A stretch of 64,000 nt of DNA from Asterias amurensis (Eukaryota > Echinodermata > Asteroidea > Forcipulatida > Asteriidae), in NCBI RefSeq assembly GCF_032118995.1, contig NC_092669.1, positions 11,022,335 through 11,086,334 of the forward strand, given 5' to 3'. The position numbers were made by a program, and so were the translations under genes. Of this stretch, positions 1-64,000 are shown piece after piece (positions within the stretch are counted from its first letter, which is position 1; each line of letters begins with the position of its first letter). Under the pieces are notes generated by a model. That model saw nothing but the letters and a program-made list of their open reading frames with translations, ran no database searches and was not told the origin of the DNA.

Positions 1-104
1 ACTCGCAGCATCGCATTGTGTTTATTTACCACACAGAGTCTGGACTTTTCTGCAGGCACAAAGTGTATACAAGTCAGCGAAAGAAAACGCCAAATCTGAA
101 TCTT

Positions 105-300
105 TTTAAAAGATTTGGGGTTGAGCTAAGACAAATTGACTAGAACAGGATTTGAACCCACCAACTCCGGAATAATGTACCAGTGCTCTACCAACTGAGC
201 TATCTGGCGATCTCCTTATTTTGCCAATATCTTTGTACCGAGTATGCCAGTCAGAAGTTGTACAACCGTTAACTGCGGTGTAGCCAGGGATCACGCCCTG
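105..300 (-). repeat. tRNA-derived SINE fragment
   Basis: Read on the minus strand, a tRNA-like head begins near 210 with an A-box-like TAGCTCAGTTGGTAGAGC and a B-box-like GGTTCAAATCC about 45 bases later. It is followed by a short tail reading ACAAATTGACTAGAACAG-like sequence on the other strand. The cloverleaf is not well formed and the copy runs on past the tRNA end, so it is a SINE rather than a tRNA gene. A second copy of the same family lies at 7485-7640. Confidence 0.7.
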
Positions 301-889
301 AGTTTGTGTAATACTCTTTGGTTTATTAATCTTTTTAAGAGGGCAGAGATAAAATTGTCACAAACTTTTATAAATTCTGGTGTCATTTTTACAACACTTG
401 ACTTTTAGCGAACATTAAAGTCGAAATAATACTTCAATTTTAAACAACAATTAAATATCTTTACCTGCCAGTAAATGCTTTGAGGACGTAACTCTGTGTT
501 AAAAACAGGATGAACCATCTCTGCCCTTACAGGTACCCTTTTACTCCTGGGTGGAGAGAAGCAATTATGGATATGTGTCTCACTCAAGGAAAGAAGTATC
601 TTTATCGCTATTTAAATCTACAAATTTTTGCACCTCACTCGTCCCTGAAACACCAAGGTCAGCTTTAAGAGTCCAAATTATTCCTAAATTTGCCTTGCGA
701 TAATAACAAAAATACACAGTTTGTATATAGCGCCCTCTGGTGCTTTAGAATGTTTACTGTGTTTTTTTAGCACAGGGCTCAATTTCATGAAGCTGCTGAA
801 GCACAGCGTAGCTAAGCACAACAAAATGAAAGCTACCAGCCCAATTCTACCCTGCTGCAAATTTAACATCCAGAAAATATTGCTTAAAG
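301..889. other. AT-rich stretch, nothing recognised
   Basis: Non-coding sequence with no splice-bounded exon, known repeat or RNA gene that I can support. Opposed short open frames at about 690-900 overlap each other and have no family resemblance. Confidence 0.5.
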
Positions 890-1258
890 GCAGTGGACAC
901 TATTGGTGATTACTCAAAATAATTATTAGCATAAAACCTTTCTTGGTAACGAGTAATGGGGAGAGGTTGGTGGTATAAAACATTGTGAGAAACAGCTCCC
1001 TCTGAAGTGCCATATAGTATTCGAGAAAGAAGTAATTTTCCACGAATTTGATTTCGAGACCTCAAGTTTAGAATCTTAGGTCTCAAAATCAACCATCTAT
1101 TCACACACAACTGCGTGTGACAAGGGTGTTTTTGCTTTTCATTATTATCTCGCAAGTCCGATGACCGATTGAGCTCAAATTTCACAGGTTAGTTATTTTA
1201 TGCATATGTTGAGATACACCATACTGGTCTTTGACAATTACCAATAGTGTCCACTGCA
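890..1258 (-). mobile_element. MITE family 1 (GGCAGTGGACACTATTGG ends)
   Basis: A ~370 bp inverted-repeat element flanked by AAAGGCAGTGGACACTATTGG and the inverted GTGTCCACTGC. The middle holds a palindrome of the form GATTTCGAGACCT...AGGTCTCGAAATC. This family has at least 15 copies in the window in both directions. Ends begin at TTAA-like positions, as in piggyBac-type MITEs. It has no coding capacity. Confidence 0.8.
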
Positions 1259-2155
1259 TTTTAGCTAAAAGAGAGCTTGGCAGAGCTAGGTAGTGATTAT
1301 CAAATTTGTTGAGCGAATAACAAGGGAATCATTTTTGAAGTATGATTGTCATTTAACTGTGGCTGGTAACTTGGTTATAATTCTCTTCATATGCTTATTT
1401 TCAAGAAAATGTTTGGTTCATTTTTAATCATTGTGGTCGATTACTTAATGTTGATTCTGGAGGACTAGATTTAAATGCTACTCCTTTTTGTAATGAACTA
1501 TTTTATTCAAAATTTGTAATAAATTACAATATTTAATATGAGTCAATTGATATTTTGGTTTAAAACTGTTTTCATTATGTGTCATTATACTCCAAGAAAG
1601 TTACAATATTTTCATAAAGCAACCGACTTAACCCACACCCCTCTTTCTTAATTAAAAAAGAAAATTGTTGTCACCATCATAATCACCATTATAATCTTGG
1701 AAACTTCGTCCAAGACCCCTCTCTAGTTAAAAATAAAAATTTGCAATTTCATAACACCCCAGGGTTTTTTTTTTGTGGGGGGGACTCTTTAGGTGTGCTT
1801 TTCACTCTTTGTAACCAACTCCTAATTATTGTTTTATTTTCTCGTTAGGACAGTTTACTGAAATGCATCTTGTTTATGTGATTTGTCTAGAAACAAAACC
1901 TCGAAATTGAGGCGTAAAAGTTGATCTTTTTAACAGAAAATATTCCTAAATTAATCGTCTTTTAACTTTTTTTCAACAACGAGGGCGCTGTCTTCAATTT
2001 ATCTAATTATTTTTTTCAACCAAGAGGGCGCTGTCGTTAATTTATCGTATTAATTATTTTCTCCCCTAGAGGGCGCTATACTCAACAATAATTTTCCAAC
2101 AAAGAGGGCGCTGTGTTCATTTAATGTGCTTTTTGTGTACAATCGGTGTTCCTCG
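1259..2155. repeat. AT-rich flank with four GAGGGCGCT repeats
   Basis: Mostly AT-rich unique sequence. At 1980-2115 a ~40 bp unit, T-rich then AGAGGGCGCTGT, is repeated four times at spacings of about 43, 44 and 37 bases, ending ~50 bases before the ATG at 2162. It may be a small tandem repeat or a cluster of binding sites in a promoter. Nothing else is recognised. Confidence 0.5.
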
Positions 2156-2161
2156 CTCGCA

Positions 2162-2215
2162 ATGTCGTCTGCTCACGATGGGATTATAAATCAACAACTT
2201 CGTCATAAAAAAATG
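2162..2215 (+). CDS. Possible 5' coding exon, unknown protein
   Basis: An ATG in a fair context opens an 18-codon frame, MSSAHDGIINQQLRHKKM, ending exactly at a consensus donor (ATG|GTAAGC). I do not recognise the peptide. The next plausible acceptor, CTCTCTGTAG at 3593, gives a stop after seven more codons; another acceptor lies before 5962 (TTTACAG), followed by a segment ending at ATTAAG|GTAGGT near 6117. This could be the start of a real gene whose other exons I cannot connect, a short peptide, or a non-coding RNA with a fortuitous ATG. Confidence 0.25.
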
Positions 2216-2459
2216 GTAAGCAAGGATTTCTTTGCTTGGTTTGTCGATTAGTTAGTTTAAACATAGGTTGTAGACCACTTAGGTGTTGATCTAGATCTCG
2301 TGGGCACAGTTTTAGTACTTGTATTTTACATTTAAAATCTCCCTGTTTTGTTGTTATTGGACTGGTTGTTGCCGTTTGCGTTGATCATGATTGTTTATTG
2401 ATTGAATTTTCAATCTCATGACTTTTTGGGTCGATTGGATTGTATGAAGTTCATCTTAT

Positions 2460-3460
2460 ATTCACCCTAAGAAGTGCAGACACACACTAGGTGCGGATCA
2501 GATGCATTGCCAGCTAAACCAGGGCAAACCCTTGTCCTTACAATACAATACTCATCATAGTGCTACTGCCAAGGCTAGCTAGAGTCAAGACAGTTAAATG
2601 CTGCAGGCTCCTGGGGTCCTTTAGTAGAGTTAGACTTTACCCAGTTACTGGGTCTAGCACAACTGTAACTCCACAGCTCCTCAGTGACAGTCTCACTACT
2701 CAGGTTGTATTCAAATTGGTGGCTATGGCGTACTCCTAGAGAACTATTTCGGTTTCGTCCGCTATCGTGTTATGGGAGACGATAGCAGACGAAACTGAAA
2801 TAGTTCTAGCTGTGGCTAATGGCTAAAGCTGTTAATTAAACTAAGGGTGTTGCTTAGGTCAGGATGTCCTTGTAATCAGTCAGTAGACGATTAATAACAA
2901 CACTAGGCCTACCTACAATGTCCTAGACTCCTAGAACTATGGAGTATGAGGTTTGTTCTGCTATCATCTCTGAGTCCATGTAGAGACAATAGCGGAACGA
3001 ACCTCATACTTCTAGGAGTAGCAACACCCATGAACAACTCTCACTCTATGGGTCGGATGTATCCGAATTGGCGGCTATACGACTACAGCTGTATCACATG
3101 TTCATGATTGTTACTGAATTCAAAAGGTGTTGCTAAGTAAAGAATGTCTATACTCCAATGCTCGATGAGGCGGGTCCAGCCATGTCCGCCAATGTGGACA
3201 TGGCCTAACTCTCAGCCAATGCTGACCTCAGCGAGGGCGCTGTTTTACCTTATAAAGTCACATGTATGCCCGGATATGATAAAGTGCAAAAGTGGAACTG
3301 TGTACAACATGCTTTCTTAGAATGTAATTTTCTTGTAAGAATTGGCGGCTACAACTAGGGCTACGAGTGTCGCTAAGGGTATTGAGAACATCAACGCACG
3401 ATGATGCGCAAATCCAGATGTACTGTAGCCGCTTATTCAGAGAATTGTCTTAATTCAATA
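2460..3460. repeat. Diverged repeat block with two long hairpins
   Basis: The phrases AATTGGCGGCTA and GGTGTTGCTAAG recur near 2713, 2845, 3068, 3126, 3341 and 3370, suggesting old tandem units of roughly 300 bp. Two imperfect hairpins lie inside, at 2735-2808 and 2929-3019, with arms of about 30-38 bases and short loops. No coding exon is visible. Confidence 0.55.
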
Positions 3461-3689
3461 AAATTTATATTTTGAAAAGCTAGATGTTTAGAAAAAAAAG
3501 GTAACTTAAGATCAGAGGCTGACAAACAATTTCACGCTTTTTGGCGAAAGACATCTTCCTAATTTTTCACCTTTTTTTGTTTCTCTCTGTAGGACTCCTG
3601 GACATCATTTTTCTGAAATGAACTCAAAAGTAAAAGTTCAGACATCACTGAAGTCAGGACTACATGTAGGACAGTTTCAACCTTTTATT

Positions 3690-5275
3690 TTATACTGGTG
3701 AGTTCCAACTCAAGATATTTTGTCTGATTTTTTTCTTGCAATGTTGCTCATTGTCCCGTACCCCTCCCCTGCCAACCTCCCCTTCAACTGTATAAGCCTT
3801 TGCGTACAATGCATCCCAGCCTCCCCCTTTTCTATTTGACTTGAACCGCCCCCAAGATGTTAGGCTTGTACTTCCATCCCAACCTCCCCCTTTATTTTTC
3901 AATCTGGAACAGCCCCCAAGATGTTCCCGTGCTATTAGCCTCGTACAACCCATCCCATTCTCCCCTTTTCTTTCCATCTTGAACCGCCCCCAAGATACCT
4001 CTTCTACTATTAGCCTTGTACTTCCATCCCAACCTCCCCCTTTTCTTTCCATCTTGAACCGCCCCAAGATATACCCCATCAACTACTACTGTATAAGGCC
4101 AAATAAAAAATAAAACATGTTTTGCGTCCTGCCTTTTAAAAAAAAAGGAAGGACCTTCTTTTTTTAATAAATGGCCCCCCTGCACCTTTTAAAAGACAAA
4201 CAACTTGGATCATAAAATGCATTACTTTTTTTCCTTAAAAAACCCTCAAACAAAACCAAAAAAGGACGCAGCCTCTAAAAAAGTAAATGGGTAGGGATGC
4301 TTTTCTAAACATGTTTTTTTTTTTTACTTAGCCTTGTACAATCCATCCCAACCTCCCCCTTTTCTTTCCATCTTGAACCGCCCCAAGATATACCCCTTCT
4401 ACTATTAGCCTTGTACTTCCATCCCAACCTCCCCCTTTTTTTTCCATCTTGAACCGCCCCCAAGTATACCCCATCAACTACTTCTGTATAAGGCTAAATA
4501 AAAAATAAAACATGTTTTGCGTCCTGCCTTTTTGAAAAAAGGAAGGACCTTCTTTTTTAATAAATGCCCCCCTGCACCTTTTAAAAGACAAACAACTTGG
4601 ATCATAAAATGCATTACTTTTTTTCCTTAAAAAACCCTCAAACAAAACCAAAAAAGGACGCAGCCTCTAAAAAAGTAAATGGGTAGGGATGCTTTTCTAA
4701 ACATGTTTTTTTTTTTACTTAGCCTTGTACAATCCATCCCAACCTCCCCCTTTTCTTTCCATCTTGAACCGCCCCAAGATATACCCCTTCGACTATTAGC
4801 CTTGTACTTCCATCCCAACCTCCCCCTTTTTTTCCCATCTTGAACTGCCCCCAAGTATACCCCATCAACTACTTCTGTATAAGGCTAAATAAAAAATAAA
4901 ACATGTTTTGCGTCCTGCCTTTTTGAAAAAAGGAAGGACCTTCTTTTTTAATAAATGCCCCCCTGCACCTTTTAAAAGACAAACAACTTGGATCATAAAA
5001 TGCATTACTTTTTTTCCTTAAAAAAACCCTCAAACAAAACCAAAAAAGGACGCAGCCTCTAAAAAAGTAAATGGGTAGGGATGCTTTTCTAAACATGTTT
5101 TTTTTTTTTACTTAGCCTTGTACAATCCATCCCAACCTCCCCCTTTTCTTTCCATCTTGAACCGCCCCAAGATATACCCCTTCTACTATTAGCCTTGTAC
5201 TTCCATCCCAACCTCCCCTTTTCTTTCCATCTTGAATCGCTCCCAAGAAGATGTACCCCATTCAATTACCAGCCT
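3690..5275. repeat. Compound tandem array, ~393 bp period
   Basis: Pyrimidine-rich short units of about 60 bases (CCATCCCAACCTCCCCCTTT, then CATCTTGAACCGCCCC and AAGATATACCCC) are embedded in a larger unit repeated three times. The phrase AAAACATGTTTTGCGTCCTG occurs at about 4113, 4507 and 4900, giving a period near 393. Open frames read here only reflect the repeat and are not genes. Confidence 0.85.
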
Positions 5276-5461
5276 GGATGCCTATCAGTTCCACTAATTA
5301 ATTGACAAAAGAAACAAATGAATATAATGTAACTCAGTTAGGTTTCTTCATAAATTCCATTTGAGTTTTATTTATTTACTTCAATAATCAAAAGTGCAAC
5401 TGTCACAAAAGCAAAAACTTTAATCAAACAAATTTAAAAAGTACAAAAGTAAACACTTTAC

Positions 5462-5740
5462 TTCAAGGGCATGGACACTATTGGTCATTTTTCAAAATGT
5501 TGTTTATAAATACTTACTTGGTAACGAGCAACAGAGAGCTATAACTTGGTAACGAGCAACAGAGAGCTATTGCATAGCTCTGCATTGCTTGTTACCAAGT
5601 AAGTATATTGATAATATAAAACATTGTGAGAAATGGCGCCCTCTGAAGTATACATAGTTTGATCCAAAATTTTCACAGGTTTGTTAATTTATGCATTATG
5701 TTGAGATACACCAAGTGAGAATACTGGCCTTTAAGAGACA
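5462..5740 (-). mobile_element. MITE family 1, rearranged copy
   Basis: Both ends of family 1 are present (GGCATGGACACTATTGG at the left, TTTAAGAGACATTG at the right). The interior is shortened and contains a local direct repeat of ACTTGGTAACGAGCAACAG plus an inverted GCTTGTTACCAAGTAAG, so it can fold at 5515-5605. Confidence 0.6.
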
Positions 5741-6994
5741 TTGAAAATTTTAAACAATTCTACTACAGAGACTATTGGTTGAAATTCAACTGCTCACTAA
5801 TGGGATAGGAAATTGTTTATAAAATTGCTGACTTTTGATAGTTTAAATAGGCACACTATTGTTTGATACTAAGGTTAAAATTAAATACAGACTGTCACAT
5901 TTGATCAATGGCTCTTTTAATTCAAACAATTCTTTATTCTTTGATTTCTGATCTGTTTACAGGTTCATTAAGATGATGAGGAGCAACAGTTTCCTCACAA
6001 GAGATGCATCAGGGCTTTGATGAGAACACTTGGCTTGTAGCTTCATCGTGACTTCAAACACTTTATCATCTCTCTACTACCTCAACTCTGTAAACTATTC
6101 AATACTAGGATATTAAGGTAGGTTTTTTTGTTTTGTTTCAAGAGTTGTAAAAAGGTCTGTTTACAAATAAACACTTTGACAAAGCTGCACTTTGACTTCA
6201 TCATCAAGATACTTAAAGGGCCTGTCAGTCACACTAAATCAATTTATTGGCAACTTTGAGCAACTGCTGCAGTACACACAAACAAAAACACTTTGATATC
6301 AAAGTGCTTTTTCAAACATGGTCTCACTATTCCCCCAATAAGTAAACATTCAGAAAGCAATGTTTCTTCTTCTTGGGTATTTTATTTTAAAGTGGTTGGC
6401 AATAAATTGCCTCGTGGGACATGGACCTTTTGCACTTATTGTAGTCCAGTCCCCGGGGAAAGCCAGGGATGTACAAAAAACAAGTCCCCTTGCCCGGCAT
6501 GGCAGTAGGGGGGCATGGCAGTAGGGGGGCATGGCTTGGACTATCACCCAGGGCCAGTTTTACTTTTTCCGATCCCTGGCCATGTTCTCTGCTAGTCCCG
6601 AGTCCCCCTACAAGACTCAAACACACTTCCTCTGAAATTTTTTTACAATCAAATAAAGTGTGCAAAAAAGCAATGCAGTTATATTGATGAAGTCTTACAT
6701 TTTGTAAACAGACCTTTACTAATAATCAGTCCTTTGTTGCGACTGTTGATGTAATAAGGTACATATCGATTGGTGCTGGCAGAAGAATATTTAAAGTTAC
6801 TTTTAAATGCCATTTTGCTGGCAAAGCTTATAGTACAACAATCAACTCATCAGCAGAAAGCACACAATGAATTGCAATGGCCACATTTGTTAAAGGCTAC
6901 TAATGCTAAGCTGCAATATAAATGTGTTGATGGAATTACACTACCTCAGTCATGTGTCTTTTAATAATCCATTCTCTTGGAGAGTGTAACTTTC
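5741..6994. other. Unassigned intergenic sequence
   Basis: Contains the exon-like segment 5962-6117 (acceptor TTTACAG, donor GTAGGT) with no clear frame, and at 6450-6620 a G-rich tract with a direct repeat of CATGGCAGTAGGGGGG. Open frames on both strands of 6290-6690 overlap one another and resemble nothing I know. Confidence 0.4.
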
Positions 6995-7128
6995 CTACAA
7001 GGACCAATCAATATTTGGGTTCGTCAAACTCTCCAGCTCAGCTTTTTCATAGCGGTGCCAAGTAAAGTTAATTGCCGAGGAGTTTCTGCCTGGAGTACTT
7101 CTCCTGAAGTCCTTCTGCCAGCACACAT
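6995..7128 (-). CDS. Terminal coding exon, unidentified protein
   Basis: On the minus strand a good acceptor (pyrimidine-rich tract then TTTTATAG) precedes 134 bases that stay open for 43 codons and end in TAG. The peptide has an ordinary protein composition: it begins VCWQKDFRRSTPGRNSS, runs through INFTWHRYEKAELESL and ends TNPNIDWSL. The acceptor phase is 1. I do not recognise the family and found no upstream exon with a matching donor between 7.1 and 13 kb, where repeats dominate. It may be the last exon of a gene with long introns, or a lone relic. Confidence 0.35.
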
Positions 7129-7484
7129 CTATAAAATAATAGAAAGACAATTAATCAGTACTTGCATACAATCATGAATCTATGTGATGCTTAAGTGGCT
7201 CACAGGTATGGGTGTGTGAAGTAGCTTTGTCAAAGATCACATCAAGTTTGTCTAGTTTAGATTAACACACCAACCCAGCTCAATCATTAAAATGTTCAAC
7301 AAATTAAATTCAGTTCTAAGATTTTGTACTATTCATCATACTTTCATTTCAACGGCACTTCTAGGAAGAAAAGGTTGAATGTGAGGAACAATGGTATCAA
7401 TTGGTGGTATTAAAATTGTGATTTTAGATTCTATCAAGTAGTAAACCACAAGGTGGACGGGCAGTGTAAATAATTGTAAATAAT

Positions 7485-7640
7485 TTTGGGTTGAGCAAAA
7501 AGACGAACTGACTAGAGCAGGGTTTGAACCAAGTACCTACGGATTGAATTATGCCTGCGCACAACTGAGCTATGCAGGCCTATTTTGGTGGTCTCCCTAT
7601 TTTGTCAATAAATATGTTTGCTTGGGGTGTCAGTTCTTGT
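7485..7640 (-). repeat. tRNA-derived SINE fragment
   Basis: Minus-strand tRNA-like head with a degenerate A box (ATAGCTCAGTTGTG) and B box (GGTTCAAACCC), followed by the same tail seen at 105-300 (CTAGTCAGTTCGTC). Same family as that copy. Confidence 0.6.
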
Positions 7641-8020
7641 TTCAACCCGAAATTATTTCAAATTATCACCAGTAAGCATACGGGATATCCTATCTGCATT
7701 GCCTATTCTGTAACTTAGTATAAGCAGAGACTGTGAATGTATTACTTAGTAATCGTATTTTAACTTTTAAACTGATTGATCACCAATGTCAAGTTGTTGT
7801 AACAACACTGGTTCTTTCCAGAACAAACTTGTTTTGGGCAATTCATTCACATCCTCCTGTTTCAGTAAACACATCAAACAACCGTGCTTGAATTTGAATG
7901 ACCTAAAAATGCTTTAATATCGAGCTTATATTGATTGCGACAATCAATACACAAGCAAGAATGATCTACATGTATAACACGTGAACTTTCAAATTAAAAT
8001 GCATCAGTTTTTGTTGTACG
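7641..8020. other. Intergenic, nothing recognised
   Basis: AT-rich unique sequence without splice-bounded exons or a repeat family I can name. Confidence 0.4.
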
Positions 8021-8024
8021 GTGT

Positions 8025-8335
8025 TGACACATTGTATCCGAGCGGATAAGAACACCGGACTCAAGCTCTGTCGCTGTTTCTGTTCAGCAGAGTGTGGGTT
8101 CGAGTCCCGGTGGAGACACTTGTGTTCTAAAGCAAGACACTTAACCAATATTGATCTGTAGCCAAATGGATAAGAACACCGAACTCAAGCTTTGTTGCTA
8201 TTTCTATTTAGCAGTATGTGGTTCGAGTCCCGGTCAAGACACTTGTGTTCTAAAGCAAGACACTTAACCATTATTGATACGTATCCAAATGGATAAGAAC
8301 ACCGGACTCGAGCTCTGTCGCTGTTTCTATTGCCC
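8025..8335 (+). repeat. SINE with three tandem tRNA-like heads
   Basis: Three successive head units start near 8030, 8155 and 8283, each reading CCNNNNGGATAAGAACACCG then, ~50 bases on, a B-box-like GGTTCGAGTCCCGGT (lost in the third). Two units continue into CACTTGTGTTCTAAAGCAAG, the start of the SINE body. The third is cut off by the 8335 repeat. Heads resemble a serine or leucine tRNA with a long variable arm. Confidence 0.7.
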
Positions 8336-8725
8336 CAAGATGGTGTAACTATAAAATGATATCTTTGACCCCACTTGCCACCCCCCCCCCTCCCTCCCCC
8401 ATCTCTGGTTACTCCACAAACGTTGTAAACAACTTGGCTGCTTAATATTGTTATGAATCTTGTAAATTACTCACAGATAGAAATCCTTTGGTAGAGGTTT
8501 AGATGCTCAAAGATCGTGTAAAATGATGTCTTTGCCCCAAGATGGTGTAACTGTAAAATGATATCTTTGACCCCACTTGCCACCCTCCCCCCCTCCCTCC
8601 CCAATCTCTGGTTACTCCACAAACGTTGTAAACAACTTGGCTACTTAATATTGTTATGAATCTTGTAGATTACTCACAGTTAGAGATCCTTTGGTAGAGT
8701 TTTAGATGCTCAAAGATCGTGTACT
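8336..8725. repeat. Direct duplication, ~199 bp period
   Basis: The block beginning CCCCAAGATGGTGTAACT at 8334 recurs at 8533. Both copies carry a C-rich tract (CCCCCCTCCCTCCCC) then CTCTGGTTACTCCACAAACG and GTTAGAGATCCTTTGGTAGA-like sequence. Divergence is low, so the duplication is recent. Confidence 0.85.
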
Positions 8726-9520
8726 TATTGTATCTCAATTGCTTAGGACATGTTGTTTATATGGCAACCGTCAATGTCTAGTTCCCAGTCTCTGAGAAGT
8801 GGTAATACAAGTAGTGATGGGTGTCTGACTATTTTTTCATTCAATATTTATTGGGAAAATGTACGTGAATAAGTGTTCATTTCCAGAGTTTTTTCGTTGA
8901 AAATGAGTTGTTTTTGAATCGCAATGTATGTAAACTGTTTTAATTGTCTTAGAATTGGTAAAAAAAGGTACAAGAATTGGAAATGATGTACGAAAAAAAT
9001 GCGTTAGGTGTAGTAAATATATGTATTGTTATTGTAAGTTGAACTGTAAGCCTATACTATACACATTGTTAAAGCCAATTAAGATGCATTTAAAGGCCGT
9101 CTTTTGAGTTAAGTTGTACATTTTGGATGAATTTTGAAGAGGAAAAGGTTTGGATTGCTGTAATAGAACTGTGTAAGCAGTGTGAAGGTGTTTAAAAGTA
9201 TTTTGGGGACGTTTTAGTGAGGTAAATCGTACAAAAATTATGAGTTTCACGACTTTTGCACTTAGAATTTTTTTTTTTTTCACCGATTTTCACCAAAATT
9301 AACGAGCGTACGTTTCAAGCGATTTTAAGAAAATGATTTTCCAAAAATGCGTAAAAAATGTAAGTTTTTGGTAAAAAAATATTTTCTAACAACTTTTTTC
9401 ACCAAAATTAACGAGCGTGCGTTTCAGGCGATTTTAAAATTTCAATTCACCGTTAAAAAAAAAATTAACGGTGATTTTTTTTTTTTTTTTTCCAAAAAAT
9501 GAAATTTTATTGAAAAAATC
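8726..9520. other. AT-rich intergenic with small direct repeat
   Basis: No gene is seen. The phrase CACCAAAATTAACGAGCG followed by TACGTTTCA/TGCGTTTCA occurs at about 9291 and 9402, close to long T runs and TTAACGGTGAT-type inverted sequence, probably the remains of a small tandem or foldback repeat. Confidence 0.4.
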
Positions 9521-9790
9521 TTGCCTCCCTCTCCCCCTCTCTTCCCGGTGCCGCCTCCCCCTCTCTCTCTGGTCCCGGTGTCGTCCCCTCCTCGTGGTGC
9601 CGCCTCCGTGTTGCCTCCTGCTGCTGCTGCGTCTCCTGTCCGGGCGTCGGGTACCTATCATGTTCCTGTGGAAGAAACGTGGGTTATTTTCTTTATTTCG
9701 CTTACCTCATGGTCCGTGCCGGGGCTCGAACCTCTCATCTTGTCCTCGCGAAACTGTAACCTTAACCACTAGGCCACAACGATGACTGTA
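9521..9790 (-). repeat. C/T-rich tract plus tRNA-like SINE head
   Basis: 9520-9650 is a CT-rich low-complexity tract (CTCCCCCTCTC, GTGCCGCCTCC). At 9700-9783 the minus strand reads GTTGTGGCCTAGTGGTTAAG, then GAGGTTCGAGCCCCGGC, i.e. A and B boxes of a tRNA-like unit. The acceptor stem does not close properly, so I call it a SINE head and not a tRNA gene. Confidence 0.5.
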
Positions 9791-10290
9791 CAGATCATAC
9801 ATTTTTTGGAGCGATGAATATTACACAACCACGTATGTATAGCATTGCGTTATATATTTACGGGAATAAATAATTAAATAGCCCCCTCTGTTGGTCAAAA
9901 ATGTCCAGGTGTAATAAAATTGACTTTGTGTAATAAAAAAACTTGTTGCTGTTTTTAATGAAAAAAAAAAAAAAAAACGTTTGTGTCAATCAGTTATTTA
10001 GTGAGTCCAATTTAGTAATAATTTTTACCCTTTTATAGCCCAGCTATTTTAACCCACTATTTTAATATAATATTATTTAAAAACAAAGACGATTATTAAA
10101 AAAGAACACATGGCACACTTTTTTTATTAAATTCATTTCTCCACATTCTTTTATTGGAACATATATAAATAATTATATCTCTTTTTATAATAATAATAGA
10201 CAAATTTTAACACAAGTTATTGGTCAAATTAACACTCATTGACAAATAAATTCAGAGTTAAAAACTCACAAATAAGTAGTACAGTAAGAC
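9791..10290. other. AT-rich intergenic, nothing recognised
   Basis: A and T runs and short dinucleotide-like tracts only. Confidence 0.4.
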
Positions 10291-10297
10291 AATATAT

Positions 10298-10643
10298 TAA
10301 AGGGACACGTTGCCTTGGATGGGGCGAGTTGGTCTGTAAAAAGTTTTTTTAAGCGTTTGTTATGAAATGCATATATATGGTTAGAAAGATGATTTGAAGC
10401 AAAGGACAACGACCCACAAAAATATGCCGCGAAATTGCAAGGTTTTCCTTATAGGTCATAAACTAACAGAGCACGCCATTTTGTGGAGTCAAATTTTGAC
10501 TTAAAATGGCCGACCGTGTTGGTTTACATAGTAAAAGGAAAACCATGCAATTTATTCTACTTTTAAATCATCTTTCTATCATGCATTTCATAACAAACGG
10601 TTGAAAACACTTTTTACATAGCAACACAACCTGTCCCTTTAAA
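10298..10643. mobile_element. MITE family 2 (ACACGTTGCCTTGGAT), degenerate
   Basis: Starts TTAAAGGGACACGTTGCCTT and ends with the inverted CAACCTGTCCCTTTAA. Inner arms (TTGCAAGGTTTTCCTTATAG and AGGAAAACCATGCAA) are inverted around a centre near 10485. Better preserved copies lie at 53154-53504 and 57307-57697, where the TTAA target duplication can be checked. Confidence 0.75.
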
Positions 10644-10831
10644 AACACATCATTTCCCTTTAAACAAGGATGATAGCTCTATATAGAGGCCAGAGAGTTT
10701 TTTCATACATGGGTGATGAAAACTCACAATAAAGGTGAAATAAATAAAAGACCATCAATTTAGACAGATTGTTGATAATAATATTATCTATCCTCTCGGT
10801 AGAGTGTCTGCCTTTGAATCACAAGAACTTA

Positions 10832-11190
10832 AAAGATGCTATATCAGATTTTTGGCCGATTTGACCCAAAATTTTGGATTTAAAATTAAATAGGTATTTT
10901 GATGGGGGTCGAGAAATTTACAAGCTTTCATTTGAGCCATTGCTCGAAAAAGTCCGCCAATTATTAGTAGCAGTGAAATAAAGTGCTCAAAATTAGTTAT
11001 CACGTGTGCCCAATTCTCATGTGTTTAATAAGAAACGTTTTCAATTTTTGTCATGGTTGCTGACCATTAAAAGTAAAAGTTGAACTTTCTTTCGTTAGAG
11101 CGGGTGATACTCATTGAAATACCATTCACTCAAAAAAAAATCTATTTTTTTATGTTTGGGGCCAAAAATCTGACATAGCATCTTTAAATA
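10832..11190. mobile_element. MITE family 3 (AGATGCTATGTCAGATTTTT)
   Basis: Starts TTAAAAGATGCTATATCAGA and ends with the inverted TCTGACATAGCATCTTTAA, so both ends and a TTAA flank are visible. A close second copy lies at 12140-12513. No coding capacity. Confidence 0.75.
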
Positions 11191-11517
11191 CTCAGAATTT
11201 CTAATTACAATATTACATAAGTTTGGGTATTAAACATGATTGGTACCGGTAGAGCTAATAAAATAGTCCAAAACAGTTTTAACATTTAATGTGATCAGCC
11301 ATTTGTTGGTTCTGGTGAAAATTTTGGCTAAATCTGCCTTGTGAGTCCTGAAAAAAACAGTTTCCAAACAAGTATAATTTATTTGGTTGTAACAACCAAA
11401 ATCAGCTATGCAGACTTTTTCCAGATACTTTTCTGATAGATTTCTTCGAAATCAGTAAGCTTTCAAACAAAATTTTAAAATATATTTTTTTATCCTGCAA
11501 CCCTGTATCATACATTC

Positions 11518-11902
11518 AAAGGCACTGGACACTATTGGTAATTGTCTCAAAGACCAGCCTTCTCACTTGGTGTATCTCAACATAATTATGCACAAATTAA
11601 TAACAAACCTGAGAAAATTTGAACTCAATTAACTCATGGAAGTTGTGAGAGAATAATACAAGAAAAACACCCTTGTCGCCCAAGTTGTGTGCTTTCAGAG
11701 GCTTAATTGTGAGACCTCAGCTGAGGTCTCAAAATCAAATCAAATTTTTGAGTTGGAAATTACTTCTTTCTTAATTCCTGACTTCAGTTGGAGCCGTTTC
11801 TCATTATGTTTTATACTATCAACAGCTCTCCATTGCTCATAACCAAGTTTTTGTGTTCAAAATTATTTGAGGAATTACCAATAGGGTCCAGTGCCTTTAA
11901 CG
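11518..11902 (+). mobile_element. MITE family 1
   Basis: Full-length copy from GGCACTGGACACTATTGG to AGGGTCCAGTGCCTTTAA with the internal GAGACCTCAGCTGAGGTCTC palindrome. Confidence 0.85.
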
Positions 11903-12139
11903 TTCAGCTTATTAAAAGATTAACAAGTTTTATAATACAATTTGTTTTTGGAGTAAAGTAATAACCATCATCCAGTTTTAAACAACCTCTAGGTTTTCAA
12001 CACATAATTGGTGGTCACACTCGGGCCAAACAAAACCTAAGTCTTGTTTCTGTTAGTATGTACATTGAAATGAATGGGTAGGCAAAATGTTTTTATTTTT
12101 GAGAGTTTAAAATAAAGTTTCCCATTAGGACAAAATGGC

Positions 12140-12513
12140 TTAAAGATGCTATGTCAGATTTTTGGCCGATTTGACCCAAATATTTTGATTTAAAACTCAA
12201 TAGGTATTTTGATTGGGGTCGAGAAAGTTACAAGCTTTTATTGGAGCCATTGCTCGAAAAAGTCCGCCAATTATTAGTACCAGTGAAATAAAGTGCTCAA
12301 AATTAGTTTTTGGTCGGGATCGTGACAATATATCACGTGACCAATTCTTATGTGTTTTATAAGAAATTTTTCAAATTTTTGTCATGGTTCCTGACCATTA
12401 AAAGTAAAGTTAAACTTTTTATGTTAGAGCGGGTGATACTCTTTGAAACACCATTCACTAAAAAAAAATCTGTTTTTTAATGTTTGGGGCCAAAAATTTG
12501 ACATTGCATCTTC
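12140..12513. mobile_element. MITE family 3, second copy
   Basis: Starts TTAAAGATGCTATGTCAGAT and ends TTTGACATTGCATCTTCAA. It shares the whole interior (CGAAAAAGTCCGCCAATTAT, GAGCGGGTGATACT) with 10832-11190. Confidence 0.8.
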
Positions 12514-12519
12514 AATAGG

Positions 12520-13340
12520 TGGAATTTTTCCATCATTCTGAAAATGGGTAGGTAAGTGGATGGGCAGCATGTTTTTGGGGCCGAAAATCGGCACCAATGT
12601 TTCCTATCTATTACATTAATTGGTAGGTAGGCAATATTTTTTACTCTTTTGAAGGCCAAACAAAAAGATAGCCATGTTTCCTGTTCGCTGAAAAGCAAAA
12701 AGAGGGCCACTTAATTTTTGTTTATTTTCAGGTGGGGCATACCAAAATATAACCATGTTTCTTGTACCACTGAATTGGGTAACAGGTGGGCAACATTTGT
12801 CTGCGTAAATAGTATGGCCAAACTAAAGTTATGTTTCCCATTACACTACAAAGGGGCAAGTACACAGATGGACAACATCTGTTTAACCTTTTTTCTTCTT
12901 CAAAGTTTGGCCAAATAAAAAGATAGGAGTTGTCCATTCCTCTGACAAATAGGTTGGTAGTGGATGGGCAGCATTCATTTTTTCACAGTTGGACCAAACA
13001 ATAAGAGGTAGCCTACGTCCCACATTACACTAATTTGATATCTGGGCAAAACAAAGAAAAAGTAATGTTTCCCATTACACCAAAGAAAAAAAAGGTCTGT
13101 GCCCACTTTTTTTTTAAGTTTGGCAAAAAAAAAAAAAAAATTCCTTTTGCTGAAAAAAGGAGGTAGGTAGGTGGTTGGCATCATGTTTTTTCCACAAAAA
13201 CTTAATGGTACACCGAGTTCGGGTAAAATGTGGCCAATGTTTTTTTGATAAATGGGACATACAAAAATAAAGTTAGGTTTCCAATTACACTAAAAAAAGG
13301 TAATAATTGAAAAAAATAAACAGTAATTTTTTCCATTTTT
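12520..13340. repeat. Degenerate satellite-like array
   Basis: Loose units of roughly 80-110 bp recur: a phrase like TTGGCCAAACAAAAATAAAG, then ATGTTTCCCATTACACTGAA, then GGTGGATGGGCAACAT. The same units reappear at 13860-14130 and 15000-15300. No coding content; the frames seen in it are repeat artefacts. Confidence 0.6.
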
Positions 13341-13423
13341 CTGATAGTTACCCATACTGAAAACATGATTTTATTTTTGTTTGGCCGATAAATTCTTACT
13401 TAAAAATAGTATTCTTTTCCAAA

Positions 13424-13628
13424 TTAGAAAGCAGGTTTCTTGTACTCAGCCTTAATTTCCACACCCTTGACAGCATCAGCAAAACCTGCACGGGTTGTCC
13501 ACTCGATCAAACTTGGAGTAGTATTTCCCAAAGAAGATGTCACCGAGGATCCAAAGAGCGCACAGGGGTTTAGGGAAGTCCATTCTGATGAATCCACTCA
13601 GGCAAAGTGTCTCTCCCATCTCGGTTTC
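13424..13628 (-). pseudogene. Cathepsin D-like last exon, frameshifted
   Basis: Behind a good acceptor (CATTTTAG) the minus strand encodes [15 protein letters not shown], then [21 protein letters not shown]. That is the C-terminal block of an A1 aspartic protease such as cathepsin D (family pattern ETLCLSGF...LWILGDVFIG.YYT.FDR). After DRVDN one extra base puts the frame into an early stop; the other frame continues as [19 protein letters not shown] to a TAA. The catalytic-Asp exons are not visible upstream. Either this is a detached, decaying exon or there is a one-base assembly error in a real gene whose other exons lie beyond recognition. Confidence 0.6.
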
Positions 13629-13825
13629 CTAAAATGTAAGAAGAGAAGAAGATTATAATACATTGTTATACTCCAGAAAATGGCCGAAGAGTTAAGGTCA
13701 AAGTACAAACTATCTCTATCTGTAGGATTTGAAACTTTGCATGGTGGAAATACGATATGGAAAGGTTTGCATTAACACCATGTAATGACTGTCTCTAATG
13801 AGTTGGGGTGGTTCTGAAAAGAACC

Positions 13826-13875
13826 GTTAGTTTCAACTCAGCGTTTCGATCAGTATGCTCTGATCGTCTTCTGGC
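13826..13875 (-). ncRNA. Penelope-type hammerhead-like motif
   Basis: The minus strand reads GAAGACGATCAG, a short loop, then CTGATCGAAACGCTGAG: a GATCAG/CTGATC stem followed by GAAAC. The order resembles the conserved core of hammerhead ribozymes in Penelope-like elements, but the first box (CUGANGA) is imperfect here. Confidence 0.3.
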
Positions 13876-14170
13876 CAAACAAAAATAAAGTCAGTCTTAG
13901 TGCCTCCAAAGTTAGAAAAAAAACATTTCTGTAATGTTCCTTTAATAATTCGGCCATACAAAAATAAAGTTATGTTTCCGATTACACTGGAAAAAAAAAT
14001 AGGAAAGAGCTCAGGCGGGCAATATCTTCTTTCCAACTCTTTGGCCAAAAATAAAGTCATGTTTCCAATTACACTGAAAAATTGGTGGATGGGCGACATT
14101 CTTATTTGTTCCCCAGTTGGGCCGAGGTAGCCACTTATCCTATTTTATTAAATATTATTACAAAAGTAGT
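13860..14170. repeat. Satellite-like units, first copy of a duplicated block
   Basis: Same unit type as 12520-13340. The stretch from GTTCCTTTAATAATT at about 13935 to AATTACACTGAAAAA near 14075 matches 15085-15240 closely, marking a direct duplication that extends to the exon-like segments at 14735 and 15440. Confidence 0.6.
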
Positions 14171-14246
14171 TGAATAGTACAGCAAAAAAAAAAAAAAGTA
14201 TTGTGACATTCAATTTCCACCAAGGACGAGACCAGGGTAAACAGCA

Positions 14247-14685
14247 GGGGTCAATTTCATCTGCTAAGCACAAAAAATTTAGCTTACATTAAATTTCTTC
14301 TTTGATTAAAACAGGATTACCAACCAAATTTCCACGTGATTTTCAGGCTTATAAGCAAACAACAGCTGAATACCAGTATAAGGCAAAATGCAACAATTGG
14401 ACGTTTTGGTTGGTAATCTTGTTTTTATCAGGGAAGAAATTTCATGCAGAGCTCCTTTTAGTGCTTAGCAGATAAAGCCTGTAAGCACAAAAATTTGCAT
14501 ACCATAAACCAAGATTACCAACCAAACTTTAATTTGTTCCCTGTTACTTGTTACTGGCATTCAGCTGTTGTTTGCTTATCCTGGAAATCACATGAATATT
14601 TGGTTGGAAATCCTATTTTTATTAAGGAAGAAATTTCATGCTAAGCAATTTTTTGTGCTAACAGGCTTTATGACATTGGGCCCTG
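14247..14685. mobile_element. MITE family 4 (CAATTTCATAGAGCTGCTAAG), nested copies
   Basis: Two adjoining copies with inverted halves: TTCATCTGCTAAGCACAA at the left, AAATTTCATGCTAAGC and GGGCCC at the right, with inner arms GGATTACCAACCAAATTT and TTTGGTTGGTAATCTTG. Full copies lie at 48035-48280 and 58473-58714. Confidence 0.7.
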
Positions 14686-14734
14686 CTGGCCTCTACGGCC
14701 ATTGTGTTATTTCACTTTCTAGGCCTATACTAAA

Positions 14735-14895
14735 ATATCTCATGCTTACCAGGTCCATCTTTCCCAAGTTTGGGTTTGGTGAGTCCATTGTATTCTCTCT
14801 GTCTTAGTCTCTCTGAAGCATTTCAAGTCAGATAAGCTCTGGATGGATCTGTAGATGCTCTCTCCATGGTCTTGTTAAAAGTTGGAGCAACCCCT
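14735..14895 (-). pseudogene. Duplicated exon-like segment, copy 1 (unidentified)
   Basis: Read on the minus strand, a segment starting near AAAGGGGTTGCT ends at a donor, GGACCTG|GTAAGC. The last part, EYNGLTKPKLGKDGPG, stays open. The upstream part is interrupted by stops in each frame. It pairs with 15440-15612. I cannot name the protein. Conservation of the donor and of this peptide between the copies hints at coding origin but does not prove it. Confidence 0.3.
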
Positions 14896-14999
14896 TTAAA
14901 TACAATTACATTATAAAACTGATTATATAATGAGTTGGGTAATAAAGTTTGAAAATTAATGAAATAAGTCAGTGTCCCATCATGTTCATGCCTCAAAAC

Positions 15000-15405
15000 T
15001 TGTTCACAAAATGGGCCGAACAGAAATATAAATCCTTTTACACTGAATTGGGGTTAAAAAAAGATGGGCAACAAAAAACACTTCAGTATTAAATGTTCCT
15101 TTAATAATTGGGCCAAACAAAAATAAAGTTATGGGTCCCATTACACTGAAAAATAGGAAAGAGCTTAGGCAGGCAACATCTTCTTTCAAACTCTTTGACC
15201 AAATAAAACAAAAGTCATGTTTCCAATTACACTAAAAAAATAGGTGGATGGGCAACATGTTTTTTTTCCACAGTTGGGTCAAATAAAGAGGCAGCCACGT
15301 TTCCTACTTTTATTAAATATTGTTACAAAAGTAGTTGAAAAGTCCCCCCCCAAAAAAAAAAAAATAAAAAAATAAAAAAAATAAAAAAAAATAAAAAAGT
15401 GGGTG
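15000..15405. repeat. Satellite-like units, second copy, and A-rich tract
   Basis: 15000-15300 repeats the 13860-14130 units; 15345-15400 is an AAAAAAT low-complexity run. Confidence 0.6.
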
Positions 15406-15439
15406 GCCTTTGTGTTATTTCACTTTCCAGGCCTATAAA

Positions 15440-15612
15440 AATGATCTCAAGCTTACCAGGTCCATCTTTCACAAGTTTAGGTTTGGTGAGTCCATTGTAC
15501 TCTGTCAGTCTTAGACTCTCTGAAGCATTACAAGTCAGATAAGCTCTGGATGGATCTGTGCATAGATGCTCTCCTTGATCTTGTTGAAGGCCGGCGTAGC
15601 AACCCCTTTAAA
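15440..15612 (-). pseudogene. Duplicated exon-like segment, copy 2 (unidentified)
   Basis: Counterpart of 14735-14895, with the same donor (GGACCTG|GTAAGC). One frame is open over AYLTCNASESLRLTEY then NGLTKPKLVKDGPG; another starts GVATPAFNKIKES and then stops. Divergence between copies includes small indels. It is either a lone exon of an unknown gene or a relic. Confidence 0.3.
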
Positions 15613-15751
15613 TTATAAAACACAACAAAATTATAAAAAATTTGATCAAACATTATTTTAATAATGTGCCACCTGCTGTGGAGCAGACCTGGTTCTTCAA
15701 GAATTTGTGGCTCTGTAAATCTTTACAAAGGAAAATAAAGAATTTTTTGTT

Positions 15752-16138
15752 AAAGGCCTGGACACTATTGGCAATTACTCAAAATAAATGTTCACATAGA
15801 AACTAACTTGGTAACGAGCAGTGGAGAGCTGCTGATGGTATAAAACTTTGAGAGAAACGGCTGCCTCTGAGTCTGAAGTAACATAGTTTTTGAGAAAGAG
15901 GTCATTTCTCACAAATGAATTGAATTAGAGACCTCAGCTGAGGTTTCAAATTCAAGCATCTGAAAGCACACAACTGGTGCAACACAAGGGTGTTATTTCT
16001 TCCATGATTCTCTCGCAACTTCGACGACCTAATTGAGTTCAAATTTTCACAGATTTTTTTTTTATGCAAATCTTAAGATACACCAAGTGAGAAGACTAGT
16101 CTTTTGACAATTACCAAAAGGTGTCAGGTGCCTTTAAT
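15752..16138 (-). mobile_element. MITE family 1
   Basis: Starts TTAAAGGCCTGGACACTATT and ends GTGTCAGGTGCCTTTAA, with an internal GAGACCTCAGCTGAGG arm. Confidence 0.85.
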
Positions 16139-18080
16139 GGGATATGTGACATGTCACTGTCATAGTTGCATAGAGCAAGATTCCTTGCTCTAAAGTCAAG
16201 CCAAAACAGTCATCGTGCATTGCGACAGACATTTTGACAGACATGGGCATGGCAGAAGACTAGTGCTAGTGTTGTTTTAACTTGCACTTGTTTTCTAAGC
16301 ACAACTTTCCACTTGTTTCACGCACACCTATGTCTTCTCACCTCAGCTTTTACATCCAGAAGTAGACTTTGCTGAGTTATGTACCAGCGTAGATGTAGAT
16401 TTAGATGTGTCTATCACTCAGTATCATTCAATTCAATTATTATAGTTAAATCAATCAGGACTAATCTCTTTGCGTAATGCGTTGGCGTTCATTTCAATTC
16501 ATTCAAACAAAACTTACTCAAAATGCTGCATCCTGCCTCAAATTTGCACTCATCCTCCGGCTGGCTGTTCACTGTTATTTGATGTGAATTCCCATGGTGA
16601 CATTCGCAATCGCAGACGACGATCGCCAAACGGAATACTTTAATAAGATCCCAATACATAACAACAACACAACAACAACAACAACAATGCAGCTTTTTCG
16701 TTGCAGAAGTCAATTTTCTTAGCAGTAGTCTAGTCCCCATTTCGAACTTGCTGCTCCCTGCTCATCTCTTAACACTAATTTCTTCGTAGTTTAGGGACCA
16801 TACTAATTATGTAACTTTTCAAATGAGGGCGCTTTTTACATTATTTTTATTAATTTGTCGAAGGTTTTGGTCGGAAACCCACAATTCTGATAAACGATTG
16901 ACTTTTTTAAAGAATTTTTTTTCTGGGTTGTTTTTTCTAGACCCACTCCGATAAAAAAGATTTCTTAAAAGAAGCGTTTTATCTGCGTTTTTAAATAATA
17001 AACAACACGCAAAAATCGGTGCGGCGTCCAAAATCAGAGCGGGCGAGGACGAGTAACATCTTATTTATTTTACTTGGCTACTATTGGAAACTTTGGTACG
17101 GAGCTCTGGAAGTGCCATCCGACATATGAAGATCCCGATATAATTATTATCAACGGGTGACGACACCCTAAACGCAAAAAAGGTCGACATCCCGAGATTG
17201 TGTCGGGTATGAACCCACTGTTTGTTTAAATTTATAATAATGGTAGGGGATAATACCATAATTATTTGTAACATGTGGACATTGCCCCTCAGTGTCCCAG
17301 TGATTAGACCGGTGCAGTTATCTTGAATTTCTCCCATTGTTATTAATGTTACCGCCAAAAAATAGTCTGGTTCCGATTTGCAAAGTGATTTTTAGCATCC
17401 ATGTTTTTCGATACGAGAGGAACACCACTTCTGATTGAGACAGCATGATCATGATAACGGTCTATTCTGGCCGCCAAAGAGATCGGTCCCCCAATGGGAA
17501 ATTAACATGGGTGGGAAGTTGGATAAGTTCGGAAGAAGTTTGTGCACAGTTTGCCCCCGGGGGCGGCACCGAATCCTGGGGGGGGGGTCGGCAGAATCTC
17601 ATGCCACCTCCACTAGTTATAAGGAAGGAATTTCATGCTAAGCAAATTTTTGTGCTTACAAGTTTTATGAAATTGGGCCCAGACAATAAACAAAACCAAC
17701 AACAGATTTGAACGGCACATCTGTTTTGGGTTTATCTTACATCTTTATAATACTATAAGACAATATCAATACATTTTGAGATAGCACCAACTTGAATAAA
17801 ATTGCGGAAAATTCACGCGTCAAAAAAACAAGAGAAAAGTCTAGAGAATCAAGCTCATACCAAAATCTTCTATTTCAAAGTTGGGTCAAAGTTTTGGGAT
17901 TTGCAAAACCAAGTCCGTTCAATTATTATTTTGTTGTGATGTGTGCGATAGAAAATAAAATACACCAAAAGTAACACAGACAGTTCCATTATTGCGTCAA
18001 ATTTCAGGCTTAGAACCACTATCCATAATACCGAGAAAATTAAACTCCGATCAAAGATTTTGTGTAAAATGGTGGTGGTT
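16139..18080. other. Intergenic, no supported gene
   Basis: Contains a CAA-type microsatellite (16664-16688), G/C-rich patches near 17040 and 17560-17590, and a MITE family 4 half at 17620-17685 (GAATTTCATGCTAAGCAAAT). Minus-strand open frames at 16489-16740 (start MGTRLLLRKLTSATKK, then a Cys run from the microsatellite) and 17065-17358 lack splice support or recognisable similarity. The first could be a 5' exon with a mitochondrial-type leader, but I cannot support it further. Confidence 0.35.
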
Positions 18081-18084
18081 TGCG

Positions 18085-18400
18085 GTTAAACACCATGTGT
18101 GTGTCTTCTTGCCTGGTTTTTTATTGGGTTCTTAAGAGAACTGTCATCCTATTAGTATTCTACTGGAGTAGATTTACGGGAGACTTCTCAGTTCTGAAAT
18201 GAACTGTTTTGCTTTTAACGGTTAATTACTAGCTAGGCCTACCTGGGCGGAAAGTAGAAAATCGACTAGGACCACGCTTAAAGGGAATATACTTCACTCA
18301 CGGTGTGAGTTGTTAATATTGGTCCAAACGTTTGTACTAGCTTGTTCTAGTCAGTCATCGTCAGAAGACTGAAGAGATACGAGAGAAGTTAGCTCAGAGA
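18085..18400 (-). mobile_element. Penelope-like element terminal fragment
   Basis: On the minus strand this matches 59890-60190: both hold CTGACGATGACT, a short hairpin, (G/C)AAACGTT, then ACCAAT, further on CAGAACTGAGAAGTCTCC, and a CACACATGGTGTT end. The pattern fits the terminal repeats of Penelope-like retroelements, which are known to carry hammerhead motifs. Only the terminal part is present; no reverse transcriptase is seen nearby. Confidence 0.5.
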
Positions 18401-18579
18401 TTTCAGTGAAGAGACAGTCAACGCTCTGATTGGTTCTCCTGAAAGGAGACGGGCTGTGGTTGGTTGGCTCAGGGCTATTGTGTGTGGGTTGCCCATTGTG
18501 CGAGAAAGCCCTTGTGTAGTGAGGCGTGTCATTGGACTATATGGGATGTCAGAGGATCGAGGAGGTGTAGTGCACTTAA

Positions 18580-18926
18580 AGACACGGGACAGTATGACTA
18601 ATTGTCAAACACCAGTCTTCCCACTTGGTGTATTTCAACATATGCATAAAATAACCAACTTGTGAAAATTTGAGCTCAATTGGTTGTCGAAGTTGCGAGA
18701 TATGAATGAAATAAAAACACCCTTGTCATAAGTGTGCTTTCAGATGCTTGATTTCGATACCTCAAATTCTAAGTCCTAGGTCTTGAAATCAAATCGTTAC
18801 TTCGTTACTTCAGAGGGAGCCGTTTCTAACAATGTTTTATACTATCAACCTCTCCCCATTACCAAGTGAGGTTTTATGCTATAACAATTATTTCGAGTAG
18901 TCACCAGTAGTGTCTAGTACCTTTAA
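18580..18926 (+). mobile_element. MITE family 1
   Basis: From AAAGACACGGGACAGTATGA to AGTGTCTAGTACCTTTAA; diverged ends, typical interior. Confidence 0.8.
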
Positions 18927-19079
18927 TGCCATAAAGCGAAACTAAATTAGTAGTCCCGGCCGATTTTCAGCCCTTCACCTAGGTAGTAGTTAAAAGAAGT
19001 ATTCATTCTTGGTGTATCCTAACCAAAAAGCATCAAATAACAAATCTATGGAAATTTTGGCTCTGTTTGTCATCGAAGT

Positions 19080-19470
19080 TTAAAGGCAGTGGATACTATT
19101 GGTAATTACTCAAAATATTTGTTAGCATAAAAACTTACTTGGTAACAAGCAATGGAGAGTTGTTGATAATATAACAAATTGTGACAAACGGCTCCCTCTG
19201 AAGTGCCATAGTTTTCGAGAAAGAAGTAATTTTCCACAAATTTGATTTCGAGACCTCAGATTTAGAACTTGAGGTCTCGAAACCAAACATCTAAACGCAC
19301 ACAACTTCGTGTGACAAGGGTGGTTTTTTTTTCTCTCATTATTATCTCGCAACTTCGATGACCGATTGAGCTCAAAGTTTCACAGGTTTGTTATTTTATG
19401 CATATGTTGAGATACACCAAGAGAGAAGACTGGTCTTTGACAATTACTAATAGTGTCCACTGTCTTTAAA
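19080..19470 (-). mobile_element. MITE family 1
   Basis: From TTTAAAGGCAGTGGATACTA to GTGTCCACTGTCTTTAA, in the opposite direction to the 18580 copy, with a clear GAGACCTCAGATTTAGAACT / GAGGTCTCG palindrome. Confidence 0.85.
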
Positions 19471-20160
19471 GAGAATAATGAAAGAAAAATCACCCTTTAA
19501 AAGAAATAACAAGTAGGCTTTTGGATACAAATTTCTTTTTTCTGGGTCATTACCAAAGTATGACCGTACTTTTAATATCAATTGTAAATAAGAAAAACAT
19601 TAGCAACAGCAAAGTATATTTTTCTCAAAATTAAAAAATAATCCACAACTAATTATTTACATACATTAGCGCGTCATTAAAATGAAATTAACCTTGTTCA
19701 GCAGCAGAACTTTAAAAAAAACTTCCCTGGAATCGAAGAAATAAATAAAGCATAACTTAAGTGAAAATAAATAATGACCGCCATAAAGTTGTACAAACAG
19801 TGTAACAAAATCGGCAGTGTGGCATGCGCCCTTCCTTATTTGAGAGTCCGTTTTTCCTTAAAAAAAAAAAAAATAAATAAAAAAAATAAAAAATTCTTTA
19901 TTTTAGTCTAAAAGCTTGGCTAGTTAAATATTGACTATACATTTTGTGTAGTTATAATTTCTGTGAAATATTTCTCTCTGAAATGAAGTTATATTTTCTG
20001 AGAAAGCTATAAATGAAAACCTAAAAAACTTGTTGTTACAACCCAAATTAAAGGACATTATCTTGATTCCTGAGTTACATAACTTTTTTTAATTTATGAT
20101 TTTGCGATTTTGAAAAATAGAACATTTTATAGATAGGTAGATTGTTCATAATGTGACATG
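19471..20160. other. AT-rich intergenic, nothing recognised
   Basis: Long A/T runs (for example 19858-19895); no exon or named repeat. Confidence 0.4.
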
Positions 20161-20164
20161 GGTT

Positions 20165-20541
20165 ATACACTTTTGGTAATTGTCAAAGAACGGTCTTCTC
20201 ACTTGGTGTATCTCAACATATGCATGAAATAACAAACCTGTGAAAACTTGAGCACAATTGGTCGTCGAAGTTGCGAGATAATAATAAAAGTAAAAACACC
20301 CTGGTCACACAAAGTTGTGTGCTTTCAGATGCTTGATTTCGAGACCTAAAATTCTAAATCTGAGGTCTCGAAATCAAATTCGTGGAAAATTACTTCTTTC
20401 TCGAAAACTACGCCACTTCAGATGGAGCCGTTTCTCACAATGTTTTATACTATCAACCTCTCCCCATTACTCGTTACCAAGAAAGGTTTTATGCTAATAA
20501 TTGTTTTGAGTAATTACCATTAGTGTCCACTGCCTTTAATC
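20165..20541 (+). mobile_element. MITE family 1
   Basis: Nearly full length, ending AGTGTCCACTGCCTTTAA. The internal palindrome GATTTCGAGACCT/GAGGTCTCGAAATC is intact. Confidence 0.85.
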
Positions 20542-20854
20542 TTGTAAGTATCGTATTGTTGGGTTAGCTACTTGTTGTGCTTTATAAGCATCCCTCTGAT
20601 TGAAATTGGGCCTTAGTATAGTACTGTTTCACCGTAACATAGAAAATCTTGTTTCTCATAAACAAACTCATCATTTATAAATAAAAAAGACTGTTAAAAG
20701 CATTCAAACTACATTAATTTCTACATCTCCGACTTCAATTTGGCTAACAGTATTAGATTGTAAGTAAAGAAAAACAGTTAAAATGTTATCCACTTTTTAA
20801 AATTTCAGTAAAATGGTTTATAGGGAGTTGCATCAGTGTAAAACCTTTAGTTAG

Positions 20855-21300
20855 TCAACCCTCCTACTATCTGACCATTTAATACCAATATTGTCCATTG
20901 TGTTGTTCGATGATATAAACTAAACCTTACAAGTCTGTATTATGATATTATGTAGTGAATGCATCTACCGGTACATAGTACACAGTCAACCCTCCTACTT
21001 TTTGACCATTCAATATCATCCACTGTGGTTTTGAATGATAAACAAACCATGCCAGCCTGCACTATGATATCATGTGGTGAATGCATCAACACAGTAAACA
21101 GTCAACCCTCCTACTATTTGACCACTCAATATCATCCACTGTGGTTTTGAATGATAAACAAACCATGCCAGCCTGCACTATGATATCATGTGGTGAATGC
21201 ATCAACACAATATACAGTCAACCCTCCTACTATTTGACCATTCAATATCATCCATTGTGGTTTTGACTGATAGATTAGCCAGCCTGGAATGTGGTGAATG
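20855..21300. repeat. Tandem repeat, ~116 bp period, four units
   Basis: Units begin CAGTCAACCCTCCTACT and contain GACCATTCAATATCATCCA, then GATATCATGTGGTGAATGCA. The first and last units are more diverged. The three similar open frames across it are repeat artefacts. Confidence 0.85.
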
Positions 21301-21930
21301 CCTTCCACAGTCTACAGTGTGCCTCCACACACAACCCATGAGGTTAAAGGATGCTAGATTGTTGGTTAACTTTACTGGCATATACCATGGAATGTATGAG
21401 GGGCAAGTTGGTTGGGCTGGGGGGGGGACTTCAGGCAGGCCTGGAATTTCACTGAGGCCACAGCTTCTGTTGCCCTGCTCTTGACCTTGGTGCCCCTAGT
21501 TTCCCATTGACTTTAAGATATCCCAATGGAAGTGCCCTTTGCATTAATGGCCTTGCCCTCTCAAAGATGAAAATCCAAGTCTATTCCAAGGTGATAAAAT
21601 CAGTTTTTAGGGGGCAGGGTTGGCCAGGGTTGGCCAGGGTGGGCCAGGGTTGGGCAGGGTGGGCCAGGGTTGGGGCAAGGCGGGGGCAGGTTAGGTTAGG
21701 TGAGTAGGGGGGACACCGGGATTCTTTCCAGTACTCTTTTCCCAGCAGGTCAAATGAAGTTTACACTCCATCAAAATCTTCCACAACCAATCAATCAATT
21801 ACCAACAACTGTTTAGATTGTCTTGACTGGCGAACTCGTACTTGAGTTTGGAAGTCTACCTCACCAATCCCTAGTCCATTAAAACAAGAACCACGGAGTC
21901 CGAAGTGTTGAGGAAATGTGGAAGTCCTCC
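21300..21930. repeat. Downstream BAX flank with G-rich minisatellite
   Basis: 21605-21700 repeats a 10-11 base unit, GGTTGGCCAGG/GGTGGGCCAGG. The rest may include the BAX 3' untranslated region (minus strand), but I see no clear polyadenylation signal. Confidence 0.5.
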
Positions 21931-21933
21931 ATG

Positions 21934-24874
21934 TCATTTCTTGAGTTTATAAAGTCCGATGGCCATGGTCGCCATTGAAATAAGCACTAGTGTAGCCCAA
22001 GCAGGGGTCGATGATCCAAAGTATTCTGTTATAGCAGTCTGAAAAAAAAATGTAAGAATGAAGATTTTAAGTACTGCAGTAAGATTTGCGTCTTAAAAAA
22101 GGCTGATCTAACCTAAAGCTTTCTCAAAAGTAAATATCTAACCAACATTATCTTGATTCAAAGACAGTAAGCATACAAATGGCAGCAGTATTGCCAATGT
22201 TACCAATGCTGTACCTTATCTTGATTCAAAGACGGTACGGTAAGCATACCAGTAGCAGCATTTCTCTATAACACGGCAACGCTGGACCCTATCTTGACTC
22301 AATAGCAGTAAGCAAACAAAGGGACACAGCCAGGGGCCTATTATAGCGCTGCTTAAGGGTAAGCAAATTTTTTGTGCTAACTATAGCGGACAAATTTACT
22401 TATAATAGGCACTGTACACATTTGGTAATATTGTCAAAGACAAGTGTTCTCACCTGGTGTATCCCAACATATTTAAGTGAAAATTTGGGCTCAATCGGTC
22501 ATCGAATTTGCAAGCAAATGATGAAAGAAAAACACCCTTGTTGGACGAATTTGTGTGCTTTCAGATGGGAATAAAAGACTTTCAACTGGAAGTCTTTTAA
22601 TATTTTAGTGAGAAATGACCTCTTTCTCAAAAACTACGTTACTTCAGAGGAAGTCGTTTCCCACAATGTTTTATACTATCAACAACTCCCCAATGCTCAT
22701 TACCAAGTCAGTTTTCAAGTTTATATTTGTTTGAGTAATTACCAAACGTCTACTACCTGTCCTTTAAGTGAAGCATATTTCACAAGTTAGTAAGACAATA
22801 AGCAGCTAGCTTACGCGTTCACCAAGAATTTACATTGATACATCATTCAATTTTATTCAGTAAGCAACGGAAGGTTACCATAAACTTTCGTGTGCTTCTG
22901 GTAGGCAGTGCTATGAACTGGAAATTGCAAAGTAAGCACAAAATCGGCCGCTAAGCAGCTCTATGAAATTGGGCCAAGATATCAAGAGTAAAAAAACTTA
23001 CCCAGCCTCCGCGCCGAATTATCCAATCTGCGAAGCGTCTAACGAGAAATTTCACAATCTCACGTACTAGTTGGTTCACCCAACCAGGAAAGTTTGTACG
23101 TAAAATATTGTCCATGGCCTAAAGAAAAACAAAACCCCAAAATTTATTCACAAGTTTTCAAAAGCAGATAACAATTAGAGACATGGTGGCCTCTTCTACA
23201 TGTATGTATGTTTAACATTTGGGGATGGAATTGTGGCCGAGTGGTTTAGCACACTGGACTCAAGCTCTGGTGTTTCTGATCAGCAGAGTGTGGGTTCAAG
23301 TCCTGGTCTTGACATGGTGTGTTGTGGCTGCGAGCGGTCAAGCACACTGGAATCAAGCTCTGGTGGTTTGTTTAGCAGAGTGTGGGTTCGAGTCCTGATC
23401 TTGACATGGTGTGTTGTGGCTGAGTGGTTTAGCACACCTGACTCAAGCTCTGGTGTTTTCGTTTAGCAGAGTGTGGGTTTGAATCACGGTCATGACACTT
23501 GTGTCCTTGAGCAAGACACTTAACCATTATTGCTGCATCCTTCGGGTGGGACGTATATAAGCTTGTCTCCACACAACTTAATGTTTTGCTAACATTCAGC
23601 TGTCTTTGCCAACCAGCATGGTTTGTTAATATTATCAATGGAAAGGTCTACAAGTTTAAATCAACATTACGTTGACCTATGACCCTATGACCTCAACTTA
23701 CCCTGACACACATCCTGTAGGCAAAGTAGAAAAGTCCAATGATACGACCCCAGTGGATTTCCCCATCTCCAAAGATGACATGAGCTACTGCTATAATCGC
23801 CTCAATTGGCGAATCTGTCGGTACGGAGTTTATCATTCTGCAGAACAAGGACATTTTTAAGGAGAATTTATTTTCTAATCAGGAAATACTAAACTAAAAA
23901 GAAAAATAGTAGTAATAAAAAATCTTTAAAGGCACTGGACATCTTTGGTAATAGACCGATCCACTAAGCTCCGCCCCATTGCGTATTGACCAATCACAAT
24001 GCAATGAAGGTCCGACAAATAAGGTCCGACATGCGTGCACATATCTTGGCGCGTGCGGCAGAGTTGTGCAGAAAGGCATTGAAGAGCCCCACGTGTTCTT
24101 GCTCACACATGCTTGGTAGGCGAAGCCTACTGGATCGGTCTATTGTCAAAGACCAATAGTCACACTTTTTGTATCCCAACATACATGACATTATGCATAA
24201 AAAAACAAACCTGTAAATAATTAGGCTCAGTTGCTAGAGAATGAAAGAAAATCACGCTTTTTGCACATATTTGTGTGCTTTCAGATAATAAAAGGCTTCA
24301 GGCCTGAAGTATTTTATTACTTGAGTGAGAAGTTACCTCTTTCTCAAAAACTGCACTACTTCAGAGGGAGCAGTTTCTCTTAATGTTTTATACTATCAAC
24401 AGCTCTCCATTGCTTTTAGTGCGAACAATTATTTTGAGTAATTACCAACAGTCTCCAGTGCCTTTAAACTTATAAACTGTTGTAAACTTTACCTTTGAAG
24501 TTCTCGGTCTTGATCCAAGATGTCTCCAATCTCACGGAGGGTGGAGCCGACTTGTTGCCACACCTCCTCCTGTCCGGGCGTAGCCACGCCCAAGTCCTCC
24601 TGCCTCGGGGCATTCTCGATAGAGTCCCTCTCGAAGCGATCGATGATAAAATGACGGAGGAGAACGGCTGCTTGGTCTCCGACTTCTTGATGACTGAGCT
24701 GGCGTTGGAACTGTGGGATGCCTTCATCGACATCTGACGATAGAAGCAAACAACAACAAAATCTATATAATTTAGGAGGGCTCTACAAAAACTGTCTTAA
24801 CGGGTGAAGAAAATCGAGTGCGGAGAGAAAACAATCTTACCATCTATTGGTGAATCCTCTCCACCTTCAGCCAT
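21934..24874 (-). CDS. BAX: BAX-like pro-apoptotic Bcl-2 protein, 5 exons
   Basis: Coding exons in order: 24841-24874, 24493-24733, 23702-23837, 23002-23118, 21934-22038. All junctions are GT-AG, phases agree, and the 633 bases give 210 codons plus stop. The product is a multidomain Bcl-2 family effector that forms pores in the mitochondrial outer membrane. BH3 is LREIGDILDQDRELQR (residues 77-92; BAX has LKRIGDELD). BH1 lies at about 109-128, VFGDG-like FGDGEIHWGRIIGLFYFA. BH2 is ADWIIRRGGW (167-176), followed by EYFGSSTPAW as in BAX YFGTPTW. The C-terminal anchor is a hydrophobic segment at 190-206 ending in KLKK. BAX rather than BAK is favoured by the BH1 sequence and the YFG-W stretch. 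The start MAEGGEDSPID is the only ATG before the first donor. Length is close to the usual 190-210 residues. A 5' untranslated exon probably lies at about 25581-25660. Introns hold MITE and SINE copies. Confidence 0.93.
22400..22765 (+). mobile_element. MITE family 1 in BAX intron 4
   Basis: Diverged copy, AGGCACTGTACACATTTGG to AACGTCTACTACCTGTCCTT, on the opposite strand to BAX. A family 4 half lies immediately upstream (22340-22385). Confidence 0.75.
23217..23565 (+). repeat. SINE with three tandem tRNA-like heads, in BAX intron 3
   Basis: Heads start near 23230, 23325 and 23412. Each reads GTGGCTGAGTGGTTTAGCAC-like A box, CAAGCTCTGGTG and GTGTGGGTTCGAGTCC-like B box. Only the last continues into CACTTGTGTCCTTGAGCAAG and ACTTAACCATTATTGCTGCA, the body. 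Confidence 0.8.
23930..24470 (+). mobile_element. MITE family 1 interrupted by another MITE, BAX intron 2
   Basis: The family 1 copy begins AAAGGCACTGGACAT at 23930 and is broken after GGTAA by a 191 bp element at 23952-24142. It then resumes at TTGTCAAAGACC and runs to AGTCTCCAGTGCCTTTAA. Confidence 0.85.
23952..24142. mobile_element. Short inverted-repeat element nested in a family 1 MITE
   Basis: Termini TAGACCGATCCA and TGGATCGGTCTA are exact inverted repeats. The interior is GC-richer than its surroundings (GGCGCGTGCGGCAGAG). No clear target duplication is seen beyond the flanking AA/TT. Confidence 0.7.
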
Positions 24875-24940
24875 ATCGTTTTATCCCCGTAGTATTTTCC
24901 TTTGGTTCACTCTTTATTATTCGGTCGCTAGCTAGCAGGT

Positions 24941-25660
24941 ACTGCATGAAACAAATAAATAATGAAATTTAGATCTTTTTCAAGGCAATCTTTTACTAAA
25001 TATTGTTACCAAAAGTAATAACTACATAGAACTAATTACATATACAAACATTTGTCAACTATAAGTTTGAGGAAATAAGAATTAAAAAAATAAACTAGGC
25101 CTACATTATTTTCTTTCGTTACAACAAAACTAAAATCTGGTGGGCGGATTTTGAAACTTTTTCAATAAAAAAAAGTACAGAACAACCAATCCCCTCAGTA
25201 AAACTCAAAAGTAAATTACTGTTTAGCGTTGCGCGCAAACTTCAATCCAGTACAAACTTCAGCCTTCGCTGAGCGCAAACTTCTGGCACGATTTAAATTG
25301 TGCATCCACTCCAGGGAGCTGAGACTGAGAATGATTATTTATTGTTTTATATTATAATTTTTTATAAAGGATGTTTGAGTTATTTTTGGCCAATGATGAC
25401 TCAGGGCACTAAAGCAGTTATTGTGAAATGCACCACAAGGATTTGTTTGTTGTTGTTGTGTCAAGTGTCAGACATAGTTTCATATTTCCATTATTTTATG
25501 CACTGCAGTTTTAATAAATTAATTAATCATTAATGTTGGTATTTTTTAGGAAATCCATTTTTTACCCTCAAAATCCTTACCTGTAAAAACGCCAAACTTG
25601 AAATAGCAGGGTAGAAGATATTCTGGGTTTCACGAGAAATTCCACCAAAACAAAGACAAA
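24941..25660 (-). other. BAX 5' untranslated region and probable first exon
   Basis: On the minus strand an acceptor (TTTCATGCAG) opens an exon at 24941 that runs without another ATG in frame to the BAX start at 24874. A donor, TTTTACAG|GTAAGG, at 25581 closes a probable non-coding first exon. The 25250-25560 stretch between them is AT-rich intron. Confidence 0.45.
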
Positions 25661-26095
25661 TCTGTGGTATGGTTGTTGACACAATTATTTGGAAAACACC
25701 GAATGACTAATGTTTTGTGCAATAACTCTAGCAAATGTGTGGTCAAGAGCGCCCTCCATTGGCGATAAGAGTGAAGTATTCATAAACTTCCACTAGTCGT
25801 CAAAGCGCTCCCACCCGAAAACTTGGATGGCCTTGTCCTCAAGGCATATGTTGCCCCTTAAAAAAGACAATATTAATGAATAAGGGGCACGATACGATAA
25901 TGCTGATGGAAACGAGGTTGACAAAGTGAAAAATTAACCCAAGGGAATGTATGAACATTCCTGAAACTTTTTAATTCAGATTTCATCTCATTTTTAATCA
26001 CAGTAATTCACATACAAAAAATTATTTTCAACATTCACAACATTTTAAATAACACACTTTAAATACAAACTCTTCCTATCCTACACCACAGAAGT
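25661..26095. other. BAX upstream region
   Basis: Probable promoter side of BAX. It contains GAGCGCCCTCCATTGGCG at about 25747 and an AT-rich tract. No TATA box or other site can be assigned with confidence. Confidence 0.35.
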
Positions 26096-26099
26096 TACT

Positions 26100-26395
26100 T
26101 TATCAAAGAACATGGGAAGGGACGTAAAGCCGTTGGTCCCATGTGTTGTGTAACGCATGTAAAAGAACCTAGTGCACTTATCGAAAAGAGAAGGGGTTCG
26201 CCCCGGTGTTCCTAGTTATGGCTGCTTAATGCGCCGTAGCACCTTGTAAAACCTTTATAAGTGCTACATAATTGGTTCTCAGAATCCATCACTGCAATAA
26301 CCTATCTTTCTGAAAAGTTGTATATTATACTCAGCGCCTTGAGTACCTTGTTTGGTAGATACGTGCGCTAAATAATATTACTATTATTACATAAT
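26100..26395 (+). repeat. SINE body, 5'-truncated
   Basis: Shares GGGACGTAAAGCCGTTGGTC, CATGTAAAAGAACCTAGTGC and CTCAGCGCCTTGAGTACC with the full-length copy at 29597-29985. The tRNA-like head is missing. Confidence 0.85.
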
Positions 26396-26820
26396 AACAA
26401 ACTGAAAAACTTCGGGCACACTTAATTTAAACACAACAATTAAATACAAACTTCTTCCTACCACAAATTTACCTAAAGTATCAAAGTACACTGTTACAAA
26501 AATTCTTTAGTACACACTTTATTTTTAAACTGTAAAACGTGTCAAATCTACAAACATCTTGCACATAGAGTGCCCCAATTGACACTTGACAATCAAACAT
26601 TCTGTGCGGGTGGACAGCCTTGAACGCAGCAAAGCCAAATATCAGTTATCAAAAACGTTGACTTTGGAAACAATTTTCTTCTTTACTAACATTTAAATTT
26701 GTCAAAAGTGCCTCACTGGCAAAATGCAAACAAACATAGTTTTTTATTTACTTGTATAAAAACTTTGTTCAGCCTCTTCATTTGTGACAATATTTAACTC
26801 AAATGCCTTTATTTACGGCC
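26396..26820. other. AT-rich intergenic, nothing recognised
   Basis: No exon or repeat family that I can support. Confidence 0.4.
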
Positions 26821-26821
26821 C

Positions 26822-26975
26822 TGGGGCGAATTTCACAAGGAGTTAGGACTAGTCTTATCTCGAGTTAGGACTAGTTACTCGTCCTAACTTAGGACTATCC
26901 ATGCAATTTGTATATCTCCTAGGACTAGTCCTAAATTAGGACTAGTCCTAACTCTTTGTGAAATCGACCCCTGGG
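26822..26975. mobile_element. Foldback element (TTAGGACTAGTCCTAA)
   Basis: Left GGGGCGAATTTCACAAGGAG and right TCTTTGTGAAATCGACCCC are inverted. Between them TAGGACTAGTCCTAA units alternate in both senses, so the whole 150 bp can fold. A fragment of the same family is at 46877-46925. Confidence 0.7.
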
Positions 26976-27234
26976 TCCTCATATACCAGGAAAAAAAATC
27001 GTTATCAGAGGTGATCGAGACATTGTCCCAAACAACTTTTTTTAAGAAGTGATATTTGCAGATCCTCAAACTAAAAAGCAACAAAAAGATGTAAGCGCGT
27101 TTTTAGACTGTCGGCAACAGCTTCCCCTTAAAATGTAATTATCTTTCAGGTCTTAGGGATTGCAACATTAGGAATACCTATTGTACACAATTCATTATTA
27201 AAGTTGGACCACACACTCCGACAAAATTCACCCT

Positions 27235-27618
27235 TATAGACACTGGACACTATTGGTAACTGTCAAAGACCAGTCTTCTCACGTAGTGTATCCCAACATA
27301 TGCATAAAATAACAAACCTGTGAAAATTTGAGCTCACTCGGTCGTCGAAATTGCGAGATAATAATGAAAGAAAAAAACACCCTTGTCACACGAAGTTGTG
27401 TGCTTTCAGATGCTTGATTTCGAGACCTTAAATTCTAAACCTGAGGTCTCGAAATCAAAGTCGTCAAATTACTTCTTCCTCGAAAATTACTCCACTTCAG
27501 AGGGAGCCGTTTCTCACAATGTTTTATACCATCAACCTCTCCCCATTACTCGTAACCAAGTAAGGTTTTATGCTAATAAATATTTTGAGTAATTACTAAT
27601 AGTGTCCACTGCCTTCAA
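27235..27618 (+). mobile_element. MITE family 1
   Basis: Full-length copy just beyond the 3' end of the JmjC gene, AGACACTGGACACTATTGG to GTGTCCACTGCCTTCAA. Confidence 0.85.
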
Positions 27619-27646
27619 GACTCATTCATGATGTTATGCTAATGAG

Positions 27647-30600
27647 CTAAGTGTGTTCATGAGGACTGCTGTTGATTTGCCTAATGGCATCTTCAGTTAC
27701 TTGACGTCCTTCGTCCAGAACTTCTTGGGGTATCAGAGAAGTTGCCGCCATCACCTGCAGAACACACACAAAGAAATAATGAACTCGAGATCAAGTATAT
27801 ACATGTAAGAGATGTTAAATTTGCATCTTTTTTTACCCATACACCGATGTGTGTTAAGCACTGTATACTCAGTACTTTCCCGAGTCCACTGAAAAAAACC
27901 CATAGGATTCGAACTGCCTCTAGCTACCGGGCAACCTTGGTAGTCTAGTTGGTAAGACACTGCTCTAGAATTGCAAGGGTCATGGGTTCGAATCCCAAGT
28001 GACCCATTCCATGAGCAGGGCACTGGGAGCTGACCCAAGTGAGCCCTTGGAATGCTGTCAAAGCTATTAGAACGTACCGGGGGCAGACCAGGGTCTGACC
28101 CAGGAAAGCAATATCGAACGCACCCATTATAAGCTTGCCTCAAACTATTTGACATAGCAACTGTCTCGATAGTCTGATGAATTCAAATTTAAGTGGTAAA
28201 TTGTGATCAAGCATGTCATTGTACCAGACATTATTCAAATTGAATGATTGCATAGTTGGAGTGATGGGTTCATGTTTTACCTGCTCTTTTGGGGTCAGGA
28301 TCTCAAAGTCTTTGGGCAACATTTCTTTTGTCACACTCCCTGCCTTCAGAATCTCCTCCAGCACATTCCTGCAAGATGACAAAGTAATTATCACATAAAT
28401 AAATAATGACGATTTCAGGCTTTGAATAAGGGAATCAATGTGTGGTGAAGAGGTTTTCAACTAGTGGTTTAAAGCCATTATACACTTTCGGTAAACAGTT
28501 TTGTCCAAGTCCCATACTTCGTGTATCACAACTTATATATAAAATAACAAACCTGTGGAAATTTAGGCTCAATCGGACATCGGAGTCGGGAGAAAATAAC
28601 GGGAAAACCCACTCCTGTTTTCGCGCGTTTCGCCGTGTCATGACATGTGTTTATAACAAATCCGTAATTCTCGCTAACGAGAATTTATATTGTTATACCG
28701 TTTTCTCAAAAAGTAAAGCATTTCATGGACTAATATTTCAAGAGAAGTCTTTCACCATTACCTTCTGTAAACCCTGTAAATTATTTGTAAATCTGTGAAC
28801 TTTTTTTTTTTTTCTGTACCGAAAGGGTCCAATGGCTTTAATCCCAGCGAGGCCTGGTTTATGGTCAAAAAGTAAAATAAACGCAAAAATTATAATTTTT
28901 CAATGATTTCTTTCAACACAACACCCTACCAGCTATGAAATGGTAAGGCCCAGTCAAGGCCCTCGGGTAAACAACTCCTTATAAGGGAATGCTGTGCGTG
29001 TCGCGCATATTGCGTGATGTGGGACAACTGTCTCGGCCGTTACTCTTGACCAATAGGAATGAAGAAACTGCCTTATAAGCACAGGTGCAAACTCGGGTGT
29101 CACGCCCATGTTTCAACACTTTTTACTGGTCATAAACAAAGGTTTATACACACCCACGTGACGTGCTCTCCACCAATAGGGATAGCGAAACTGTCTGAGG
29201 TATTTATGAATTTCGTTTTTTGAAGGGGCACAGCAATTTTCACCTGGTAAGAGGACCTTTTTTGAGGAAAATGAAAGTTTGTATTGGAACTTTGCAGAGG
29301 GCACCACAGCAAAGAGGGGGGGGGGGCTACCCACCTATAGTTAGCCGTGTTCATAACTTGGCTGCTGACTGCTATTGTTTCCATGTCGTTGTACGCTTGG
29401 TGGAACCACCCGGTTGGTATTATGAGGAGCTCCCCGGGGTGCTGGGTGAAGGTGATGGCCCTCGCTTGGGCAAACATTGGGTAGGTCTGGAGATCCGGAT
29501 CAAAGGCATCTATGGGGCTAAAAAAGGGAAACAGGATTAGAATTTGAAATAATATTATTCTCTCTATTTTTTTTGTATTTTTGTTATGCAAGTGGAAGTG
29601 TCGTGACCGAGCGGTTGAGAGCACCGAATTCAAACTCTGGTGTTTCTGATTGTGATTTCGAATCCCAAGCCGTGACACTTGTGTCCTTAAGCAAGACACT
29701 TAACCATTGCTTCGTCCTTCAGATGGGACGTAAAGCCGTTGGTCCCATGTGTTGTGTAACGCATGTAAAAGAACCCAGTGCACTTATCGAAAAGAAAAAG
29801 GGTTCACCCCGGTGTTCCTGGCTGTGAATGCTGTATGCGCAATAGCACGTTGTATACCCTTATAAGGTGCTACATAATTAGGTCTCATCGCTGCAGTAAC
29901 CTATCTTTTTCAGAAAGTTTGTATATATATACTCAGCGCCTTGAGTACCTTTGTTGGTAGATATGTGTGCTATATAAGACTTTTGATATTATTAAAGACA
30001 CTAGACACTATTCGTAACTGTCAAAGACCAGTCTTCTCACTTGGTGTATCTCAACATATGGATAAAATAAAGAACCCGTGAAAGTTTTAGCTTAATTGGT
30101 CGTCGAGGTTGCGAGATAATAATGAAAGAAAAAATACTCTTGTCACACGAAGTTGTGTGCATTTAGATGGTTGATTTCGAGACCTCAAATTCTAAATCTA
30201 AGGTCTGGAAATCAAAATCGTGGAAAATTACTCCTTTCTCGAAAACTATGGCACTTCAGAGGGAGCCGTTTCTCACAATGTTTTATACCATCAACCTCTC
30301 CCTACTACTAGTTACCAAGTAAGGTTTTATGCCAATAATTATTTTGAGTAATTACCAACAGTGTCCACTGCCTTTAAGTGTAGCTCCATGAAATTTGACT
30401 CGAGTCTGGCGCTCCAAACCACCAAACTACGACAGGCCATCCCTCTTACCTGTTGTATTTAAAACTTTTCAGTGGAAAACCAGAGAGGCGGTTGGGTAAG
30501 ACGTACAGGAAGTCATCTTGGCCGGGTGGGTAGAGCTTCCATTTCTTCAGCCCTTTGAACACGGCGTTGGTCCCGGTCCAATTATATGGATCTGTAAAGA

Positions 30601-33600
30601 TGAAAAAAGATGAAATACAGAAATACAGAAATGATGATTAAAAAAAGAAGAAAAAAAAAGAAAAAGGGAAATAAACCGAAACTTAACTAGAGATTGAGTG
30701 TGTGTGAAAACAAAACTAGCCCACTTATTGCAAGTACTGATTTGCTTGCGAAGATAACAAGGTTTTTTTGTATGGCTTTTATATTCATTAAAACAGATGT
30801 AAACAATTAAATGGAGAGCTAGTCATAGGAAAGGCTGGGGAGAGAAACAATAAAAAAAAAAGATTAAAAAAATTCTGACGTTAGTCAAGTTGGTCAAATC
30901 TAGTCATACGAGGGCGTGCCATAGACCTTATGCATTGACTTTATCCAGCCGCCATCTTAAAGGTAAAACGGTGACGAAACAAGGTGAGGGCGCCCTAATG
31001 AAATGACGTCATGTGCATAAGGTCTATTACGAATTACTACTGAGCGCACTGTATTATTATTATTATTATTATTTATTTGACCTCAACAAATACAAGTACA
31101 TCAGTAAGCACAGCAAAAATTTAAAAAAACGAAAAGCAACGAACCAATCAAAACAATAACGAATACAATAAATAAACCAGCAATATATATACACAATCTG
31201 CTAACCACAACAAGCGTCTTGAGCAAAGACTACCATGCAGTAAGGAATGCTGTAGAACACTCACTTCATCTCAACACTACAACCATGCACACAAATACAA
31301 CATCCAGCCAAAACAGAAAGCTTAGTGTACGCGTCGGTTTTTGTCAACTGTAACATTCCGAATAATAGGCGGAGCAAAGCCTATAAAGGCGATAGCTGAA
31401 ACAATGGGGGACTGTTAAGGACACTAGGTGGCAGCAGAGCACTGGGTGAATCCATTGTTCCTGGAGGGGTGCACATGCTAAGACCTAAAACCTTTCAAGT
31501 GCAGGAATAACACAAATGCAGGAAGGTTGGCCACTCTTTGGGTGCATTCGATTAGCTTGACACTGCGTCGACCCCCCCGGTGCTCATTCGGGTGAGCCCC
31601 TGACAAGAGCTTATCGAACGATCACTCACCCTCTCGTGGTGAGCCCCTGGAATGACATTGAAGCTATTCGAACGAACCGGAGGCAGATCGGGGTAGACCC
31701 GGGGAAGCTACTCGAACTCTCCCTACACTAGCCTCCAAGCTCAGTTTTAGAGCTACATGTACATGCCTTGCAGGCCTTGTACCGGCCCTGTAGCCACAAA
31801 AAACACAGCAAAACACCAACTAATGTACATGTAGTTTACAGATACATGCAGCCGGGAGTATCTAGTTCTTAAACTAACCAATATGAAGGCTTGACCGTGA
31901 ATACCTGATTCCCCAAAGGAACATGGCATTCCACAGTTGAATCTTCTTGGGGAATAACTTCAAGAAGTCCCCAGCCCTGTTACAATATAGCTACAGAAAA
32001 CACAACAAAACACCAACTACAAAGCTTGATATAAAAACCATGCAACTTGGAGGAAAAGATTTTGGTTCTTAATAACTAACCAATATGAAGGCTTGACCGT
32101 GAATACCTGGTTCCCCAAAGGAACATGGCATTCCACGGTTGAATCTCCTTAGGGGATAACTTAAAGAAGTCCCCAGCCCTGTTACAGAAAACACAACTAA
32201 ACACAAACTACAAAGCTTGATATTAAAACCATGCAATTTGGAGGAATAGTGTTTGTTTCTTAATAACTAACCAATATGAAGGCTTGACCGTGAAAACCTA
32301 GTTCCCCAAAGGAACATGGCATTCCACGGTTGAATCTCCTTGGGGAATAACTTAAAGAAGTCCTCTTCTAAGTATATCTGTTTGCGATCATGGAGGAACC
32401 GGGAACAGGATGGTAGCATGAATTAACTATTATTTATCAAAATAATTATAATGAATTTGTAGTTTCATTTATGAATTTACAGTATAAATTAATAACCAAG
32501 TTTTGTAGAGAAGATCAGGGGCCAATTTTATAGAGTCGCTTAAGCAGAAAGTATTGCTTAAGCAGAAATAAGCAGGATACCAGTCACAAATTGTATTTGT
32601 GATATGGTAGTTTGGCTGGTAACCTTATTCTGTTAAGTATATTTGCTTATGGTTAGCTCCTTTTTGTGCTTAAGCAGCTGTATGATATAGGGCCCTGGCC
32701 TAGAGTTTCATCTTTGAGAGGGCAAGGCCATTTTCATTTTGCAAAGGGCACTTCCATTAGAAACTCTTAGAGTTTATACGTGAAACGTTTGAAGGGGCAC
32801 CAAGGCCAGAAGCAGAGCCTACAAATCTCCATGGCTGTTTTACACTCACTACACTCACTGAAAGTTAAATACATTTTGGTTACTTATTCAGTTTTAATCT
32901 AAATGATCTCTTTTATACTCACTACACCCACTGACATTTGAACATACTTCAGTTACTTATTCAATCCAACCTACAGGATCTCTTTCATATACTCACTACA
33001 CTCACTGAAATTTGAACATACATGTACTTCAGTTACTTATTCAGTTCCAACACTCTCTTTTATACTAACTTCACTCACTGACATTTGAACCCAGTTACTT
33101 ATTCAGTTTCCACCTACAAGAAGATCTCTTTGATCAGTCACTGACATTTGAACCCAGTTACTTATTCAGTTTCCAAGTACAAGATCTCTTTGATCAGTCA
33201 CTGACATTTGAACCCAGTTACTTATTCAGTTTCCACGAACAAGATCTCTTTGATCAGTCACTGACATTTGAACCCAGTTACTGATTCAGTTCCAACCTAC
33301 AGGATCTCTTTTATGATCAATACATTAATGGAATACTGTTTTTATACAGCGCTTTTCACACCCGGAGGGCTACTGAGTATACTTCAGTTCAACTCTATAC
33401 AAAAAGAACAGGATGCATCCTGTCAATAAAAAAACCGAAGAAGGAATTCAAAACTTACCGAAGAACCGATATCATTCTGAAGGTCAGGTCTTTGCGGAAT
33501 AAAAAGTTCATCTTCGACGTAGGTCCAGCTGCGAGGATTTCTTTCTTTAAGATGTTCAATGAAAGTTTTGAGGGGAATTGAATAACTCTCCGCCTGGTCC

Positions 33601-35596
33601 AATCTGCCCTGTTGTTAAAAAACAAATTATGTGAACAGGACACTATTGGTAATTGTCAAAGACTAGTCTTCTCACTGGCTGTATCTCAACATGCATACTG
33701 TGAAAATTTGAGCTCAATCGGTCATTAAAGTTGCAAGATAATAATGAAAGAAAAAACACCCTCGTCACGCGAAGTTGTGTGCTTTTAGGTGCTTGATTTC
33801 GAGACCTCAAATTCTAAATCTGAGGTCTCAAAAATCAAACTTGTGGAAAATTACTTCTTTCTCAAAAACTACATCACTTCAGAGGGAGCTGTTTCTCACA
33901 ATGTTTTATACTATCAACCTCTCCCCATTACTTGTTACCAAGTAAGGTTTTATGCTAATAATTATTTTGAGAAATTACCAATAGTGTCCACTGCCTTTAA
34001 ATCATTATCACAAGCAGGGAGCCGATCCTTACCTCAACGGCTTTCATAGCGACTCGTTCGTTGGGGTAGCTAGTTGCAAAGAAGTTCTTGTCCCATCCCA
34101 TGGCTCCCCAGTGCTGAAGGACATCTTGTATGATTACAGGTCTTCGAAAAGAAAAAGTGAATGGAAACTATTTCATTACTTATAATAATTTGGGGGGCCA
34201 ATCATCCTTACTTGCAGCTAAGAGCTGAATTGCGAAGGACGCAGCTACAACGTGTTCGAGAAGCAGGCATCCAAGGGCGCCTTTGGCTGCCAGCCATATC
34301 AACCCATTATGACCACACGGACCACCGCCAAGATCAAAATTGTTTGATTTTTCCCAAGGGAGGAGAACCAGATGGTCGTGAAAACCCTCGCGGCACAGCA
34401 GAGAACCAACGCACAACTTAACTCACATAATGGCCCTGGCCAGGAATCAAACCGCGGTTACCTTGGTGAGAGGCGAGCGCTTTAGGCACACGCCAACCAT
34501 GTCACCCACTAATTTTACTTACTTACTTAGCTGTTTAGGACAGGGTTTTCCTTGGCCTCCTTGAGAAGACTGGTCTTTGACAATTACCGAAGGTGTCCAG
34601 TGACTTTTATCCTTTAGTAAGGAAGAGACTGGTGAAAGCGATGGCTGGTCTTTGACAATTACCAAATGTTTCCAGTGCTTTATAAAGGAGCACGTCACGT
34701 GGGGGTGTTAAACGGTTGATAACGACCAGCTGGAGCTGTTTATAACCGGCTGGCTTCCGCGTGTTGGGCGCGCAAGAATATCACGCAGAACGCAATTCAT
34801 AGCTATTAGTAACAGCGCGTAATCTAAGCGCGCGCGCGTACACACAACCAACGCGCATCAAACAGATTCTTCACAAAGTTTTTGAAAAAAATATTTAAAA
34901 CCATAAATTTTCAATTGTTAAAGTGTCTATATCTGTATTTTTTTAAATGTTTTTTAACAAAAGGGCATCTATAAATGGGAATAAAAGAGTAGTGACTCGT
35001 TACGTTTAAAACATTGCAGGGTCGTTGCCATTCGATAAAGGCCCTCACCTTCAGCTCGAGCCTTTCTCTCACGGCAACGACCCTGGCGGGTTTAAAGAGC
35101 CGTTTAAGAACTCGTTGCTACCCTTTTATTCCCTTATTTAAGTTTCAGTAAATGTCCCTTGTCTTGTTTACCTTTTACCATCATACAGTTGTCGGAATTC
35201 TTCCAGACTTAGATTACTCCGTCGCTCGATGACATCGTCAAAATACCACCCACTGGACCAAGAATGCTGAAACTGCAAAGGATGTATCATCTTGACATAA
35301 TCATAGAACACTTGTACATCCCCATGCTTTAAGCCGGCGATCGTCAGAACAGCAACCAGGCCGATGAAAATCCAGTGGGGGTAGTACTGAGGTTGGAATG
35401 CATTGTTTATCCTTCTGGCGCGGGAATGGCTTGCTCTAGGTGGCGTTGGGTTGTCAGAGTTCGGTGTGTTGCTGGTGGCTCTGACTTGTTGGTAGGTAGA
35501 GGTTGGCGGCGGGGTTGTTGTTGTGACACCTGCTGCATTTGAGTTTTTATTTTTGCGTCTCTTTCCAGATGGCATGGTGGTTTTGATTTTGTTCAT
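27647..35596 (-). CDS. Membrane-anchored JmjC/cupin-8 hydroxylase, 8 exons
   Basis: Coding exons: 35172-35596, 34033-34141, 33459-33608, 32272-32377, 30450-30591, 29335-29517, 28281-28368, 27647-27754. All junctions are GT-AG, phases agree, and 1311 bases give 436 codons plus stop. The N-terminus is basic (SGKRRKNKNS) and Thr/Pro-rich, then one hydrophobic segment at about 74-89 (HWIFIGLVAVLTIAGL): a type II signal anchor that would place the rest in the ER or Golgi lumen. An NLS sequon at 128-130 and NWT at about 267 fit that. The double-stranded beta-helix carries H262-I-D264 (the codon for D264 is split by an intron), NAVFKGLKKWKLYPPG, and H350 in IIPTGWFHQAYND: the HxD...H iron triad of Fe(II)/2-oxoglutarate oxygenases. 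Lysines at 276-282 may bind 2-oxoglutarate. The substrate is unknown; JMJD8-like or another small JmjC protein is possible, and I cannot name an orthologue. A downstream ATG at codon 8 is an alternative start. Confidence 0.88.
28010..28125. mobile_element. MITE family 6 half plus tRNA-like SINE head
   Basis: 27935-28003 is a tRNA-like head (GGTAGTCTAGTTGGTAAGAC ... GGGTTCGAATCCC). From about 28010 it becomes the right half of the element at 60455-60691, ending AACGCACCC. This lies in JmjC intron 7. Confidence 0.6.
28475..28842. mobile_element. MITE family 5 (AAGCCATTATACACTTTCGG)
   Basis: Starts TTTAAAGCCATTATACACTT and ends with the inverted AAGGGTCCAATGGCTTTAA. The interior includes GAATTCTCGCTAACGAGAATTT-like inverted sequence near 28672. 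A close copy in opposite sense is at 56136-56508, in PTGR1 copy B. It sits in JmjC intron 6. Confidence 0.8.
28843..29334. other. JmjC intron 6 remainder
   Basis: Mixed sequence with a G run at 29316-29326 immediately inside the donor of the 29335-29517 exon. No other feature is recognised. Confidence 0.4.
29597..29985 (+). repeat. Full-length tRNA-derived SINE
   Basis: Head: GTGTCGTGACCGAGCGGTTG (A box) to TTTCGAATCCCAAGC (B box). Body: CACTTGTGTCCTTAAGCAAG, GGGACGTAAAGCCGTTGGTC, AAGAACCCAGTGCACTTATC. The tail ends with GTGTGCTATATAAGAC and TTATT. It lies in JmjC intron 5 and is the reference copy for those at 8025, 23217 and 26100. Confidence 0.85.
29993..30378 (+). mobile_element. MITE family 1, JmjC intron 5
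   Basis: Directly abuts the SINE above. From TTAAAGACACTAGACACTAT to AGTGTCCACTGCCTTTAA. Confidence 0.85.
30600..30905. other. JmjC intron 4, A-rich part
   Basis: A-rich low-complexity sequence (30640-30670, 30850-30870); nothing else is seen. Confidence 0.4.
30912..31028. mobile_element. Short MITE (ATAGACCTTATGCA)
   Basis: Exact inverted termini ATAGACCTTATGCA and TGCATAAGGTCTAT around a ~90 bp GC-richer centre with GACGTCAT. Confidence 0.7.
31540..31724. mobile_element. MITE family 6 (GGGTGCGTTCGTTTAGCTT), degenerate
   Basis: Begins GGGTGCATTCGATTAGCTTG, contains GCTCATTCGGGTGAGCCCCT, and ends GAAGCTACTCGAACTC. Homologous to 60455-60691. Confidence 0.75.
31879..31976 (-). pseudogene. 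Extra copy of JmjC HxD exon (copy 3)
   Basis: Nearly the same as the downstream 98 bases of the used exon 32272-32377. It encodes GDFLKLFPKKIQLWNAM then FLWGIRYSRSSLHI, with the same GTTAGTT donor, so the iron-binding His is kept. Its acceptor side is not the original: AACAG|GGCTGGGGAC. Splicing it from the upstream phase-0 donor would shift the frame, so it is probably not used as is. Confidence 0.7.
32081..32178 (-). pseudogene. Extra copy of JmjC HxD exon (copy 2)
   Basis: Encodes GDFFKLSPKEIQPWNAM then FLWGTRYSRSSLHI, no stop, donor kept. The same replaced acceptor side as copy 3 shows that copies 2 and 3 derive from one partial duplication that was then repeated with ~200 bp spacing. 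Same phase problem. Confidence 0.7.
32517..32696. mobile_element. MITE family 4 fragment
   Basis: GGGGCCAATTTTATAGAG at the left and TGTATGATATAGGGCCC at the right, with AAGCAGAAATAAGCAGG inside; in JmjC intron 3. Confidence 0.65.
32850..33315. repeat. Intronic tandem repeat, ~60 bp units
   Basis: Units with CACTGACATTTGAACCCAGT, TACTTATTCAGTTTCCA and CAAGATCTCTTTGATCAGT repeat about seven times. The right half (33100-33315) is the most regular. Confidence 0.85.
33636..34002 (+). mobile_element. MITE family 1, JmjC intron 2
   Basis: From ACAGGACACTATTGGTAATT to GTGTCCACTGCCTTTAAA, starting 28 bases upstream (in the gene's sense) of the exon 33459-33608 acceptor. Confidence 0.85.
34165..34505 (-). 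repeat. tRNA-derived SINE, second type, JmjC intron 1
   Basis: On the minus strand a tRNA-like head (GACATGGTTGGCGTGTGCC ... CGGTTTGATTCCTGGC) is followed by a body with GAGGGTTTTCACGACCATCT and GGTTCTCCTCCCTTGGG, ending in an AAATTATTATAAGT tail. It is distinct from the 29597 family. Confidence 0.75.
34506..35165. other. JmjC intron 1 remainder
   Basis: Two short family 1 end fragments (34560-34610, 34645-34690). A GCGCGCGCGTAC tract lies at 34830. An inverted pair (GGGTCGTTGCCAT at 35021 and GGCAACGACCC at 35072) is part of a ~190 bp foldback, 34975-35145, with TGGGAATAAAAGAGTAGTGA and CTACCCTTTTATTCCC at its ends. Confidence 0.5.
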
Positions 35597-35844
35597 GAAC
35601 TTAAGTGAACCATTAGTGTTCGGTAACTAGAAAGAAAAAACAAAAATAATTTCATATTGAAAGTTGAAACCTTCCAACATGACTAATAAATACAGTAGAA
35701 TGATGGAATAAACTGCTGGCATTACTGTGATAAGACAGATGACGATGTGTAAAGAGAGAGAGCCATAACACTAACAGCCAAACAAGGTGGGATACACTGT
35801 AGTTGGGTGCATGGGTTTGTTTGTACTGGTATTACATGGAAACT

Positions 35845-36139
35845 AAAGACACTGGACACTATTGGTAATTGTCAAAGACCAGTCTTCTCACTTGGTGTAT
35901 CTCAACTCAACATATGCATAAAATAATCCAACCTGTGAAAATTTGAGCTCAATTGGTCGTCAAAGTTGCGAGATAATAATGAAAGAAAAAAACACCCTTG
36001 TCACACGAAGTCGTGTGCATTTAGATGGTTGAGACCTCAAATTCTAAATTTGAGGTCTCGAAATCAAATTCGTGGAAAATTACTTCTTTCTCGAAAACTG
36101 CGTCACTTCAGAGGGAGCTGTTTCTGACAATGTTTTATA
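35845..36139 (+). mobile_element. MITE family 1, left part (split by insertion)
   Basis: AAAGACACTGGACACTATTG onward, complete up to CAATGTTTTATA, then interrupted at 36140. The remainder resumes at 37829 and ends at about 37930 (GTGTCCACTGCCTTTAA). Confidence 0.9.
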
Positions 36140-37828
36140 CAAGGTTGTAGCTACCACGGTCGGAGCCGGTCGGCTATCACCGGCCCCAGCTTTTGCCGAC
36201 CGGGATCCAACAAAAAATATCAAACTCCGACCGGCATAAATTTATGTAAAACTGTTTTAAATGCCATTGAAATAAGAGAAAAATAAAGAAAACAATCATG
36301 TAAAACTCCTAATTAGATGTGTATTTTATTTCTGTAAAAACAATCAAAACAATTTTCTCTCCAAAACCGCGATCTTCTCCGTGATTGTTGTTTAAAAATA
36401 AGCCGCTTGAATGCTGCGAGTTCATGAAGTACTAAAAAAAGCACGCACAATCTCCGGCGTGCGTGTAGTCCATGATGCACAAAACCACATGGTAATACTC
36501 ACACGGTCACCCACTGGTTCATGCAGCATGCACAGCACATAACACACAGTCTTAACCAAGATTCCGCACGCTGTGATTGGCCATTGATGGCTGTTAATAA
36601 ATCCATATTCATGATCTTCTTGGCTAGCCTTCTTCACAACACACGCTCACGAACGGAGAATTTGCGAAGAATTGGCGAACGTTGTGCATCACGCCTGCAG
36701 ACTGTATGCACAATGCACAGCCTTGGAGGAATTCTAGTAACATGGAAAACTTCTGCCAACAGAGGGCGTTGCAGGCCAAAGTTCATTGAATTATTTCTCA
36801 ATGTGTGTTGTTGACCGATCGTTGATTCACGAAGATTTTGTTGCAAACGGAGATCAGAACATGTTCAAAACAAACAATTCTCAAACAACAAGTTCATTCA
36901 AATGGTTGTTGATAATTTAGGGCATAAATTAAGAGATAAAGTCGTCCAATTTTAGGGACTTCACTTCCGTGTTTTTTTTAATATTTTTTTTTAGTTTCAA
37001 TTTTTTTGTGGTACCATGCAGCAGGCTAGTGAAAAAACCTGCGGGCGATCAAGAATTTTGGTTGACTCGCCCGGCGGGCGGTTGAAAACAAAGTTATTCT
37101 GATGGGCGGACAATGTTGGTGGAGTCGTCGAAGTTGCATTAAATTTTTATTTAGAATTTTATTTAGGTGATTTTCCTGTCTATTAATACTTGTTGAAAAA
37201 AAAAAAAAATGAAATGACAAGAATCAATTTTTGAGTTTATTGAATGCACTTCGTTGAGAAATTGTCAATGAATACAGTGTTTCTCAGTGAAACATGGCTT
37301 GTCTATTTTACTAATGTGCTCCTTTTTGAAATGGAATAGTCTAGATTTTGCGGCAGTGATCGGACATGTGTCCCGTCATCCTGTGTTTCTCTCCACTCTG
37401 CATTGCCTTCTGATGAATATATGCAACTGCAAGCTTTTCAATTGATAAATTCAACACTCAAAAATTCTGCCTAGTAGTCTACCTACCCTATTTTGAGATG
37501 GGATTTAAATCGTAAACAGAATATTAATTTTATTTATTTTACCTTAACATTTTACTTTAAAACTTAATAAGTATTTATTTTCTATGGCTCCCTGAACATG
37601 TTTTTTCCTTTGACAATGGCTATGTCAAGGCACAAATAGGCAAGAGAGAGCCTGGAGAACCCATCAAAGCTTAAACAAAACCTAAAAATCTTCAGCTTCC
37701 AAAGACGCTGCCCCTGTTGATCCCACCGGGTTGTGAGGCGCTACGCTGCCCCTACATGTACACCCACCTTCTCGACCATGCTCTCGACAAAATTAGCCGG
37801 CATCCAATTTGCCCTAGCTACAACCTTG
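36140..37828. mobile_element. Non-autonomous hAT-like element, 1.69 kb
   Basis: Perfect 14 bp inverted termini CAAGGTTGTAGCTA...TAGCTACAACCTTG, flanked by an 8 bp direct duplication GTTTTATA (36132-36139 and 37829-37836). The interrupted host MITE gives the empty site. 8 bp duplications and this terminus length are typical of the hAT superfamily. The interior has no transposase that I can recognise; it has patches such as GGTCGGAGCCGGTCGGC near 36160 and GCCCGGCGGGCGG near 37068. Confidence 0.85.
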
Positions 37829-37930
37829 GTTTTATATATATATCAACCTCTCCCCATTACTGGTTAACAAGTGAAGTTTTCTGCTAATAATTATTTTGAG
37901 TAATTACCAATAGTGTCCACTGCCTTTAAG
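37829..37930 (+). mobile_element. MITE family 1, right part
   Basis: Continuation of 35845-36139, with a TATATATA slip just after the target duplication. Confidence 0.9.
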
Positions 37931-38442
37931 GCTACTGACATTGCAAACATCAATTGTTTTAAAATGTCATGAGTCTGTCATGAGATGAGTACAGAACCTT
38001 AGTTAATGTGTCTAATTTTCTTCCTCGTGGTCTAACTACATGATGTAGGCAGGCAATTACAAAAATCAGAGTCAGACTGCAAAGTACAGACAGACCATGG
38101 CCATGGAGGAACAAATTAGGAATAAATTTATTCCTCCATGGACAGACAGACATGATATGCTTAGTTTTATAATTTAGGGGCCTTTGTTTTTACTATTTAA
38201 TAATAGAGTGATCAGGCTGGGAGTAGAGAGACATTCTTTATTAGGCCTACTCCTAAAATCCTATTAACAGAGGGAAGAGCATGAATGAAGAGACTGACTG
38301 AGAGTGCCGAGTGGAATTTCTCTGTTGTTAGTCAACTCAAAATCAAATACGGTATTTTATGTTCTCTATTTAAAATATTCCTTGGCCAAGGTCTAGCAAT
38401 TCATGTAACACCAACATAAACTAAAAACTGTTTTTATATTAC

Positions 38443-38540
38443 CTTTTTCCACCGTCAATCGGCAGAAAACATCTATCGAAACAGACGCACACCAACCCGA
38501 AATTCACATAATTACAGCGCCACCATTTGGTGAATCATGT
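38443..38540 (-). promoter_or_regulatory. Probable JmjC non-coding first exon and promoter side
   Basis: The minus strand carries a donor GGAAAAAG|GTAATAT at 38443. The JmjC coding exon has a matching acceptor (TTCTTTCTAG) at 35626, 30 bases before its ATG. The segment 38340-38540 is copied at 49920-50110 in the second duplicated unit, including CAGCGCCACC(A/G)TTTGGTGAAT. It is inferred to be the 5' end of the JmjC transcript in a head-to-head arrangement with PTGR1. Confidence 0.4.
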
Positions 38541-38544
38541 CCAA

Positions 38545-39146
38545 CTTTGACAACAATTTATTTTTTATCAACACTCATTGTTTTTTTAAAAACTAAATCA
38601 GCCTTGGTTTTACAAAATTACCGCCAAAAGTACATTGCTCCGAACGAAGTTTGATAAGATATAAAACTTTACATGGCTAGAAAAAAGAAGGATGAGTTTG
38701 CAAAATTTGTGAATAACATTATTGTTTGTTGAGCACTGATAAGCAAGTCTAATGTTATCATTTATAGGTCAACGTTTGAGAGCTGTGCGTGTTTAAAGAG
38801 GGTGCGGGACCCTAAAAATAATGTTGGTTCTCGAATTTTTTTTTTCTCTCGTCACGCGTCAACAACGGAAATGAGTGAGGCATATAATTGTTATTATGGA
38901 TGGAGGAAAGGGGGGGGGTCAGCTTTCAAGACAACAATATTTACAGATCAAAGCACATGATGCATTCTAGTGGTTTTTTTTGCAGGAAATATAAATTGTA
39001 AATAAGTAACTGGGTTCAATTGTCAATGAGTGAAGTTTTGAACTATAATTATGATTCTGGAAGTTGGACAAACTTTTCACAGACAGAATGGAAGAGGAGA
39101 GGAGTACCCCTTTGAAAACCAATCAACGCATTGTTATATCATGGAG
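38545..39146. other. Upstream flank of PTGR1 copy A
   Basis: AT-rich sequence matching 50110-50731 of unit B base for base over long runs (for example TCGTCACGCGTCAAC). No separate gene is seen. Likely upstream regulatory region. Confidence 0.5.
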
Positions 39147-39152
39147 GATAAA

Positions 39153-41045
39153 TATGGGGCGCCGTTTGTCCATTAATTGTTTGACACTTTTAAGGCATGT
39201 TTTTACCATGGTTTACAGCAATTAGATGTAAACCATAGAAACTGTTGCCAAATCCTGTTATGGTTTACATACCAGTAAAGTATTTGTTGTGTATAAGTTT
39301 ATGGTTTACAAACCATGAACATACAAAAAACATTTACAAATCATGGTTCATAAACCAAGAAAATTTACGCATCTTAAAAACATGGTTTATAAACCATAAA
39401 AAATGAAGCATCAAATTCATGGTTTACAAACCATGAAAATTGAGACATCTAAAAAACATGGTTTATAAACCATGCAAATTGAAGAATAAAAATCGTGGTT
39501 TACAAATCATGGTTTATAAACCATAACAAATGAACCATAAAATCATGGTTTGTGACAATGGTTTATAAACCATGAAAATCGAGACTTCTTAAAAAACATG
39601 GTTTATAAACCATGAAAATCGAGACTTCTTAATAAACATGGTTTATAAACCATGAAAATTTACACATCTCAAAAACGTTGTTTGTAAACCATAAAAAAAA
39701 AGTGCACTTACAAATCATGGTTTACAAACCATAAAAATGTGCACTCAGAAATCATGGTTTACAAACCATAAAAAATGTGCACTCAGAAATCATGGTTTAC
39801 AAACCATAAAAAATGTGCACTCAGAAATCATGGTTTACAAACCATAAAAACCTATATGATCGTCACAACTAAACCTCCTTCCCAATTCTGATCGGTCCCC
39901 ATTTCCCCCATGCCACGTGCGAGCCAGCAATGATGCAATGCACCATCACGCTGTGATCAATGCACCTCGTGTGTTATGCTGCCAGCCATAGCAAGCATTC
40001 ATAGAGCTATTATTGCAACAGCATTACACAACAGGTGCATTGATCACAGCTTGACACACATGGTGCATTGCATCATTGCTGGCTCGCACGTGGCCTGGGG
40101 GAAATGGGAACCGATCAGAATTGGGAAGGAGGTTTAATTGAGACGATCATATAGGTTTTTATGGTTTGTAAACCATGATTTCTGAGTGCACATTTTTTAT
40201 GTTTTGTAAACCATGATTTCTGAATGCACATTTTTTATGGTTTGTAAACCATGATTTGAGAGTGCATATTTTTTATGGTTTGTAAACCATGATTTCTGAG
40301 GGCCCGTTTTTATGGTTTATAAACCATGATTTGTGAGTGCACATATTTATGGTTTATAAACCATGATTTCTGACTGCACATTTTTTATGGTTTGTAAACC
40401 ATGATTTCTGAGCGCACATTTTTATGGTTTGTAAACCATGATTTGTAAGTGCACTTTTTTTATGGTTTACAAACAACGTTTTTGAGATGTGTAAATTTTC
40501 ATTGTTTATAAACCATGTTTATTAAGAAGTCTCGATTTTCATGGTTTATAAACCATGTTTTTAAGAAGTCTCGATTTTCATGGTTTATAAACCATGTTTT
40601 TTAAGAAGTCTCGATTTTCATGGTTTATAAACCATTGTCACAAACCATGATTTTATGGTTCATTTGTTATGGTTTATAAACCATGATTTGTAAACCACGA
40701 TCTTGACTCTTCAATTTTCATGGTTTATAAACCATGTTTTTAAGATGTCTCAATTTTCATGGTTTGTAAACCATGATTTGTAAACCATGAATTTGATGCT
40801 TCATTTTTTATGGTTTATAAACCATGTTTTTAAGATGCGTAAATTTTCTTGGTTTATGAACCATGATTTGTAAATGTTTTTTGTATGTTCATGGTTTATA
40901 AACCATAAACTTATACACAACAAATACTTTACTGGTATGTAAGGATTTGGCAACAGTTTCTATGGTTTACATCTAATTGCTGTAAACCATGGTAAAAACA
41001 TGCCTTAAAAGTGTCAAACAATTAATGGACAAACGGCGCCCCATA
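39153..41045. mobile_element. 1.9 kb palindromic foldback element of ATGGTTTATAAACCAT units
   Basis: Two arms of about 820-850 bp are inverted copies of each other around a ~40 base centre near 39980-40018. Ends are TATGGGGCGCCGTTTGTCC and the inverse. Each arm contains about 18-20 small palindromes, TGGTTTATAAACCA or TGGTTTACAAACCA, separated by ~15-25 base spacers such as GAAAATCGAGACTTCTTAA. GATAAA occurs directly on both sides (39147-39152, 41046-41051), and unit B has a single GATAAA at 50732, the empty site. A TA duplication (termini TGGGGCGCC) is an alternative reading. No coding region. It resembles foldback-type non-autonomous DNA transposons, but I do not know this family. Confidence 0.85.
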
Positions 41046-41261
41046 GATAAAGGGGACAATGGAGGAGGTGCCCTTTTCAAACCACAGTCCACTTTGATAA
41101 GGGGAGAATCTGGGAGGGCCAATGCCTCTTTAAAACCATAGTCCACGTTGTTATATACGAGGATCTCACTAAAATTGACAATTTATTCTTGATAAAACTG
41201 AGCAGCCTACCACATGCGGATTCGATCAGTTCTCTGCTGTGCCGTAAATTCATTCCTCAAA

Positions 41262-48484
<7,223 letters not shown>

Positions 48485-49024
48485 TCTATTCTCGTGTGTT
48501 ACTTTGAGAGTCCGTTGTAGTTTAAAAACACCGCCATGTTTGTGTTTGTAGCGCCCTCTGCTGGTGAAAGGTGTCAAGAATCATGCTTGTAGGTTTGACT
48601 ATTGTCATTCAGATAATTAAGTAATCTCATTTTTCGATAAAAACAAAGTGTACTTTATCGATCAACTTTCATTAAAAACAACTTTAAAATGCTGCACTCT
48701 TTGGAACTTGGTAGTTCATTAACACTAAATTTAAATCTTATATTACGGCTCGAAAAGAGACGAAAGAATCTGGACGCTTGGTGACAACAGATTGCTGGGC
48801 GCTATCAACAGGATAAATCAGTTATAATATGCAAACTGTGCATTTCGGCTTTTTAGCCGCTGTATTGCAGTGTTTTCATAAACAAACCAAGAATAATAAT
48901 CACAGACATGCTGCATGTGGTTATAATATATCTTTTAGAAAATACACATTGCGCAAGCGTTAACTGTTTTTGAGAAAGAGGTAACATCTCACTCAAAAAA
49001 GTCTTCAGACCTAAATTATTTTAA

Positions 49025-49140
49025 AGACAGTGGACACTATTGGTAATTGTCAAAGACTAGTCTTCTCACTTAGTGTATCTCAACATACAATAACAAACCC
49101 GATGTTGTTCGGTGAAAATTTGAGCTCAATTGGTCGGGAG
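49025..49140 (+). mobile_element. MITE family 1, truncated right side
   Basis: AAAGACAGTGGACACTATTGG to GAGCTCAATTGGTCG, then breaks off. The full counterpart is 59390-59772. The break marks the end of homology between the units. Confidence 0.8.
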
Positions 49141-49219
49141 TGGGAGAGAGTCATTCATTGTGCTGTGCCGTGGTGTGCTTTGTTCGTCTTGTGGGTATGG
49201 TGGGTTGTCCTAAAGAATG

Positions 49220-49586
49220 CTAGTCATCTCGCCACCTGACAAGCTCGCCACCAACAAAGTCGCCCCCTAGCAAAGTGGCCCCCAGACGTTGTTCGGAAAA
49301 TAATTAAGGCTACAATAATTATGGTAAAAAATATAGTTAAAACATTTTCATAAATCCATCTAAAGTAATGTGCTTGTGGAAGATCTAACCCTAACCCTAA
49401 CCCTAAGCCCTAACCCTAACCCTTCATTATTTTCTGGGGGCGACTTTGCTAGGGGGGCGACATTGTTTGGGGGCAACATTGTCAGGGGGCGACTTTGTAA
49501 CAACTCGGGGCGAGCCGATTAGGGGGCGACTTTGCAGGGGGCGACTTTGTTGGTGGCGAGCTTGCTAGGTGGCGAAATGACCAGCC
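49220..49586. mobile_element. Inverted-repeat element with telomere-like core
   Basis: About 50 bp inverted ends: TCTCGCCACCTGACAAGCTC and its near inverse GAGCTTGCTAGGTGGCG, with further ACCAACAAAGTCGCCCCC / GGGGGCGACTTTGTTGGT. The right half repeats GGGGGCGACTTTG about five times. In the middle, 49388-49425 is (CCCTAA)n with one CTAAGCCC interruption. No coding capacity. Confidence 0.75.
49388..49425. repeat. Interstitial telomeric repeat (TTAGGG)n
   Basis: Six units of CCCTAA in 38 bases, one with an extra base. It is inside the inverted-repeat element above, not at a chromosome end. Confidence 0.85.
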
Positions 49587-49919
49587 CCCGTCACCCCGTC
49601 CTAAAACTGCTATCAAAAAGTATCATCAATCAATATCAATTAAAAAATATCATGATCCCTTTTATTTTAAAATCTCTCTTAGATATACCTAAAACTTATA
49701 TTATTATAAAAACCTTGTGGTGGGGGCTAAGCCCTAGCCCAAAATGTAATGTTTTTCATTACCAAACAAAATGCACGCATTAATGTAGCTCTTCCTCCCC
49801 TTCTTTAACGCCCAGACAGACGACAGACAGAGAGATGAGAGACACGTACATAGAACAGAGGAGAGCTCAGAGCTGAGTGAGTGAATTTCCCTGTTCTGCT
49901 GTTAGTGTCAGTAAACTCA

Positions 49920-50110
49920 AAATCAAAAACGGTATTATGTTCTCCAAGTTTTAAAATGTTCCTTGGCCAAGATCTAGCAATTCTTCTAACACCAACATAA
50001 ACTAAAAACTGTTTTTATATTACCTTTTTCCACCGTAAATCAGCAGAAAACATCTATCGACAACGGCAACGCACACCAACCCGAAATTCACAGAGTGTGG
50101 GATTTTTAAT
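49920..50110 (-). promoter_or_regulatory. Second copy of the JmjC first-exon/promoter region
   Basis: Matches 38340-38540, including the donor-like GGAAAAAGGTAATAT at 50024 on the minus strand. No JmjC coding exon lies downstream of it on that strand before copy A of PTGR1, so this is an orphan promoter copy if the assignment is right. Confidence 0.35.
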
Positions 50111-50956
50111 AGCGCCACCGTTTGGTGAATCATGTCCAACTTTGACTTTGAAGAAAACAATTTTTGTCAACACTCATTATTTAAAAAAAAACTAAATCAG
50201 CCTCATTATCAAATCGCCAAAGAAAATTCTTTCTCGTGATTATTTTAAATGTTTTGGTTTTACAAAATCACCGCCAAAAGTACATTGCTCCGAAGTTTGA
50301 TAAGATATAAAACTTTACATGACTAGAAAAAAGAAGAGGAATGAGTTTGCAAAATTTGTGAATAACATTTTTGTTTGTTGAGCACTGTTTTTTAGGTCAA
50401 GGTTTGAGCGCTGTGCGTGTTTAAAGAGGGTGCGGGGCACCCTAAAAATAATTTTGGTCCTCAAATCTTTTTTTTTCTCTCGTCACGCGTCACCAACGGA
50501 AATGGGTGAGGCATTGTTATTATGGGTGGAGGGAAGGGGGGGGTCAGCTTTCAAGACAACAATATTATTTTCAGATCAAAGCACATTATGATGCATTCTA
50601 GTGTTTTTTTGCAGGACCTATAAATTGTAATTTTTTGGTTGGACTATATGATTCTGGAAGTTGGACGACAGACTGGAAGAGGGGAGGAGTGCCCCTTTTA
50701 AAACCAATCAACGCATTGTTATATCATGGAGGATAAAGGGGACAAATTTGGAGGGGGTGCCCCGTTGAAACCACAGTCCAGTTTGTTAAGGGGAGATCGG
50801 AGAATCTGGGTGGGCAAATACCTCTTTAAACCATAGTCCACATTGGTATATAAGAGGATCTCACTAAAATTGTCAATTCATTCTGGATAAAGTTGAGCAG
50901 CCTACCACTTGCGGATTCGATCAGTTCTCTGCTGTGCCGTAAATTGATTCCTCAAA

Positions 50957-58918
<7,962 letters not shown>

Positions 58919-59389
58919 TCTATTCTCGTGTGTTACTTTGAGAGTCCATTTTAGTTTAAAAACACCGCCATGTTTGTGTTTGTAGCGCCCTCTGCTGGTG
59001 AAAGGTGTCAAGAATCATGCTTGTAGTTTTGACTATTGTCATTCAGATAATTAAGTAATCTCATTTTTCGATAAAAACAAAGTGTACTTTATCGATCAAC
59101 TTTCATTAAAAACAACTTAAAAATGCTGCACTCTTTGGAACTTGGTAATTCAATTAAAACTAAATTTAAATCCGATATTACGACTCGTAAAAGACGAAAG
59201 AATCTGGACGCTAGGTGACAACTGGGCGCTACCAACAGACTAAATCAATTATAATCACAGACATACTGCATGTGGTTATAATATTATATCTTTTAGAAAA
59301 TACACATTGCGCAAGCGTTAACTGTTTTTGAGAAAGAGGTAACATCTCACTCAATTATTAAAAGGCTTCAGGCCTGAATTCTTTTAAAG

Positions 59390-59772
59390 ACAGTGGACAC
59401 TATTGGTAATTGTCAAAGACTAGTCTTCTCACTTAGTGGATCTCAACATATGTATAAAATAACAAACCGGTGAAAATTTGAGCTCAATATTGGTCGTCGA
59501 AGTTGTGAGATAACAATGAAAGAAAAAGCACCCTTGTCACATGAAGTTGTGTGCGTTTAGATGGTTGATTTGAGACCTCAAATTCTAAAATTGAGGTCTC
59601 GAAAACAAATTCGTGTAAAATAACTTCTTTCTCGAAAACTACGCCACTTGAGAAGGGCTGCCGTTTCTCACAATGTTTTATACTATCAACCTCTCCCCAT
59701 TACTCATTACCAACTGAGGTTTTATGGTGATAATTATTTTGAGTAATTAACAATAGTGTCCACTGCCTTTAA
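59390..59772 (+). mobile_element. MITE family 1, downstream of PTGR1 copy B
   Basis: TTTAAAGACAGTGGACACTA to GTGTCCACTGCCTTTAA. Its left third is shared with unit A at 49025-49140. Confidence 0.85.
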
Positions 59773-59884
59773 ATATTTTCTTTAGAACAAATATTTTTCT
59801 TTAGAACAAAGACCGAAGTATCTGTTCAGGTAACCATAATGTAACTAAAACTTCATCTATAGGTGTTTATCGTTGTGTGTAATA

Positions 59885-60195
59885 TTGTAAAAGTATATCT
59901 GACGATGACTAGAGCAAGCCCTAGTCGAAACGTTGAGACCAATTCAGAACTGACTCTGCGGCAGTACAGTTATTACGATCCTATAAGCTAAAGTAGTAGT
60001 CCAGTCTAATTTCTATACCATCCGCCCTGGTAATAGTTATAAAAGCAGGACATTCTTTTCAGAACTGAGAAGTCTCCCGAACCTCCGATTATCTACTCCA
60101 CGGCAGTAGAATAAAGCAAGACAGTTCCCTAAGAACAACTCTACCTGGCAAGTAGATACACACATGGTGTTACCGCAAACCAAATATTATATATA
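59885..60195 (+). mobile_element. Penelope-like terminal fragment with hammerhead-like core
   Basis: At 59899 CTGACGA, a GACTAG...CTAGTC stem with AGCAAGC loop, then GAAAC at 59927-59931: the two conserved boxes and stem II of a hammerhead core in the right order. It continues with CAGAACTGAGAAGTCTCC and ends near CACATGGTGTTACCGCAAAC. Same family as 18085-18400, opposite strand. No open reading frame. Confidence 0.5.
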
Positions 60196-60454
60196 TCGGA
60201 TGAATAAAATGAAACACTGAAATTCTGTAAGACTTGCCCCCGAAACTTTTTAATAACAGAAATGAAATTATTTTATACCACTTAAACAGAAATGGTGGAG
60301 CTAATAAAATAGTCGCATACATCGTTAATTTTTGTGTGTCATCACCATACCTACTTGAATGACAATTTTTTTTATAAAGATTTAGGATTAATCCGTTGTG
60401 TGACTCGGGAGAAAATAGTGGAAACCACGCACAACTTTTAGCAAGTAAAATAAT

Positions 60455-60691
60455 GGGTGCGTTCGTTTAGCTTCCCTGGGTCTACCCCGCGGTGCTCACT
60501 CGGGTGAGCCCCTGACAAGAGCTAAACGGACGATCATACTCGCCCTCTCGTGATCGTGGTGACGGCATGCACCTCAGGTCACCCCAAAGTGACCCACTCC
60601 ACAAGCAGCTGACCAGGTGAGCCCCGTCAAAGCTATTCGAACGTACTGGGGCAGACTGGGGTCGACCCAGGGAAGCTAAACGAACGCACCC
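60455..60691. mobile_element. MITE family 6, best copy
   Basis: GGGTGCGTTCGTTTAGCTTC and the exact inverse at the right end (GAAGCTAAACGAACGCACCC), with CCTGGGTCTACCCC / GGGGTCGACCCAGG continuing the arms. No clear target duplication. Confidence 0.9.
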
Positions 60692-61102
60692 AACACAGGC
60701 CTATAAAGTCCTTGATTTTGCTTGACTACAGCCGAACACTGTGACCTCAATCCTCTTTTTTATATACCGAAATTGCTCGGCACTGTTACTGTTAGTAGAT
60801 AGCCCTTAAAGGCACCTGGAAATAGGATTTTTTTTCTTTTAAACATAAGAGTATATGTTTATTAACAATAAAACAATTTTTTGAGTAATTGTTTGTCACG
60901 ATTTATATGTTTAAAAAATTAATTAAGTGCTGGGGGGTTGACTCCGCCTACCCCTTTTGTGACGTAGGAAAAGGAAGACTTTGCCTCGATCAAACATAGA
61001 CCCCCCTCGATGCGTAGATAAACACACGTGCAAAAGTACATGTAATTCTAAGACGTGAGTTTGTACGCTGCGAAAAAGTTTTTTTCTGGCATTTTTCCGG
61101 CA
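60692..61102. other. Flank of the THAP exon
   Basis: No gene is seen; TTAAAGGCACCTGGAAATAGG near 60805 looks like the start of yet another MITE. Confidence 0.35.
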
Positions 61103-61445
61103 ATGCCGACCAGGTGTATTGCTGCTGGATGCAGCAAAACAACTAAAGATGGGGTCAGTCTTCATCTGTTTCCTGCAGATCCCAAGTATAGGCGGTTGTA
61201 GGCTGCGAAAGTCAGATTAACTAGAGCAAAGTGGTCCGGTCCGACGTCTTTTTCAGCGCTGCAGCGAACACTTAGAGCCGTCGTGCTTCGAATCCGGGAT
61301 ACACAACTCATTTGACATGACGAGAAGAGCCATTCTTAAACACGACGCCGTCCCATAAATTTTTCTAGCTAGTGGGACGTCGAAGAAGGTATCTGAAAGA
61401 CGTGACGAACTCAGAGGAGCATTTGCTAAACGTGAAAAAATTCGG
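61103..61445 (+). pseudogene. Decayed THAP-domain 5' exon
   Basis: Starts MPTRCIAAGCSKTTKDG then VSLHLFPADPKYRRL, the N-terminus of a THAP zinc-finger (C-x4-C then HxFP). A TAG stands where the family has its invariant Trp. The frame resumes as AAKVRLTRAKWSGPTSFSAL, then small indels move it into another frame that reads CSEHFEPSCFESG and FDMTRRAILKHDAVP. The last part, LASGTSKKVSERRDEL and REKIR, ends at a donor CGG|GTAAGT. So the C2CH layout and exon end are recognisable, with one stop and at least two frame changes. It could be a host THAP gene relic or a P-type transposon remnant. Confidence 0.7.
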
Positions 61446-62025
61446 GTAAGTTTGAACTTTGAGGGTATGTTTTTAGCTTTTGCCAAGTGACACGATTTTT
61501 TGTTGGTACCGCATGCGATTCACCGTGCGTGCAGGTCCTATGTGACCGTCCGCCCATTATACAGCAGCCATAGTGCGTGCGTGCAGTCTGCTCCGTGGCC
61601 GTATTTCTATAATAATACGTAGGCAGACCCACATCTTACAACCCATTTGGTCACTAAAAAGTCGCATAGTTAAATAAAAATAGCAGCAATAGCTTTTGTA
61701 AAAACCACTAGGCGTTCAACATGTTCAAGTTTCAATGCAATGTACGTATGTGTGTAAAATCGTGTCTAAATTTGTTTTGATGTGCCATGTTCCCAGACGT
61801 ATTATGTACGGGGGCCCGACTACAAATTTTCTCTCCAAATATCGCGCCTTGAAATACGTCACGAACAGCGCCCTCTCGGGTCGGGGCCTACTCGTAAATT
61901 TGTAAATACAATCAAAACTAAGATTTTTAAACCTTAGTTAACTTTTTATTCACATTCCTCTCATAAAAACACACATTTTAGTGACAAAAGCTTTATTTAA
62001 AAAAAATACCACTTTCAGGTGACTT
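61446..62025. other. Intergenic, nothing firm
   Basis: GC-mixed, with GCGCCCTCTCGGGTCGGGGC near 61868. No exon is supported on either strand. Confidence 0.4.
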
Positions 62026-62027
62026 TA

Positions 62028-62171
62028 ACTTGTGGACAAGTCGTTAAATCGGTCCCACGCGGTGAGAATCGGGGAGCCAGCAGTTCGCGCGAGAGCAGTG
62101 ATCTCGCGAGAGCACCGCCACGACTCGACTGTCTCACCGCGTGTGACCGATTTAACGACTTGTCCACAAGT
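62028..62171. mobile_element. 144 bp strong hairpin element
   Basis: Arms ACTTGTGGACAAGTCGTTAA... and its inverse pair over about 41 bases with few mismatches (including ATCGGTC and CGCGGTGAGA), with a ~60 base loop rich in CGCGAGAGCA. Probably a short foldback MITE. Confidence 0.75.
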
Positions 62172-62560
62172 CTAAGATAGCCCCAGCGTAAACACTTTGC
62201 TTCTTCATGAGAAATGGTAGGTGTAGTGGTTCGAAAAAACAATCGCACACTATGGAGACAAAACATGAAAAGTGCGACTCGAAACAAGCCTATGGGTGTC
62301 TTCAATTAGTGCACAGTCTGGTGAGAAGAACGTATGGATAGGTTAAAACTAGACTTGATGACAAGTCGCTATAGGCGCTGCCTATTTGTCTGCTGTTCAT
62401 GCATTTACAGTCACAGTGCGATTATACACATGCAACTCACACACCCATACTGAGATCGAGGGTGAGTGTACCGTCCCCGTAGCTGCACCGCGCTTAACAA
62501 TTACCGTCTTGACTTCAAGACTAGTTAAAAACACGTGTACCGCACTAACACATCGTTTAA
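62172..62560. other. Intergenic, nothing recognised
   Basis: Opposed open frames near 62390-62660 have no similarity I can name. Confidence 0.4.
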
Positions 62561-62564
62561 AAGG

Positions 62565-62872
62565 CTGGACATTAATTTTGTATTTACTCAACATAATATT
62601 GTTAGCATTGAAACTTTTCTTGGTAACGAGCAATATTGTGAGAAACGGCTCCCATCTGAAGTAGGTTTTGATAAGACTTTATGAAGCCTTATAAATGCAT
62701 CCATGGAAGTGCACACTAACTTGTGCAACAAGGGTGTTCTTTCTTTAGTACTCTCTTGCAACTTTGATGCCCAATTGAGCCCACAGATTTAGTATTGTAT
62801 GCATGTTGAGATACACCAATTGAGAATACTGCTGGTCTTTGACAATTACCAAATGTGGCCAGTTCCTTTAAG
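62565..62872 (-). mobile_element. MITE family 1, diverged
   Basis: AAAAGGCTGGACATTAATTT to TGTGGCCAGTTCCTTTAA; shortened interior. Confidence 0.7.
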
Positions 62873-63554
62873 ATCCTTTTCCGGGGACCTTGGGGGTCAC
62901 TGTCAGCACACACACAGACGACACGTCAGCACTCTTCGGTACCAACTCGACCCAAAGTACTATACACACTGACAACAGGATGTTCAGCTGAGTGAATGTG
63001 ATCGGAAGTCAAGGTCGTATTCATCGAGACAATTTTGTGCCTCAGTCAGACAATCAGACATAACCAAAACCTGCACAATCAAATTTGTAACAGAACATCA
63101 ATCCATAATTGGTTTATTCGTCATAAAGATGCAGTTTAAACAGCTGCAGAAATTCACCAGTGGACGATCCAGTGATGTAAAAACCACAAGCATAGGTTCC
63201 TGCATAGAGGTATAGAAATACTGCGAGACTACTGTAAGAGAAAGTGACATAACACCAATTCATAACTTGTAGTAGTTTCCAGTGTGGACTAGCCCGTTCG
63301 TAAGCGTTTATGTCTACTAAATTTCACCATGTACAGTTTCTCAACGGAATGAGTAATAGTTTTAATAGCTGCAAAACTTCACCAGTGGACGATCGAGTGA
63401 TGTAAAAACCAAGATGGCTTCGAGCATCGAGGTAGAAATGCTATGAGACTACATTGTGCACTGAACACTTGTAGAGGTTTCCCTTCGTTAACTACTAAAA
63501 TTCACAAACTTCAGTTTGCTTGACGAAATAAGGGAACTTCATAGTAGCTCAAAA
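62873..63554. repeat. Direct repeat of ~230 bp, possible promoter flank
   Basis: TTTAAACAGCTGCAGAAATTCACCAG at 63134 (first 20 bases cited: TTTAAACAGCTGCAGAAATT) recurs as TTTAATAGCTGCAAAACTTC at 63360. Both continue with CCAGTGGACGATC(C/G)AGTGATG, AGGTA(T)AGAAATGC(T) and GAGACTAC, so a direct duplication with ~228 bp spacing precedes the candidate exon at 63555. Confidence 0.6.
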
Positions 63555-63624
63555 ATGTTTTACGTCATCAGCAAAAAGAGTTCGGTCATCTTTACTGTTT
63601 TGATAACTTGCTTTCTTCTGTTGG
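63555..63624 (+). CDS. Possible signal-peptide exon, gene continues off window
   Basis: An ATG opens MFYVISKKSSVIFTVLITCF then LLL and reaches a donor TTGG|GTGAGT. It has the pattern of a secretory signal: short basic region (KK) then a 13-residue hydrophobic core. No further exon can be confirmed in the last 375 bases. Unknown protein. Confidence 0.35.
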
Positions 63625-64000
63625 GTGAGTGAATGTTTATATTATTAATAAATTATACAAAAAAGGAGAGAAGAACAAAAGCAAAAAAAAAAAGGGAATA
63701 AAAAGGGATATAGCGCCCTATCTTGTTAAAAATAATTTCAGATGTGATGCACTAAGACAACTCTAGCCTAAACATCTGACGTCACACTTCGAGGCTCGCA
63801 GTGAATTTGGCTTACACCACAGTACTGCCTCGAGCCTACGTCCGTAATCACCTTTGACCTCTTATTCATTCATAATGGCCTTCATGGTCCTGGAGATTCG
63901 CAGTGAAATCCGACGTACACTCGCTGACCAAATCAAAACACTGATGTGGAAACCGAAAACCGACGTCACTGCACGTTTATCCAATGACACCATTGTATCC
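63625..64000. other. Window end, intron-like or intergenic
   Basis: A-rich tract, then ATCTGACGTCACACTTCGAG (63772), the inverse of a segment at about 55363-55389. Repeats GATTCGCAGTGAAATC / GCTCGCAGTGAATTTG hint at an unclassified element. Confidence 0.4.

Follow-up and report, generated by a model that had tools for sequence, protein, structure and literature searches.

A 1,893-bp inverted repeat in the 64,000-nucleotide stretch of Asterias amurensis DNA analysed here (the window) is probably a copy of a non-autonomous, foldback-type DNA transposon that belongs to a young family in this starfish and has probably been mobilised in trans by a DDE transposase of the IS3EU/GingerRoot type. The transposon reading rests on fixed ends (TATGGGGCGCC..GGCGCCCCATA), duplications of exactly 6 bp around all but two of 24 simple two-ended copies, an unoccupied paralogous site, and copies dispersed through the genome.

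Anatomy of the inverted repeat

The 1.9-kb inverted repeat with two defined ends described in the initial annotation was confirmed. It lies exactly at 39153–41045, bounded on both sides by a target-site duplication (TSD; GATAAA, direct repeats at 39147–39152 and 41046–41051). The left arm (39153–39980) is 828 bp long, within the ~820–850 bp first estimated for both arms, whereas the right arm (40017–41045) extends to 1,029 bp. Arm against arm, the outermost 104 bp are 100% complementary, and the full alignment holds 16 substitutions in 817 columns (98.0% identity; K2P 0.020). Its gaps span 9, 14, 39, 2, 74, 76, 6, and 3 bases; those of 39, 74, and 76 bases correspond to a single repeat unit or a pair of them, a step of 14 bases recurs between palindromes, and indels of these four sizes make up most of the excess of the right arm.

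From the outside inwards, each arm consists of an outer domain (~140–148 bp), then an array, then an inner domain, with a middle of ~36 bp between the arms. The left outer (flanking) domain (39153–39300, plus strand) starts with TATGGGGCGCC, is free of substitutions relative to the right arm across 139 aligned positions, and harbors a spaced half-site palindrome (ATGGTTTAC-11 bp-GTAAACCAT, 39208–39236; DNA hairpin of −8.8 kcal/mol). It is followed on the same strand by the left array (39301–39850), made of palindrome-centred units at steps of mostly 37–42 bp, and by the left inner domain (39851–39980), with eight substitutions in 130 aligned bases relative to the right arm. The middle (39981–40016) is unpaired in the arm alignment. 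Beyond it, in minus orientation, lie the right inner domain (40017–40155), the right array (40156–40906), whose 21 palindromes exceed the left array mainly by whole units, and the right outer domain (40907–41045), which terminates in GGCGCCCCATA. This is the anatomy of a foldback element—long terminal inverted repeats (TIRs) with internal tandem repeats, a short middle and no long open reading frame. The longest stop-to-stop segment in the whole element encodes 67 amino acids; the element is non-coding.

Palindromic units and predicted folding

Allowing at most one mismatch, TGGTTTRYAAACCA occurs 37 times in the window, each time within the element, compared with 0.07 occurrences expected from dinucleotide shuffles. 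Sixteen of these palindromes lie in the left arm (one, at 39261, just outside the array stretch) and 21 in the right, and 15 of the 37 are perfect. Their half-sites recur, 11 bp apart, in the outer domain (39208–39236). The arms had been described as arrays of about 18–20 palindromes each; the arrays are confirmed, with slightly different counts. Steps between palindromes are mostly 37–42 bp, though steps of 14 and 49 bp also occur, and since no step within an array exceeds 49 bases, hardly any unit has been missed. Across the 37 units, 13 of the 14 core positions carry 1.42–2.00 bits and one carries 1.00, a conservation that is inflated, partly by construction, because units were chosen by matching this 14-bp core; spacer positions off the A-rich edges carry 0.18–0.85 bits.

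Between copies, we found no constraint on the palindromes: across 66 arms, the minor-allele fraction was 1.35% in palindromes and 1.42% in spacers, and the outer domain, at 1.62%, was not less variable than the array. The core conservation seen in the sequence would fit binding sites and also growth of the array around a palindrome; the palindromes may serve as sites to which a transposase binds or as seeds from which tandem repeats expand. Candidate transposase targets are the outer domains and perhaps also palindromes such as ATGGTTTATAAACCAT. It is conceivable, although we hold it doubtful, that the arms were built by repeated palindrome-centred amplification, with the palindromes serving as functional modules, either as cooperative docking sites for transposase dimers or as seeds of replication pausing and duplication.

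Folded as single-stranded DNA, the whole element reached a predicted −946 kcal/mol, compared with −148 to −169 kcal/mol in five mononucleotide shuffles, and 726 of the 865 pairs spanned more than 200 bases. The left arm alone gave −136 kcal/mol (−51 to −78 in ten shuffles), or −92.5 kcal/mol with local hairpins only, and a single palindrome −3.2 kcal/mol. Folding at two scales, as initially envisaged, is therefore possible energetically, but the predicted energies indicate that arm-to-arm pairing would dominate.

A dispersed family of foldback copies

We searched the A. amurensis genome (491,506,623 bases in 23 contigs) with the left arm as query and obtained at least 193 matches. The 27-base end, at three mismatches or fewer, occurred 222 times (110 forward, 112 reverse), compared with 0 and 0 for the reversed-pattern control. 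A search for other copies sharing the same ends, the check proposed in the initial annotation, thus returned them genome-wide, and close relatives of the element sit on many chromosomes. In viral contigs, neither the end patterns nor the palindrome pair had a match; in prokaryote genomes, the palindrome pair was not found and the end pattern gave one 19-base match with no similarity seen beyond it.

We read 41 loci with 70 ends in total: the window's own, 37 found by the left-arm search, and three found by the 27-base-end search. Of these loci, 24 are simple two-ended copies; among the remaining 17, two have two right ends, one has two left ends, and 14 show a single end in the fetched stretch. 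Apart from L014 and L047, every one of the 24 is flanked by a direct duplication of exactly 6 bp, varied in sequence (22 of 24). Across the 41 loci, the smallest measures 157 bp and the largest 6.8 kb, and palindrome numbers range from 0 to 102, the copy with 102 palindromes being 4.4 kb long. A further copy read afterwards, L050, is 148 bp long and carries the 6-bp duplication GAAGGC (judged by eye). Both it and L049 consist of outer domains only, and since their centres differ they are probably independent short forms, which may have moved as such or shrunk in place.

Units with TGGTTTATAAACCA at 37–42 bp characterise the short form, whereas in a longer form of 3.3–3.5 kb (L025, L028, L037, L038, L040, and L041) the interior contains repeated open segments of a second array, unrelated to the first, whose 42-bp units hold the palindrome TGTGCGCACA. 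Tandem Repeats Finder (TRF) read these 42-bp units in L010 and L047. Three loci of 6.5–6.7 kb (L010, L029, and L048) are family elements containing foreign inserts of ~3 kb of unrelated sequence. The insert in L048 (~3075–6175) has the ends ATTACAAAT..ATTTGTAAT, and its frames resemble a Tudor-knot domain (barely above the Pfam cut-off), an MSL3 chromo domain, and RAG1 (both under the cut-off). L047 (C3:9634782-9642170) is bounded by inverted rather than direct flanks (GTAAAGAAG..CTTCTTTAC) and has a foreign-looking middle and internal 21-bp arrays in opposite orientations; it is possibly a rearrangement through the arms. On C18, at ~5.1–6.9 Mb, four of eight listed unpaired minus-strand ends are followed by an integrase-like match, at 14.3, 14.3, 12.3, and 14.6 kb, a pattern that suggests segmental duplication of a stretch carrying a family copy.

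Superfamily signature and search for a transposase

The termini of the element, TATGG..CCATA, fall within the TAYGG..CCRTA pattern that, together with 6-bp TSDs and TIRs longer than 30 bp, has been reported for IS3EU families of rust fungi (PMC12730594). TA..TA termini are universal among complete IS3EU families, whose TSDs usually measure 6 bp; GingerRoot elements have 6-bp TSDs and, mostly, TA..TA termini (PMC10045372). The starfish family agrees in all three respects, with TA..TA termini, 6-bp TSDs in all but two of the 24 simple two-ended copies, and, in the window copy, TIRs far above 30 bp (104 bp of identical ends; 98.0% identity over 817 bases). Scanning the window for TA[CT]GG ends combined with a TIR and a 6-bp TSD returned one match, the element itself, and none in 50 first-order Markov sequences. 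At a boundary that the TSD sets independently, TAYGG would arise by chance about once in 512, assuming equal base frequencies.

It is on these termini that membership in IS3EU/GingerRoot rests, since neither a transposase nor an autonomous copy was recognised among the copies read, which cover part of the 222 ends and in which a gene split into short exons might escape detection. Open segments were listed at a threshold of 90 amino acids or more in nine loci and of 170 or more in L010–L049; a Pfam scan of 11 such segments from L010, L028, L029, L047, and L048 yielded no DDE transposase above the cut-off. In genome-wide profile searches, which score the best candidates only, the IS481 model had 69 matches and the rve_3 model 147. 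Many of these mark frames of 1300–1500 amino acids, which we took for retroelements because of that length. Comparison by eye with 100 listed ends of the 222 revealed one match on the inward side within 12 kb, C7:7152519, whose frame of 1506 amino acids has a length common to many other IS481/rve_3 matches. No occurrence of TATGGGGCGCCGTTTGTCC in the genome had C, G or T as its next base.

Several candidate autonomous partners were set aside. C16:6409209, chosen for its long model coverage, carries, as judged by eye, an integrase of the retrotransposon type preceded by a zinc-binding domain; L010, L029, and L048 are the family elements with ~3 kb of unrelated insert described above; and the middle of L047 looks foreign and bears its own arrays.

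Comparison with known elements

Sea urchin TU elements share with the starfish element long inverted terminal repeats, an outer domain of tandem repeats and an echinoderm host, but their repeats are 15 bp long and their TSDs 8 bp. With IS3EU/GingerRoot, the element shares 6-bp TSDs, TA..TA termini, and TIRs longer than 30 bp; unlike those elements, the starfish copies read contain no recognised transposase, and foldback arms with palindrome arrays are not among the published IS3EU descriptions in the portions available to us. Repeats have been linked to IS3EU elsewhere: two oyster satellites are classed as DNA/IS3EU (PMC8268682), and half of the beetle repeat TCAST10 resembles IS3EU-1_TC (PMC5844308).

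In overall architecture, the element resembles Tetris of Drosophila virilis, which is non-coding and has long TIRs in flanking, tandem-repeat, inner, and middle domains with a variable number of repeats; Tetris, however, has 220-bp repeats and 8–10 bp TSDs, as opposed to palindrome-centred units of 37–42 bp and 6-bp TSDs in the starfish (PMC4079207). The same paper mentions a sea urchin foldback element. Galileo, of the P superfamily, likewise has long, internally repetitive TIRs (PMC3688188) that are extended by tandem repeats (PMC4168063), and its repeats hold additional transposase-binding sites (PMC3688188), a precedent for a role of internal repeats. It differs from the starfish element in its TSDs of 7–8 bp (PMC4168063) and its P-type transposase, and the main text of PMC3688188 nowhere uses the word 'palindrome'. 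What is already known, then, is the foldback anatomy (PMC4079207), IS3EU itself, and repeats linked to IS3EU (PMC8268682, PMC5844308); among literature titles and abstract openings, we found no description of a foldback element with IS3EU-type ends or of palindrome-centred arm units.

The insertion site in one of two PTGR1 units

The element lies upstream of one of two tandem genes. Their proposed identity as PTGR1 was upheld, the top protein match being A. rubens 'prostaglandin reductase 1-like'. In tblastn, the A. rubens PTGR1-like protein P0001 was covered over its full length in both units, mostly at 79–100% identity per stretch, and lower identities arose only in stretches overrunning a short exon. 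From its conserved start codon (MPTTKG...) at 41262 to the final tblastn-matched exon, the gene of unit A occupies 41262–48481 on the plus strand; 216 bp separate it from the element, in line with the ~215 bases first given. The A. rubens model begins at an upstream ATG that is absent in unit B and lies here at 41214, 168 bp from the element. A TATATA motif at 41152–41157, a candidate TATA box, reads TATATACG in unit A and TATATAAG in unit B.

The uninterrupted target reported for unit B was recovered: GATAAA occurs there once, at 50732–50737, and is duplicated around the element in unit A. K2P distances between the flanks of the two units were 0.049, 0.060, 0.077, and 0.059 in four stretches, the long ones being those of 0.060 and 0.059.

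The units differ in further respects. In unit A, a duplication of ~198 bp at 45201–45331 repeats most of the PTGR1 exon at 44964–45140, and tblastn gave no second piece in unit B. A 151-bp tandem repeat at 46938–47543 has four copies in unit A versus ~1.5 in unit B. A short interstitial telomere-like array (CTAACC, ~6 copies) lies between the two genes at 49385–49423. Elsewhere, the window holds an interspersed family of ~375 bp with ~12 copies in both orientations, 73–91% alike (884–1256, 15750–16124, 19080–19469, 20167–20539, 27234–27619, 29992–30378, 33638–34006, 35844–36140, 53733–54102, 59384–59772, and others). Further palindromic stretches of ~246–393 bp align to their own or each other's reverse complement (53151–53504, 57307–57697, 14267–14659, 48033–48282, and 58471–58716), and an open segment on the minus strand at 29133–29699 shows cupin-like and JmjC similarity above the Pfam cut-offs.

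Alternative explanations

The arms had been considered either very young or kept alike by arm-to-arm conversion. We compared the outer 450 bases in 24 copies, that is, 26 less L027 and L049, in which this stretch does not contain two full arms (L015 and L020 were included). If gene conversion within each copy maintained the likeness, the element might be old, and several observations lean that way: palindromic arms are substrates for gene conversion, the mean difference is 1.58% within copies versus 3.42% between them, in 20 of the 24 copies an arm resembles its partner more than it does the median foreign arm, and, in the window copy, differences number 0/139 in the outer domain, 8/548 in the array, and 8/130 in the inner domain (Fisher p = 0.0014 for outer plus array vs inner; 0.089 for outer vs rest). 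Against it, a FastTree analysis joined the arms of the same copy as sisters in only one of the 24 (L014). A foreign arm was strictly closer to one arm than its own partner in 21, with ties in L010, L014, and L041, and the left arm of the window copy differs by 1.2% from its partner and by 0.23% from its nearest foreign arm, 26% of foreign arms being closer than the partner—although picking the nearest among many foreign arms somewhat favours the verdict against conversion. The lower within-copy mean is ascribed to shared subfamily descent. We thus disfavour conversion as the main cause, a very unlikely one on these figures, and consider that both arms came from the donor and resemble each other because the family is young; some conversion may contribute. 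Of the two earlier options, youth stands and conversion is unneeded, even if the lower within-copy mean is of the kind it would leave. As for timing, insertion after the tandem duplication, as the initial annotation had it, appears the simplest reading, and the flank divergence of 0.049–0.077, as against 0.020 between the arms, agrees with it. The picture would nonetheless be identical had the insertion come before the duplication, with unequal exchange between one haplotype that carried the element and one that lacked it, or with precise excision from unit B, either of which leaves a single GATAAA there. Precise excision without a footprint is uncommon for cut-and-paste elements, the units' flanks (K2P ~0.06) have diverged about threefold more than the arms (0.02), and we regard an older insertion as rather unlikely.

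The element could also be a foldback of the same kind from another superfamily with 6-bp duplications, such as a hAT lineage that makes 6-bp TSDs or an atypical foldback of the Mutator-like kind, its TATGG ends being coincidental. hAT families with 6-bp TSDs do exist (PMC12730594), most foldback elements seem to belong to Mutator (PMC4079207), and the copies read yielded no transposase that would settle the matter. Yet TSDs measure 8–10 bp in Tetris, which is ascribed to Mutator (PMC4079207), and 7–8 bp in Galileo (PMC4168063), compared with 6 bp in 22 of 24 copies here, short of the 8–10 bp of Mutator-type foldbacks and the 7–8 bp of the P superfamily. Dada elements, with TSDs of 6–7 bp, insert in small RNA genes, and their U1 and U6 families lack TIRs (PMC3706591), whereas the starfish element has long TIRs and the two Rfam tRNA-like matches in the window both lie more than 11 kb from the site. 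Together with the ~1 in 512 chance of TAYGG at a boundary fixed by the TSD, these differences make another superfamily unlikely. An assembly artefact, finally, is worth considering in that inverted arrays are hard to assemble, but it is hardly credible given 22 copies with clean 6-bp duplications, arms that carry individual differences from copy to copy, and an assembly built from a PacBio HiFi library of ~15 kb, exceeding the length of the element (PMC10625585).

Proposed mechanism and implications

On the preferred reading, a non-autonomous foldback transposon mobilised in trans, an IS3EU/GingerRoot-type transposase would bind the outer domains and perhaps the palindromes too, and the element would be cut out and joined to a target cleaved with a 6-bp stagger. 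Every new copy would take both arms from its donor, and the arrays would win or lose whole units through unequal exchange or replication slippage, so that arms would come to differ in length but little in sequence; the unit-sized indels observed in the arrays fit this reading. Counting against it are the absence of a recognised IS3EU transposase or autonomous copy among the loci read, the two of 24 two-ended copies that lack direct duplications, and the 17 of 41 loci that do not form simple pairs.

Foldback elements drive inversions in flies, and what causes their arms to grow into repeat arrays is unsettled. The family described here, in a HiFi-assembled genome, has copies ranging from one of 148 bp, made solely of outer domains, to one of 4.4 kb with 102 palindromes, so that arm growth, array turnover, and arm inheritance can be followed copy by copy. 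For PTGR1, the insertion put a potential strong hairpin 216 bp ahead of one gene of the tandem pair, where it may affect expression, as first proposed; the pair offers a natural comparison of expression. From this family it seems that the foldback form has evolved with IS3EU-type ends as well, and not only in Mutator and P; should the palindrome-centred amplification of the arms prove true, it would be a foldback lineage beyond those two superfamilies in which arm growth can be dissected.
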